Shown: positions 1 to 64,000 of the stretch, one piece after another
Layout: every line of letters begins with the position of its first letter
How positions within the stretch are numbered: the first letter of the stretch is position 1
Source: Hermatobates lingyangjiaoensis
Taxonomy: Eukaryota; Arthropoda; Insecta; Hemiptera; Hermatobatidae
Direction of reading: 5' to 3'
Length of the DNA: 64,000 nucleotides
NCBI GenBank assembly: GCA_026182355.1
Contig: JAPFBL010000034.1
Span: 2,488,501-2,552,500, forward strand
Notes under the pieces: generated by a model
Databases searched by the model: none
What the model was told of the DNA's origin: nothing
Seen by the model: the letters and a program-made list of their open reading frames with translations, nothing else
Made by a program: the position numbers and the translations under genes

Positions 1-91
1 TAGATCACTTCTAGATAAATTTGAATGATAACCTGCTATTAAGATAAATCCTCAAGCCCCATCATTACACCCTATGTGTTAATTAATGTAA

Positions 92-376
92 TTAAGGCTA
101 GGTTAGGTTAGGTTGCAGTGGCAGTCCCACAAGGGAACACACTTAGGCCGAGCATTGGCCCTTTGTGATACCATACAATGAAGATTGATTCTACAGTGGG
201 AGTCCTACATTTTCCCTAACTTAAGTGTATTTAGAGTAGGGATCTTTAACTAGTACCTGACATCGTACAGACAGTTTAACGTCCTTCTCCGAGGGATGAC
301 GTGCTCAGATTTATTCACCTCCCGTGTGAATAAATCGAGGGCCAGGTGGAAATCGAACCCCGGTCCTATTAATGTC
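92..376 (-). repeat. tRNA-derived SINE, 5' incomplete
   Basis: Same family as the complete copy at 30919-31232. On the minus strand it reads from a B-box-like GGGTTCGATTTCC, through a hairpin GATTTATTCAC/GTGAATAAATC, to a conserved body ending in CCACTGCAACC. The 3' tail here is several CCTAA pentamers (about 97-115). The A-box part of the tRNA head is missing; similarity stops near 376. No duplication was found around it. Confidence 0.8.
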
Positions 377-432
377 ATGTTTTTTTCAACGGTGAAATGT
401 GTATTACAGCGCTTGTGAACTTTTAGTAACAC

Positions 433-1382
433 AAGCTTTCTATTCTGACAACATTAATGAAACCGTTTCTTTTTCCAAATGTTATATAATAAATTAATAG
501 ATTTACAGTTGTGTCATTCTCTTGTCTTTAGGCGACATGTTTTTAACTATTTAATGACTATGAGTCATTCTAATAACTCTGACGTATGTCCTACCCACTT
601 TTGAGGCAATCTGTTAGTAATTCATGGGATTCCACCAGTAAGCTCTACATCTATTTCTATTACATTACTGTTGAAATTTGCAAAATCCTTGATATGATTA
701 GCTCACATTTCTCTAGTTTTCACCACAACAGTATCATGTATTCTTCAGTCTACAGTAGTTCCAATGAGTTTTATTAAAGTATAATTCGTAATCAATACAA
801 AAACCTATAAGAAATAAAACTTATAAATGTTTAGTAAGTTTTTTTAATGAGAAGTAATTACGGTAAGTTTTTAGTGACACTTACTTTTTGTTGCTCCTAC
901 AATTATCTACTATGCAATTCATTCAATTAATCCGTATTTAATCTCTTTGAATGATGTTTTATTTAATTGTTATTGCTTTGCTATTCTATTGTTTAAAAAA
1001 CACTTGATTGACTTGTCAAACCTCTGATTACTTCAGCAAAACCAAAGTAGAGAAAATACGCAGATTGGACTTTTATTATAAATACTATTATATAATAGCT
1101 ATAATAAACTCATGTTTCCCTACAAGGCCACTATAGACACTCCTATTATGCCATTATATCAGTATAATTCAACACTGCCTATCTAACAAGAATACATCTC
1201 GTACAATTTTTAGACTTCAGGATTAGTTAACTGAACCTTTTAGAAAAATTTCCATTTGAAATATGGTAAGTCTATTGCGTATATATTGGTAGTTTGTAAT
1301 TTTAAACAACATTATTTACAAGCTTGCTTAACTTTAGTGATGTTATTGTTATTTTTTTTCCCTTGACCATTGACCAGTCATT
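433..1382. other. AT-rich spacer, nothing recognised
   Basis: No coding similarity, terminal repeat or RNA structure is visible. Short open frames here have no coding character. Confidence 0.6.
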
Positions 1383-1776
1383 ACAAATACCTCATTTTTT
1401 TTTCGTCGTATGATGTGGAAAAATCTGTTCATCAGATTCCTTAGAAGACGTCTTGCTTAGGGTATGTGGGGTTGGGGGTCCTGACCCACTAAAAACCCCA
1501 TCCTATTTCCTGGCAATACCCGACACGGAAACTGTTTGCACATTACTTCATGCCGGTGCCTCAGTCCTCCTGAATAGGATTCACCTTCTTGTCCCCATTC
1601 GTTCACCTATGAATTATCATTGCCCTTGCCTCACACCACTTTCATTCTTCTTATGACGGAGAACCGCCTCTACAAAGCTTGCAGTTTTTGACCAGTTATC
1701 TTCATTTTGGAGCATCTTTTGAACTATGGTCTCTGGAGTGACCTCACCCAGTGATGCTATTAAACAAATACCTCAT
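1383..1776 (-). mobile_element. Short LINE-tail retroposon, copy 1
   Basis: A 368-bp element (1396-1763) lies between perfect 13-bp direct repeats ACAAATACCTCAT at 1383-1395 and 1764-1776. The run of T at its left edge is the poly(A) tail of a minus-strand insertion. Its minus-strand 5' part encodes a LINE ORF2-like C-terminus (see 1617-1763); the rest resembles a 3' UTR. A second copy at 2735-3095 starts at the same internal base, so this looks like a unit of defined length, not random 5' truncation. Confidence 0.85.
1617..1763 (-). pseudogene. LINE ORF2 C-terminal tail (about 46 codons)
   Basis: The frame is open from the element's 5' edge to a stop at 1617. It includes VTPETIVQKMLQNEDNW followed by FVEAVLRHKKNE, which resembles the extreme C-terminus of jockey/R1-type LINE ORF2 proteins, after the RNase H/zinc-knuckle part. 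There is no start codon and no catalytic domain. The peptide is only a vestige of the parent element; clade assignment is uncertain. Confidence 0.55.
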
Positions 1777-2720
1777 AGAGAGTCAAGCAATACTAATATT
1801 CAAACATTCCTCTACCTTATTATTTTGTCATAAGCATGAAGTAGTTATTACTTGTAATTATATATGTTCTAATTTAATAAATCCTAATTAGAACGTTACA
1901 TTTTTCAAACTCTTTGTTTTAAAGGAGATTTTATAGTGAAGACGTTGTCATTATTCCATCAATAATCATGTTACTGTAATTATTTGTAATATTCAAAACT
2001 ATATGAACAGTCTTAAGGTTATATCGTATTTCATACACATTGATATAAAACACAGATAAATAATTTATATGAAGTATATTATTTTTTTTTTATTTAAATA
2101 AAATTAATGCAACTTTTAAACAAAACACTTGTGTGAAATTATAAAAATTATTTTCTTTTGTGGTGCAATGTCGCTAAAGGTATTGTAGCACGTACTTGGA
2201 AGATCCATCACATCCAGTTGGACTGACATGAACGGGAAAATGAAATTACAAGATTGAAGAGAGCTCAGATGGAAAAGAGTGATTGCTGCAGAATTGGAAG
2301 AAATGAGAAACTAAAAACGTTCCGTGAGTAACTCTACTCGCCGTATGATTAAAAAAAGAATTCATATAACATTACAATTGCACTTCTTTTAAAAGTTTCT
2401 ATTTTGTTATCTAAATAAGAGTAATATGTATAACAACAGTATAAAGAATACCTTCTAGTATATAAACAATGTATGTGTGACGTTCTATATATGGTATAAA
2501 TGGCCTATACTTTTATTAGCTAAAGTTTATTTATTTCATGGTGCCATACAATTACCTGCAATGGCAAACTGTATTCTTTACCCTTATAAAATAATATATT
2601 TATAAGATTAACTCAACGATTTATATATAATCAAAATGACAAAATTACATAATTGGTTACAAAATTAATTATAGATAAATGAACCAATATTTTCAATAGC
2701 TTTACCTTGTTTTAACATAG
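1777..2720. other. AT-rich spacer
   Basis: No gene or repeat recognised. About 2165-2345 is somewhat less AT-rich but has stops in every frame I followed. Confidence 0.5.
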
Positions 2721-3109
2721 TTGTAAGTTGTGTTTTTTTTTTTCGTCGTAGGATGTGGAAAAATCTGTTCATCAGATCCCTTAGCAAGACGTCTTGCTCA
2801 GGGTATGTGGGGTTGGGGGGCCCGACCCACTAAAAAACCACATCCTATTTCCTGGCAATACCCGACACGGAAACCGTTTGCACATTACTTCGTGCCGGTG
2901 CCTCAGTCCTCCTGAATAGGATTCATCTTCTTGTCCCCATTCGTTCAATCATTGCCCTTGCCTCACACCACTTTCGTTCTTCTTATGATGAAGAACCGCC
3001 TCTACAAAGTTTGCAGCTTTTGACCAATTGTTTTCGTTTAGGAGCATCTTTTGAACTATGGTCTCTGGAGTGACCTCACCCAGCGATGCTATTAATTGTA
3101 AGTTGTGTT
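2721..3109 (-). mobile_element. Short LINE-tail retroposon, copy 2
   Basis: Element 2735-3095 with perfect 14-bp duplications TTGTAAGTTGTGTT at 2721-2734 and 3096-3109. It is highly similar to copy 1 apart from point changes and about 10 bp missing near 2947. Poly(T) lies at the left edge, so the orientation is minus. The 5' boundary (GATGCTATTAA on the plus strand) is identical to copy 1 although the target sites differ. Confidence 0.85.
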
Positions 3110-4052
3110 AAACCTACAATTATGGTAACATATGTAATGTTGGAATTATGATTATTAATATGTTTCTGTAAAATGAGCTGTTTTTGAATCGTGAATATGT
3201 TGTAAGATAGATTAATTTCTTTTGTAAACATACTCTATCAGCCAAGAGTTGCAAGGGTGATGGCAGTATTAAAATTTACCTTCTTCTTTTGACACACAAT
3301 GGCAATTTTTTTTATATATTAATTATTTTAAACTAGAATAACGAAGAAACTTTAAGAACTGACAAAATTATTTGACATGTAATTATTTGACAAATTATTG
3401 ACATAAATTCGCTAATAGCATGATACAGTATAGAACTATTTTTGTTTTAGTTGGTAGTCTTGGTTTACTGGGAGCCGAGCACAATGTGCGTAAATGCGTT
3501 TCACCTCCTTACAAAAAAAAAAAAAATATAAGTTTATTAAACTTGCTAGAAGGGTAAATTCTGATATATCTAGTATCAGGGCTAGATTAAGTTTCCAATG
3601 AACTTGTTCCTTACCTACTTCGTACGGTACCAGCCATCTAGGTTTCCGCATGTAGACTACCTTTAACACTTTATCCGGTAGAAATGTAATAAAAAATTGA
3701 AAATTTCAATTTCCCATTTTTATTTTTTCATTAATGTCAGATGAAACTGTGAAAGAACACTTCATGATAGAGAAAAAGTTTTGAAATATACAATATTATT
3801 GGTTAAAATCAGCAAACTAGATTTATACTAGATTTATACTTTTTAAAAATTACAAACTTGGACTCTTCGTTATGCATGAAAGAAACCAGATTCTAAAATG
3901 ATATTTGAAATAATCCAGCATCAAATAACTATAATATGATATACACTAATGAAATTGTCGTTGGCCTTTTAATCCACGTATATTCAAACATATTTTTTAC
4001 GAAACTTTATACAACACAACTTAACTGTTACTTACTTAACTGTCAAATTCCT
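3110..4052. other. AT-rich spacer
   Basis: Nothing recognised. An open minus-strand frame at 3436-3669 crosses a poly(A) run and shows no domain. Confidence 0.5.
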
Positions 4053-4275
4053 TCAAGTGGGAGAGTCCTTCAAGTGTTCAAGGGTATCCATTGACTCATG
4101 ACGGCAGAGAGGCCACTCTGGAAATGTCAGAACACCAAGACAGTGCAGGTGCTTCTCAGTAGTCGTTACCAGTCTTCATCCGGAAGGTAACCACACATAC
4201 GGATCTTGGCAGGTTTTGGTCGATAGGTCCATGGGATGTAAGCTTCTCCCAGCTCCTGCCAGCAGACAGTTTTCA
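4053..4275 (-). pseudogene. LINE ORF2 C-terminal fragment, frameshifted
   Basis: On the minus strand one frame gives LPRSVCVVTFRMKTGNDY and then a stop. The next frame continues as HLHCLGVL, then PLCRHESMD and EHL. This order (FR..TGHDYL, HL.RIGVL, CPLC...MD.EHL) is the usual C-terminal zinc-knuckle region of non-LTR retrotransposons. A one-base frameshift sits near 4172. The first cysteine of the knuckle is replaced by tryptophan. Low AT content stands out against the surroundings. Confidence 0.65.
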
Positions 4276-5969
4276 AGATGCACAACATGAACTTTCGTAA
4301 CTTTGAATTACGAAAATTGATGGTTCAACTTTTAAAATTAAAAATTATGATATTACAAAAATTGTTGGTTTCACTTCCGTTATTCAAAATGGGTAATGTG
4401 CTCTCCCCGAGTACTCAAATTGGGACCTATTCAGAAGTTGTAAATCATCTAGTTTTCCATATAACTGGAATATCTATGCAATGAAGATCAATTAACAAAT
4501 ATATATATATATATATGGTAATAGGTAAATTAGAACACAGGTAAGGTGCCTTAATTATTAAACAAAGTTCTATTTTATTTGTTTCCTCAACATATGCAGT
4601 TTATAATTTTATTGTAAAAGTTCATTGTCTATAATTTGGAACAAAATATTTCGCCATTTGGAACTGTAACTCTCTATCAAAGTATAGCTAGAGAAAAAGG
4701 CTAATTTAAGTATATAACTTTAAAATAAATATGACTAAAAAAAAGTCAACCAAACTTTTGAAACAACTACAAAATAAAGGCACACTCAGAGAAATAGAAT
4801 ATTTACACTAATGTAAATTTCTAATTAAAGTTTTTTTACTAAACAAAGACTAGGTTAGGTGATGGAGGCAAAGGTGTTACCTGTCGAGGCAGTACAGGAG
4901 AGTATAGAATTTTTCTAAAGAGTGATATATAAAGAAACATAGCCTTCATTAACATATTTTCAGTATTTATTCGCAAAATAACATTTATGTATTGTAAATC
5001 GCACTGGTAGATTAAAGGAGTATAAATTAAAGGAGTATTCTATAAAGAACAATTCTAGTTTTACAATATCAATTATAATTTGTGAAGCTAGTATTATATA
5101 TTCTAGAGTTTCATGAATGAATGGACATATTTATTGGCAAAAGTGAGTTGAATAGATAATCTGTATGGACAGGTTAGTGGCTCAACCAAATATTTGTTCT
5201 GCTTCAGTCTGTTATCTATAGGTTTCACTAGAATTATTTTCAACTCTCCACTTATAACGACACTGAAACAACAGACATAGTTTTGAATTACCTATTAAGT
5301 TTTATTTTAAATTCTAAAGAAAGAAATCATAACATTAAAATATATTATTAAAAAGTGGATGAACTTCTTAGAACTAAATGGTATTAAAACATTTACACAA
5401 ATACATTTCAAACAAGTTTTTAAGTGTTTGATTTAGTGATAATATATTTTATGGATTCCTAGCAAATCTGCATATAGATAGTGCGTAGTATTGTTGATAT
5501 TTAAAAAAATTTTTACTGTAGATGTAAAGTAGTTGAAATGAATAAAATAAAATGAATAATAAAAAAAAATCCATTTTGAATAAAATAGTTAACAATATTT
5601 TGTTTTAAAAAAATATCTAACAGTAATGATTGTATCCGGGTGATGATAAATCATGGTGTACAGCATATAAATAATGTCTCTATTATCACTTTTCACTCGA
5701 CCACCTCTGATTCTGATGACAAGTAAGATTAAAATATATATGAAACTAGTTTTTGTCTTAGATGACAATATATTGTTATCTTTATATATCATTGGATTTT
5801 TATTTATATTTATAAATTTTCTAAAATTAATACTATAAATAAGTAACATTTATTTAAACAAGAACCCGTTAACGAAGTCTTAAAAAAAAACTTAAAGATG
5901 TGTGAGATCCTAAACAAGTAGAAACGAGGTAAGCTTTGAGGTAAAGCTGGGGAATAATAGTCAGGTAAA
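4276..5969. other. AT-rich spacer with a short (AT)n
   Basis: Contains (AT)n at about 4498-4516 and otherwise unstructured AT-rich sequence. No gene seen. Confidence 0.5.
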
Positions 5970-6440
5970 CTCAGTGGCAACGTGCTCGCCTCTGAACTGG
6001 GAGGTCTAGGGTCTGATACCCACTCTACCCTCAGTGGCAACGTGCTCGCCTCTGAACTGGGAGGTCTAGGGTCTGATACCCACTCTACCCTCAGTGGCAA
6101 CGTGCTCGCCTCTGAACTGGGAGGTCTAGGGTCTGATACCCACTCCAGCCTCAGTGGAACGTGCTCGCCTCTGAACTGGGAGGTCTAGTGTCTGATACCC
6201 ACTCTAGCCTCAGAGGCAACGTGCTCGCCTCTGAACTGGAAGGTCTAGGGTCTGATACCCACTCTAGCCTCAGTGGCAGCGTGCTCGCCTCTGAACTGGG
6301 AGGTCTAGGGTCTGATACCCACTCTAGCCTCAGTGGCAACGTGCTCGCCTCTGAACTGGGAGGTCTAGGGTCTGATACCCACTCTAGCCTTCGTTGCAAC
6401 GTGCTCGCCTCTGAACTGGGAGGTCTAGGGTCGGATACTT
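5970..6440 (+). repeat. Tandem array of SINE tRNA-like heads, 60 bp x 8
   Basis: Eight successive copies start near 5970, 6030, 6090, 6150, 6209, 6269, 6329 and 6389, nearly identical, one with a single-base deletion. Each contains an A-box-like segment before GTGCTCGCCTCTGAACTGG and a B-box-like GGTCTGATACC. The last unit runs directly into the SINE body at 6441. Because the unit is 60 bp (20 codons) all frames repeat and give long artificial open frames on both strands; these are not proteins. Confidence 0.9.
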
Positions 6441-6620
6441 TCTTTAGCTCTAGATTTATTTACGAGAGAGGGGAATAAATCTGAGCACGTCAGCCCTCGG
6501 AGAGGACATTGAGCCGTCGATGCCTAGTCTCAACGATGCCAGGTACTCTTTAAAGATCCCTACCCTACATACACTTGATGTAGGAAAAATTTAGGATTCC
6601 CAATGTAAAATGAATGGAAG
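6441..6620 (+). repeat. SINE body following the head array
   Basis: Contains the AATAAATCTGAGCACGTC motif, the CGGAGAGGAC segment, AACGATGCCAGGTACTC and AAAGATCCCTACCCTA, all shared with the complete SINE at 30919-31232. The 3' end is eroded. Confidence 0.8.
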
Positions 6621-7279
6621 ATACAGTATTTTCTTGAAAAATCAGCAATGGAAAGATGACATTGTGAGTCCTTCAACTCCCTATAATAACAACAATAACA
6701 AATGTGAGGAACGAACCCAATTATTTGGCATATTAAAGGGAATTAGACACCAGAAACAATTATGACAGCTGTTGCAGAATCTTATTAATGACCAAATGAA
6801 CTAATTTGAATATACCAGAACTAATATTAAACGGTCTATCCAATATTATGTTTAATTTATGCTGTATCTATGATATTAGTTTATTCAAAATTAGTTTATC
6901 CACTACCTAGTTTATTTACATCTTCTCAGTTAATGGAACAATTGTGCTGATTTCAGCACAATTTACATAATTTCTTGTATGTCTCTGTACTTCATGCTCT
7001 GAAATACAGAACTAAATGATTTTATTCTAAAATGTTGTAATATTTATCAAGAACTATTGAAATTACGACCCTGCCCAATTTCAGTCACAATTTTTAGTTA
7101 GTTTATTCTACTTCCTAATTCCGTTAAATAACTACTAGACAGTAGGATTAACTATTTATTATCAAGGTATACATTTCACTCAAAAGATTAAAACACTGAG
7201 GTGGATATATGGAACGAAATCTAGTCCTTATAATGAGGTCAGAAGAGGAAATGGTGAAATATTAAGAACATCAGATGAG

Positions 7280-7331
7280 AGACAGATAACCAGATAGTTA
7301 GATAGATAGATAGATAGGTAGGTAGATAAAT

Positions 7332-7372
<41 letters not shown>

Positions 7373-7383
7373 GAGAAAGAGAG
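7280..7383. repeat. GATA/GGTA then GA microsatellite
   Basis: Imperfect GATA tetramers grade into (AG)n. The flanks 6621-7279 and 7384-8383 are AT-rich and show nothing recognisable. Confidence 0.9.
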
Positions 7384-8382
7384 GAAATATTTCCAGACTG
7401 GTGTTTGATAGCCCAAAGAGATTTTGAGAATCGACTGTTAGTTACAAAACACGCAAGCAAATTGACTCGATTAAATCTCATATCTAATAAACTATGTTAA
7501 AGTCTGACTAAATTTAGGTATGAGAAAGAAATAAAAGACTGTAATCGCGATAAAATTATTTATAATAGCAGACGTTTAACTCTTTTTAGTTCATATGCCA
7601 GCTTATAGTTTGTTTGCTTTTCTGTATTCAATTTCAGATTTTCTAGGCATATATTATCCTGTAGATGCTACATTATGAAGGACATTATTTGTTCAAAATG
7701 CATAAACGTTGGAGAAAACCTTTGTATGCAGACTTAGTGTTTCTTCTCCTTCCTTTGTTATTCTAATAACATCCATAAGAAACTTACTTCAACTTAACTT
7801 TGAAAGTTCAAAAGAAAATAAAAAAAAGCAGAAAGTCATAAAAAATAAATTTCTAATAAAGATAAAATACTTATGTTATAAATTGTTGTTATTAGTGTAT
7901 CTCAAGTAACCAGATGCTGGCTATTTCACTATAGCCACATAGTTAGACAAATTTCATGGAATGTCTCAGTTAATACCCAAAATTTGGGGGTAGACATTGA
8001 ATGCATAGCCTTAACTATTGAATTAGATAGGAAGACTCATTTTAGAGAAATATTTCTCTGAAGAATGAAATCTTGAATTTATTAATATGGCAAAACCGAG
8101 TTATCAGTCATATTTACTCATATATCCTTAATCCCTAGCAAAAACCTCTTTTGTTACAGAACTCTAGAGACTACTGACAGACTAATAGAAAAATATGTTA
8201 TCTAAGTTTTTATGTTGATTGAATAACTAAATAGCAACGAAATTATTGAGAATAGTGATAAATAGACAGGGAAGAAAAAAAAACTGTGAAAGGGATTTTA
8301 TAAAGATCAGCAGCAGATGAACACCAGTAACTAAATAAGAAACTAAACATACTCACCCAACCAACCAACAACCAACCACCCA

Positions 8383-8383
<1 letters not shown>

Positions 8384-8461
<78 letters not shown>

Positions 8462-8477
8462 GAGAGAGAGAGAGATT
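8384..8477. repeat. (CA)n and (GA)n microsatellite
   Basis: About 70 bp of CA dinucleotides followed by a short GA run. It creates a meaningless poly(CV) minus-strand frame. Confidence 0.95.
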
Positions 8478-8499
8478 ATAAAAAAAAATAATTTTTTTT

Positions 8500-8962
8500 T
8501 ATCAAAAGATTGAAGAAACATTTAAATTGACCATTTCCGGTTAGAAGCATAGTTAATCTGTAATTGTTCAAATCAAGGTGTTTATTTGGTAATCTACTGA
8601 GTACTGTAGAAAAATATTGCTCGGTGTGAGATGCTTGGTGCGTGGGAGTTGCCTTCAATTCCTCTTCTCACACCCATCACAATCGTATTTCTGCCAACTT
8701 CTCTGCATATGACTTTGGAAACTGATCGTAGGAAATCTGTAGATGTTCCTCTCTTGAAGCTATTTTTGCCAGCACATTTGCTCTTTAGTTCCATTCAATG
8801 CCAGCATGTGCTTTGACCCATCTGATCGAGAAGATCCACCCACCTATATCCAACATGTCAATTAATATTTTCCTACTTAACTCAACTAGAGGATAATGTA
8901 CCTTGCTATTGCTGATTATATTTATGAATATCCTGCTGTCCGTGTAATAATAAATCTCTTGT
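8500..8962 (-). pseudogene. LINE ORF2 fragment with RNase H motifs
   Basis: The minus-strand translation runs YTDSRIFINIISNSK, then FSIRWVKAHAGIEWN, ANVLAKIASRE, later a segment ending FSTVLSRLP and LTMLLTGNGQFKCFF. TDS, the W-KAHAG-N turn and LAK are RNase H landmarks of I/jockey-type LINEs, and LT.LLTG.G.FK follows in the C-terminal region. An in-frame stop follows WN, and frame changes occur near 8660. No reverse transcriptase part is present. It is a dead, 5'-truncated fragment. Confidence 0.75.
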
Positions 8963-9029
8963 TATTAATATATAAACCATTATTTTATAAACTTTATAAA
9001 AATTACTTATAATAAAGTAAAAACAGTCA

Positions 9030-9290
9030 GCTGCACTAGAAGTGTTGCAATCTATGGATTTCTATTCAAAATGTCTGCTAGAGAGGTCAATTTCATTATA
9101 ACAACCACCTAGTAAAATCACACTAACCTTTATGTTGGTATCTGGGCACATGGGATTAGGAAGCAGACGGCTTGGTAAAGGTGGGAGAAACAAAAACCTT
9201 CTGTGCAATTTTTTCAAGTTTTCTGAATACTCCTATTAAAGAATCCCTAAAAAAGGAAGCAGATAAAAGTAAGCTACCAGAACTAAGTTT
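9030..9290 (+). pseudogene. LINE RNase H fragment, opposite orientation
   Basis: The plus strand gives ALEVLQSMDFYSKCLLE and, after a stop, TLTFMLVSGHMGLGSRRLGKGG. This resembles the RNase H end (V.L.WVPGH.GI.GNE.AD.LAK.G), with the conserved acidic positions lost or out of frame. It lies 70 bp from the minus-strand fragment and belongs to another copy or family. Confidence 0.5.
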
Positions 9291-9960
9291 AATTCAGGAT
9301 TAAAAATATTCCAACAGTGTAAATTCGTAAAGGAAATAAAAATATATATAGGATATATTTTAAAATGTATGTAGAATATCTCATTGCATTTTTCTTCTCA
9401 TGTATCACTTACACGAGTATAAGTAAAAGAAGAAATTTCCGAAAACAGCTTTTATAAGTGTAAGACAAGTGTCTTTTAAATATGAAAGATTCTCAATAGA
9501 CATAAACTAAAGAAATGAAATATACTTTTCCAAAGTTATTAAGTTTATAGAACTGACTAAAATCAACTGTAAAACCTGAAAATTTGGAACCTTCCACATT
9601 ATTATTTCAATGTAAACATTTCTTCATTGCTTCAATGTAGTTAATATTTAGAATACTTATAATATGTGTTGTTAGTTTTTCTTATTTACTGTTCAATTAG
9701 TTATAAATTTGAAATAACCCTGAAGATGGTCAAAGTTGACTGAAACGCTGGAACATTTTATTCTATATTATATGTTAGAATATAGTTGCCTAATAACCTG
9801 TATTAATGTTATGGACTTCTGTAATAAAGTTTTCGGTTAATTCATGTACTTATTAACTGAAAGAATGAAAATTATGTTGACTACTCAGGAAGAATTAAAC
9901 AGAAATAGAACAAATAATATCGGCCAACTTATTCAAAAAACATATATGTGTATATAAACT
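9291..9960. other. AT-rich spacer with a hammerhead-like relic
   Basis: Near 9723-9757 the plus strand has CTGAAGA, a short hairpin GTCAA/TTGAC, then GAAACG, reminiscent of the PLE hammerhead layout but lacking the U expected before the cleavage position. No gene seen. Confidence 0.4.
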
Positions 9961-9967
9961 GTAACAC

Positions 9968-10070
9968 ATAGGAAAGAACGGAGAAGGTCACTACAGAACT
10001 CACTTCGATATTTCGAAATCCGTCGTCATCTGGAAGAAGTACGAAGTACTTCCTTTGAGAAGTAAACTAC
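9968..10070 (-). repeat. PLE terminal repeat (pLTR), family D
   Basis: Minus-strand copy of the family also at 12838-12945, 58762-58860, 58907-59017 and 61527-61633. It has GATGACGACGGAT then TTCGAAATATCGAAGTGAG. The first core pyrimidines (CTGATGA in other families) are AGATGA here, so a hammerhead would be inactive. Confidence 0.6.
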
Positions 10071-10093
10071 AACTTATACTACTATATATATAA

Positions 10094-10299
10094 AAAGATT
10101 TCACATAAACACGTGAAATAACAATCAATGATCAAACCACAATAAGAAATGGGAAAACAAGACTAAGATCTTTCAACCGTAACAAGCGGTCTTCGTCAGA
10201 GTCAAAAACCAACTGTTGGGTTTTTGACTCTGACGAAGACCGCTTGTTACGGTTGAAAGATCTTAGTCTTGTTTTCCCATTTCTTATTGTGGTTTGATC

Positions 10300-10300
<1 letters not shown>
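10094..10300. repeat. pLTR palindrome, family A
   Basis: Two arms (about 10130-10212 and 10214-10299), nearly perfect reverse complements and separated by a few bases. Each arm contains GACT-CTGACGA, a helix ACCG/CGGT, GAAA-GATC-TT-AGTC, compatible with a hammerhead fold with helix I GACT/AGTC. The outer left side adds the AAAGATTTCACATAAACACG end typical of the family. A (TA)n tract abuts the right end at 10301-10324. Confidence 0.85.
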
Positions 10301-10324
<24 letters not shown>

Positions 10325-10330
<6 letters not shown>

Positions 10331-12799
10331 GGCATACAGGAAGAGAGAGTGGAACAAGGGAAGAGTAAGACAGAGAGTGAGATGTAGTACACTTGAAAAA
10401 TGATTCAAGAACACACATGGCTATGGATCACTAAATGGCTAGATATTAATTGCAAATTATTTTTGATGAACCACGTAGAATCATTATATCATTATATCTT
10501 ATATTATTACCGTGGTATTCAATATTAATTTTTGTACTATAAATATTCATAAATGAAGATATTTGAGAATACTAATGCTTTTATAATAAAACAAGTAATT
10601 GTCGCTATGGTTTTATTTATGATAAAGTTTTACAACAATGTGTCGATAAGTTTATATTAAAGAAATACTAATTTACTGAATATAACAAATTAAATAATTT
10701 CCAAGGGAATAATTTATTTTATTGTTTACCTTTGAAAAATAAGGTAGGGTTTAATTGAGGATCTTTCAATTGTACAGGGAAAACCCAATTAACAGTGGTA
10801 CAAGTCTATTGAAATAAATTCTCCTCAGAGCCTAGCACCAATTAAATCTCGCTGAGTTCGGGGTCTGACGAGCGGTGTTTTCAATGTAGAAGAGGAAAAT
10901 CAATTCACCGGGGGAAATAAAGGAGAACTGTTAAAAATAAATCGTCTATATGTTAATTACGAGTATAGACTGGTGTGTGGACGATGAAATAGCCGTAGTT
11001 ATTCTAATGGAATAAAATCAAGAGATAAATGTAGTTTCATACATTGAATGGTTCTGTCACAAGTATAATATATGTAGGCAATTCTGCTTCATCTTACTAA
11101 TTGGAATAACTCATAAACATTTCAAATTATAAGTTATAAAAAAATAATCATAATGACATATTGTCCTTTTTTTTGTTAATAACGAGCTGTATAAATACGG
11201 AACGCAACTTTAATAATATACCCTTTTCGTAAACTTTTCTAGAACTTAGCTATTAAGCTATACGTCTGTCCGCCCAATACATATCATATATCATCAATTT
11301 GTCAGATGAATAAATGAATACGAGATAAAGTTGAGAAAATTTAGTTTAAAGTTGGTTTATAATGGTCCAAACAATCAGTAACATCCCTGACAGAACGAAT
11401 ATAACAGTCAGCATGGAACTGGAACCAGCTCTGTAACTGCTGTTCTCCTAATAACTAAATACAAACATTACAGTTCATGTTTCACGAATAATATTTTAAA
11501 TATCACATACGAGTATACCTATAAGGATAAAAAAAAATGTGGAGTGGCTTACACTCAATAACTTATCTGTTCATATCAGATAAGCAAAGATGATATAAAC
11601 TCCTTAAAAGTGAATTCATTTTTGCTTTTATGTTAATCATAAGCAATAATTCTGAATATAAATTCCAAAGAGTTATTCAACATATATGTTTAATTTTTTT
11701 CCTTGGAAGGTATAGCATTGCCTTACAAATTTAAGTTCAGTTGAAGGAGTTTTAGACCATGTTGTTCTAGCCAGTTTTTATCTGCGTTCTTCTTCATCAA
11801 TATATCAATCGTTGGGACCGAGAAAGGTGGGGTGTACTGTGTAAAACGGCTTGAGAATGTATTCAGTTCTTTCGGCCCCAACCTTTTTCAATCACCCACT
11901 GACTCTTTCTGCAATATTCTCTTGTTTCAGGGTATCTGCATGCGATTAAACACGTTTAATCAGTTCACACGTTGAATGGAGTTCAAAGTTCATTTTGAAC
12001 TCCATTTATTTTACGAGTTTCCCCGAAAGTTTAATATTTCTTTTGTGTATTATGAATATGGGAAGTTATAATCAAATTCTATAAACTCAGTTAATTTTCA
12101 AACAAATATAATTAAAAAGGAAACTTCTTCAGGTCAGTGGCGATCAATGTATTCTAGCATGTTGACAAGGCAGCATGCATTTATTAAAGAACCGCATACA
12201 AGGCGAGATTTAAAGCAATCTTGATGAGGCTTACATCAAAGCGAAAACCTTCCATTTAATAAATTAGCGTTATACATGAATAATTTAATAATAACAGCTT
12301 CTACTCTGCATCGACAATATTATATATCGTATTATAATACTTCAAGCAAGCTGGAGATCAAAATTAACATAAAATAATAAAGTGAGAAATATGAGATTTC
12401 TTTATATCAATTAAAGAATGAAAAACAGAAACATTTTGTGGGAGGTGAATTCTGGAATAATATTCCATATCATCATTACATTTCAAAAGGCATTGCAAGA
12501 CATGATAAACATGAACAACATGTTTATGCAACCAATGCTATCATTGTCTGTGACAAAATCAAACCATTTTACGATTAATCCAAGAATTAATGCAAACAGT
12601 AGAAGCAGATTGAAAAAGAAGCAGCAGTCTTCCCAAGAAACCGATGTTCAGAGAGGCTGAATGTCTCTTATTTAAATAATAAAATAATTATTTTTTATTT
12701 TTTTATTATTATTGTTTTTGTTATTATTATTTTGTATTTTATATACTTTTTATCTTGTTTTCTAAATAAATATTGGAGAGATTTCTGTTTTTCCTCTCC
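10325..12799. other. AT-rich spacer, no gene recognised
   Basis: Mostly featureless. Less AT-rich patches at about 10790-10960 and 11780-11960 were translated by eye. The minus strand of the latter has a stretch ending IDILMKKNADKNWLEQHG, which I cannot assign. A short inverted repeat AAGTTCATTTTGAACT occurs near 11985. Confidence 0.4.
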
Positions 12800-12945
12800 T
12801 CCGCTAGGGGGCAGCATTGTGGTGGTTCCACGAGTTACTCTGGAGGCCAGTAGAAGTTTGCTTCTCAACGCGAGTACTTCGCACTTCTTCCCTATGACGA
12901 CGGATGTCGAAATATCGAAGTGAGTTCTGTAGTGTCCTCTCAGTA
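12800..12945 (+). repeat. pLTR family D, 3' part
   Basis: TTTGCTTCTCAACGCGAGTA, then GCACTTCTTCCCTATGACGA and TCGAAATATCGAAGTGAG match the copy at 58762-58860. Helix I would be CACTTC/GAAGTG. The core reads CTATGA instead of CTGATGA, so it is probably inactive. A GC-rich leader (CTAGGGGGCAGCATTG) precedes it. Confidence 0.65.
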
Positions 12946-13264
12946 TCAGCATTAGAATAGGAAAGGCACAACAAATGAAATAGACTGAAGAGGAGTTAAG
13001 GATAGTTAAGAATTAAGGTGACACAGGAATTGGGTACGCTTTCAAGACTGTAAAATGCTAAAAATTACTGTTGAGACCATTAATCGGAATCGTTAATCTT
13101 AAGAATCGTGTATTCTTGGAGGAATCCGAATCGCATCGTTAAATAAATACCCTAGATTACCAATTCTTTCAGTACGGTTCTCTTAACTTTTTCAGTTATT
13201 TGAGCAGTAATAACAATACTTCTATTGCCTGAAGTGAGATGAGTACTGTCAAAAATTATGGTTT

Positions 13265-13458
13265 TATACTTCATATATATATATATATATATATAAAACT
13301 GAAACGGAAAAAATTCTGTTTCAAAATCTATACTTCTGCCTATGAAAAAAGTTTTAAATAAAAACCGAAACGTTGGTAATGAGAGTTTAATTTGAACCTG
13401 AAGAACTGACCGAATCCCGATAAATTTTAGTTTGTTTCTATTCCACGGTTGATACTTT

Positions 13459-13506
<48 letters not shown>

Positions 13507-13510
13507 CTTT
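13265..13510 (+). repeat. pLTR family H with (TA)n on both sides
   Basis: Shares CTTCTGCCTATGAAAAA, AACCGAAACGTTGGTAATGA and GAACCTGAAGAACTGACCG with the palindrome at 39891-40132. GAAACGTT after an A/T-rich hairpin looks like the 3' half of a hammerhead core. (TA)n lies at 13273-13296 and 13466-13503. Confidence 0.65.
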
Positions 13511-13904
13511 TAAAAACTGAATGTCTGTTTCCACTTGGTTCAATTTCGCTTTACATTTTTTCAAATTACAAATTTTTTTTTTTATTTCAGAGCTCAACTT
13601 AAAAATTAAATCACCAATATTTTTTAATTTATTATTGGACATGATTCCGTGTTTTTCCGAAGACACAAATATTTATTAACTTACTTCACTTCAGTTAATC
13701 GCATGATTACTGTTTCTTATGTGAATGAACAAGGTACTCTTTTCGTCTTCTCTTCTGATCGAACATTTATGTTGCTTTATCCAAGTAAGAACTTTTAAAT
13801 TAACACTCATAAAGAACTTTTGTGAGAAATTAATGAACAATAGCCTAGGACTTTATAAATTTGATGAAGCAGAATAATTAAACAAACGAAGACTTCTTCA
13901 TCAT

Positions 13905-14105
13905 TAAACACATTCAGGGTTACCACCAATTCTAGAGATTTCAATCAACTAAGTTAACAAGCATTTATTATTTTTTAGTTCACCTGCTATCTGACGATAT
14001 GTTGACGAAAGGCCTTAGAGCATTGTTCCTAAATTATTTTCATTGTGGTAAATTAATCCAGCTATTTCATCAAGTGTTATTTTGATTATTATTCATATAT
14101 ATATA
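13905..14105 (+). repeat. pLTR family E, single arm
   Basis: Matches the right arm of the palindrome at 25862-26205 (TTAACAAGCATTTATT, TTAGTTCACCTGCTATCTG, GAAAGGCCTTAGAGCATTG, CATCAAGTGTTATTTTGATT). It lies upstream of the PLE fragment at 14568-15310, as expected of a 5' pLTR. Confidence 0.8.
13986..14021 (+). ncRNA. Hammerhead-like motif, family E
   Basis: GCTAT, then CTGACGA (13991-13997), a weak 2-bp helix II, GAAA (14007-14010), GGCC, TT, AGAGC. Core positions are complete. Helix I GCTAT/AGAGC has one mismatch. The very short helix III would favour a dimeric arrangement. Activity is not demonstrable from sequence. Confidence 0.45.
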
Positions 14106-14109
14106 TATC

Positions 14110-14201
14110 AATGATCAAACCACAATAAGAAAATGGGAAAACAAGACTAAGATCTTTCAACTGTAACAAGCGGTCTTCGTCAGAGTAAAAAACCCAACTG
14201 A
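14110..14201 (-). repeat. pLTR family A, single arm
   Basis: Matches the left arm of the family A palindromes (ATCAAACCACAATAAG through CGTCAGAGTAAAAAACCCAA). The following 14202-14460 is unassigned but repeat-like. Confidence 0.8.
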
Positions 14202-14567
14202 AACACTAGATGCAGAAAACATCTGTTGAGGGGTTGAGAAGAGTGGGAGGGAAGAGTGGTATTTTAAAAGGGTGAAAGCACAGGGAAGGACTAATGTCCG
14301 GCATGGGATGTTTGGGGAAACAAAGGAGTACAGTAAGAAAGAGTAAAAAACTATCCACTAGTGTTGAAACCTCTTAGAAGAGACTATTGCCCTCGTAACG
14401 AAAGTATCAAGTTTGAAGAGACTGTTACTAATGTTTGGAATATTTGATATATTAAATATAATTAGAGACGATTTAATAATTTTCTTAACAAAATTGATTT
14501 TTCAAAGGTAATACATTTAGCTCCTGTCCAATCAATATGATGATTTTCATTTTTTTTATGCAAGAAT

Positions 14568-15310
14568 ATGGCACTACTTTTTTCCTGTCTACATACGTTG
14601 TATTGGTGTTGTTTTACACATGTCTTGACGTGTTTAAACATATCTGTTGACGATATAATTTGCATCTGTCCTAATTATTTAAATAAAGATAATTTTCTAA
14701 TAAAATTGAATTCATTAGTACCGACAATGCAATTCACAATGGAAGATGAAGTAAGTGGTAATTTTTTGCTCTTCTTAGAAGTCCTGGTCCATAGGTTACC
14801 TAATGAGTTACGCTTTAGTGTATATAGAAAACCTACGAATGTACTTCCATATGTCCACTTTTATTCTTCCCATCGAAAAAATGTTAAAATTTTTATTTTT
14901 AGAAATATGTTTTTGAGGGCGTTAAGAGTTTGCTCTCCTGAATTCTTTAATGAAGAGATTAACAATATTAGGTCAATTGTCCTTTCATTAAAATACCCCT
15001 CCTCTTATATCGATTTAGCTTTGAAGGGTGCTAAAAATACTTTCTCTAATACTTCAACCGAGCCCCGTTCATTGTCAAATTCTATAGTTTTGCCATATCA
15101 TGAGTCATTGGAACCCCTTCTAAGATTAGCCAAACAACTTGATTTTAATATAGTGTTTTATAATCGTAATAACGTGGGTAATATGTTAATAAAAACTCTC
15201 CCACCGAATTGGAGTTCGGTGGTATTTATAAAATTCCATGCAAAAATTGCAATAAAATTTACATTGGTCAAACTGGTAGATCATTAAAGACAAGTGTAAA
15301 ACAGCGTTGA
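14568..15310 (+). pseudogene. Penelope-like element, RT motif C to GIY-YIG, broken
   Basis: The open frame contains SVDDIICICPN (catalytic YVDD motif of the PLE reverse transcriptase, Y replaced by S), FLLFLEVLV, VYRKPTN, LRALRVCSPEFFNEEI and KYPSSYIDLALKGA, a typical order for the thumb and linker of PLE proteins. Near 15220 the frame is wrong. In the next frame GGIYKIPCKNCNKIYIGQTG is read, the GIY-YIG endonuclease core with its CxxC. The N-terminus and palm motifs A and B are absent. With the pLTR at 13905-14105 it is a decayed family E element; the complementary N-terminal half is at 24312-25851. Confidence 0.85.
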
Positions 15311-16280
15311 TAACATGGTACTGATTGGTTGGTAAAACTGAATGTTGTTGGTAGATACTGATTGGTATTTGGTAACATCCAGCAACTTTTTAGTGAATTC
15401 AACTAGTTCAACTACTAATTCAACTTAGTAGAAATTCAACTGTTCGAGAGCCGCAAAAAAAACCCCATACTGGCTAAATGCGATTGACGGGCCCGTGTTT
15501 GAGACTCTGCTCCACAGGTAAGTAGAAGAAAATAAAAGTTATCCATTTTCTATAGTAGCACGCCAAGAACTTCACAGATAGTTGCATGAGTTCCAAAAGG
15601 TCTACCTTACATAAACATGAGGTATCCTATTCTTTTACAGACTAATAACTCGTTAAAAGGTGGTATAGTTAAGTCTTTTTGTCTATAAGAATGATATTCC
15701 CAGGGATCAACCTAACCATACCACAGCCAAGTTAGAGGATAATATTAATACATTCTGTATGAGTGTATAAAAAATGCTACGTTACAAAATTAAAAAAGAA
15801 GATAATATATACATCTACTTTATGAATTAAGTTGAAGATCGTGAACTCTCAAGAAAGGATCTAATGTTATATATTTAGTAACTTCTTCTTAATTAACTAT
15901 ATATAAATGAAGTAAATATCTTGTTAACAAATGCTGCCAATTAAGCACTTGTGGTATTAAGAAATTATAGTTAACTGGTTTTTCAACTATATTATATTAT
16001 ATCGTATAAATATAGAGGGAAAATTCAACACTGTGTGCTACTAATTACTGAAATAGAAAATAAAAATAGCTTAGCTATGTAAAAAATAGATTTCACTATT
16101 TAAAAAAGAGAAGAAGCACTTGGTTTAATACTCTGTTCACAAAGTGCTTAAAACTAACTAATTTTAAATTTATATATAAAATTATCAAGTGCTACTTGAC
16201 TTAAAATATTGTTGAATTTATCAGGTTATTGTTTAACAAACTGTTTTTAACAAATGATCGTTTGTTTTTAATATGTCCTC
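15311..16280. other. AT-rich spacer
   Basis: Nothing recognised apart from ordinary AT-rich sequence. Confidence 0.5.
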
Positions 16281-16284
16281 AGTA

Positions 16285-16386
16285 ATGCCACATCTGATGG
16301 CAGTCCCTGTGGAGGATTTGTCATCTGTCATGGAGACAGACGTCCTCAGAGCTCCACACCGGCAAGCACGGCGTTCACTTCTCTAA
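16285..16386 (+). CDS. Candidate host terminal exon, 33 codons
   Basis: In very AT-rich surroundings this stretch has balanced composition and reads MPHLMAVPVEDLSSVMETDV and then LRAPHRQARRSLL before TAA at 16384-16386. The preceding bases end in TTTAATATGTCCTCAG, an acceptable splice acceptor (AG at 16281-16282) that would give a phase-1 junction. AATAAA lies 57 bp after the stop (16443-16448). It could be the last coding exon of a host gene whose other exons are outside the window. I recognise no domain; a chance open frame or a transposon scrap is equally possible. Confidence 0.3.
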   Translation: MPHLMAVPVEDLSSVMETDVLRAPHRQARRSLL

Positions 16387-16842
16387 CTTTGTCATTTCTA
16401 GCTTTACAGCAATTATCCACGGCTGGTTTTTTTGATAGGTATAATAAAATCATTATTATACGTCAGTAACTCTTAATAAATTTAATAACGCTATCATAAA
16501 ACTGTCATTAAATAATAAGATTGTGTATAGGGTAAAAGTAATTTTTGTATATCTATTATTACTGAGTAAAATTAAACTAGTATTGCTGTTTATTTACTAG
16601 TAGCCAAATTATTAAGGAACTTAATCTTACAATTTGAAAAATCTGAAACCACCTTTTTAGATAACAACTAATAACGTAATTTATTTGTTGATTTTCATAA
16701 TAAATGCAATAATGTCTACCATAGTAGAGTTCAATGTTCTGGTATAAAAATAATTGTAATACTAGCTTTATGAATTTCAAAAAAAATGACAAAACGATCT
16801 GCTGTAGAAGGAGATAAGGGTTACTGTATGGTTATAGGAAGT

Positions 16843-17127
16843 GGTGAGGTTAGTCCAGGAAGTGCTCGCATCTGGGCTGGTAGATCAGGAGTCCCGTTCA
16901 CTCGGTGTCACTGGATTTATTCACGCTGGAGGTGAATAAATCTGAGCAGTTGTCCATCGGAGAGAATTTTAAGTCTTCGATCAGGAGATTGTACAATGTC
17001 AGGTTCTTCAACGCTAAATAGGCAAAGTTTAGACCTTCCAATGTAAAATGTTCATTGAATGGTATCACAAAAGGCCAATGTTAAGCCTAAACGTGTTCAT
17101 TTGTGGTACTACCATTGCAGCCTAACC
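16843..17127 (+). repeat. tRNA-derived SINE, diverged copy
   Basis: Runs from a tRNA-like head (GTCCAGGAAGTGCTCGCATC) through the GATTTATTCAC/GTGAATAAATC hairpin at about 16914-16943, the GATTGTACAATGTCAGGTTC motif and the ACTACCATTGCAGCCTAACC end, tail CCTAA. No flanking duplication found. Confidence 0.8.
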
Positions 17128-18663
17128 TAATCAAACACCTTGAATAAAGTAAATTAATACAGTTTTAATAGAAAAAAAACTTTAACATTTCAAACGAGCT
17201 TTTCTGTTTCTTAAAACCGATAAAAGAAAATAAGTAATAGTTTAGTTGGGAAGACAAGATTCTTGAAGAAGGTGTAGGCAACGCCAGGTGGCTGCCCAGG
17301 CACTGTCACTGATGAGCCTTATATCCTTTGAAACCGGTTTCACATTAACTCAACCGCATTCAGTTCTTAGTGTATTACAAACCATCAGCACATTAATCAA
17401 TTAATCATTGTGACTTTTATGAAACGATATTAACACAAAATAATTCAACATATTTCTGCGGAAGCGTTTGTTCTTTTATTTTTTTTTTTAATATACTCAA
17501 TTGACCTCAATGCCATTTAATAATAATAATGATAATAACAATCATTATATAGTTTACTGTTGCAAACATTTTAAATTGATTTTACACTTTTTTGATGAAA
17601 ATATGATCCCAAACGGAAAAATAAAGTTATCTACATTGAACTTTAAATTGATTTTATAATTATTGAAGAGTATGCAGGACAGGTTAAATAAAAGAGAAAG
17701 ATATTTTAAAAGAACTACTCTTATTCGAACTGACTTTTCATTTTTCAGACATCCGTTGATATGGACACCCAAGATAATAATTGAGTCGAGAAGATGATAT
17801 CCTACCGTTCATGAAAATATGTGCTCTTCTTGAAGCTCTTGAGTCAACAGTGTTCGAAACAGGAATATAATTAAAGATTTTAATCACAAAAGCAGTGTTT
17901 GAACTGAAGCCGTAGAACTCACTTCTATAACTTGATATACGTCATTATCAGGAGTAGAATTGACCTGTGATATTTTATATAATAAATAAAAAAAAATAAC
18001 CAGTTAAAGAAACAGGTCTATAACCAAGTGAATTGAGAAAAGGGATAATGATATGAAAAGAAAGTATAAAAAGAAAAAAATTGAGACCAAACTCTGGAGT
18101 GGTCGGCAAAACTTTGCTAACCTGAACATATCAATATCATTCACAATGTGTTAAAGTCAGTAAGTTATTTTACTGTGGTCAGCATTACTTTACTGCATAT
18201 AACAATGATATTATCATTAATATATCAATGGAAAAAAACAAAGAAAACTGATCACTTTTCCGATGATCGGCAGACGCATATTTAGCAATGTTAGAAAACA
18301 TTAAAATTCCATTCACTGTAGGAATTACCAATTAGCATGTAATCTGTAGATGAACCCATTTATTTTAAATTTTTTTCGGAGATTAATTGCATTTAAAATT
18401 TATTTTTTTTATTTAAAAGCGTTTAGATACTTAATAAGTAAACGGTTTTAAGTAATAACGATTTTAAGCAGATTGCAGTGTAAAAACTTAATGAAATAGT
18501 CTTATATATAAATTTTAATAATTTCAACAACGATTTCGAAATCGTAGTTCCCTTTTTCAGGCATAAAAATAAAAAAAAATGCATTTACATCACACGTTAT
18601 CTATAGTATAAAATAAATGATACAAAATAAAAAAGGGAACAGATATTTTCATATCCAAGTGTT
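17128..18663. other. AT-rich spacer with two diverged pLTR relics
   Basis: About 17905-17975 is a minus-strand family D-like relic (CAGGAGTAGAATTGAC; on the other strand CTCCTGATAATGACG). About 18521-18575 has CGATTTCGAAATCG and, on the minus strand, CCTGAAAAAGGGAAC, another hammerhead-like relic with the core altered. The rest is unassigned. Confidence 0.45.
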
Positions 18664-18671
18664 GTTTAGAT

Positions 18672-21150
18672 CAGGGTTCCTAAAACTTTTTTCGATCACG
18701 ACCCCATTTTTAACTTGAATAAATTATGCGACCCCATTAGCATTTTTTGAAAAAAGTTAGAAATGAAAAACATATTTTAGCTATAGTTTTAAGTAATATA
18801 ATATATAATTAAAAAAGAAAATTGGCGATAATATTAATTAACAAATATATTTAAAATACATAAAAAATAAAAAGAAATATTAATTAAAAATTGAAATTTT
18901 AAAAAAGAAAACATAATTAATATTAATTCAAAGTCATATTTAATAAACAAAAATTAAAAAACTAATATTAACTTAAAATTGAAAAATTAAAAAAAAATCA
19001 AAATTAACATTATTTCAGTCATATTTATTAAATAAAAATTTAAAAAAAATCAAAAAGAAAACAAAACTTAATATTAGTTCACAGTAATTATTAAAATAAA
19101 TAATAATTTAAAACAACAATATTAATTTAAAATTAGTTGCAAAATAAAATTGATGCGAAGGGTGAGCTTGCATCTCTTTTCTTTACCAAATATGCTTCTT
19201 ATTTGGTAAAACTTCTGATAAGGCAAATCTCATATCATCTTCAGGATTGAGCCTTGATGGTTCTTTAGTTTTAATAGCTGCTAGCTTTGAAAAGCCAGTT
19301 TCACACAAATAAGTAGAGGAAAATTGGAGCAATGTAATTATTGCTTTTTCTGAGAACTCGGGAGATTCACTTTGAAGAGAAATCCACAAGATGAAGTATT
19401 AAAAAGTATATGTAGTGTTTCATCAGTTGATTTGTCGATATGTTGTTCTTTTTCCAGAATATTCATTTCTGAACATGAAGAAATTACAAACGAAAAGGGA
19501 TCTCGAATCCACCCCCATCTCTATTTTCTATAAAACTTCAAAGTTTTTAGAAAAATTAGCAATTAGCCTTGTGAAATGAGTAATAATCACAATCTTCATT
19601 TCTTCATAACTTGTATTACTACTAGTGACAAACTCTGATAAACATGGAAACGCTTCAATATTGTTTTTCTCAATTTCATCACTCCAAAAAATAAACGTCT
19701 TGAAATTCTTCCACGAGAAAGTCATCTTACTTCAATATGAAGAAGAAGAGTTTCATAATTAGAACCCATCTCGCTGCAAAGTACGTTAAAGAGTCTACTA
19801 TTTAGGCTTCTACTTTTTATAAAGTTAACTACGGTAACTGCATCATTTAACACTGAATATAAACACTGCACTTCCTGCATTTCATTTGCTACTAATGCTT
19901 CTCTGTGTATCATACAATGATCGAAAGCTATATTTGGGGCAACTTTTTTAATTATACCTTTCAACCCTTTTTTATCTCCTGTTAATGCAGCTGCAACATC
20001 AGTACAAATAGAAACACATTTGGACCATGATAATTTATTTTGCTTAAAAAAGTTATCAATAATCTCACAAATTTTCTCACCAGTTTTTCTTTCTATTAGA
20101 GCCTTGCAAAATAGGAATTCTTCACAAATATCTCCTGAGTAGCAATATCGTACATATACAATCGTTTGAGCCAAATTTGATATATCTGTAGATTCATCTA
20201 ACTGTATTGCAAAAACTTTACTATCATGCAAACGGCTCAGCAAAGTTGATTTTATATTTTTCGCGATACTAGTAACACGCCTTCAAACAGTGTCTCCTGA
20301 TAGGAGAATGCTTTTTATGTCATTAGTATATTTTTCTCCGTGCATAATTGACACCATTTTTATTGCAGCAGGAAGGACAAAAGATTCCGCAATGGTGTGT
20401 GGCTTCATATTTTTTCTTATTAGGTAAGATACTTGCAACGATGCCTTTAAAGCTTTTTGTGGAACTGTTGTATGTTTTATCATTTATTTTTTTGGTTTTC
20501 CGTATTAGTAACATGTCTTTCAAAATAAAATTTATCCTTATTAATTAATTCCGGGTGACTCGATTCTAAATGTCTCTTCAATTTAGACGGCTTCATACTT
20601 TCGCTTGCTAGTTTTTCCGAAAATATTACGCATAATGGACGATGTTCATCATTGATAACAGTGTAAGTGAATCCATATTTGATACAATCCTGTTGATATT
20701 TTCTAAATCTTTTCATTGCTTTCACATTAGATGGTGTTGACACTTCTGTAGACGTTTCTGGCTGAATTTCCTTTGAAGGAACAGTATTTAAACTCTTTGA
20801 CGATATTTTTCGAACTTTACTGGGTATTGCAATATCAGAATCTACATTGCAATCATTTTCGTTAGTTTTTGAACGGCTTGTTTTTACAACCCATTTATCC
20901 ATAGTTAGGGCTTTTTTTTTTACCAAAATAAGGAAAATAATGCAAAATAAATTTAAGTACGAACTATTAATTTACCAATAAAAAAAAAGTTAAGATGTCC
21001 TATGACTACTTTAAGTTGTTTAATGTTAATTATGATATGAATAAACTTATTTTATTCGTGACCCCAATGATAAACTTATTTTTTTCGTGACCCCAATGAA
21101 ACAATTGGTGACCCCATTTGGGGTCGCCACCCACACTTTGCAGAACACAT
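18672..21150 (-). mobile_element. hAT transposon, ZBED5-like, with 8-bp TSD
   Basis: The target-site duplication GTTTAGAT is perfect at 18664-18671 and 21151-21158. Ends are CAGGGTTCCTAAAACTTT (left) and, on the other strand, ATGTGTTCTGCAAAGTGT (right), imperfect terminal inverted repeats, followed by GACCCCA-rich subterminal motifs on both sides (18700-18740, 21060-21125), as is usual for this hAT group. The 2.48-kb element contains one transposase region on the minus strand. The 18750-19140 stretch is an A-rich untranslated region. Confidence 0.95.
19183..20926 (-). pseudogene. hAT transposase (ZBED5-like), decayed
   Basis: N-terminus at 20926 with a BED zinc finger (PLCVIFSEKLA, SKLKRHLESSHPEL): the second cysteine is replaced by F, so zinc binding is likely lost. 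Then KPHTIAESFVLPAAIKMVSI, QLDESTDIS (first catalytic Asp), CTDVAAALTGDKKG, HCMIHREALVANEM, VNFIKSRSLNSRLF, ending with the dimerisation-type tail FSSTYLCETGFSKLAAIKTK. Damage: a frameshift near 20490, a stop in place of Ser after GDTV (about 20282), a stop in place of Trp after EVR (about 19722), a deletion of roughly 80 residues just after it, and more stops near 19420-19520. It cannot make transposase. Confidence 0.9.
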
Positions 21151-21479
21151 GTTTAGATTATTAAACTTGTACATGTGGAGACTATTTAATTAACACTTCA
21201 CTCTACAATGTGCGAAATTAACAACCACATAACTGGTTACAGTTAATTTTTATTAACTAAACCACACAATATGTTTGTAATAAATTCAACATTATTTATT
21301 TTATTAAAATTATAAATTTAGTTATGTATTTCCAGTTTTTTTTATTCTTTTGATTAAGAACACATAATCAGGAGAATCGTAAAAAAGTAGTGTCTGACTT
21401 AATATGATGTTGGGAAAATTAGTTATTTAATAAAATAATGATATCTTAAATCAATATAGGATTCTAGGTGAACCAAGAA

Positions 21480-21645
21480 GGGAGACCATTAAAAGGGTAG
21501 TACCTTTTAATGAGTGCTACAGGTTACAGATTCTGCGACAAATACCCCCTGACAGCAAAGATCTCACACTACGAGCCTCCGAAGAAGCCCATATTTGGCT
21601 ATTAAACGCGCGCAGTGCACCTGGCCTCAATCTAAAGCGATAATG
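21480..21645 (+). pseudogene. PLE GIY-YIG domain, extreme C-terminus
   Basis: From about 21515 the plus strand reads NECYRLQILRQIPP, TLRASEEAHIWLLNARS and APGLNLKR stop (about 21642). It aligns with the end of the PLE at 60379-61206 (VTLRASEEAIICLLKARS...PGLNLYR). Upstream coding is lost. Confidence 0.85.
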
Positions 21646-21949
21646 TTTAAAAGTTCCTTGCCTTTTCATATTTTATCATCAATTTTTTAATAAATTATTT
21701 CAATTATTATTATTATTATTTGTATTCTCAGCTTTATTTTATTCTATCATAGCTTAGTCAGTACTTTTGTTTATGTATCAATTTCTCTGTTCGTTAATAT
21801 GTATCAATTTCCCATTAATTTTTTCTTTGATTTATTTATTGTTTTCATATTCCATTAATTTAATGTAATTATAAATTGATTCCTGTCTACCTTATTTTCT
21901 GTGACCGGGCGCGCATGCGGCAACACTGTTGGTCTCCAACCGTCTCTGA

Positions 21950-22059
21950 ACCAGTGCGCTTGGTTTCCCTCTCTTATCTCTCTTGAAGACGGTTTAAACC
22001 GAAAATTAGAGACTGTAAGTGTGTTCTTTTGATTTCTCTATGTTTCTTTGTCTATATTG

Positions 22060-22062
<3 letters not shown>
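21950..22062 (+). repeat. pLTR family C
   Basis: TTATCTCTCT, TGAAGACGG, hairpin GGTTTAAACC, GAAAATTA, GAGACTGTAAGTGTG. Helix I TCTC/GAGA and the position of GAAA fit a hammerhead, although the first C is T here. It lies about 300 bp after a PLE stop codon, so it is probably that element's 3' pLTR. A long (TA)n follows. Confidence 0.7.
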
Positions 22063-22108
<46 letters not shown>

Positions 22109-22277
22109 ATGATAAACGAAAAATAGTCCGGCAGGACAGATTACACTTAAAATAAACTGTGACACATAGACAGATGGCAGTTGTCCTCAGGAGAAGAAGA
22201 CACCATTACGGTCGAAATATTAAAAAGTGAGTCTTTGTTATGTTTCTGTCCATACTATATGTCACAGTTTATTTTAA

Positions 22278-22313
<36 letters not shown>
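22063..22313. repeat. pLTR palindrome, family B, inside (TA)n
   Basis: (TA)n at 22063-22105 and 22279-22313 enclose a family B palindrome (22107-22278). The arms begin CCATGATAAACGAAAAATAG and end CACAGTTTATTTTAAGTA. The centre has CCTCAGGAGAAGAAG and GGTCGAAATATTAAAAAGTG. Confidence 0.8.
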
Positions 22314-23844
22314 CTAGTAAAAGTTGGAAGCAGTCCTTCTTATATACATACATTTAAGAAAGATATATCCGCATTATTCTTCGCTAGTTGTTTTTTGAAT
22401 TTCTCGAGTCTTCGAAAACACATTCTAAGTTCAAGATTCTTCAATTCATAAAGGAGTCAAACATAGGACTCCTATGATAAATCAGCAAACATTTATGTAC
22501 GTACATTATGTAATGTACTTCCAATTACGATTCATATATGTTCTTCAAAAAGTTAAATGTGATTGAGCTGGACTTCACAGAATTGAAGTATGTAAAACGA
22601 AACAAAGAAAAAAAAAACAATAACTCAGTCATATATTTCTTACAGTTCGTCATGGGTGAGATTATTCGAAGAAGACGATAAACTGCTTGCTCATAACGTC
22701 ACCCGTCTTTATTCTTCTGTTTTTATTCTCTTCTCTCTGAGGACAAACTGCATTTTCAATACATTAGTCTCAGTAAAGGGTTTAGTTCAGGTCATTCCTC
22801 TCTATTCTTTAATATTATATAAAAATCCATATATTTGTTTGTGCATACATAAATATATGTAAATGATGTTTATTAAATATATTTTTTGTGTGTCTCAATA
22901 TAATTATGTGTTTCAAATAATAATACCTAATGAACAAGTATGATTTATATTTGTTCATAATAACATAAATTACTGGGCGTTGTTCAATTGACTTTAATGA
23001 AAGTTTGTTAATGGGTTGCGATAAGATTGATGTAGTGAAGGGTGTTTTATTAGGGTGTCGATTTCAAATAGAGGACAGTGTATTATGACAGAGGAACCAG
23101 CAATGTGGTGCACAACAAAAATATATCCTTGTTTACTTCCTACTGCAAATGGTTTTGCATGGCTAGGGCTTAAACTAGAAATCAATATTTGTTTCTATTA
23201 TGCTCTCTGATTCCCAATTTTTCACTCCATTTAATTATATTCCTTTTAAATGTCTATTGTTTCTCTTGTTTATGACGCAAAATTATTTATCGTTTGCTCT
23301 CTAGCTGGCTTTTGCTTTGATATATTTCCTTTTCCCCAATATACCATGAATTATTTTTAACACTAATGTGCTCGTTGTAATTAATTGTTTTGAGGTTCGA
23401 CTTAACCTCTTTGATTTAACTGAGATACTGTGCGTGTCTTGTCAGCAGTTAAGCGTCATTAGTAAAATCACGTTTTTCTCAGAGTCATATAAAGTTATCA
23501 ATCGAATTAGGAGAGTGTTGGTAAAATTGGCAAGTTCAAATTAGTTTTATTTTCCATAGCTGACAATTTTACTTTACTTTAAGTGAAGTATATAATCGTA
23601 ATATAAGTATATCGATCTCTACATTTTGATGAATTTATATGTTTTGAAGTGCCACTGTCGTTTTTGATGTGCTTTGATGATGTCTGTTTGTGTATTAGTG
23701 GACTGGATGTGTATCCTAATGCTTGAGAACACGCTACAGTTCACGTTACTTGATTGGTCCATTTTATATTTTGCAGATAACTGACCTGTATAGTGCAGAT
23801 GAACCCGATTGTTTGGCAGCAATCATATATGATGAAAATCACTT
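22314..23844. other. AT-rich spacer
   Basis: No recognisable gene or repeat; several chance open frames of 60-68 codons have no domain. Confidence 0.5.
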
Positions 23845-24130
23845 CTTTTTTTGCCAAAATGTGTTTTCAGATTTTTTTTTCCTAAATTACGTACTAACTC
23901 TAGAGTTTTGAAATTTTTTCTCATTATCATGAAAGCTACATAAATCACAATAACTAAAAAAAAAACTCCTAGATTTGTAAAACAACTGATAATTTTTTCT
24001 TCTATGAAGTTTAAAAGTTGTCATTTATGATTAAATGTGATACCTTCTCAGTACACCAGCTATACCGTTTGTGGGATAAAAATAAAATTATACCCAAAAA
24101 ATAGAACATTTCGGGAACTATTACAACAAC
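23845..24130 (+). repeat. Old interspersed repeat R, copy 1
   Basis: Contains AACTCTAGAGTTTTGAAATT and AAAATTATACCCAAAAAATA, both matched at 49085-49435. The first is matched on the minus strand at 27930-28285. Order and spacing agree between 23.9 and 49.1 kb, so it is a real dispersed family of unknown class. Confidence 0.6.
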
Positions 24131-24311
24131 AGAATAAAATATTATTTAGTAGCACTGACTCTTTCAGTTTTGATAGTGTGACCATCACCAAACATGATAA
24201 ATAACCAATTAAAATGTTCTATTATATTGCATACTAGACTATCTGGGAGCCGTTTTGTCATTCAACACCTTTGTTTTAATGCAATCATGTTCACATAAAT
24301 GCATATAAACT

Positions 24312-25851
24312 CTAAATTAATTCATTTCTAATATTCAATACATTTTTAAGACAGTTCTCTTTATTTACATTTTTTTGTACAAATATAATTTTCCAAAAAA
24401 AACTTTGTTCCTTTTGTGGTTTCCTCTTTGGGTGGTTTCCTACTGAGGTGATCTCAAAATATTCCATATAGATATTACTTAAAACTGGGGAGAGACAATT
24501 TCCCATAGCCAATCCAAACTTTTGTTTATAAAATTTTTCTTGAAACGAAAAACAGCCATCCAATACACACAAACGAATCAACTCGATTAATTCTGGGATA
24601 GAAACTGGTAAATTTTGAACATTTTGCCTAGTTCTGTCTCTAGGAAATTCAACACATCTTCAACAGGAACATTCGTAAAGAGAGATTTGACATCGAAGCT
24701 CACTAATTTACTATTTTGATAACAACAAGAATTTAGCTTTGATAAAAGATCAATATTATTCTTGATGTGACTATTAGAAATGCTACCCACTAATGGAGAC
24801 AAAACTCGTACTAACCATTTTGATAACTTGTATCCAGCTGATCCAATTGAACTAACAATCTGTCTGGCTGGACAACCATCCTTATGTGTTTTAATCAAAC
24901 CATACATGTAGGGTAATGATGCAGATCTCTCAATAAATTTTGCAATTAAACTCTTATTATTGTTTAATATTAATTTTAATTTCTTGTTGAACAGATTGTT
25001 ATAATTTTCAGTAGGGTCTGAGTTTAATACCTCGTATATACTATTATCAGATAACAATAGTTCCATTTTGGCAGTGTAATCTATCTTGTTCATAAGTACT
25101 ATGGCTCCTGTTTTGTCAGCTTTTGTGACTTTTATTTCTTTGTTCCTTTTTAGTTGTTTATAAACTTCAGTAAATCTTTTCGGACAATGATTAATATTTC
25201 TTTAATTGATCTATAAATGTATCCTTTGCACATTGCAATTTTAATTTCATCAATGTTCATCTTTTCCATTTGAGAGAAACTATTAGCTAATTCTAAATAA
25301 TTAATTCCTTTATCATTTGGTACGAAACTAAAACCAAATCCTAAAGCCGAAATTTCAATACTATCTAATGGCTTGTTCGTCATATTAATGATAAGTTTTT
25401 TGTTCCCACAATTATGCCATGGACTATTTTTAATCAATGATTGAAGTTTTCTTTTATGATACTCATTTGTTCTACGTCGTTTTATTCTCATTGCTTCATA
25501 ACAGAAATCGTAAGCCATACCTTTCCACGAAGAAGGTATTCGTATTTCTATTTCTCTCTTCATCATGAGACAGTTATGAAAAAACAACTTGACATCATCA
25601 GAACAAACAGAAATATACTTTTTCATTAGTAACCTTTGAAAATTGTCAAATGGACTATTAATAATTTTGTAAAAACATTTTGGTAACAAAGATTTTGGTA
25701 CAACCTGTTCAGCAAGACAATCCTTTAGAAACTTCAATTTCAATTTTGTAACGTGAGCTTTAACAAGTGCATGCCGAAAAGAAAGAATAACAGATTTTAA
25801 TTGAGGAAAACGATAGGAAAACTCAAGAAATTTAGTACGCGTGGCATCCAT
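24312..25851 (-). pseudogene. Penelope-like element, N-terminus to RT palm, broken
   Basis: Starting at 25851 (MDATRTKFLEF) the protein has the PLE N-terminal region, then after a frameshift near 25170 the RT fingers (KADKTGAIVLM, LPYMYGLIKTHKDG, ARQIVSSIGSAGYKLSKWL) and motif A (SFDVKSLFTNVP). After another frameshift near 24590 it has FGLAMGNCLSPVLSNIYMEYFE (motif B). Similarity stops there: the YxDD motif, thumb and GIY-YIG domain are missing. It begins only about 11 bp from the pLTR palindrome at 25862, the normal PLE arrangement. Together with 14568-15310 it represents one family (E) in two different broken copies. Confidence 0.9.
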
Positions 25852-25931
25852 GAATGAATAATAATCAAAATAACACTTGATATAATAGATGGATTAATTT
25901 ACCACAATGAAAACAATTTTTTAAAAACAAT

Positions 25932-25967
25932 GCTCTAAGGCCTTTCGTTAACACATCTTCAGAGAGC
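25932..25967 (-). ncRNA. Hammerhead-like motif, left arm, family E
   Basis: On the minus strand: GCTCT, CTGAAGA, TGTGTTAAC, GAAA, GGCC, TT, AGAGC. Helix I GCTCT/AGAGC is perfect (5 bp) and all invariant core bases are present. Helix II is only about 2 bp (GT/AC), and helix III has one pair closing GGCC, so a dimer is more plausible than a monomer. Confidence 0.55.
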
Positions 25968-26089
25968 AAGTGAACTAAAAAAACAATAAATACTTGTTAA
26001 CTTGGCTGATTGAAATTTCCAAAATTGATGGCAACCCTGAATTTTAATCAGCCAAGTTAACAAGTATTTATTGTTTTTTTAGTTCACTT

Positions 26090-26125
26090 GCTCTCTGAAG
26101 ATGTGTTAACGAAAGGCCTTAGAGC
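26090..26125 (+). ncRNA. Hammerhead-like motif, right arm, family E
   Basis: Plus-strand mirror of the motif at 25932-25967: CTGAAGA at 26095-26101, GAAA at 26111-26114, helix I GCTCT (26090-26094) with AGAGC (26121-26125). The predicted cleavage position would be after T26120. Confidence 0.55.
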
Positions 26126-26200
26126 ATTGTTTTTAAAAAATTTTTTTCATTGTGGTAAATTAATCCATCTATTATATCAAGTGTTATTTTGATTATTATT

Positions 26201-26202
<2 letters not shown>

Positions 26203-26255
<53 letters not shown>

Positions 26256-26267
26256 GTCTATATATAT
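26203..26267. repeat. (TA)n microsatellite
   Basis: Long TA tract separating the family E and family A palindromes. Confidence 0.95.
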
Positions 26268-26484
26268 ATGATCAAACCACAATAAGAAATGGGATAACAA
26301 GACTAAGATCTTTTAACCGTAATAAGCGGTCTTCGTCAGAGTCAAAAACCCAACTGTTTTTTGACTTGAGTTGGGTTTTTGACTCTGACGAAGACCGCTT
26401 GTTACGGTTGAAAGATCTTAGTCTTGTTTTCCCATTTCTTATTGTGGTTTGATCATTGATTGTTGTTTCAGGTGTTTATGTGAA

Positions 26485-26490
<6 letters not shown>
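26268..26490. repeat. pLTR palindrome, family A
   Basis: Arms about 26270-26352 and 26373-26455, with ATTGATTGTTGTTTCAGGTG at the outer right side. Both contain the CTGACGA/GAAAGATCTTAGTC arrangement. The spacer is a short TTTTTTGACTTGA duplication. Confidence 0.85.
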
Positions 26491-26514
<24 letters not shown>

Positions 26515-26518
<4 letters not shown>

Positions 26519-26880
26519 TGATAAACGAAAAACGGTCCGGCAGGACAAATAACAATTAAAATAAGCAGTGACACATAAACAGAAACACAACAAAGACTCA
26601 CTTTTCAATATTTCGACCGCCATTACGGTCGAAATATTGAAAAGTGAGTCTTTGTTGTGTTTCTGTTTATGTGTCACTGCTTATTTTAATTATATATATA
26701 TATACCATGATAAACGAAAAACGGTCCGGCAGGACAGATAACAATTAAAATAAGCAGTGACACATAAACAGAAACACAACAAAGACTCACTTTTCAATAT
26801 TTAGACCGTAATGGCGGTCGTCCTCAGGAGAAGAAGTGAATTGACGGAGGGACGACAGTCATATATATATATATATATTT
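26515..26880. repeat. Two family B pLTR units in tandem
   Basis: 26515-26690 is a palindrome whose arms include CAGGACAAATAACAATTAAA and TCACTTTTCAATATTTCGAC. 26703-26863 is a second, single-direction unit ending GAATTGACGGAGGGACGACA. Short (TA)n tracts at 26491-26515, 26691-26704 and 26862-26880 separate them. The second unit has TTTAGACC where intact copies have TTTCGACC, altering the GAAA core. Confidence 0.85.
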
Positions 26881-27925
26881 ATTTATTTGCCACTAATTAA
26901 ATACGATGTATGGGAATAAATAAGTAGACACCTTTCATAATCTTAACACTAAAAATAGTTTCAAAATATGAAAACATTTTCAAAAGAAAAATTGATGCAA
27001 TTTACATAATTTTCGTTTGTGGGCTCTCTATCTCTGAAACCAAAATTACCAAGTCAAATATAAGAGCACCTGTGGGAGGTTTGGAGCAAGGTGAATTCTT
27101 TTAGCAATATACTTCCATTAGTAATGACAACTTTAGGTGGGAATCAGCTTAGGAAATGACTCAATTTTCGTTTTATGGGAGAAATTGAGGAACTCTTTAT
27201 ATCACTCAGGTTATTAAAAAAGGAGTTAAGAATGGCTGTGGTGTCTGCACAATAACAGTCCCTTGTAAATGACCTGTCCTATAATAACCATCAGTAAGAT
27301 TAAATTTAGGGCTCCCTTCTTAAAATCATAAAAATTTAAGTAAACATATTCTTTTCTCATAATATAGTCGTTTATAATCAAGCCATTATAACAGATTTAA
27401 TATTATGAACGGTACCATACGTTAAATAAACAATACATCACTAAAACACGGAAGTTTAGTAAACACCCTAATAAAAATTACACAGGAGAAAAAGTACAGA
27501 ACAAGTAAGCTAATCATAAAAAAATAATAACTGTGAACTTAATTATAAAGTTAGTTGATTTAAATGCAGCTACTATATTTTGCTGTTTTAATTCGAAGTT
27601 TCTGGAAAAAATAAATATACAAACTTTATTAGTGCATCAAAAATGTTATTGACTTGGTAAAATAAATTTGTATGGTCAATTAACCTTTATATTATTTATA
27701 AAATATTATGCTATATTATACTATTATATTATACTATATTATACTATAAAATATTATACTATATTTTGCAATATAGTCAAAAGTTTCATTTTGATCCGTC
27801 AAACGGTATGGCTTGTATGGCTCTCACAAGCTTTGAGATTAAAATGTAAGTCAACATTTTTACTTTTATTAAAAAACAATTTTCCGTTGCTTTAAAATTC
27901 TGAATTTATTTTTCGTTTGTTGCGT
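26881..27925. other. AT-rich spacer
   Basis: Contains an irregular TATTATACTA repeat at about 27700-27775. No gene recognised. Confidence 0.5.
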
Positions 27926-27929
27926 TTGT

Positions 27930-28285
27930 AACTTCAAAGATAATGCCAAAATTTCAAAACTCTAGAGTTAGCAGTTTGTGAGAAAAAAATGTTTTCTAAA
28001 AAACGGTTTTTGGCAAAAAAAAGAGACTTTCCCGTCTTCCATAATTCTTCCCAAACAATGGAGATCTTCTACCCTATGGGGCTCATTTTTGTGTGAAATA
28101 TCAACTTGATCCACCAAAGATTCTGGACCGTAGCGTGGTAACAAGCAATGCTAACACACGCACCCACCCACACACACTCAGATATCACCGAAAAAACTTC
28201 ATAAAACGACTTTTGGGGCCTCAAAACATGTAACTCCGTCAAAATCTCGAGGTAAAATTTTTTTACTATCACTATACTTTACTTA
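27930..28285 (-). repeat. Old interspersed repeat R, copy 2
   Basis: AAAATTTCAAAACTCTAGAG is the complement of the diagnostic segment of copy 1 (23845-24130). Ends near a short palindrome TACTTTACTTATAGTAAAGT at 28275, which may be a terminal structure. Confidence 0.5.
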
Positions 28286-28544
28286 TAGTAAAGTAAAAAT
28301 ATTATTAGATTAAAAGCAGCGGGTCGGAATAGTAAATCCACCTGCAAGAATTCTAACAGATCAATATTCTATTTTATAGCGATTATTGTTTCTAAACTGT
28401 TGGATATTTTAGAAACAATAATCTAGTAACCTATCTCCTATATTTGTCGTAACTTAGCTTAGATTTTTTTTTTTTTTTTTGAGATATACACAACGAATGA
28501 GACTCTTGAACGAGAGTTAATATGGTAGCTTAAGATACTGGTAG

Positions 28545-28763
28545 GAAACCGGGTTTTCCTTTCTTCCTAAATCCTATTACCCACACATAAGACTTAAACG
28601 AACAGAGACGAACAGAAGATACAAACGCCTTATAGGACTCTCAGACAGAAAATTAAAACTCCCATTAAGTCCACATATACAACTCACTGTTGAAGCCTTC
28701 TTCAGCTTAACCCATAGAATGTTGAGGTTTTGCCAAAACATCAAATGTATGTCTTATTTTTGA
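28545..28763 (+). other. Open, coding-like segment of 72 codons, unassigned
   Basis: After a stop at 28542-28544 the frame stays open and contains YYPHIRLKRTETNRRYKRL, LSDRKLKLPLSPHIQL and HRMLRFCQNIKCMSYF before TGA. There is no start methionine near the beginning. The basic, lysine/arginine-rich content may be the C-terminus of a retroelement protein, since a repeat known elsewhere (38527-38670) begins about 240 bp downstream. No domain recognised. Confidence 0.25.
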
Positions 28764-29005
28764 AACCTTTAAATCTAAAATATTTAAAAAAAACTCTTGC
28801 ATCTCTCATTCCACCGAGATCATAATATTTCTTTCCTTCCCGACTATGAAAAAGACCGCTACAAACTACCCAATATTAAACATTCAACTAATTCAAACCC
28901 ACTTTCTCAAAATCTTTCTCTACTAGTAATTCCTGCAATCCCCCAACGACGGCTAACACTGCAATGATCATGTGACCATCTGTAATAATAACGGTTAACC
29001 ATAAT

Positions 29006-29475
29006 TAAGGGGTGCCTCCAATGGGTGTCCACCAGATTTTCGTTACAAAATCAAATACTTAAAGGACAATCACTAAACTATCATTACTTCTAAGAAACAC
29101 TTTTTATTCTTCTCAAAATTTTAGTCAGGGTTAATATGTAATCACCTTTTCGCGAACGTTTCGTATTTATTTTAATACATCCTCACGGCTATAAACTAAC
29201 AAAACAATGGATATTTGTCATATCTACTTTACATTCATCATAAAAATTCAAAAATGTAATGTTTATGATGAATGTAGGATAGATATGACAAAATTCTATT
29301 GTTTTGATTAGTTTATAGTCCTGAGGATATCAAAAGGTGATTATATATATTAACCCTGACCAAAATTCCGAGAAGAAGCAAAAAGTGTTTATTAGTAATT
29401 CTGGTCAAGAAAACAATACCTTATTAATTCTAAGTACACAAAATCGTAGTTGAAGTAACCATAAATAAAAAAAAA
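29006..29475 (+). repeat. Interspersed repeat S, interrupted by a palindrome
   Basis: GTGCCTCCAATGGGTGTCCA at the start and AAAATCGTAGTTGAAGTAAC at the end match the uninterrupted copy at 38527-38670. The insert at 29095-29427 splits it. Confidence 0.75.
29095..29427. mobile_element. pLTR palindrome, family G, nested with 7-bp TSD
   Basis: TTCTAAG is present at 29088-29094 and 29428-29434; the paralogous empty site at 38.6 kb has only one copy (TTCTAAA). The arms (about 29095-29235 and 29255-29415) are imperfect reverse complements. On the minus strand the left arm has GTGAGGA, a 5-bp hairpin GTATT/AATAC, then GAAACGTT-CGCG; the first core base is G not C. The right arm keeps CTGAGGA but has lost the 3' half. 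Confidence 0.75.
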
Positions 29476-30776
29476 TAATTGTACATTTCTGTAAGCACCT
29501 ATCCGACAATAGGCTAATTGAAGTCATCAAAGTCAGCTGTCATAACACAAGCAACTGCTTTAGCAATCAATATAAGTCATTTAATAATAACATCATAAAT
29601 CAGAAATGTTATAACAGTATTTTAATTTCATCAAACAATATTTATATTCAAGGTGGATTCTTTATAATAAAATTATTAAAACCATATCATTTTGATTGGA
29701 TTAGTTATGTTAGCTCCAGCATAAATAATCCGTATTCAAACAGTTTCACTCTTCCTATTGTTGTATGTTCTCATCTTCAGCTTTTTGCACAAACTTGTTA
29801 AAGTAATTATCCATTATTGTTAGCATATTAAATTTATCTAAATTTAAAATAACAACAAAAAAATAAAATTTTAATGGATTAAAATCATCTTAAGATTTCG
29901 AAAACCTTGTATTATTCGAAAACCTTCAATTGCATAACAATTAAATATGTATAACGCTTTTATATGCATTTTTGATAACTTGAATTTAATATCCACTGAA
30001 GAATTATTATCAGAAGAAAAGAAACGAAATTTTAACATAGTAAAGCTTTTCAGTTATGTGCTCAAAATAATTACAGAATTAATTAGGGAACTCCATGTAT
30101 GTCACATCAGTTTTTCTTGACTTGCATTCATAAAAATTCGGTTGTGGTGTGTAATAAAACTATATTTTATACAAATATAATTCATGTGGACAAAGTTTTG
30201 ATTTAAACTATCATAATATTAGAAAATTGTTCAAAGAAGTTTTTCATATTTTTTATATGAAAGTAATGTTATATATGATGGAAAATTTTTCTCCTTTTGG
30301 GCTAAAAAATAATTTTCTCAATTACATGGGAGTGTTGGGTAACATGCTCTGATTTAAGGTAGGTGTATTGTTAAGGTGTCCTCCGAGATGGCATTTTACT
30401 TGTAATAGGAAATTTATAATACCATCTTGCCTCTCCGCCACCATCTTAAGGCTGCATAAATAAGGACCTTCTCTTTCAGAGCTTCTTCTCGATTCTCAAC
30501 CCAGACATTCTGATATAATCTCCCTATAGACTTCTTCCCATAATCTAGGTATATAACGCAATTTGTTCTCTTCTCCTATTCATCAATAAGATTTTATGAT
30601 ATTAACAAAATTTATTTTCTTCAACAAAGCCTCAACTTATCCAAATATATCATAAAAAAAAGGTATACAGATTTTTGAATATGGCATATCTATATAAATT
30701 TTGCAGTCCATAGCTTTATAGAATATCAAAAGGTCATTCATATTGATTGGTAATAAATCTGCTAAATTTTAATATA
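29476..30776. other. AT-rich spacer
   Basis: No gene, terminal repeats or RNA features recognised. Confidence 0.5.
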
Positions 30777-30918
30777 GGGTCAGGCAAAATGATATTACAC
30801 ATTTGTAGGTTTAATAACAGGTAAATAAAATGGAGAAACAAAAAAGTGTTGTTATATTTAAAAAGTACATCTAATGTTTTTTTTTTCATATAATGTCATT
30901 TGGTTTTGTTTCTTTGTA

Positions 30919-31232
30919 GGTTGCAGTGGCAGTCCCACAAGGGAACACATGCAGGCCAAGCATTGGCCCTTTGTGATAACACACAATGAAGATTGATTCT
31001 ACAGTGGGAGTCCTAAATTTTACCTAACTCAATTGTATTTAGAGTAGGGATCTTTAACGAGTACCTGACATCGTACAGGCTCGTGACCAACGGTTTAACG
31101 TCCTTCTCCGAGGGACGACGTGCTCAGATTTATTCATCTCCCGCGTGAATAAATCGAGGGCCAGGTGAGGATTGAACCCCGGTCATATCAGTTCAGAGGT
31201 GAGCACGTAACCAATGAGCTAGCCTGGCCCCC
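30919..31232 (-). repeat. Complete tRNA-derived SINE with 13-bp TSD
   Basis: Perfect duplications TTGTTTCTTTGTA at 30906-30918 and 31233-31245. On the minus strand, 5' to 3': A box TAGCTCATTGG, B box GGTTCAATCC, conserved hairpin GATTTATTCA/TGAATAAATC, CACGTCGTCCCTCGG, GCCTGTACGATGTCAGGTAC, AAAGATCCCTACTC, and the end GGGACTGCCACTGCAACC. No poly(A); other copies end in CCTAA pentamers. This 314-bp copy is the reference for the family here. Confidence 0.9.
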
Positions 31233-31317
31233 TTGTTTCTTTGTAATGCCATTTGCAATTGCATAATTGCCATTTCAATGACGTTACAGCGATTGTAAAC
31301 ATATCTTTCGACATTGA

Positions 31318-31722
31318 GAGATGCTAGAGACTGTTCTCAGGTCAAGATTGAATACGCTAAACGTTATTAGTAGTGCTTGGTTTAAACAGGATAGGGCAAC
31401 AGCCGATATTTTTCGACGTGCGATGGGGATTTTAAGAGATATGTTCCCTAGTCATTTCGTCTCATATCGTGGTGACATCGGTTGACCTGCCTGTTCAACT
31501 GTCATAAATCCTTGCAATTATTTTGTCTGGAGATAGCTCAAGTCGATAAAATACAGTAAATGACGTCAATCTATTGAACAACTTAAAGATGCAATTTGTC
31601 AATAAACTCCTGATATTCCACATGTAATGACCTACCAAGTCATTGACAAGCTTCATGAACGACTTCAAAAGTGTAATAACAATAACAGATCCCTTTTGAA
31701 TGTTTTAATTTTTAAAACCTAA
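31318..31722 (+). pseudogene. mariner/Tc1-type transposase, C-terminal half, dead
   Basis: Reads MLETVLRSRLNTLN, AWFKQDRATADIFRRAMG, LRDMFPSHFVSYRGDIG, stop, then INPCNYFVWR, stop, and LKDAICQ, stop, HVMTYQVIDKLHERLQKC. This matches the DDE region WFQQDGATAH...FP..LIS..GDI.WP.RSPDLNPCDFFLWGYLK. The catalytic PD of SPDL is replaced (STVI), CDFF is CNYF, and the frame has at least four stops. The N-terminal DNA-binding part is absent. Confidence 0.9.
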
Positions 31723-31838
31723 TGAAACAGAATGAAATTATATATACTTTTTGAAAATAAAAACACTTTTTCCTTTGTTTACTCTATTTGGCTTTTATTA
31801 AACCTACAAACGTCAGATCATTTTGCCTGACCTAGTAT

Positions 31839-33000
31839 ATCATAGAGTTAAAATATATTTTATGAACTTACTACATACCACTACAATACAAAAATCTCCT
31901 TAATTTTTATTTCTAATATGATTTCTGATCATATACTATGACTCAAAATTTATTATGTTTGAATAAAAAATAATATTATTACAAGATAAAGATACACGAA
32001 TTTTAACTCCATATGATTAAAAACCAAATATTTATTGAATTCACTAATTAGAAGGCGGATGTAAAACAACATTGCTATTAGAAAAATAAAATAGTTACTA
32101 ATTAGAGAGTTGAAGTGTCAGTTTGTGAATTTATAATATTCTAATTATTTCTTAGCACTACTACATAATCTTGCCACTGTCATTAAGAACACCGTCAATT
32201 GCAAATTTTTTTTTAATTTTACACTTTTAATTTCAGAATAGTGCCAGAATACTAAAAGTTGTCAGACACAGCAATGTAAATTAAAATATTATCGGGTGAT
32301 GGCACAAAAAAGAAAAAAAAAACTTGTTACAAAATATTAGCTTGTTGACACTGGTTTCATTGATTCTTTGAGTTAATTGAATAAATTATTAGAATATTAG
32401 ATATTAATACAATTAATGATTAAATTATTTTATTAAAATTGAATACTAGCCGTATAATTCTATAACATCACATAAATCAGATCAATCATTATAAAATAAA
32501 AGGTATAAGACATAGTTTTAGGCTTTTTTGTCAATCTGTTGACACTACTTGGAAGGACATTTAAGGGTTTTTTTAATGGTGTAAGGATTTCGTTGATTGT
32601 TAAGTCGCGTGTGTTTATTGATACATTTTATTTATTATTAAATATAATATATACCCACGCAGTGATATTTTTAGAAACAGAGAGATTTATATATAAATAA
32701 AAAGAGTGAAAGAAAGAAAGTTGGTAACTAAGATATAATAAGCTTTTGCCTTTAGTTCTTTTCTTGGAACAGGGTTTATTTCTTATTTGAGTCCATTATA
32801 GTTCTATAAAATCCAAACAGAGGGTCTTTAACTTTCCTTAACCTAAGCGTACTTGTGAGGAAAATGATAACCAGAACTTGATATCCTATTATCTTGGTAT
32901 AAACGTCCTTTACATGCTTTTCAGGGTACCTGACTGATAAAGATGTCTTTTATCTTTTATCACTTTGTTCTTTTATTGTTCAATAATTGTTAAACTACTT
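31839..33000. other. AT-rich spacer
   Basis: No feature recognised. Confidence 0.5.
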
Positions 33001-33005
33001 AAATT

Positions 33006-33191
33006 TTACTTATGCATATATATATTTGTGTACAATGGCAGCAGGTCTTCCCTTAAGCATATGTTATTAAAATAAGCAGCAGCTTCTGCATTGACCAGTT
33101 TCTTGTTGACACTCTCTAGTTTTCGTAACACTTTGCGGTGAGACTCTGGTAGCTTCCAAAGAAGGTTAGCAAAAGACATTAACACACACAA
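33006..33191 (-). pseudogene. PLE N-terminal fragment
   Basis: The minus-strand segment has KLESVNKKLVNAEAAAYFNN and ICLREDLLPLYTNIY, like the start of PLE proteins (K.LVNAE....FN..CL...L.P.YT). It begins about 90 bp after the hammerhead-like motif at 33280-33323, as expected for pLTR then ORF, and is cut off near a TATATA tract at 33010-33020. Confidence 0.7.
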
Positions 33192-33279
33192 TAAACTTTA
33201 GGTCAAACACAAAAACACTTGAATAAACCACTTTCTTTAAAATGCCGTTTTAATCACGAAAATAACAAACAAATAAACA

Positions 33280-33323
33280 ATACGTACGAGCTTTCGGCTG
33301 TCATTCGCCATCATCAGGTTAAG
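33280..33323 (-). ncRNA. Hammerhead-like motif upstream of a PLE start
   Basis: On the minus strand: CTGATGA (33317-33311), one T, helix II GGC/GCC enclosing GAATGACA, GAAA (33295-33292), then GCTC, giving A-GC-T for helix III and C at the cleavage position (33288). All core bases are intact. Helix I is weak (about 2 bp). Its position just 5' of a PLE reading frame fits the known presence of hammerheads in PLE terminal repeats. Confidence 0.65.
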
Positions 33324-33424
33324 ATAAATAAATTTTGGTTGATACACTGAAGTTACAATAAAATATTTCAACGGTGTCTACACAAATACTGTGTGTATTT
33401 GTAAATACAACTGTGCTTTAGGAA

Positions 33425-33602
33425 GTATATATATATATATATATTGTGTGTGTGTGTGTGTGTATGTATATAAAGTCGTTATCAGCCTTTGGAGCGATTC
33501 ACATCTATTCCTGACGACGAGGACATCGAAATATAGTAGTGAGTTCAGTGATTTCTTTTCTGTGTGTTGTTTTGTAAATTCTAGTATATAAATATATACT
33601 CG

Positions 33603-33636
<34 letters not shown>

Positions 33637-33705
33637 AAAGATTTCACATAAGCACGTGAAATAACAATGAAAAAGCAAACTTCGTCAGGGTTAAAAGCCA
33701 ACTGG
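33425..33705 (+). repeat. pLTR family D and A fragments among (TA)n/(TG)n
   Basis: TA/TG tract 33428-33470, family D-like unit about 33475-33590 (CTGACGACGAGGACATCGAA, AAATATAGTAGTGAGTTCAG), (TA)n 33602-33640, then a family A arm fragment 33640-33705 (AAGATTTCACATAAGCACG, TTCGTCAGGGTTAAAAGCCA) with its middle deleted. Confidence 0.7.
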
Positions 33706-33726
33706 GGTTATTGTGATATGTTGAGC

Positions 33727-33728
33727 GT

Positions 33729-33783
<55 letters not shown>
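33727..33783. repeat. (GT)n microsatellite
   Basis: About 50 bp of GT dinucleotides. 33784-34111 after it is unremarkable AT-rich sequence. Confidence 0.95.
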
Positions 33784-34113
33784 TGTATCAGTCATAACAA
33801 CGTTACTTCTCCAACATTAGCGAACCATTATAAACTATTCTCTTTGTTTATATTTCTAAGCAGAGTAAACTTGAATCTGAAGCCTCATTTACCTAGTGTA
33901 ACTAAATCTCTGTTTATATTTTATCGTGTTAGAAGTGAGGAAGATGTTTAGATTTAACAATGAACTGATGTTTTGCTTATATCAGATGCTATCCTTATTT
34001 AGTTATTGAAGTTGTTTGATTTGATAATTGTTTACATATTGTACAACATTCATTCAATTTTTTAACTCGCATATAGTCTACAATTTCTTTATAACAGAAT
34101 GATATTAATGATA

Positions 34114-34376
34114 TATGAGCCGCTTATTTTGAAAGTGGCCTAATTCCATTTATGTTAAAATCGAGATATTTAAGGGTTTGCGTTTTACAAAATTTAAAAA
34201 TATTGTCATTTTATTTATCAACTAATTTTTGTTATAAAAATTCTTAGTAATTTTAAATAAATTTTGTACAATTTGCTGCAAAAGGTAAAGATTACGTAAA
34301 AATGTAATTATTTAAATAGCTAGCTAAATTTTTTTGGAAAATGGAATTAGGCCACTTTCAAAATAAACGGCTCATA
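34114..34376. mobile_element. Tc1/mariner-like MITE with about 35-bp TIRs
   Basis: Left end TATGAGCCGCTTATTTTGAA and right end complement TATGAGCCGTTTATTTTGAA, continuing AGTGGCCTAATTCCATTT on both sides, one mismatch. It is flanked by TA (34112-34113 and 34377-34378). The 263-bp AT-rich interior has no coding capacity. Confidence 0.85.
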
Positions 34377-34667
34377 TAGTAAAACATATTTTTTTTGCTT
34401 AGAAATAAAGTAAATAATATGAAATGGAAGTTAACATATACTGTGATAATTTTTTTAAGTCTGTTTTATCACTATAAAAAGGAAACTTGGTGAGAGGGAA
34501 ACGCATTTATATTATATCTACTCTTTGTCAACTGTGATTTTAAATACAGAGGTATTTTGTTTTTAATGTATTATAGAGTTTGCAATATGCAGAGTTTAGT
34601 ATTTATAGTTGTTAATACATAAAATGGCAATTGTTTAGATGAAATGCTCTGAAGTGGTAAAGTTAAT

Positions 34668-34796
34668 GGGAAGACAGCGAGATGAAGAATCTCGTGCTGG
34701 AGACCAGTGGATACACTTGTACAATGCCTGCCCGCCTGAGATAAGCAAGGGCTTCATCTCAGGCTTACCTGTCGCTGTTTGTAGCCACCTTTGACC
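34668..34796 (+). other. GC-richer patch with 42-codon frame, unassigned
   Basis: The open frame includes QRDEESRAGDQWIHLYNAC and EISKGFISGLPVAVCSHL. The same bases form a strong hairpin (GCCTGAGAT...ATCTCAGGC, about 34733-34763, with an inner AAGC/GCTT). I recognise neither the protein nor an RNA family. Confidence 0.25.
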
Positions 34797-34879
34797 TCTT
34801 AAGCTAGATTGACACTAGCTTCTACGAGGTAATTTACAGCACTTCTCAACCGGATGGGGCAAGAGATTCATGGAGAGGG

Positions 34880-37289
34880 AAAATCGAAATTCCTTCACTC
34901 TCCTTAGGGAATTAATTATAAAGTTTCAATCTTCAAACCTCTTCACTTTCTGTTTGTAGGCGTTGTTATTTAGGTTAGAGATAACCTGCTTATAGTCTTG
35001 AGCCTTCTTCTTTACTAAACTTCGAAATTTAACCGGTCTGTTTCCTCTATGCCTACAATAGAACATGACAAACTTATTGCAATTAATATATTTCGTATTA
35101 TGTAAAATTTACAAAATATTATACATGAATATGTTAAAATAAAAACATTGGTTCTCCTCGTATTAATTATCTTTAGATTTCAACGTTGAACTGAAATTTT
35201 TAAAACTGAAAATTCGTTTCCTTTAAAACTTTTTCAAACCAAAAAAAAAAAAAAAAAAACAGTAAAAAAAATGAACAATTACATTTCATGTTATAATGAT
35301 TAAATCTGTTACGAGAAATTTAATCGTTAAGTTATAATACGAATAACTAAATGCTGCTGTATATTTCAATGAAGATGTCTGAAAGAACATTTGCTGCCTA
35401 ACTGTACATACATATATAAAATAAACATCTTTTTAATTCTGGAAATGAGGATATCAGGAAATAAATGGACAGTATTATTATACATAAACTAATGTGATAA
35501 GACTGTGCAAAAGTAAAACATCATTGAATAAGTTTTTTGGTAGTGATTTATAAGGTGCAGAAAGGTTTCATATTTTCGTAGATTAAATTTTATAAATTTG
35601 ATGTTTTCAAAATATTGCTGATCATTCCATCAAACAACTCGTCTATATTAAAGTTGCACTATGTGATTCTGACGATGTCAAGTTGTTTTTGATTGAAAAA
35701 AGGGGTTTAATTTTTGAATTCTTCAATATTTTTCTGTTTTGCTCACAATGCTCTAAAGCTATGAATCGGCTTTAGTAATATCAACTTGTAGGTTTCATTA
35801 ATACAATGTGCTTTTATTGGATTTGTTCCTTTCACCTTACTCCATTAGAAATGGCATACATACATCTCGGTAATTTTTCGTCATAACATTAATTTGCAAT
35901 TATTTTTTTATATGATTACTTTCAAATTTGTAAATATGTTTATTACTTTCTCCCTATTCTAAAGGGTAGTTGCTACTTCAGATGAGGATGATTTATAAAA
36001 ATAATTGCAAACTTCTTTTGGCAAACAATTCTTTTACAAACAAGAGTTTGCAAAGAATTTTTCCATTAATCTTGTCGAATCATCAACAAATGGAAATATA
36101 AAGCTTGTTCTTTTGTACATGATCATAATCATTTGTTCAATTTCATCGAACTTAATTTAATTAATTTAGTTTGATTTAAACGTAATTAATAAATCATTTA
36201 AATTAACAGCAGTTTTAGACGGAGATTGATTTATTTTGAAAATAAATAATTCAATATTTCTTATTTAGAAAGCAGCAACTTTGACAAGCACACATATTAA
36301 AACCATCATTTAGAAACAATGAACTCCGTTTTAATTATTTTTTAATATATAAAAAAAACGAAATATATAAAACAATTATTTACATCTTCATGCACTTCAG
36401 TTTGACAAATACCTATTCCAGTATTAAGCTCTTTCTTTGTAAACTAGTCAAAATACAGTTCTTTTTTCTTCTACTTTGGAAATAACTGAAACAATATTAA
36501 ACAACTATTCTGTATAAAATAATTTGTATACTTCTTTTTCCTAATTATCTATCTTGGTGTTCGTTATAATCGTAAAAACTTCTAATTAGTTAGACTATGC
36601 AAAATTTTTCCATAAAGTAATTAAACAATTCTACACTACTTTCAATTTATTTTACTAGAATGGTATTATGCTGGAATATTATTATACTAGAATATTATTA
36701 TACTCACACTAGAAATCGGCAAAGATGTGTTTTTGGAGAGCTATATGTAACCGTCCAAAACAATAGGTTTTATAATTATCGATCTTTTTTGTTTTCTATA
36801 ATTTAGCATAGTATATTTCCTGTCTAGGAATATAATAAAATGTACAAGTATCAAAAATATTATAAAATTTAGTAGTGATGTGAGATTATACTATACATTT
36901 GATTAACTATTCTATTTCTCGACTAATTTATATTGGGCTGTTCGTCGGCTTAAGGCAGATCGCCAGTAAGACTCTGGTGTCGTTAAAAAAAAAAAAGAAA
37001 AAATATTCATATATTGGAGTTTCACATTTGTTCTAATAGTATAAGTATACGTATGTCGTATACGTATATGTACATACTGCAATATATACTAGTAGTATAT
37101 GCAATATATACTACTTATATAACTATAATACGTATAGTTATACTTATATAGTATAATTATTTTCGATTAGTACACTTCTTCCAATAATAATGGCCTCTAA
37201 AATCATTGTCAAATAGTACATATTTAGTTTCAAGTAAGATAGTTTGTTAATATTAATAATATCTGATTATTTTTAGATAATATAATATA
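34880..37289. other. AT-rich spacer
   Basis: Long AT-rich stretch with short A runs (35240-35260) and no identifiable gene or element. Confidence 0.5.
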
Positions 37290-37332
<43 letters not shown>

Positions 37333-37347
37333 TTATATATATATATA

Positions 37348-37400
<53 letters not shown>

Positions 37401-37402
37401 CT
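37290..37402. repeat. (TA)n microsatellite
   Basis: More than 100 bp of TA with short interruptions. Confidence 0.95.
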
Positions 37403-37560
37403 AATCAATATAAGTCAGGGGCTATTTAAATTAGATGAATTCTTAATTTAAGGGATAGTTAAGCAAATTAGATCTGGGTGTGATTTGGAAATGTACGAGT
37501 ATCTTTTGACTTGAACTCTGACCAGATTATTGATTTAAATAATATAGCTTGATGTTTTGT

Positions 37561-37870
37561 TAATTTTTTTCGTTCTTTCTATTATTATTGAATTATAATT
37601 TAATTTCTTACTGTTCGACCTCTATTGTTTAATTTTATTTGGTATTTCTTCTTATCAAGTTATATTGTCATATTGAGTTTCCAGCTGTTTTGTTACCTTC
37701 CTTCCGCATTACTTTTATGTTAGCTTCTCAGTTTTTTCTATGTTTGCTCTCTGATTACATACATTGAAAGGTCTCAGAGCACTTATTTCTACTGTTTTCC
37801 TTTTTCTATTGTGGTTTAAGCATTTTTGATTGCATCACGTGTTTATTTATTGTAACTTTTCTGCATATAC
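37561..37870 (+). repeat. pLTR family I, T-rich
   Basis: Shared with 50340-50700, 57800-58335 and, inverted, 46590-46815. It has TTCCAGCTGTTTTGTTACCT, GCTCTCTGAT, CATTGAAAGGTCTCAGAGC, and the family A-like end TGTGGTTTAAGC...CACGTGTTTAT. Helix I GCTCT/AGAGC is kept, while the core reads CTGATTA instead of CTGANGA. Confidence 0.7.
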
Positions 37871-38526
37871 ATATATTATTCTATTTGAGAGTAATCTCTC
37901 AAGAATACATATGTCCTTAAACAAGATGCGAACTCTAGCTGAGATTTCTTTTCTGGAGGTGTTCACTAGTTTGCCAACCATCATCCTGTTTTTCTAGAGT
38001 ACATTTCTAAAGTATTGCTTATCTTTAAATCCAAATAACTCGTCTTGGCCAAGGTTTCATTGCTTAAAATGTGTTAACCATCCAACACAAATAATAATCC
38101 GTTATCACGACTCGTGAATCACTGTAGTTATCTAATTATTATAATCTTTTACAGATCTTTAATTATTCCTTCTAACCTATGTACAAGCTTCTGCAATATC
38201 ATTAATGGCAAAACACCCATGACCTACTACTATAATGCGTAAGCCAAATGACCTCAAACAACGCTGCTAATGGCCCTATCACCCTCTCTCAACCTGCCCC
38301 TTACCTGCAATATTACCTAAAAAGGCGATTCATTTTTATTAAAAAATAATAATTTTACAGCCTACATTACACTAATTTCTTATACATAATAGCACGCATT
38401 AATTTACATGTATCAACCATAAACACAAGGAATAAAGATGTTTGTATTAAAAGAGAAATAAATTCTAATTCTAACTTAGTGCAGTCAGTTATTATGTGGT
38501 ATTTACTCATATATATAATATTCACA
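37871..38526. other. AT-rich spacer with a diverged repeat
   Basis: TGTGTTAACCATCCAACACA at about 38069 recurs (one change) near 40256, with a similar 60-bp context; otherwise nothing recognised. Confidence 0.45.
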
Positions 38527-38670
38527 TAGTTACAGAGTGCCACCAATGGGTGTCCACCCAATTTCCGTCACATAATCAAAAAGCTAAAGGAGTAACCCTG
38601 AAATCAAAATTACTTCTAAATACATGAAATTGTAGTTGAAGTATCAAAGGAAAAAAATATATAATATACA
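38527..38670 (+). repeat. Interspersed repeat S, uninterrupted copy
   Basis: GTGCCACCAATGGGTGTCCA through AAATTGTAGTTGAAGTATCA. It serves as the empty-site reference for the nested palindrome at 29095-29427. Confidence 0.75.
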
Positions 38671-38699
38671 GACTATACTCACAAAAAAAAACAACAGAA

Positions 38700-39060
38700 A
38701 TGAAGCAGAAACCCACTAATAACTTCCTGATGACAAGGTCATCGAAATATAGTCATCAGTTTCTGTTTCATTTCAGTGTGTTTTTCTTGTGAATATAATT
38801 TCTGTATATCAATGTTCAAACCACAATGAGAAGAGGAGAAGAATGGCTAAGATCTTTCAAACCGTCTTTTTTATCATTTTTTATTGTGGTTTGAACATTT
38901 ATTGTTATTTCATGTGTTATTTCATGAGTCGCTCTCTGCCGGTACAAGTGGACACACGTACCTCTTCTTCTTCCCTTCTTCTCTCTGACGACGTACTTCA
39001 GTTCGAAATATCGATCCAGTAAGTTTTCTCGCTTCTTCTATTTGTTGTCTTTTTTCATGT
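38700..39060 (+). repeat. Degenerate pLTRs of families D and A
   Basis: 38726-38785: CTTCCTGATGACAAGGTCAT, CGAAATATAGTCATCAG. 38813-38940: shortened family A palindrome (ATGTTCAAACCACAATGAGA ... TTATTGTGGTTTGAACATT). 38981-39013: CTGACGA, GAAA and TATC with the correct core spacing, possibly another hammerhead-like motif with a weak helix II. Confidence 0.6.
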
Positions 39061-39218
39061 ATATATCTGTCCGGTTTGGACCGTTTTAATATTTTGATTT
39101 ATATATATATATATTGATATAGTTTCTCGACCACTGATATTTCAAATTCACATAAGGTGTTGTTGAGGATTTTGGTCATAAAATTTATGACCAAAATCTG
39201 CAATAACCCCTTATGTGA

Positions 39219-39490
39219 ATATATATATATATATATATATAAAGATTTCACATAAACACGTGAAATAACAATCAATGAACAAACCACAATAAGAAATGGG
39301 AAAACAAGACTAAGTCTTTCAACTGTAACAAGCAGTCTTCGTCAGAGTCAAAAACCCAACTAAACACACTGAAGATTTTGACTCTGACGAAGACCGCCCG
39401 CCACGGCTGAAAGATCCCAGTCCCGCTTTCCCATTTCCCACTGTGGCCCTATCATTGACTGCCATTTCACGCGTCTATGTGAAATCTTTT
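39219..39490. repeat. pLTR palindrome, family A, one arm A-to-G hypermutated
   Basis: Left arm 39243-39357 is close to the family consensus. Right arm 39374-39490 pairs with it except for a cluster of T-to-C changes at 39398, 39399, 39401, 39402, 39407, 39417, 39418, 39423, 39424, 39426, 39438, 39439, 39441, 39447-39449, 39459, 39462, 39463, 39472 and 39475, plus a single G-to-T at 39450. The outer 24 and 15 bp of the arm are unaltered. (TA)n borders the left side. Confidence 0.9.
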
Positions 39491-39558
39491 TATTACTATA
39501 ATATATATATAAAAAGACTTCACGTGTTGTTTGACGTGTTTGTGTGAAGTCTTATTAT

Positions 39559-39559
<1 letters not shown>

Positions 39560-39607
<48 letters not shown>

Positions 39608-39678
39608 GTTTTATTTTATATGTGGTCTTGTTTTCATTTCTTATTGTGGTTTGATCATTATATATATATATATATATA
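39560..39678. repeat. (TA)n with a family A scrap
   Basis: (TA)n 39560-39606 and 39659-39678 flank TGTGGTCTTGTTTTCATTTC and TTATTGTGGTTTGATCATT, the outer end of family A. Confidence 0.8.
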
Positions 39679-39837
39679 TACCATGATAAACGAAAAACGG
39701 TCCGGCAGGACAAATAACAATTAATATAAGCAGTGACACATAAACAGAAACACAACAAAGACTCACTTTTCAATATTTCGACCGTAATGGCGGTCGTCCT
39801 CAGGAGAAGAAGTGAATTGACGGAGGGACGACAGTCA
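39679..39837 (-). repeat. pLTR family B, single unit
   Basis: Nearly identical to 26703-26863, including the GAATTGACGGAGGGACGACA end, which suggests recent spread. (TA)n at both ends. Confidence 0.85.
39764..39815 (-). ncRNA. Hammerhead-like motif, family B
   Basis: Minus strand: CACTTCTTCTC, CTGAGGA (39803-39797), one C, helix II GACCG/CGGTC around CCATTA, GAAA (39779-39776), TATT, GAAAAGTGAG. Core complete; helix I can pair CACTT with AAGTG plus CTTC/GAA. Helix III would be the self-complementary ATAT, favouring a dimer. Confidence 0.6.
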
Positions 39838-39890
39838 ATATATATATATATATATATAACAGATTCAATAATATATCGACCGTTTGATAG

Positions 39891-40130
39891 AATAGGTGTG
39901 TATCCAATCGGGATTTGGTCAAATTTTCTAGGTTCAAAAATCAAACTCTCATTTTTAAAACTTTTATTTTAAAACCTTTTTCATAGGCAGAAGTAAGAAT
40001 TTTTTTAAACTAAGAAAATTCTTACTTCTGCCTATAAAAAAGGTTTCAAAATAAAACCGAAACGTCGGCAATGAGAGTTTGATTTTTGAACCTAGAAAAT
40101 TTGACCGAATCCCGATTAGATAACACACCT

Positions 40131-40132
<2 letters not shown>
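39891..40132. repeat. pLTR palindrome, family H
   Basis: Arms of about 110 bp: GTGTATCCAATCGGGATTTG ... CATAGGCAGAAGTAAGAATT and the complement from about 40014. The right arm has CTTCTGCCTATAAAAAAGG and AAACCGAAACGTCGGCAATG; GAAACGTC followed by GGCA pairing with TGCC resembles the 3' half of a hammerhead. (TA)n at 39838-39858 and 40134-40171. Confidence 0.8.
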
Positions 40133-40171
<39 letters not shown>

Positions 40172-40173
<2 letters not shown>

Positions 40174-41095
40174 CTCCGACAAGTGTATTAGGAAATGTTC
40201 TGCGCATTATTAATTAAAAATAAGTCATCTTGACCAATATTATGGGAGTCAAACTGTGTTAACCATTCAACACAAATCAAGTCGTGATAATAATTTATGA
40301 TGACTCAAAAATGACTGCAGTTGCAGTCATTTTTATTGAATCTTATTGAAACAAAAAAAAACACAATTAACTCACAATTAATAATTGAACATCACCATGT
40401 TCTTTTAATTTCGAATGAAAAAAAGAAAACTTCACTAGAAAAACATGAACCTGAATAAACAAGAAATTTCTCACAAATGAATAATCAGCAAAATATAAGT
40501 TATACAGAATACTGCTAATAACATAGTTATACAGTTTTCTCTAAATTTAATCAACCTTGCTTTCATTCGATTAGCTTACAACACACAATTTACTTAATTA
40601 TTAAATTGATATAACCAAAACAAATACAATTAAACTAACACACCATAACAAAGATTTTTTTTTACAAATTATTACAATTTAATTAGACAATGTTAATAAA
40701 TTACAGACAAGGAATGAGGGATTTAATAAGTCAAAAATACTATTAATAATTTATTTAACAAACCTGCAATGGTTAACTAATATTAAAAGTAATTTGTTAC
40801 GTAGATTTCTCCGTTATTCAAACTTGTTACAACAATTTGAGTTCACAGTGAACACAAAATACAAAAAATATGTTTATAACATACCGCAGATGCTCCTAGT
40901 TGAAGCACTTCGTACAAAATAAGTGTACAGCTCCTCTCAAATATGGGGTATGGTTGGCAGGAAAGCACATGCCCAAATTATAAATCCTAGTTAGAAAAAA
41001 AGAAAAGAGAAAGAAAAGACACAAAGAAAAGATACAGCATCTAAATTAATTACTCTTGACGATCACCTCGTGCACATAGTAACTATACCAAATGG
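40172..41095. other. AT-rich spacer
   Basis: Apart from the shared 60 bp near 40256 (see 37871-38526) nothing was recognised. Confidence 0.45.
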
Positions 41096-41114
41096 CACAC
41101 ACACATACACACAT

Positions 41115-41152
<38 letters not shown>

Positions 41153-41190
41153 TGTGTGTGTGTGTGTGTATGTGTCTGTATGTGTATGTC
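41096..41190. repeat. (CA)/(TA)/(TG) compound microsatellite
   Basis: CACACA, then TATATA, then TGTGTG: a self-complementary order that could extrude as a hairpin. Confidence 0.9.
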
Positions 41191-41314
41191 AAAGTTTACT
41201 TTCCACTATCACAAAGATTCTAATATATATGTATGCATAGTTAAAGTGAACTGAAGTCTTGTCTATGTCTATATGTCTAAGTATATGTCTAAGTAGTTCA
41301 GCATGGGTTTTTAA

Positions 41315-41494
41315 TGCGAACCTACCAACTGTGGTAAGTGTCTGAATGGTAGAAGCGAATGCCTGGATAGGTACACACGCTCTTCTCTTGTGGCTTATAG
41401 GAGAGGGGCTCTATTTTATTGTAGTGAATGGTCAGAGGTCTACTCAGAATTAGAGGGTCGCCCGGGTCCTAGTCAACAATGGATACTCCAACAA
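41315..41494 (+). other. Open 60-codon segment with cysteines, unassigned
   Basis: Directly after a stop, the frame reads CEPTNCGKCLNGRSECLD, then RRGALFYCSEWSEVYSELEG and ends before TGA at 41495. Balanced composition and four cysteines in the first 18 residues look coding-like, but there is no start and no domain I can name. Confidence 0.25.
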
Positions 41495-41665
41495 TGAGGT
41501 GAAGAAGACCATCTAATGCCTTGAAAGGTGGTATGGCTCCACAGAAGACAAAGATGCCTCAGTGGAGAGATAAATATGCTTGAACATATATATACATATA
41601 TGTTCATAGATATGAACATTCAGTACAAGGAGGAAAACGGAGTGTTCAAAACATTGTCGAGAACC

Positions 41666-41963
41666 ACTTGGCAAGAGCTAATGAAGACGAAAATCATTGA
41701 CTAACCTTATTTTATAAGTACAGCCAAACTTTTTAGAAATGTCATCTCGGATATGAATATTTGTTCAACGCAGAGAACTGTGTAGCTCTTTCTTTAACAT
41801 ATATCGAGATGATAACTTGGCAAGAGCTAATGAAGACGAAAATCATTGACTAACCTTATTTTATAAGTACAGCCAAACTTTTTAGAAATGTCATCTCGGA
41901 TATGAATATTTGTTCAACGCAGAGAACTGTGTAGCTCTTTCTTTAACATATATCGAGATGATA
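41666..41963. repeat. Perfect 149-bp tandem duplication
   Basis: 41666-41814 is repeated without a mismatch at 41815-41963. The unit starts ACTTGGCAAGAGCTAATGAA and ends TATCGAGATGATA. Either very recent or an assembly artefact. Confidence 0.95.
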
Positions 41964-42234
41964 AAGCTGTGAACTTGCCATAGAATGTATATAATAGTAT
42001 TAATAGGTGTAAAATAAGATATCTGCAGTAGTATTGAGAAAGAACGTATTGTTATATGTTAAACAACAGATGGAATCTCTCCCATGTAATGAACGACATC
42101 TCCTTATCCCTGTCCTTATACTTGATCTAATTTGTAGTAAATGAATTTATAGTCCAATTTGACCAGTTAGAAAATAAATGTTCTATCCATGGTCCTTGTT
42201 AATGTACATCACCTATCTGGTGATAGGAGGAATT

Positions 42235-42410
42235 GCACGTATACTGCCTTGCTCAAGGCTACTTACTTTTCTGCTGGCCATGGGCTGGGCACAGTTATCA
42301 AGGAGTTTTTCCTTGGTAATAATTTTGTCCTCCTTTACTTCTTCCATCTTTAAAAAGACCTCTTCCATCTCTTACTGAAAATCTGCTAGTCTCCATTCCA
42401 ACGTTTCATA
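42235..42410 (+). pseudogene. PLE linker fragment (RT to GIY-YIG)
   Basis: FSAGHGLGTVIKEFF in one frame and SSIFKKTSSISY then a stop in another align with FFPGAHRIGSVIKEFFPLLS and SSIFPEAPSLSYRKP of the PLE at 60379-61206. A frameshift lies near 42310. No flanking domains remain. Confidence 0.7.
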
Positions 42411-43394
42411 TATCTCATCTTCAGAGCTACTCAATACTGGTTGTCCTATTCTTCAATGTAGAGTCTTGCTTACTCTAACGTCAATCCTCTTCACTCCTTG
42501 TTTCTTCGCAATCAAAGCGACTTCATTTCTCATAAACATATTGTACTTCTTGTAACTATGCTTATTCGTTTCAATGAAGGTCATTATTTTATTAAAAAAA
42601 CCACAGTTTTTTGTGGTAAACACCAGTTACAGATCACGGCAGTTCTAAAAGACTCAGTTTCAATAACTGTTGATAGGTACATTTACTTAGAGAAATGTTT
42701 ATACTATTGATGGCAATTTAATTAATATTTAATTTATATATATTTGATGGCAGTGCTCAGAAGTTCAACAGAAGCACTTTATTATCTCCTCTGAGGTATA
42801 TCTCCTCCTAGGTTTAACCACATTCGTAAGTCATTCATTATTACAATAATTACACATTTAGTTATAAAATGTTATTTATTCATTTATTTAGTACATTTAC
42901 TCATGTGTTTAGTACATTCATTATTTAAGTTGTATAATTCAATTTATTTATGAAAGGTTTTGTTTGATCTTTTTTTAATTTATATATATATATATATTGT
43001 TTATTGTTTCTTTCATATTTTACTGCTACCTCTTCCTGCATTAAATGGCAACACTGATTGGGTACCTCTTAGAAAAGAAAGGCATAAGTTCTCATTTCTG
43101 TTTAAAGTGGCTTATATCTTTGTGCATACTGACGATACAGTAGGAAATAGTTGTGAGTTTTTGTTGTGATTTATATGTGTTTCATTCTGTAAATTAGTTT
43201 ATTTAATTTGTTCAATCGTTCTGCATGATTAGTTATATATCTTACGAGAATTTGCAATAAGCACGTGTAATAACAATCAACGTCCAAATAAAAAAAAAAA
43301 AGACTAAGTTGAAAAACAAGTTGAGAGAAAAAATACATCTTATTCTTTCAGTTGAAGGGAAGTAATTTACAAATATGTGGTGAATAAGTAGGAA
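42411..43394. other. AT-rich spacer with a family A scrap
   Basis: (TA)n at about 42979-42998. 43252-43315 has AATAAGCACGTGTAATAACA and AAGACTAAGTTG, a worn family A arm. No gene seen. Confidence 0.45.
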
Positions 43395-43870
43395 GTTCTT
43401 GGATTCCTTCAACCTCAATACCTCCAGTGAAACTGTCACCTGCCTGGATGTAAATGTCACACTGCATAATTGTACCCTTATTAGTTCACTCCTTACCAAA
43501 CCCTCTCTTATAACTACATTTAAATAGCTGGCACCCTCTCGGTATAATGAAATCTATTCTCAGGCCCCACGCACTTAAAATTCATCGTTCAATATTATTA
43601 GCTGTAACAATCTCCACTTTCTGAAACTTAAGAATATGTTTATAGAGTGAGGCTATCCTCTTACTTTACTGCAAGATTGGTTATAGAAAAAATGCCCGTT
43701 CCCTTAAATACTACTGTACTTTTAAAAATTGTGTTCACTGTTTGAAATGTTGCAAGTGAGATGGATTCTACTTAGGTCTGGCATTTACCATGCATCTACG
43801 CATGAAGAGTCATATAGCTTCTCTCAATAATTACATTAACCAACCCATCTCCTCCACGCTAAAAACCATG
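43395..43870 (+). pseudogene. PLE RT thumb and GIY-YIG remnant
   Basis: SSETVTCLDVNVTLHNCTL matches the FLDVDVTLNNSS segment after the RT catalytic motif in the PLE at 59931-61206. Further on, in other frames, NCVHCLKCCK, GFYLGLAF and HLRMKSHIASLNN match CVYRLDCTQC, FYVGMAS and NLRMNGHRASVGQ of its GIY-YIG domain. Stops and frameshifts are frequent. The pLTR palindrome at 44002 follows. Confidence 0.75.
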
Positions 43871-43918
43871 GTTTTTTCATCAATAATCCGTTTAGTTAGT
43901 AGATCATACAAGTTCCCT

Positions 43919-43960
<42 letters not shown>
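43919..43960. repeat. (TA)n microsatellite
   Basis: TA tract between a PLE remnant and a palindromic pLTR. Confidence 0.95.
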
Positions 43961-43963
<3 letters not shown>

Positions 43964-44001
43964 TCACTGATAAAACAAAACACGATACAAACTGGACACA
44001 A

Positions 44002-44254
44002 TACGAGTTCGAGATTAACAAAGAGCAACACACAAAGTAGGGAAACACACTTACAGACTCAAATTTTCGGGTAATCCGTCTTCAGGAGAAAAGAGAATGA
44101 GGGACCAAGCACGTTGTAACGCAACGGCCGTTGCGCCTACAACGTGCTTGGTCTCCCATTCTCTTTTCTCCTGAAGACGGATTACCCGAAAATTTGAGTC
44201 TGTAAGTGTGTTTCCTTACTTTGTGTGTTGCTCTTTGTTAATCTCGAACTCGTA
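44002..44254. repeat. pLTR palindrome, family F
   Basis: About 120-bp arms: ACGAGTTCGAGATTAACAAA ... ACCAAGCACGTTGTAACGCA and the complement ending CTCGAACTCGT at 44254. The right arm has CTCCTGAAGACGG, ATTA, CCCGAAAATTTGAG, a hammerhead-like core with a 2-bp helix II. It ends in (TA)n. Confidence 0.85.
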
Positions 44255-44267
44255 TATATATATAAAA

Positions 44268-44398
44268 AGATTTCACATAAACACGTGAAACAACAATCAA
44301 AGATCAAACCACAATAAGAAATGGGAAAACAAGACTAAGATCTTGGACAAGACTAAAAACCCTGGAGTTGGGTTTTTGACTCTGACGAAGACCGCTTG
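44268..44398. repeat. pLTR family A, rearranged
   Basis: Outer left arm AAAGATTTCACATAAACACG to ACAAGACTAAGATCTTG, then a jump to GAGTTGGGTTTTTGACTCTG and ACGAAGACCGCTTG, which ends abruptly at 44398. Confidence 0.8.
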
Positions 44399-46454
44399 GC
44401 CAGTGGAATACTTCCATGGTGGTCTGCTGAAGTAAAAAACAGGTTGACAAGCACTGCCGCAGAGCTAATAATCTCTGCACACACTCTGACAATGAGAGAG
44501 CCATTGTCAACTTCTGGAGTGGATATCCAAATACACTTTATTGTAGTACGACGTAAGAAAAAGTATGAGTATGTTCCTCAGGGTCACCCACTGCCCCCCC
44601 CCCCCCTCATTGATAAGCATTACTTTCAAGTGAATAAACTGATATGAAAACTGAAAAAAAAATCATAATCAACAAATGAAACCAACATTTGGAAAATTAA
44701 TTTTTTTTTTAAAAATTTAAGAAAATTCTCTATTTTGGAGGAAGAGAATTTTATAAATGTATTTGAATTATATAAGTGAAGCCAACTGTGTTGACTAACT
44801 GAGGTGAATGTTATATTGTGACCACCCTAGTCTGTCTATAAAGGTGACTTATCAGTTAGTTTCCACAAAGTCCCTCTGAATTTGTCTGGTTATTGCACAT
44901 CCAATAAAAAATTAGTAAGTGTTTTTATCATTTAGAATGTACTAGCCGTTCTGTAGACCTGACATTTAAGTTACTTACCTCTTAAGTCATTAAATGTTTC
45001 CATGCATTCCTTGTTCAACATAGTTATCAACCTTTTGCTTTTCATTCCAACAGCAATGGTAATTAAAAACTCTCCTTTTTGAACTGAACCAAAGTAGTAT
45101 TTATAAAAATTTATTTGAAACATTTTCGATTGATTAGACTTGTAAATGAGAAGTATTGGGTGAAAATTAAAATCAATGCTTGGTAGTGAAATCTAAACAA
45201 AGCAGTACCTTATATTTGCATGATAATATAGAGAATTAAAATTGAAAGTGAGGCTGAATCTAAAATGATCACTTGTACAACACCGATGTTGTTAAAATTA
45301 TGATCAAACCTTCATTAATTACAATCAAAGGACAGATCTTGTTAAGAACTGTTATTGAACCTTATTTAATTAAATTTAACATTTGAATATTACAAACTTA
45401 ATTAATGGCTTATTTAAATTAGTTATACTATGCCAGAGAGTAATAGCCCCGTGTCATATGGTTTACAGAATATAGTTTTAGAATCACTTTTGTAATGTAG
45501 CAATGTGGTTCATTCAGCATGCATCTGACTTCTTTACATTCTTCATCTGTTTAATAACTCTATAGAACAATGGTGAGCTTTGTTGTATCCATTCTAATAT
45601 ACCTTGGTTAGAGAACTGCACAGTTCATAGTTCATAGACTAAAGCACCATGATGACGCTAAAGGATGGGTTCTCTTAATTAATATCACATCAATACGTTA
45701 TTATACGTTTATATTTTGTAATAGACGGCAATTTGTCATTTGATCAACTGTAGTTTTAAAATGATATTATTAGCCATTTTAAGTCGATTAGTGTATATAA
45801 CCTCATACACCTTATATTTAAAGCAGATTTTTAGAGCGTCAAGTACATATCAATGGTCACATTTCTTCAATCTCTGCGAAAAATAGTCCCGAAATTGAAA
45901 ACAATCATAATCAATACTTTCTCCATTCTATGAAAAAGTTCTAATAACTGGAATCAATAAAAGTAGAAATCATTTGTTTTTAAGAAAGATTTATATATGC
46001 AGTCAATTTCTTTAGTCTCGGTAAACTATTGATATAATTTTACATATTTACGTAATATACACCAGCCTCCATTGGTCATCCAAGAAAATATTGTATTCAT
46101 TACGAAACTACAGTCTAATTTACGCTATAAATAGACAAAAAAGAAACTTACAGCTTACTTACTGTCAGACTAATATGCCCATATTTGGGAGGTTTCCATT
46201 AGGCTTCACTTTAGCGGGGTTAGTTGGAGATTTGGTTCTCAGTTGTGGTCTTCAATGAAACTCCGTTGCCTTCTTCACGTTTTCTGTTTGGTTATTGATT
46301 GTCTTCAATTCAGATCAAGTGTCCCAGAATGGTTGCTGCCTAGCTGGTGTTAAGCAAAACAATTGAAATTTGGCAAGTATTCACTAAAACTTGAAAGAGA
46401 AAAAGTCCCCCCCCCCCACCGAACCCCACAACGACCATTATACTCGTATATATG
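44399..46454. other. Mostly AT-rich spacer
   Basis: 44396-44540 is less AT-rich and its plus frame begins MASGILPWWSAEVKNRL, faintly like the PWW segment of LINE proteins, but too short to call. C homopolymer at 44585-44598. 46185-46360 is also less AT-rich but unassigned; C run at 46407-46416. Confidence 0.35.
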
Positions 46455-46565
46455 AAAAAAAATTGGTACTTGGTCAGCTCTTCAGGTTCAAATTAAACTC
46501 TATAAATGGTTTAGTTTTTATTTCAAACCTTCTCAATAGATAAAAGCTGGGAAAACCTTAGAAAA
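46455..46565 (-). repeat. pLTR family H fragment
   Basis: GGTCAGCTCTTCAGGTTCAA and ATTTCAAACCTTCTC are complements of family H segments (see 13265-13510). Confidence 0.6.
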
Positions 46566-46589
46566 ACTACAAGGAAAAAGTAATTCAAT

Positions 46590-46815
46590 TGAAATAAATA
46601 CTCTGAGGCCTTTCACTTCAAATCATTAAAGCACAAATAAAGTAAAACAAAAGAAAGTAACATAAAAGGTATGCAGAAGACGAAAAACAGCTTGTAAATT
46701 CAAGTTAAAATATAGTTCGATAAAAAAAAAATACAAGAAAACTACAAAAAATGTTAGGTAAGGAGTAAGAAAATAAAAAAAAAAATTAATTGGAAAAAGT
46801 ATATATACCTTTTTC
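46590..46815 (-). repeat. pLTR family I, inverted copy
   Basis: CTCTGAGGCCTTTCACTTCA on the plus strand complements the GAAAGG.CTCAGAG core of family I. The A-rich remainder complements the T-rich body. Confidence 0.55.
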
Positions 46816-46819
46816 ATTT

Positions 46820-49084
46820 AAAAAAAATTATAATTTTTTTAATTTACAATAGTTTGGGAGACCTATTGTTTGTGAGCAATTATACATAATGGGAAAACCT
46901 AAAAGTTTTTAAGACATAAAAATGTATTTCTTAAGAATCATGCTTAATGTTTACAATAGAAAAGTAATTATCTTCACATTTCTAATCATGACTAAATAAC
47001 ACATAATTGCTTGCATAGCTTGTGAGTTAATAAATTATTTTTTTCCAATATTATTGGTTTAATTAATAATTTAAAGCAATAATGTTATGATAATTAAGTA
47101 AAATTATCTTTACATTAAGATGATTAAATAAAAAGAAATTACACAACTAATTACTTGACTTAGAATAAAATATAGATGATAAAATAATTAATTATGTAAA
47201 TATAATCTAAAGTATAGTGTTTTAAGTAAGATTTTAAATAATTGGTTCCATCTTATTAAATGTATTATTGTTTCTTTCTTTTATATAAACTCATTGAAAC
47301 CATGATAAATGTAAAATTTATATACGACTTTACATTTATACAGGACTATGTAAAATGTACCTTATAAATTTGCAATGTATTGAAAATTAATTTAAAATAT
47401 TACAAAATGACTCTAGAGTCATGCTGATTCATTTGATTTTTTTTATACAGTTGTGACAATGGTTACATATTCGTTAAAATTTTCAAAATAGTGATAACTG
47501 CATTAAACGGAAATATTGAATTAAAATACCTTGTAAGTTAATCTTATAATATATTTACATTTAACAAAGTTGAGTGCACAGCAATACGATTATTTTAAAA
47601 TATAAAACATTATTATCAACTGACCTGGAAAGTCAATTCTAGATTGTATTTGTATTAGTTCCATTCTTTTTTTTTATAACAAAATAACTATTTAACAATG
47701 TTTATTTGAAAATCATATGGATTATATCTAATCATTAATTAATTAATTAAATGCAAATCGTTAAGGATTATAGGTCCATATTTGGTTAATTATTATTTCC
47801 TGTCCGTTGCATCAACACTGGCTTAATAAAGAGCCACATCTGCTTTATATTGTTTAAAATCATCATGGCGTCGGGTTTTTTACTTGGAATCTGGAAAAAA
47901 ATTGTTATCTGTAACAGTTCAAAAGTGACTTTATTAATTAGATTACTAAGTCATGAACGCGTGTGAACTTATTTTTGTTGTTCGTATAAGTGTTTGAAGA
48001 GAAAGAAGGAAAGAATAAAAACATCTGAGCATCAAAAGAAGGTTAGTGCACAAGTTAAAATAATCTTTTATTTGTTTACTACATTTCGTTAAATTATTAC
48101 TATTCAATGATGACAAACAAAAGTATTGTGAAATAATAAGGGATACTACATTATAGTAATGAAAAAAACAGAAAATGAAAGACATCTTTACTAATTAGCA
48201 TTACAATTATTATTAATTAAATAATGCAACTGAAACCTTCAAACATTTTTAAAACTGACTCATTCAAAATTAATATACAATTCAAGAGTAATCTAAAAAG
48301 TTATTCCTATAAAAAAATAGTATAATTTACCTTCATTTAATTACTTATTCATTAGAATATTATATAATTAAGTAATTTTCTATATAGATTCAATTCAAAT
48401 ATGATATCAGAATAAAAAAGGAAGTATTACTTAATACTAGTAATTATACTTATAGAAAGGCACAATATATTAGTAAAATTATGTCATAATATGACTAATG
48501 ATACAGTTTTTAAAGAAATTTTAACTTCTTTATTGCTTAAAACTTTGTATATAAAGGTGTAAAATAATTTTAACATACCACAACATAATAGCATTTAATC
48601 AATAACAGATCATGAATATAACTTTTATTTTAATCAATGTTTCAATGCAAACATTAAGAAACTGTTATTTTACAACCATTTTTTGCTTTAAACTAATTAT
48701 AATAATCCAGTTTAAAGGTATTTTTTTAAATCCAGCTCAATTAAATTGATTACATTCTGCAAATAGTTATTAAGTAATTATTAAACTCATTACTGCTTTT
48801 AATTTCATTATTGGTAAATGAAGTAATTAATTTTAAACATTATTTAAAAAGTGAGAATCTTTTTATATAGTACTTTCTTAGGTTTGTTACATACATTATA
48901 GTAGCAGACCTATATTATAATAATTATTTGACAAACTTGGCAATAGCATTATCAATTATTATTATTACTATTAGTAATTATTACTAATTAGGTAATTTCC
49001 AAATAGATTTTAACTTGTAAGAAATAATTTTAAACGTATAATATTTATATGTAGATATAATATTATCGTATACTGTATATTTGT
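46820..49084. other. Extremely AT-rich spacer
   Basis: No gene, repeat boundary or RNA feature found. Many short ATTA/TAAT repeats. Confidence 0.5.
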
Positions 49085-49435
49085 TGATATTAATATTTTT
49101 GGAAAGACATTCCTTTGCCGAATTGTGTTTTTACACTTTTTTTCTCCTAAACTACAAACTCAAGAGACTTGAAATTATGTTATCATCATAGAATCAACAA
49201 AATCAGTAACTGAAAAAAAATCAGAGTTTTAAAACAACTAGAAATATTTTGTTTTCAATAAAATGTATAAATTTTTATAATTTGTAATTCAATTTAATTT
49301 AATTATTTCATTTTAAGTTTTATTATTCAATTTGAAAGCTTGTGAGGAGGATACCATACCTTTGGATGGTATTTTAGGTAAAAATGAAATTATACCTAAA
49401 AATAGAACATTTTGTGGGGGTAAGTTGAGGTTATT
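49085..49435 (+). repeat. Old interspersed repeat R, copy 3
   Basis: TTTTTCTCCTAAACTACAAA, AGAGACTTGAAATTATGTTA and AAATTATACCTAAAAATAGA keep the order of copy 1 (23845-24130), with about 30% divergence by eye. 49436-50339 after it is unassigned. Confidence 0.55.
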
Positions 49436-50339
49436 TTTTTATAAATGTTACGAATAACCAAATGTTATTGAACACGTTTGTGTACAATTCTTGTTTTCAG
49501 GAACTGTTTTTTTGACACTGAACAGTTCATTAAAAAAAATGAAATTTTGCCAAAAAATTATCAGTTTATAATAAAAATGTCGGTGATTTCAATCGCTGCA
49601 GTGAGCAATAAAGCTATAAAAACTGAACAATTATTTAAATTTACAATATAAAGACTAATTTTAAGGTAATTCTTCGGTGATTCGATGATACTGACTTCTT
49701 TCTTACATATTTCTGATTTTTGTCAAAATAGGAATATTGTGAAGTCTTAAAGACAGAACTATGGCTTAAATCTTTTTTGTAGATCAGATAAACAACATCA
49801 GGTGTAACATAGGCACTGGCCATGTAATGTTACGAATGACCATGTAAGAATAGGAATGACTGTAGGAACAAAAGCCACCTTCCCCTCTAAGAGAGATTAT
49901 TTTGTATCACCAAATCTTCGCTTTGGCTTTATAAAAGTGTTATTACTGCTGTGGTAATACTAATGATATTATATGCATCAGTTGTGTGATATATTAGAAT
50001 AAGCGTGTACGAGTATATTCATACCTGGATCAAATACCATCTGTGCTACCCTCAGGAAAAATACTAGTAAACATCTGCCATTTAGACATTTATCTTATGT
50101 GTAAATAGGACATTATATACCCAAAAAGTTTAATATTATGTTTACTTATAGCAAAGTTGAGTGTAAACCACTCCAGATATTTTTAAATAGAATAAACAAT
50201 AATATAAATAACCAAAACAAGAAAATAAATTATACGAAATATTAAGCTATATGTTTAGAATGAACAATCCGGTCCAAAGGTACATGTTGAAAATCTAATT
50301 TACCAATGGAAATAAACTCTGACGAAATAATATAAATAC

Positions 50340-50700
50340 CTTAATAATTTATTTTCTTTCTCTTTGCATTTTTTTGTTTATTTATAATTATTATTTAAAT
50401 ATTATATATGTTTGTCTGTTAAATTTATATGTTTTTATTATTATATATTTTTTTATTGTTTTTATTACAATTTTTTTGTATTTTTTTTCCTTCTTAATCT
50501 ATATTGCAACTCGAAATTTCCAGCTGTTTCGTTTCATTTGTTCTGCACAACTTTTATATTAATTCTTTTTTCATTAATTCGTTTGTTTTCTGATGATATA
50601 AAGTATTTTAATTTAAGCCTCAGAGTATTTATTCCAAATGTTTTTTTTTCTTGCTGTTTTATAGTTCTTTGATTACATGACGTATGTATTGTATAGTATA
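50340..50700 (+). repeat. pLTR family I
   Basis: T-rich body with TTCCAGCTGTTTCGTTTCAT and TTTTCTGATGATATAAAG, then AGCCTCAGAGTATTTATTCC; ends TTTGATTACATGACGTATG. Two overlapping T-rich plus frames here are not coding. Confidence 0.65.
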
Positions 50701-50925
50701 TAAAAAGATTTCACATAAACACGTGAAATAACAATCAATGATCAAACCACAATAAGAAATGGGAAAACAAGACTAAGATATTTCAACCGTAACAAGTGGT
50801 CTTCGTCAGAGTCAAAAACCCAACTGATGGTTTTTGGGTTTTTGACTCTGACGAAGACCGCTTGTTACGGTTGAATGATGTTAGTCTTGTTTTCCCATTT
50901 CTTATTGTAGTTTGATCATTGTATA
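50701..50925. repeat. pLTR palindrome, family A
   Basis: Complete left arm from AAAGATTTCACATAAACACG; the right arm ends TGTAGTTTGATCATTG. The centre is ACCCAACTGATGGTTTTTGG. Arms about 115 and 90 bp, 95% or more complementary by eye. Confidence 0.85.
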
Positions 50926-51593
50926 ATATATATATTTGTATGGGACTACTGATGTAATGAATGAAACATGAACCTATATTATTTGAATTAACAATTTGGC
51001 TAGAGTACATTTTCTTTGGTAAATTTGATCTTCGACATTATTGATTATTCAAAGAATTTTCTGGCCTGTGATGATGATCTGCATTGTGGTAAAAGTTTGA
51101 AGAAAACCAATGAGGTCATACATTTTTTTTTGTAAGTTCATTGCTAATAATCTCGTTAGTATAACAATACATTTCTTAATTAAACACGTGTTATTCTCTT
51201 GTACGAAGGAGTTTCTTTAAAACAATTCTGTGTTGATAAAAAACATGTTGCAGCTAGCTACTGTATACTCTGTATTTGTTCATAAAGAAGAAAAACCAAG
51301 CATATAAATTTGAGGGAATTTTCAAAAGATTAATTCGAGAAGTCAAAGAAATTCTAAGTTAATATTATTTTCATTAAAAAAAGAAAGTAATTACGATTTT
51401 ATTATATTGCAAGTATTTGATGAAAGCAATTATATTTTCCAGGTATATTCAAATATTAATCTGGGATATCTTTTATAGTTCACATGTTTGCTTTTTTTTT
51501 ACATATATTAAAATTAAATTCCTTTCTAAGCGTTTCAAAGGTAGTTCTTGATTTTACTATTTGACATATATAGTAAATATACATATACATATA
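50926..51593. other. AT-rich spacer
   Basis: Nothing recognised. Confidence 0.5.
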
Positions 51594-51718
51594 AAAAGAT
51601 TTCACATAAACACGTGAAATAACAATCAATGATCAAACCACAATAAGAAAATGGGAAAACAAGACTAAGATCTTTCAACCGTATCAAGCGGTCTTCGACA
51701 GAGTCAAAAACCCAACTA
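51594..51718 (-). repeat. pLTR family A, single arm
   Basis: AAAGATTTCACATAAACACG through CGGTCTTCGACAGAGTCAAA and ACCCAACT, with no second arm. The core CTGACGA reads CTGTCGA on the minus strand. Confidence 0.85.
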
Positions 51719-52580
51719 TACATATACATATATATTGCTATTTCAAACAAGAGCTATTATTTTCGTAAAGTAAATTAAAATATTAATCTGTGAATATATT
51801 AAGAGTTGACTTCTTTTATCTTTGAACAAATCTATGTAAATAAAATAATGATTTTGCCTGTACATTGCTTAGAACTGACTCATTTCAAGTTTTCTTTACG
51901 TTTCATACATCGGAGAAACCGAATCCACCCTTAGAAAAATTTCTGTCAGTTTGTCGGTTTGTCCGCAAAATTTTGTCACAAGTAAACTCAGCCACCATAA
52001 GACATATCAAACTGAAACTTTTACAGTAGATTTCTGTATGTCTAACTTAAAATATAGGCTCTGAATTGATAGGAAATTCAACGTATTCTACATCAACGTA
52101 TAATTATAATTATATTTTTAGTATAATACTATAATTGGTATGGTATTCCATGGTATTTTGGAATTCCAAGTATAATAGAATATTTGATTCCGTCAAAGAC
52201 GGGTTACATTTGCTAGTTATAAAATATAATTGGTGCCAGGTCAGAGGAAATTTGTTTATGGGGTAGAAAAAAGTTCGATTTTTATTGTTTTTCTTTCATT
52301 TTTTGTATTTTTTTTCTTATTATCTATATTGCTATTTTCTTATCAATCAATCAACTCTAGAAAACAGAAGGATCACAGTTTTTCTTGAGTGGAAAACTAT
52401 AATATTTATAACTATTAACACAGATTCAAAATTTAGAATTGCTAGGGTTTCTTTCTGGTGTAGAGTGTGTTTTATTGTGTATTCTATTGTACAATGCAAT
52501 ACATAACATGTATTGTAATACCTATTGCTATTATGTACGGAGATATATTTGGAACATATAGAGTTCATTTAAAAGGATTT
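51719..52580. other. AT-rich spacer
   Basis: 52262-52340 is a T-rich scrap like family I. The rest is unassigned. Confidence 0.4.
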
Positions 52581-52585
52581 ATGAA

Positions 52586-52862
52586 GTGGTAGGGTCTGTG
52601 GATGGGTGGGGGGTGAACAGTGTGCGCATGGTGCTGCACCCTGTCGGACCTTCCTCGATACAACCATTCGCACCCCAGCGCTGGTCCATCTCCCGCTACA
52701 GACCGGCCTCTATGTTCAGTTCGCCGAAGGCTACCCCTCCTTGCGGATCGTTGTGCACCTCTTCACGCTAATCGAATTCTTTCATTTTCACGAACTATTT
52801 TGGCCTCAACCGGCCGCGAACTATTTACTCTGTGACTTGTGTAAAATATCCACAATGCAGTG
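52586..52862. other. Isolated GC- and CpG-rich segment
   Basis: About 16 CpG dinucleotides fall in 230 bp, against very few in the surroundings. Three overlapping plus frames are open (52586-52771, 52606-52863, 52620-52835), one containing TGLYVQFAEGYPSLRIVVHL. I recognise none. It could be an exon, a regulatory CpG cluster or a transferred fragment. Confidence 0.35.
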
Positions 52863-52869
52863 AACTTGT

Positions 52870-53435
52870 TCCATATTATTCATAGACCTGTCCAGTGAAT
52901 GAATTATAGAGAATAACTAAAAAAACAAAAAAATATCCAGGATGACCATACTACTACACTTTATCTCCATAATCTTCATACTTCTTCCCTCTATATCAGG
53001 TAATTTTTTTGTGGTATAGTTTTATATATTGCATATTAAATTAAATATAATCCTTATATTTAATATTTATGCAATTTTGTTCAATATTTACAGCATTTTA
53101 GATAAAAAAAGAATTCGACATTACCTTCTTAGTAATTTATCTTCTATTTTCGCAAACGATATAATAATATAAACATCTGTAATAAACATTTTAACGAATA
53201 CTGTTTGAATGAAACAAAAAGAAAATTGTTGCATAGATCAATGATACAAACTCTATGCTTAAAATAAAACTTAATTTAATACATAATTTGACACATTTAG
53301 CTAAAAACCTTTAATTTGTTATGAACTAGAGCTATAGGTGATTTGCTATGAGATACGTGATCTAATTTGTTGCATTTGTTCCAAATTTTACCCATTCAAT
53401 TCTAGAGGACGACAATTAAAAAGTTGGCACTATTG

Positions 53436-53436
<1 letters not shown>
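52870..53436. other. AT-rich spacer
   Basis: Nothing recognised. Confidence 0.5.
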
Positions 53437-53470
<34 letters not shown>

Positions 53471-53660
53471 ATATATATATAGATACATAACCTTAAATTA
53501 CAAAAAACCATGACACAGAAAAAGTGTAAAATACGTACTTACTAAATTTAATTTTTTCTAACTTTTGTTCGTCGTCAGGAGAAGACTATAAGAGAGGACA
53601 ATGTGAGAGAGATCTCCCATATTGAAGGACAGACCACGAGTGATATATGTATATATATGT
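53437..53660 (-). repeat. (TA)n and pLTR family J
   Basis: (TA)n 53437-53481 followed by CCATGACACAGAAAAAGTGT and TTTTGTTCGTCGTCAGGAGA. On the minus strand CTCCTGACGACGAACAAAAG then TTAGAAA, a hammerhead-like layout. Related to 56190-56282. A TA/TG microsatellite lies at 53641-53685. Confidence 0.6.
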
Positions 53661-53689
53661 ATATATGTGTGTGTGTGTGTGTGTACATT

Positions 53690-54159
53690 CTGACATTATA
53701 TAATGAAATGTAGAAAGAAAATTGAAGGAATGAAGTTATAACACTATATCTGTTTAACAAGAAGACCCAATTTAATGGACTATTTTACTTAAGAAATTAT
53801 CATACTTTCCTTTAAAGTTAGAACAAAATATATAGTACTAATCTATAGAACTATTTCGTATTATAGTCCTTCAGTTTTCTTATAATTTCAATGAATATAC
53901 ACAAATTGTCAAAACGTCCCAATAGTACGAATAAATGTCTACGAGAAATGTGTAAATCATGTATTTGAATTAACAAACAAGGAAGACACAAAGATTAGTT
54001 GTATGCCAAATAATTATTAAATAAACAAACAAAGAACAATTTTGCAACATAAGAAATGATTATTTTATCAAAATAGTAAGTAAAGTAAGAAAAAATACTA
54101 AAAAATTCTGATTAATCGTCATATAAATAAATAGCTTTGTCAAAATTATTGTTTTTTAT
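53690..54159. other. AT-rich spacer
   Basis: Nothing recognised. Confidence 0.5.
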
Positions 54160-54395
54160 GTATATAATCAAACACAAATAACAAATGGGAAAACGAAACT
54201 AAGATCTTTCAACCGTAACAAGCGGTCTTCAGTTTTCAGTTTTCATTTGAAGTTTTCAGTTGGGTTTTGACTCTCTGACGAAGACCGCTTGTTACGGTTG
54301 AAATATCTTAGTCTTGTTTTCCCATTTCTTATTGTGGTTTGATCATTGATTGTTTTTTTACGTGTTCATGTGAAATCTTTATATATATTTAATAT
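54160..54395. repeat. pLTR palindrome, family A
   Basis: Short left arm from ATAATCAAACACAAATAAC, right arm to CACGTGTTCATG-type outer end (TTTTTTTACGTGTTCATG, near 54352-54369). The centre holds a small TTCAGTTTTCA repeat. Confidence 0.8.
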
Positions 54396-54399
54396 ATAT

Positions 54400-55075
54400 A
54401 CACACTGAAATAGATACACGTTAGCACACATTTACAGTTATATTAATATCTTCAAAACATTTTTTTTCAATCATTCTTGTGGAATTTAACTTCAATTATA
54501 TAAATTTTATTGATATTTGCAGACTGTGACTGTAACTATCTATCAGGTTTTTTTTCTTCCCCCATAAAAGTTAATTTTTATAAAAAATGGTGTGCGGCTG
54601 AAATAATTCATTGAGAATTGTATATATATGATAGATATAACCTACATATTTTCTGATGGGAATTCATATTTAATAAAATGTATATAACGCAATAATTCAT
54701 AAAATTGAACGGCATTAGTGACTCTAAAATAATATCTGATTTCCTAGTTTGTTTATCTACCTGTTTCATTATTTTTTTAAATCTTACTTGGATAAATAAA
54801 TGAACTTATATATACAGCATCTTACCATATATATATTCATTAGGTATATACGAACCTGAATTAAAAATACCTACACACTATTAAGACTAAATGTATATAT
54901 GTAAGTAAAATATATAAGCTTCTTTTACCCTTATATGTCACTTGGAAAGCTCATATTTTTAGTATTCTGTGATTGAAGGAAATTTGTTTCTAACATTGAA
55001 TACCCCAGTCAGAATATGGCAAATACCGAGTCTGTGGTTCATTTTAATGAAAGATGACTTAAGAAAGATCTAAGT
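54400..55075. other. AT-rich spacer
   Basis: Short TATATA tracts only. Confidence 0.5.
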
Positions 55076-55300
55076 ATATATATATATATAATATATATAT
55101 TATATAAGATTTTACATAAACACGTGAAATAACAATCAATGATCAAACCACAATATGAAATGAAAAAACAAAGACTAAGATCTTTCAACCATAACAACGA
55201 TCTGCGTCAGACTCAAAAATCAGTTGGGTTTTGACTTTGACGAAGACCACTTTTTCACCTTAGTTTTTTTTCCCATTTCATATTGTGGTTTGATCATGTA
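55076..55300. repeat. (TA)n and diverged pLTR palindrome, family A
   Basis: (TA)n 55076-55104; left arm AGATTTTACATAAACACGTG ... CTGCGTCAGACTC; right arm with GACTTTGACGAAGACCAC and part of the inner arm deleted. Ordinary scattered substitutions, without the one-sided pattern seen at 39.4 kb. Confidence 0.8.
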
Positions 55301-55439
55301 TGTATATGTATACATACATACTATATAACGCACTTTTTCGATATAAATGCAATCTGAATAGTACAAATAAACTTCAATGTAGATAAAAAAAACACAATAA
55401 AATAAAAAACACAAATCCAGAGTCTTTAATTTTCTGTTT

Positions 55440-55740
55440 GAACTGAATTATTCAACGCACTAGCTTTCCTTCTTTTATCTCTCCTGAAGACGGTTCAAGC
55501 CAGAAATTAGACTCTTAAGTTTACCTGCGCTGAGGTTCATGAACTAAACTAAATTGAAGTTTATAACTATTTATATATATATAGTTCAATGCATATAAAG
55601 AAACTGCGATATTAAAAAGACACACTTACAGTCTCTAATTTTCGGTTGAACCGTCTTCAGAAGAGATAAGAGGGAAACCGAGCGCACTGGTACAGAGACG
55701 GTTAGAGACCAACAATTGTTGAACTGTATTTGTCCATTTC
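55440..55740. repeat. pLTR family C, facing copies
   Basis: Plus copy 55465-55560 (TATCTCTCCTGAAGACGG, AGAAATTAGACTCTTAAG) and minus copy 55605-55735 (ACACTTACAGTCTCTAATTT, TCGGTTGAACCGTCTTCAG). In the minus copy GAACCGTCTTCAG reads CTGAAGACGGTTC, keeping the CTGAAGA core; helix II GGTT/AACC. Confidence 0.75.
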
Positions 55741-55764
55741 GGAACGTATTTTTATCAAAAAAGT

Positions 55765-55952
55765 ATGTATATATATATATATATACCATGATAAACGGAA
55801 ACTGTCCGGCAGGCCAGATTGCACTTAAAATAAACTGTGACACATAGACAGAAAAATAACAAACACTCACATTTCAATATTTCGACCGTCATTACTGTCA
55901 AAATATTGAAAAGCAAGTCTTTGTTATGTTTCTGTCTATGTGTGACAGTTTA

Positions 55953-56002
<50 letters not shown>
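55765..56002. repeat. pLTR palindrome, family B, between (TA)n
   Basis: (TA)n 55765-55785 and 55956-56002; CCATGATAAACGGAAACTGT ... TTATGTTTCTGTCTATGTGT. Arms include AATATTTCGACCGTCATTAC. Confidence 0.8.
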
Positions 56003-56006
<4 letters not shown>

Positions 56007-56165
56007 AAAAGATTTTATATAAACACGTGAAATAAAAATCAATGATGAAACCACAATAAGAAATGGGAAAACAAGACTAAGATCTTTCAACCGTAACAAG
56101 CGGTCTTCATCAGAGTCAAAAACCTAACTGGTTTTCTTAAACCTACATTTCTTATTGTGGTTTGT
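56003..56165. repeat. pLTR family A, second arm mostly deleted
   Basis: Left arm complete (AAAAAGATTTTATATAAACA to CATCAGAGTCAAAAACC); the right arm is reduced to TTTCTTATTGTGGTTTG. Confidence 0.8.
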
Positions 56166-56189
56166 TTATTCTCACTTACGGAATACACT

Positions 56190-56415
56190 TACGGAATTCT
56201 CAATATTTCGAACTTTTGTTCGTCATCAAGAGTAGACTAGAAGAAGAACGAAGTGGGAGAGATCAGGACGGAGCGTGAATCATATATATACGATATGATA
56301 TAATCGTATATATATATATATATAGTTCAATATAGGCAAAGAAACAGAGAAATCAAAAGAACACACTTAGAGTCTCTAATTTTCGTTTTGAGCCGTGTTC
56401 AAACGAAAAAGTGTA
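56190..56415 (-). repeat. pLTR families J and C, minus copies
   Basis: 56195-56282: CTCAATATTTCGAACTTTTG, TTCGTCATCAAGAG; on the minus strand TTGATGA, hairpin GAAC/GTTC, GAAATATT-GAGA. 56325-56412: GAACACACTTAGAGTCTCTA, ATTTTCGTTTTGAGCCGTG. (TA)n 56283-56324. Confidence 0.65.
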
Positions 56416-57259
56416 TATATATATACATATATAGAAATGATTTTGCTAACACCTTGTATTTGCTTGACTATATTATAACCTATCATTTTATAACCAGCTT
56501 TATTTATCCTAAAATAAATTAATTCACAGTTAAAATCTGACATTGAACAAATATCTCAGTAAGAATTAAGTTTTCATTTTGTATTTTAATGGAACCGTAT
56601 CTCAAGGAGAAATATATTTTTGCATTTCAAAAATTGAAATTGAATAATAAGTCTAGGTGAAATTGAAAATTCTCTAAAGGCATTCTCACCGTTCTAAGGG
56701 GCTTTTCAATTACAATTCTCCTTGTTCATTCCTTTAATATCATTGTTCAATTTAAATTGCGTACTAACCATACTTTTAGGTATATTCAATGTGATTCAAC
56801 TAAAATATATTATTTATTTCAAATTACTCTATATTAACAATAATTATTTGTAACAGAAATTTAATTAAATTGAAACAAATATGAAAACAATACGCTACGT
56901 TTCTAAATATTTTGAATTTACTAATAACCATCGTTAGAAAAGGAAGTGCTGGCGTGAGAAAGTGTTGGTAAAATTCTATACGTACATAACAAGATTTCGC
57001 AATAAACACGTGAAACAACAATCAACGTTTAAACCACAAAAAAAATCAGAAAAGAAACTAAATTTTTTTTCTGTTATCTTGCTGTAGTTTGGACAATTAT
57101 ATATATAAATGTAGGTATCTTGATAATGACTTGAAGAAATCTAAAGAATTATTGAGAACTAAAATTATGCCGGAACTTTTCACGACAGAAATCTGTGTCT
57201 TTAGTGTCCTTTAATTGACCTCTAAAATATACTTTAGTCTTTTTAAAAAAAAATTGATA
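56416..57259. other. AT-rich spacer with a worn family A palindrome
   Basis: 56995-57105 keeps ACACGTGAAACAACAATCAA, TTTAAACCACAAAAAAAA and the complement TGTAGTTTGGACAATT. Otherwise unassigned. Confidence 0.5.
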
Positions 57260-57383
57260 TATCAGTTGTTTTTAGTAGCAATGTTAAATTATTAAACAAA
57301 CTTGTCAAGTTTAATTGTTAAAGGAAATTTGATTTATCAGTTGTTTTTAGTAGCAATGTTAAATTATTAAACAAACTTGTCAA
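57260..57383. repeat. 75-bp tandem duplication
   Basis: TATCAGTTGTTTTTAGTAGC ... AAACAAACTTGTCAA occurs at 57260-57308 and 57335-57383. A diverged third copy with the same start (ATATCAAGTGTTTTCAATAG) lies at about 58150-58200. Confidence 0.9.
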
Positions 57384-57386
57384 AGG

Positions 57387-57576
57387 AATGAAAATAGATG
57401 TTGTGTTAATAAGAATCTGTGTGGATTCTTCATATGTTGGACAAAAGGGCAAAAGTTTACTGGCTAATGTGAGTCAATATAAACATTCTAATAGGAGGCA
57501 AGAAGAGCCAAGTCTTTGGTTTCAGTATCTTAATTTAAACAAGCATTCAATAAAATGGGTAGACTCCAATTTATAG
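57387..57576 (+). pseudogene. PLE GIY-YIG fragment
   Basis: SSYVGQKGKSLLANVSQYKH and, further on, LNLNKHSIKW resemble the YVGQTG..L..R...H core and the NHSIDW motif of family E-type PLE endonucleases. The first catalytic half (GIY) is not recognisable. Family I pLTR sequence follows. Confidence 0.55.
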
Positions 57577-57799
57577 ATATTTCCCTCTTCAGAAACCAAG
57601 TAGAAAGTGGCCGAAATAATGTATCATTTTGAAACATCATCAGTTCAATTTAAAGTAAATAAATTTTTGTTTCCAGGCATGGTTAAGCAATTTGTTTGAA
57701 ATGTGTTTTTTTTTCATGAGCTTTGATCGATTATTGATTCTATCAATATAGAATTATAGATGTCAAATACAATATCAAGCAGTCTTATAGATGAACTTT

Positions 57800-58335
57800 T
57801 TTTTTATTCTCTTTCATTTTATATTCTTGTTTTATTTTCTATTACTGTTTATTCTATATTATTTCATTTTATAAAATCATTATTTTAAGTAATTTTATTA
57901 ATATATTAATTTTTAAATTTTTTTTTTCTTACTGTTTACCTTACACTGTTTAATTTTATTGGGTAATTTATTCTTGACAAGCTATATTGTAACTTAAAAT
58001 TCCGGACTGTTTTTTTTTGGAAACATTCTTCTGCATAATTTTTATTTTACCTTCTTTGGTTTTGCTTTGTTGACGATAGAAATTTAATGGTAGTGTCCTT
58101 TAGTTGACCTCTCAAAGATACTTCAGTCTTTTTGAAAAAAAAAAAATGATATATCAAGTGTTTTCAATAGCAGTGGTAAATTGTTAAACATACTTATCAA
58201 GTTTAATTGTGAAAGGAAAGATGATATTCATTGAATCACCTCAGGGCATTCATTTCTATGTTTTCCTTTTTTCCTTGTGGTTTTATACTTCATTGATTAC
58301 ATCACGTGCTTGTTTTGCTTTTTAAACGGCCCATA
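57800..58335 (+). repeat. pLTR family I, interrupted
   Basis: T-rich body 57800-58080, a diverged segment of the 57.2-kb repeat (58085-58230), then TCACCTCAGGGCATTCATTT and the outer end TTGATTACATCACGTGCTTG. Confidence 0.6.
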
Positions 58336-58364
58336 AAACTTTAGAGAAAAATTATAACCAAGGT

Positions 58365-58545
58365 TCACAAAAATCGACTCAGACATAACTCATTATTATT
58401 TAATAATAATAAGGATGGAAATAATTGGGACGCAGGGTGCCTACAGACAAGTAGGCAGGGAGTCACCACTCCCTGCGGGACATTTCACCTCACGATGGTG
58501 ACGATTGTCGAATAAAAAACTGAGTTGTCTCCATGTATTAGTGCT
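58365..58545. repeat. pLTR palindrome, family K, diverged
   Basis: GGCAGGGAGTCACCACTCCC, TGCGGGACATTTCACCTC and GATGGTGACGATTGTCG correspond to the centre and right arm of 59653-59935, with many changes. Confidence 0.55.
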
Positions 58546-58737
58546 TTGGTTATAAATTAGACATATGTATTACAGGATTTTCCATTATGCATGCATAAAT
58601 CAACGTCTAACTCAAAATGAGAAAAGAATAATTATTAACGCCTGATCGTATCAGTTTTGATTTTGACGAAGATACTAGTTTTTGTTAATAATCATAGTCA
58701 TTTTTCTGATTCCTTACTGTGGATTAGTGGTTCATAT

Positions 58738-59014
58738 AAATATATATATATATATATATATCAGTTTGCTTCTCAACGCGAGTACGTCGCACTTCTTCCC
58801 GATGACGACGGATGTCGAAATATCGAAGTGAGTTCTGCAGTGACTTTCTGTGTTCTTTCCTATATGTTAAAGTTTATATATATATATATAATATATATAT
58901 ATGAGTTTGCTTCAGCTACTCAAAGGGACTACTTCTGCCCGATGACGACGACTGTCGAAATATCGTTGTGAGTCTTTTGTGTGTGTCTTTATTTGTTTTT
59001 CTCTTTCCTGTGTA

Positions 59015-59056
<42 letters not shown>
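58738..59056 (+). repeat. Two pLTR family D copies and (TA)n
   Basis: 58762-58860 (TTTGCTTCTCAACGCGAGTA) and 58907-59017 (TTGCTTCAGCTACTCAAAGG). The second is nearly identical to 61527-61633. Both have CCGATGACGAC, hairpin GAC/GTC, GAAATATCG; the U of the CTGATGA core is C. (TA)n at 58738-58761, 58875-58903 and 59018-59056. Confidence 0.8.
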
Positions 59057-59060
<4 letters not shown>

Positions 59061-59140
59061 GTTCAAATGACAATATGAAATGAGAAAACAAGACTTAAGA
59101 TCTTTCAACCGTAACAAGCCGTCTTTGTCAGCGTCAATAT
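59057..59140 (-). repeat. pLTR family A, single arm fragment
   Basis: AATGTTCAAATGACAATATG to CAAGCCGTCTTTGTCAGCGT; abruptly joined to non-A sequence at about 59140. Confidence 0.75.
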
Positions 59141-59159
59141 ACGAATATAACTGTAATAT

Positions 59160-59518
59160 GGGAGATTGTGAGCTCCTAGCCAATTCAAAATATATGAATT
59201 GGTATGACATCGACCACACTCTCACGACGAATGACGATGCAATTGCAAGGAGGAGCCATCCCCAGACACACCTCCCAGGAACATGGACGAAAATTCACCC
59301 GGCAGGACCTTGTACAAAACACCATCATTTTAAAGCAAATTAATGATCCAGCCAGACTTCAGATATATGAAGCCATGAAAATCATGAAACATAATCCATT
59401 AATTAATCATCAACACACCGGGGTTTCACGCACACTGCAGCTACTAGGTGACCCACCACCAGCTACTCGCCAAGCCAACAGCCAGTCACCGTCCAGTATT
59501 CAGACTGGCAACACCTAA
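59160..59518 (+). pseudogene. GIY-YIG endonuclease C-terminal fragment, another lineage
   Basis: The frame 59204-59518 has LQGGAIPRHTSQEHGRKFTR, NDPARLQIYEAMKIMKHNPL and then INHQHTGVSRTLQLLG. The pattern (GAI..H, LQI.EA..I....P.IN.Q) matches the distal part of GIY-YIG domains in retroelement proteins of a lineage different from the PLE at 59.9 kb. The GIY-YIG motif itself is not present. Ends in a low-complexity Ser/Thr/Pro/Gln tail. Confidence 0.5.
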
Positions 59519-59617
59519 GATATGTATATGAGACAAAATGCAGTAGGGGAAAAATCAAAATGAAGAAAAATAGGCTCTGAGACCTTCTAAACTATCTCGT
59601 CAGAGAGCTACTGCAAA

Positions 59618-59656
<39 letters not shown>

Positions 59657-59698
59657 AATTCAAAACGAAGGAAACACACAGAAAGACACAGACATAAC

Positions 59699-59740
59699 TC
59701 ACATCGATATTTCGACCATCGTCGTCATCAGAAGGTGTGA
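59699..59740 (-). ncRNA. Hammerhead-like motif, left arm, family K
   Basis: Minus strand: TCACACCTT, CTGATGA (59731-59725), one C, helix II GAC/GTC around GATG, GAAA (59713-59710), TATC, GATGTGA. Every invariant core base is present. Helix I pairs TCACA with TGTGA across an internal loop; the predicted cleavage position follows C59706. Helix III is the self-complementary ATAT, so a dimer is likely. Confidence 0.65.
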
Positions 59741-59838
59741 AGAGCGAAGAGCAAAGAGTCCCGCAGGGAGACAGGGCAGTGACTCCATCGCTGCCGTCGC
59801 TGCCCTGTCTTCCTGCGGGACTCTTCGCTCTTCGCTCT

Positions 59839-59880
59839 TCACACCTCCTGATGATGACGATAGTTGAAATATCGATGTGA
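59839..59880 (+). ncRNA. Hammerhead-like motif, right arm, family K
   Basis: Plus strand: TCACACCTC, CTGATGA (59848-59854), one T, helix II GAC/GTT around GATA, GAAA (59866-59869), TATC, GATGTGA. Complete core; predicted cleavage after C59873. It faces the PLE reading frame, so a sense transcript would carry it in the leader. Confidence 0.65.
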
Positions 59881-59930
59881 GTTATGTCTGTGTCTTTCTG
59901 TGTGTTTCCTTCGTTTTGAATTTATTTTAT

Positions 59931-61206
59931 TTAAAAAAAGTCCGCTGGACCTCACTCCTTCTACCAATTTTCTAGTTTCCTTAGCCGAATTTGTCCTGAA
60001 GCATAATGCCTTCCAGTTTGATGGTGCCTTTTACCTTCAAACCAAGGGTACTGCGATGGGCACTATTATGGCTCCTTCTTTTGCTAATTTGTTCTTGGCC
60101 AAATTAGAGCAATCTTTTCTGTCTGATCGTCAATTCCTTCCCCTTCTTTATACTCGCTACATTGACGATATCTTCTTCATTTGGCCACATGGTACCCATG
60201 AGTTAAACCTCTTCCTACTTTCCTTCCAAAACTTTTCGTCCTCCATCTCCTTCACCCACCAAGTGTCCAGCAATAAAATTACTTTCCTTGATGTTGATGT
60301 CACCCTCAACAATAGCAGTTTCTCCACCTCTGTACATATAAAACCTACTAATGCACAGCAGTACCTCCACTACAGTAGTTGCCATCCCACCCACATCAAA
60401 AAAGCAATCCCAGATCCCTTTCCATCCGCATCCACAGGATTTGTAATAATTTGAAAAACCGTAGTTCCCACATTAACTGTTTGAAAGAAAAATTAATTGA
60501 TCGTGGCTACCCTTCCAATGTCATTGATAGTCGTGTCGTGCCGGCTGAAATAGTTCACCGGCACGTACCCAGAAAAGACCACACTGATAGTGTTTTCCTG
60601 ATATCCACTTTTTTCCCTGGCGCTCATAGGATTGGCTCGGTTATTAAGGAGTTTTTCCCATTGCTCTCCTCTTCTCCTTCTACCTCATCTATTTTTCCTG
60701 AAGCCCCCTCCTTATCATATCGCAAACCACCGAACCTCAGAGGCATTTTCTCCCATCACTCTCCCTTGAACCCTACACTTGGGAGGGGAATGTTGGAGTG
60801 CGGACGGAGCAGATGCCAAACCTGTCCTATCATAAACCCTAATCCCTTTTTTACTTCCCCCCATAGCAATATTAACTACCCTTGTCCTCCCCACACCTCA
60901 TGCACCTCGGTTAATTGCGTTTACCGTTTGGACTGCACCCAGTGTGATGCATTCTACGTTGGTATGGCCTCTACGCAGCTCAACTTACGTATGAATGGTC
61001 ACAGGGCTTCCGTTGGTCAACGCAAAAACCTTCCTATTGCTATCCACTCTAATTCCCATGGACTGGATTTTAATCACTGCTTCCGGGTCCAAGTCCTTAA
61101 TCATATCCCTGTTCAGTCTTCTCGGGTTACTTTAAGAGCTTCAGAGGAGGCAATTATCTGTCTTCTCAAAGCTCGCTCTCCTCCTGGCCTTAACTTGTAC
61201 CGTTAA
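59931..61206 (+). pseudogene. Penelope-like element, RT palm to GIY-YIG, one frameshift
   Basis: The best preserved PLE here. Frame one (to 60454): FVLKHNAFQFDGAFYLQTKG, GTAMGTIMAPSFANLF (motif B), YTRYIDDIFFIW (catalytic motif C), ITFLDVDVTLNN, IKPTNAQQYLHYSS. At 60409-60414 one base is missing and reading continues in frame two: RSLSIRIHRICNN, HRIGSVIKEFFP, RSRCQTCP, NCVYRLDCTQCDAFYVG (GIY-YIG core, here VYR/YVG), LRMNGHRAS, LRASEEAIICLLKARS, stop at 61204-61206. The N-terminal domain and palm motif A are missing, so it is 5'-truncated despite the pLTR in front. Confidence 0.9.
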
Positions 61207-61410
61207 TTTAAGTATTTATTTATTTATTTATTTATTTTTTTTTTATTTATTTATTTTATTTTATTTATTTATTTTTTTCTTTTTTTTAAGAATTTATTTA
61301 TTTATTATTTTTTAATTTTAATTTTTATTTTTTTTTTTATTTATTTTTATTTTTTAATTTTTTAATTGTTTATTGCTTCATTTACTAGTCTTCTCCTTCT
61401 GTTATTTTTA
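61207..61410. repeat. (ATTT)n and T-rich tract after the PLE
   Basis: Irregular ATTT repeats start seven bases after the stop codon; probably the element's 3' untranslated region with slippage. Confidence 0.85.
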
Positions 61411-61439
61411 TTTGCTTTTATTTGTTCTTTTTAGTTATT

Positions 61440-61640
61440 ATTCTCTCTGTAGTTAGTAGCTTACCTGGGGCGGCAGGCAGAGTGCGCGCGTGTTCGTTGC
61501 ATTTGGCCTACCACTCAGTTAGCTTCAGCTACTCAAAGGGACTACTTCTACCCGATGACGACGACTGTCGAAATATCGTTGTGAGTCTTTTGTGTGTGTC
61601 TTTTATTTGTGTTTTCTCTTTCCTCTGTGAACTATATATA
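61440..61640 (+). repeat. pLTR family D, 3' of the PLE
   Basis: GC-richer leader (CTGGGGCGGCAGGCAGAG), then TTCAGCTACTCAAAGGGAC, CCGATGACGACGACTGTCGA, AATATCGTTGTGAG. Almost identical to 58907-59017, which suggests that these two are the direct-repeat pLTRs of one insertion. Confidence 0.8.
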
Positions 61641-61835
61641 TATATACTTAAAATAAACTGTGACATAGAAAGAAACATAACAAAGACTAACTTTTCAATA
61701 TCTCACCGTTATGGCGGTCGAAATATTGAAAAAGGAATCTTTGTTATGTTTCTTTCTATGTTTCACAGTTTATTCTGTCCTGCTGGCAATGAGAGTTTAA
61801 TTTGAACCTGAAGAACTGACCGAGTCGTGATAAAC
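61641..61835. repeat. pLTR palindrome, family B, joined to family H
   Basis: ACTTAAAATAAACTGTGACA ... TTTCACAGTTTATTCTGTCC is a short B palindrome. It continues TGGCAATGAGAGTTTAATTT, GAACCTGAAGAACTGACCG, the family H end (13376-13420). Confidence 0.75.
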
Positions 61836-63270
61836 TATAATAATAATATGAATAAAGTATAAAAAAAATGAAAAATTGATATTATTGATATGTGTTTTTT
61901 GCTATTGTGATTTTCCTGCTTATTCCATGTTAATCATAAATATAGATTCAGTATTCACAAAACTACATTATGATGGAAGCTTTATATTAAATTAATAAAA
62001 CGATCAACGGAATTTAGTAAGGAAGATCGCTTTTGGTTTTGTATTAGTCAGAAGAGGGTTAATATTGGATGGACGTTTATGAGAACTGGGTAGGCCCATT
62101 AGCTAAGAAGCACTGTATCCTGTGCTCTTGTTCATTATTTAGGAATATTGATTCGATCCTACTAAAATTGGTGGCATGAATTCAAGTGATCATATATTAC
62201 TAACAACCTTATTCCATGTTCATAAATTATGATGCTTTCAAACCAATTAGCTAGAAATATTCCGTTAATTCCCTTGCTTGAATTTAAAAATATAAAACTT
62301 TTTTGTTTTACCTCGTGATGTATACTATAATGCATTACTGATACTATACCTTTCATTGTTATTTAAATACTTTTATTTATATTTTTATTTTTAATCTAAA
62401 AAAATTTCCTCCATTCTCTTTCATTTTCTTTTGCTATAGCTTAATTTTTTATTTTCATGTATTTCTTCTTATCTTTACAAAATTTTGAAATGTTTTCTTT
62501 TTTTGAACTTCCAGCTGGTAACAATGAAAGTTCTTTCGTAACAGATGTATTTATCACTTGCTCTGAAAGTTTCTACTTTGCTGAGTTTGATTTACATGTA
62601 ACTTTGATTGTTTTGTTATTGGTGTTGCACATATATTGCTAGAAGAATGCTGATGTAGGCAGATTCAGTGAAATATTTTTGGTTGTCGCTCTATTTTGCT
62701 TAAAACCATTCCATGTTATACAAATCATGCTGGTATTGTTATCTGTGATTTAGTTGCCGCTAAATAGTCTTCTTTAAGCTTATTGTATATGTATAACCGT
62801 CGCTATAGAGAAAGTGGCAGTTTGTTTGAATGTTTGCTGTAGGGTAATCTCCATAAAACAATTCCCTTTAGGGCTATTAGTAGAAAGCTGATCCGCTGTG
62901 GAAACATTTTCTGGGGCTACGGTATTCTAAAAACCATTGCGAGTTAAATAGCCGTAAGAATATTTGTTGTGGTAGTAGTAGTCGTACAATCATTGTTATA
63001 GGACGAATTGCGGTATGTCCTTTCCTGTCAAAATAGTCCAGGTTTATCCACTGTAAAAACATTCTCTAAAAGCAAGTATTTTTAAGACACTAAATAAAAC
63101 GCCTTGGAACCATCATAGAAACAACAATGAATTAAGATTAATAGTAACACATTACTTTTTATGTTTTGTTGACTGAGGAACTGACATGCGTGAAAAGTCA
63201 GCCCTCCGATGCTGATTCCTCGAGTAATATTGCATCTCCCAGTGATTCTGCCATGAACAATAGTGATGTA
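61836..63270. other. AT-rich spacer
   Basis: 62400-62530 resembles the T-rich body of family I (CTTCCAGCTGGTAACAATG). No gene recognised in the rest. Confidence 0.4.
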
Positions 63271-63850
63271 TCTGACATTGTACAGGCTCTGGACCGACGG
63301 TTTCGCGTCCTCTCCAAGGGACTACGAGGTCAGATTTATTTACCTCCCTCGTTAATAAATCAATATCAGAGGGCTATTTAAGGTGTATCTGACATTGTTC
63401 AGCCTCGGGACCGACGGTTTCACGTACTCTCCGAGGGACTACGAGGTCAGATTTATTTATCTCCCTCGTTAATAAATCAATATCAGAGGAATCTGTAACG
63501 TATATCTGACATTGTACAGGCTTGGAACCGATAGTTTCGCGTCCTCTCCGAGGGACTACGAGGTCAGATTTATTTACCTCCCTCGTTAGTAAATCAATGT
63601 CAGAGGGATTTGTAACATATATCTGACATTGTACAGGCTCGGGACCGACAGTTTAGGTTCTTCTCCGAGGGACTACGTGGTCAGATTTATTTATCTCCCT
63701 CGTTAATAAATCAATATCAGAGGATCTGTAACATATATCTGACATTGTACAGGCTTGGAACCGACGGTTTCGCGTCGTACTCTCCGAGGGATTACGAGGT
63801 CAGACTTATTTACCTCCCTCGTTAATAAATCAATATCAGAGTTGGTTTCA
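63271..63850 (-). repeat. Tandem array of SINE body, 117 bp x 5
   Basis: Units start TCTGACATTGTACAGGCT at 63271, 63388, 63505, 63622 and 63738 (periods 117, 117, 117, 116). Each contains GGACCGACGGTTTCGCGT, CTCCGAGGGACTACGAGGTC and the AGATTTATTTACCTCCCTCG hairpin segment, the inverted body of the same SINE family. Differences between units are few. Confidence 0.9.
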
Positions 63851-63900
63851 AACGAGACCTTCAATTCAAAGGCGAGTGCGTGGCCCCTTCATCTATACAT
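63851..63900 (-). repeat. SINE tRNA-like head, 5' end of the array
   Basis: On the minus strand GGGGCCACGCACTCGCCTTT, then GTCTCGTTTGAAACC, a worn A/B-box head in the expected position upstream of the body array. 63901-64000 is unassigned. Confidence 0.6.
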
Positions 63901-64000
63901 GTCTATTGTATGAACTAGAATGTCTTCCGTGCTCAGTTTCTCTAAAGGTAATATCTACTCCTTATTAAACAGCATCCTTAAATGTTACACTAATTGAGTT

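Follow-up and report, generated by a model that had tools for sequence, protein, structure and literature searches.

One arm of a head-to-head palindrome in the genome of Hermatobates lingyangjiaoensis carries a derived, strand-specific cluster of A>G changes with ADAR-like neighbouring bases. The palindrome lies in a window of 64,000 nucleotides, which is the whole stretch of DNA that was analysed and to which all positions refer. Judged from sequence comparison, the cluster is best explained, and with fair likelihood, by ADAR-type deamination that retrotransposition then fixed; the scar is real, strongly non-random and probably made by ADAR, with n = 1. It had been proposed in an original prediction that a minus-strand transcript of the palindrome folded into a hairpin, was edited and was then reverse-transcribed, an interpretation which finds support in part: the best supported cause is ADAR-like editing preserved by reverse transcription, the changes being of one type, on one strand, dense and never found after G. 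The two features on which the analysis centres are as follows.

39376 to 39487, minus strand (the A-rich sense lies on minus): right arm, a hypermutated copy of a pseudo-LTR-like fragment, from alignment with 16 other arms.
39398 to 39475, minus strand: block with 21 A>G changes and one C>A, in which 21 of 40 adenosines are changed, from comparison with the consensus.

The repeat to which these arms belong, family A, is about 120 bp long. It is often present as a pair of inverted arms joined at or close to the end CCCAACT, with AT-rich sequence alongside. A BLAST search with the left arm of the palindrome gave 27 hits in the window, of which 24 were aligned and 17 counted (the focal arm and 16 others), while ten hits were left out of the count as short or degenerate, nine being compared separately and one (39525-39552) printed. 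Against the consensus of the 16 other arms, the right arm differs over 112 aligned bases by 21 A>G and one C>A, read on the minus strand, and all 22 substitutions are confined to 39398-39475, in full agreement with the 21 T-to-C changes, the one other change and the unaltered flanks that had been claimed for this block. The first and last A>G changes span 78 bp (window 39475 to 39398), with arm flanks identical to the consensus. When the two arms were compared directly (39243-39490), T>C was the commonest difference, with 22 cases. Over the 1602 sites pooled from the 16 other arms there are 74 substitutions, among which C>T (17), G>A (12) and C>A (11) predominate while A>G occurs four times and T>C twice, and under this spectrum the chance that at least 21 of 22 changes would be A>G is about 5e-26. 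Slow accumulation does not fit a set of changes in which 21 of 22 are of one type, and CpG decay or APOBEC activity is rejected as the change runs in the wrong direction.

At the 21 changed sites the 16 other arms carry 290 A, 4 T and 2 G (296 letters in total, with 40 gaps or uncovered cells, and with the right-hand arms of other palindromes taken in), so that on this comparison the A>G changes are derived and essentially private to the right arm (39376-39487). Within the window, an ordinary subfamily sharing the same changes is not seen, with 2 G among 296 letters, and many copies with exactly these changes, which the original prediction had named as its refutation, were not seen among the 16 other arms of the window. 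The ten left-out hits have mixed changes or none, with 0 or 1 A>G each except for the arm at 38808-38860, and the 28-nt piece printed from 39525-39552 has no A>G. The short palindrome from which this piece comes (39525-39576) consists of two tail-like fragments and has T>C and other changes relative to family A. When the window was scanned against itself with A/G or T/C collapsed, three of the four rows printed corresponded to the right arm at 39376-39487. The fourth row, 33434-33496 against 51593-51531, has 12 versus 2 directional A/G differences and 6 others, a weak asymmetry.

The cluster is polarised and bounded. Within the block, T>C is found at 0 of 13 thymines (Fisher 4e-4 against A; P(0) about 2e-6 with neighbour rates), these and the other p values being rough, as the statistics come from one arm at one locus in which adenosines in runs are not independent. 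Outside it, 11 of 11 adenosines are unchanged, and for the 9 of them that were scored the probability at in-block rates is about 0.001, so the block has edges. The changes are derived, lie on a single strand, form a cluster and come with hardly any other mutation, so that a single event is their probable origin.

The bases next to the changed adenosines are ADAR-like. By 5' neighbour, the fractions changed in the block are 4/4 after T, 13/21 after A, 4/9 after C and 0/6 after G; the sparing of adenosines after G, for which six or seven sites had been claimed, is thus borne out, with 0 of 6 changed versus 21 of 34 other adenosines (one-sided Fisher p = 0.007). By 3' neighbour, they are 4/4 before G, 6/9 before C, 9/20 before A and 2/7 before T. 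ADARs favour adenosines in the orders U>A>C>G on the 5' side and G>C>A>U on the 3' side. When the two orders were tested by permutation, the 5' order gave p = 7.5e-4, the 3' order 0.010 and both together 5e-5, and among the 24 possible orders the ADAR order ranks second on the 5' side and first on the 3' side. In a post hoc count, 2 of 14 adenosines were changed where a G lay one to three positions upstream, versus 19 of 26 elsewhere. Two marks of ADAR-edited sequence are present, namely an A>G cluster on one strand with few other changes and avoidance of a 5' G. The bias against 5'-GA is reported for ADAR (PMC9638939) and for a mollusc ADAR1, which is described as having no strong 3' preference (PMC6651903). 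The single locus and the lack of a strong 3' preference in the mollusc enzyme count against the ADAR reading. So would a degenerate inverted family A pair beside the focal palindrome (38808-38918), if the same process was at work there: in its A-rich arm (38808-38860) five of the 10 substitutions are A>G, and two of these five follow a G, while its partner arm has 0 A>G among 6.

Family A itself was compared with Penelope-like elements (PLEs), and its palindrome looks like a head-to-head pair of PLE pseudo-LTRs, on the evidence of structure and of the following features.

39455 to 39491, plus strand: right-arm "tail", with the stem-loop ATTTCAC..GTGAAAT, adjoining the AT-rich target, as identified by eye.
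51594 to 51718, plus strand: single family A arm with a 16-bp exact direct repeat, a probable target-site duplication, from comparison of the flanks.

The tail, comprising the outer 34-36 bases, is absent by eye from the right arms of the palindromes at 10k, 26k, 50k, 54k and 55k and present in their left arms. Penelope elements are described as having inverted pseudo-LTRs, with an optional tail of 31 bp on one of them (PMC3846280), and a 30-40 bp tail bounded by two internal reverse transcription initiation sites has been reported (PMC11167929). Non-simple direct repeats were found at 2 of the 6 copies tested, namely the single arm at 51k and the 50k palindrome, which is flanked by a 15-bp direct repeat with one mismatch; none were found at the 54k and 55k copies, and those at the 10k and focal 39k copies are TA-rich only and uninformative. 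Inverted pseudo-LTR-like arms, an optional tail and a probable target-site duplication are thus all present. A DNA-transposon MITE was considered in view of the (TA)n flanks, but the 16-bp direct repeat that brackets the single-arm copy, together with the tail of PLE type, speaks for retrotransposition. Family A shares with known PLEs the head-to-head inverted repeats, the junction palindrome, the AT-rich target, the optional tail on one arm and direct repeats at some copies (PMC3846280; PMC11167929). It differs in that the focal palindrome has a tail on both arms, and that the focal copy carries hypermutation, a feature not mentioned in the PLE descriptions compared (PMC3846280; PMC11167929). 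Family A itself showed no ORF, and an exact family A 28-mer had 0 matches in prokaryote contigs and 0 in viral contigs.

The probable sense of the PLE RNA was approached through a neighbouring element and a ribozyme-like motif.

59646 to 59933, with the ORF on the plus strand: head-to-head palindrome of 288 bp with arms 91.7% alike, running into an RT-like ORF, from self-comparison and a profile match.
39317 to 39345, minus strand: hammerhead-like core in the left arm (CTGACGA-stem-GAAA), found with a relaxed hand descriptor and used as a pointer to the sense of the PLE RNA.

The first of these was used both to infer the sense and as a control for mismatches between arms, its own arms differing at 12 of 144 sites with mixed types. 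The ORF at 59864-60451, which belongs to the neighbouring element and not to family A, matches RVT_1 at E 3.8e-6 with 27.2 bits, under the Pfam cutoff of 29.6, and its best PDB matches are to telomerase reverse transcriptase, weakly (E 0.013-0.015). A second ORF in another frame (60379-61203) has a weak match to PF01541 (GIY-YIG; E 0.12, 13.2 bits, cutoff 22.6) and no homologues at E 0.001, so that 59864-61206 holds an RT-like ORF together with a weakly GIY-YIG-like one. Searches for the ribozyme with Rfam gave no match over the whole window at gathering scores and, under permissive settings over 38700-40500, 85 matches that are mostly microRNA hairpins and include no hammerhead. A strict hammerhead descriptor gave 0 hits on the window. 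A relaxed one gave 19 against 4.1 expected, a post hoc count, as the descriptor was loosened after the sequences had been seen, and one in which 8 hits are family A copies and not independent. A hammerhead-like motif at 59848, with a stem of only 3 base pairs, lies on the same strand as the RT-like ORF, and the family A motif lies on the T-rich strand, which suggests, weakly as far as the hammerhead is concerned, that the T-rich strand is the PLE RNA sense and that the strand bearing the A>G changes is antisense to PLE RNA.

The geometry of the palindrome bears on how edits could have reached one arm alone.

39243 to 39362, plus strand: left arm, without A>G, with three substitutions and a 1-base deletion by comparison with the consensus.
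39363 to 39375, no strand: filler between the arms, differing from seven other printed junctions, by junction comparison.

The left-arm substitutions are T>A, C>T and G>A, two of them at CpG by eye. All eight arm-arm junctions that were printed are different, as expected if two separate copies were joined, which makes one-armed editing less odd. The opposite arm had been called oddly unedited in the original prediction; that it is unedited was confirmed, while the oddity is lessened by junctions that fit two joined copies. In the palindrome at 54k, the filler (54215-54300) looks by eye to be pieced together from GAAAACT-like segments, as templated end joining can produce.

On the fairly likely reading, then, the right arm arose by retrotransposition from a PLE pseudo-LTR fragment. 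An ADAR-type enzyme would have converted adenosines on the antisense, A-rich strand to inosine before genomic fixation, the inosine then being read as G. From the cluster and its setting we infer that there was a single event, which enzyme acted, which strand is the PLE sense and what carried the edits. Two ADAR routes remain, in which either an edited antisense RNA served as template or nascent cDNA was deaminated in a hybrid. The antisense-RNA route has the better-known chemistry and needs an antisense template; the cDNA route fits the geometry and needs efficient editing of matched dA:U.

Edited RNA as the carrier, with a single hairpin included, is plausible though short of probable. The likelier carrier would be antisense PLE RNA, in a duplex formed with sense RNA or inside a palindromic transcript, and this RNA, once edited, would template the right arm while an unedited template would give the other. 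Purified PLE protein is reported to cut and extend both target strands (PMC11167929), and this property, together with the different junctions, makes two arms from two templates plausible. Double-stranded RNA can form according to predicted folds: five other palindromes give predicted RNA hairpins of -60 to -157 kcal/mol, so that long dsRNA could form, as far as predicted folds go. Against RNA editing stands the position of the edited strand: relative to the inferred PLE RNA it is the antisense one, so that an antisense template is required, and such a template has been suggested but not demonstrated (PMC3846280).

Deamination by ADAR of first-strand cDNA in an RNA:DNA hybrid, during target-primed reverse transcription, is rather unlikely though a genuine contender. 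If the PLE RNA corresponds to the T-rich strand, the edited strand would be the first-strand cDNA; extension of both target strands by PLE protein would give two cDNAs, one of which could be edited alone (PMC11167929), and the eight differing junctions agree with this. ADARs deaminate dA in hybrids according to a review, in which A-C mismatches are deaminated more efficiently (PMC12599245), whereas the present case would call for editing of matched dA at half of the sites. A wider proposal, that germ-line ADAR edits nascent retroelement cDNA in RNA hybrids and that PLE copies keep strand-polarised A-to-G scars, is speculative and fairly unlikely; such editing would be the adenosine counterpart of APOBEC3 hypermutation.

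Repeated placement of dG opposite U by the reverse transcriptase, for example under scarce dATP, is improbable. It would put A>G on the same strand as first-strand cDNA, and the preference for a 3' G or C could, in our own estimation, be a next-nucleotide extension effect, but it needs the enzyme to err at half of the sites while making only one other mistake, and the avoidance of adenosines after G (0/6) is predicted beforehand by ADAR and not by misincorporation. The whole-hairpin version of ADAR editing, in which a single minus-strand transcript would have been edited as a hairpin and then copied in its entirety, as the original prediction had it, is disfavoured and very unlikely. A minus-strand transcript of the focal locus does have a predicted hairpin of 116 pairs in 258 nt, in which 21 of the 21 changed bases face T, as I:U or G:U pairs would; however, editing of both strands, expected of a hairpin substrate, is absent, as 0 of the 12 partner-arm adenosines opposite the block are changed (P about 2e-6 at edited-arm rates), which tells only against the single-hairpin version.

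Sequencing is difficult in palindromes and AT repeats. A systematic mismatch error of a single type, G-to-A, has been documented in trace data (PMC2873906), and an assembly or sequencing artefact at the palindrome would have this precedent. Such an artefact is nonetheless very improbable, given context-dependent substitutions of a single type with no indels in the block, and mixed mismatches in four other inverted repeats that were compared. Synthesis of the arm by an error-prone polymerase during insertion repair is the most improbable reading, for although A>G with WA preference is a signature of polymerase eta or iota and 17 of 25 WA sites are changed versus 4 of 9 CA sites, this difference is not significant (p = 0.20) and 21 changes in 78 bp do not fit the error rates and tract lengths of these enzymes.

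ADAR-type editing fixed by retrotransposition has relatives among known systems. ADAR hyper-editing of dsRNA, as in viral biased hypermutation and inverted repeats, shares the one-strand A>G clusters, the 5'-G avoidance and the large share of adenosines changed; the focal changes differ in being fixed in genomic retroelement DNA. APOBEC3 editing of retroelements likewise produces strand-specific hypermutation of a retroelement copy, whereas the focal arm has A>G and not G>A, and the enzyme class would be another (PMC2873906). A deaminase-driven reverse transcription model shares A-to-I changes in RNA or hybrids copied as A>G, but was put forward on the strength of mutation statistics in cancer and antibody genes, not for retroelement insertion (PMC11817618). 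No such scar is described in the titles and abstract openings among the matches listed from the open-licence literature, a scope that does not establish absence from print. ADAR scars fixed in DNA, if true, would be a record of the nucleic-acid strand present while the copy was made. For PLEs, the choice between sense and antisense RNA as template has been left open, and self-priming would need an antisense template (PMC3846280). A count of strand-polarised A>G clusters in every PLE copy of a genome could decide between the two, and the antisense strand of the present scar makes a genome-wide count informative.

Other repeats were also noted in the window. Close to the focal palindrome, a nested, near-perfect inverted repeat of another family, MITE-like in appearance, occupies 39901-40122, with outer arms of 53 bp that are 96% complementary and inner arms of 46 bp that are 93% complementary. 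Two tandem 149-bp copies with 100% matches (41666-41964) indicate a recent duplication, and tandem arrays occur at 5970-6438 (60-bp unit, 7.8 copies, 95%) and at 63269-63841 (117-bp unit, 4.9 copies, 87%).
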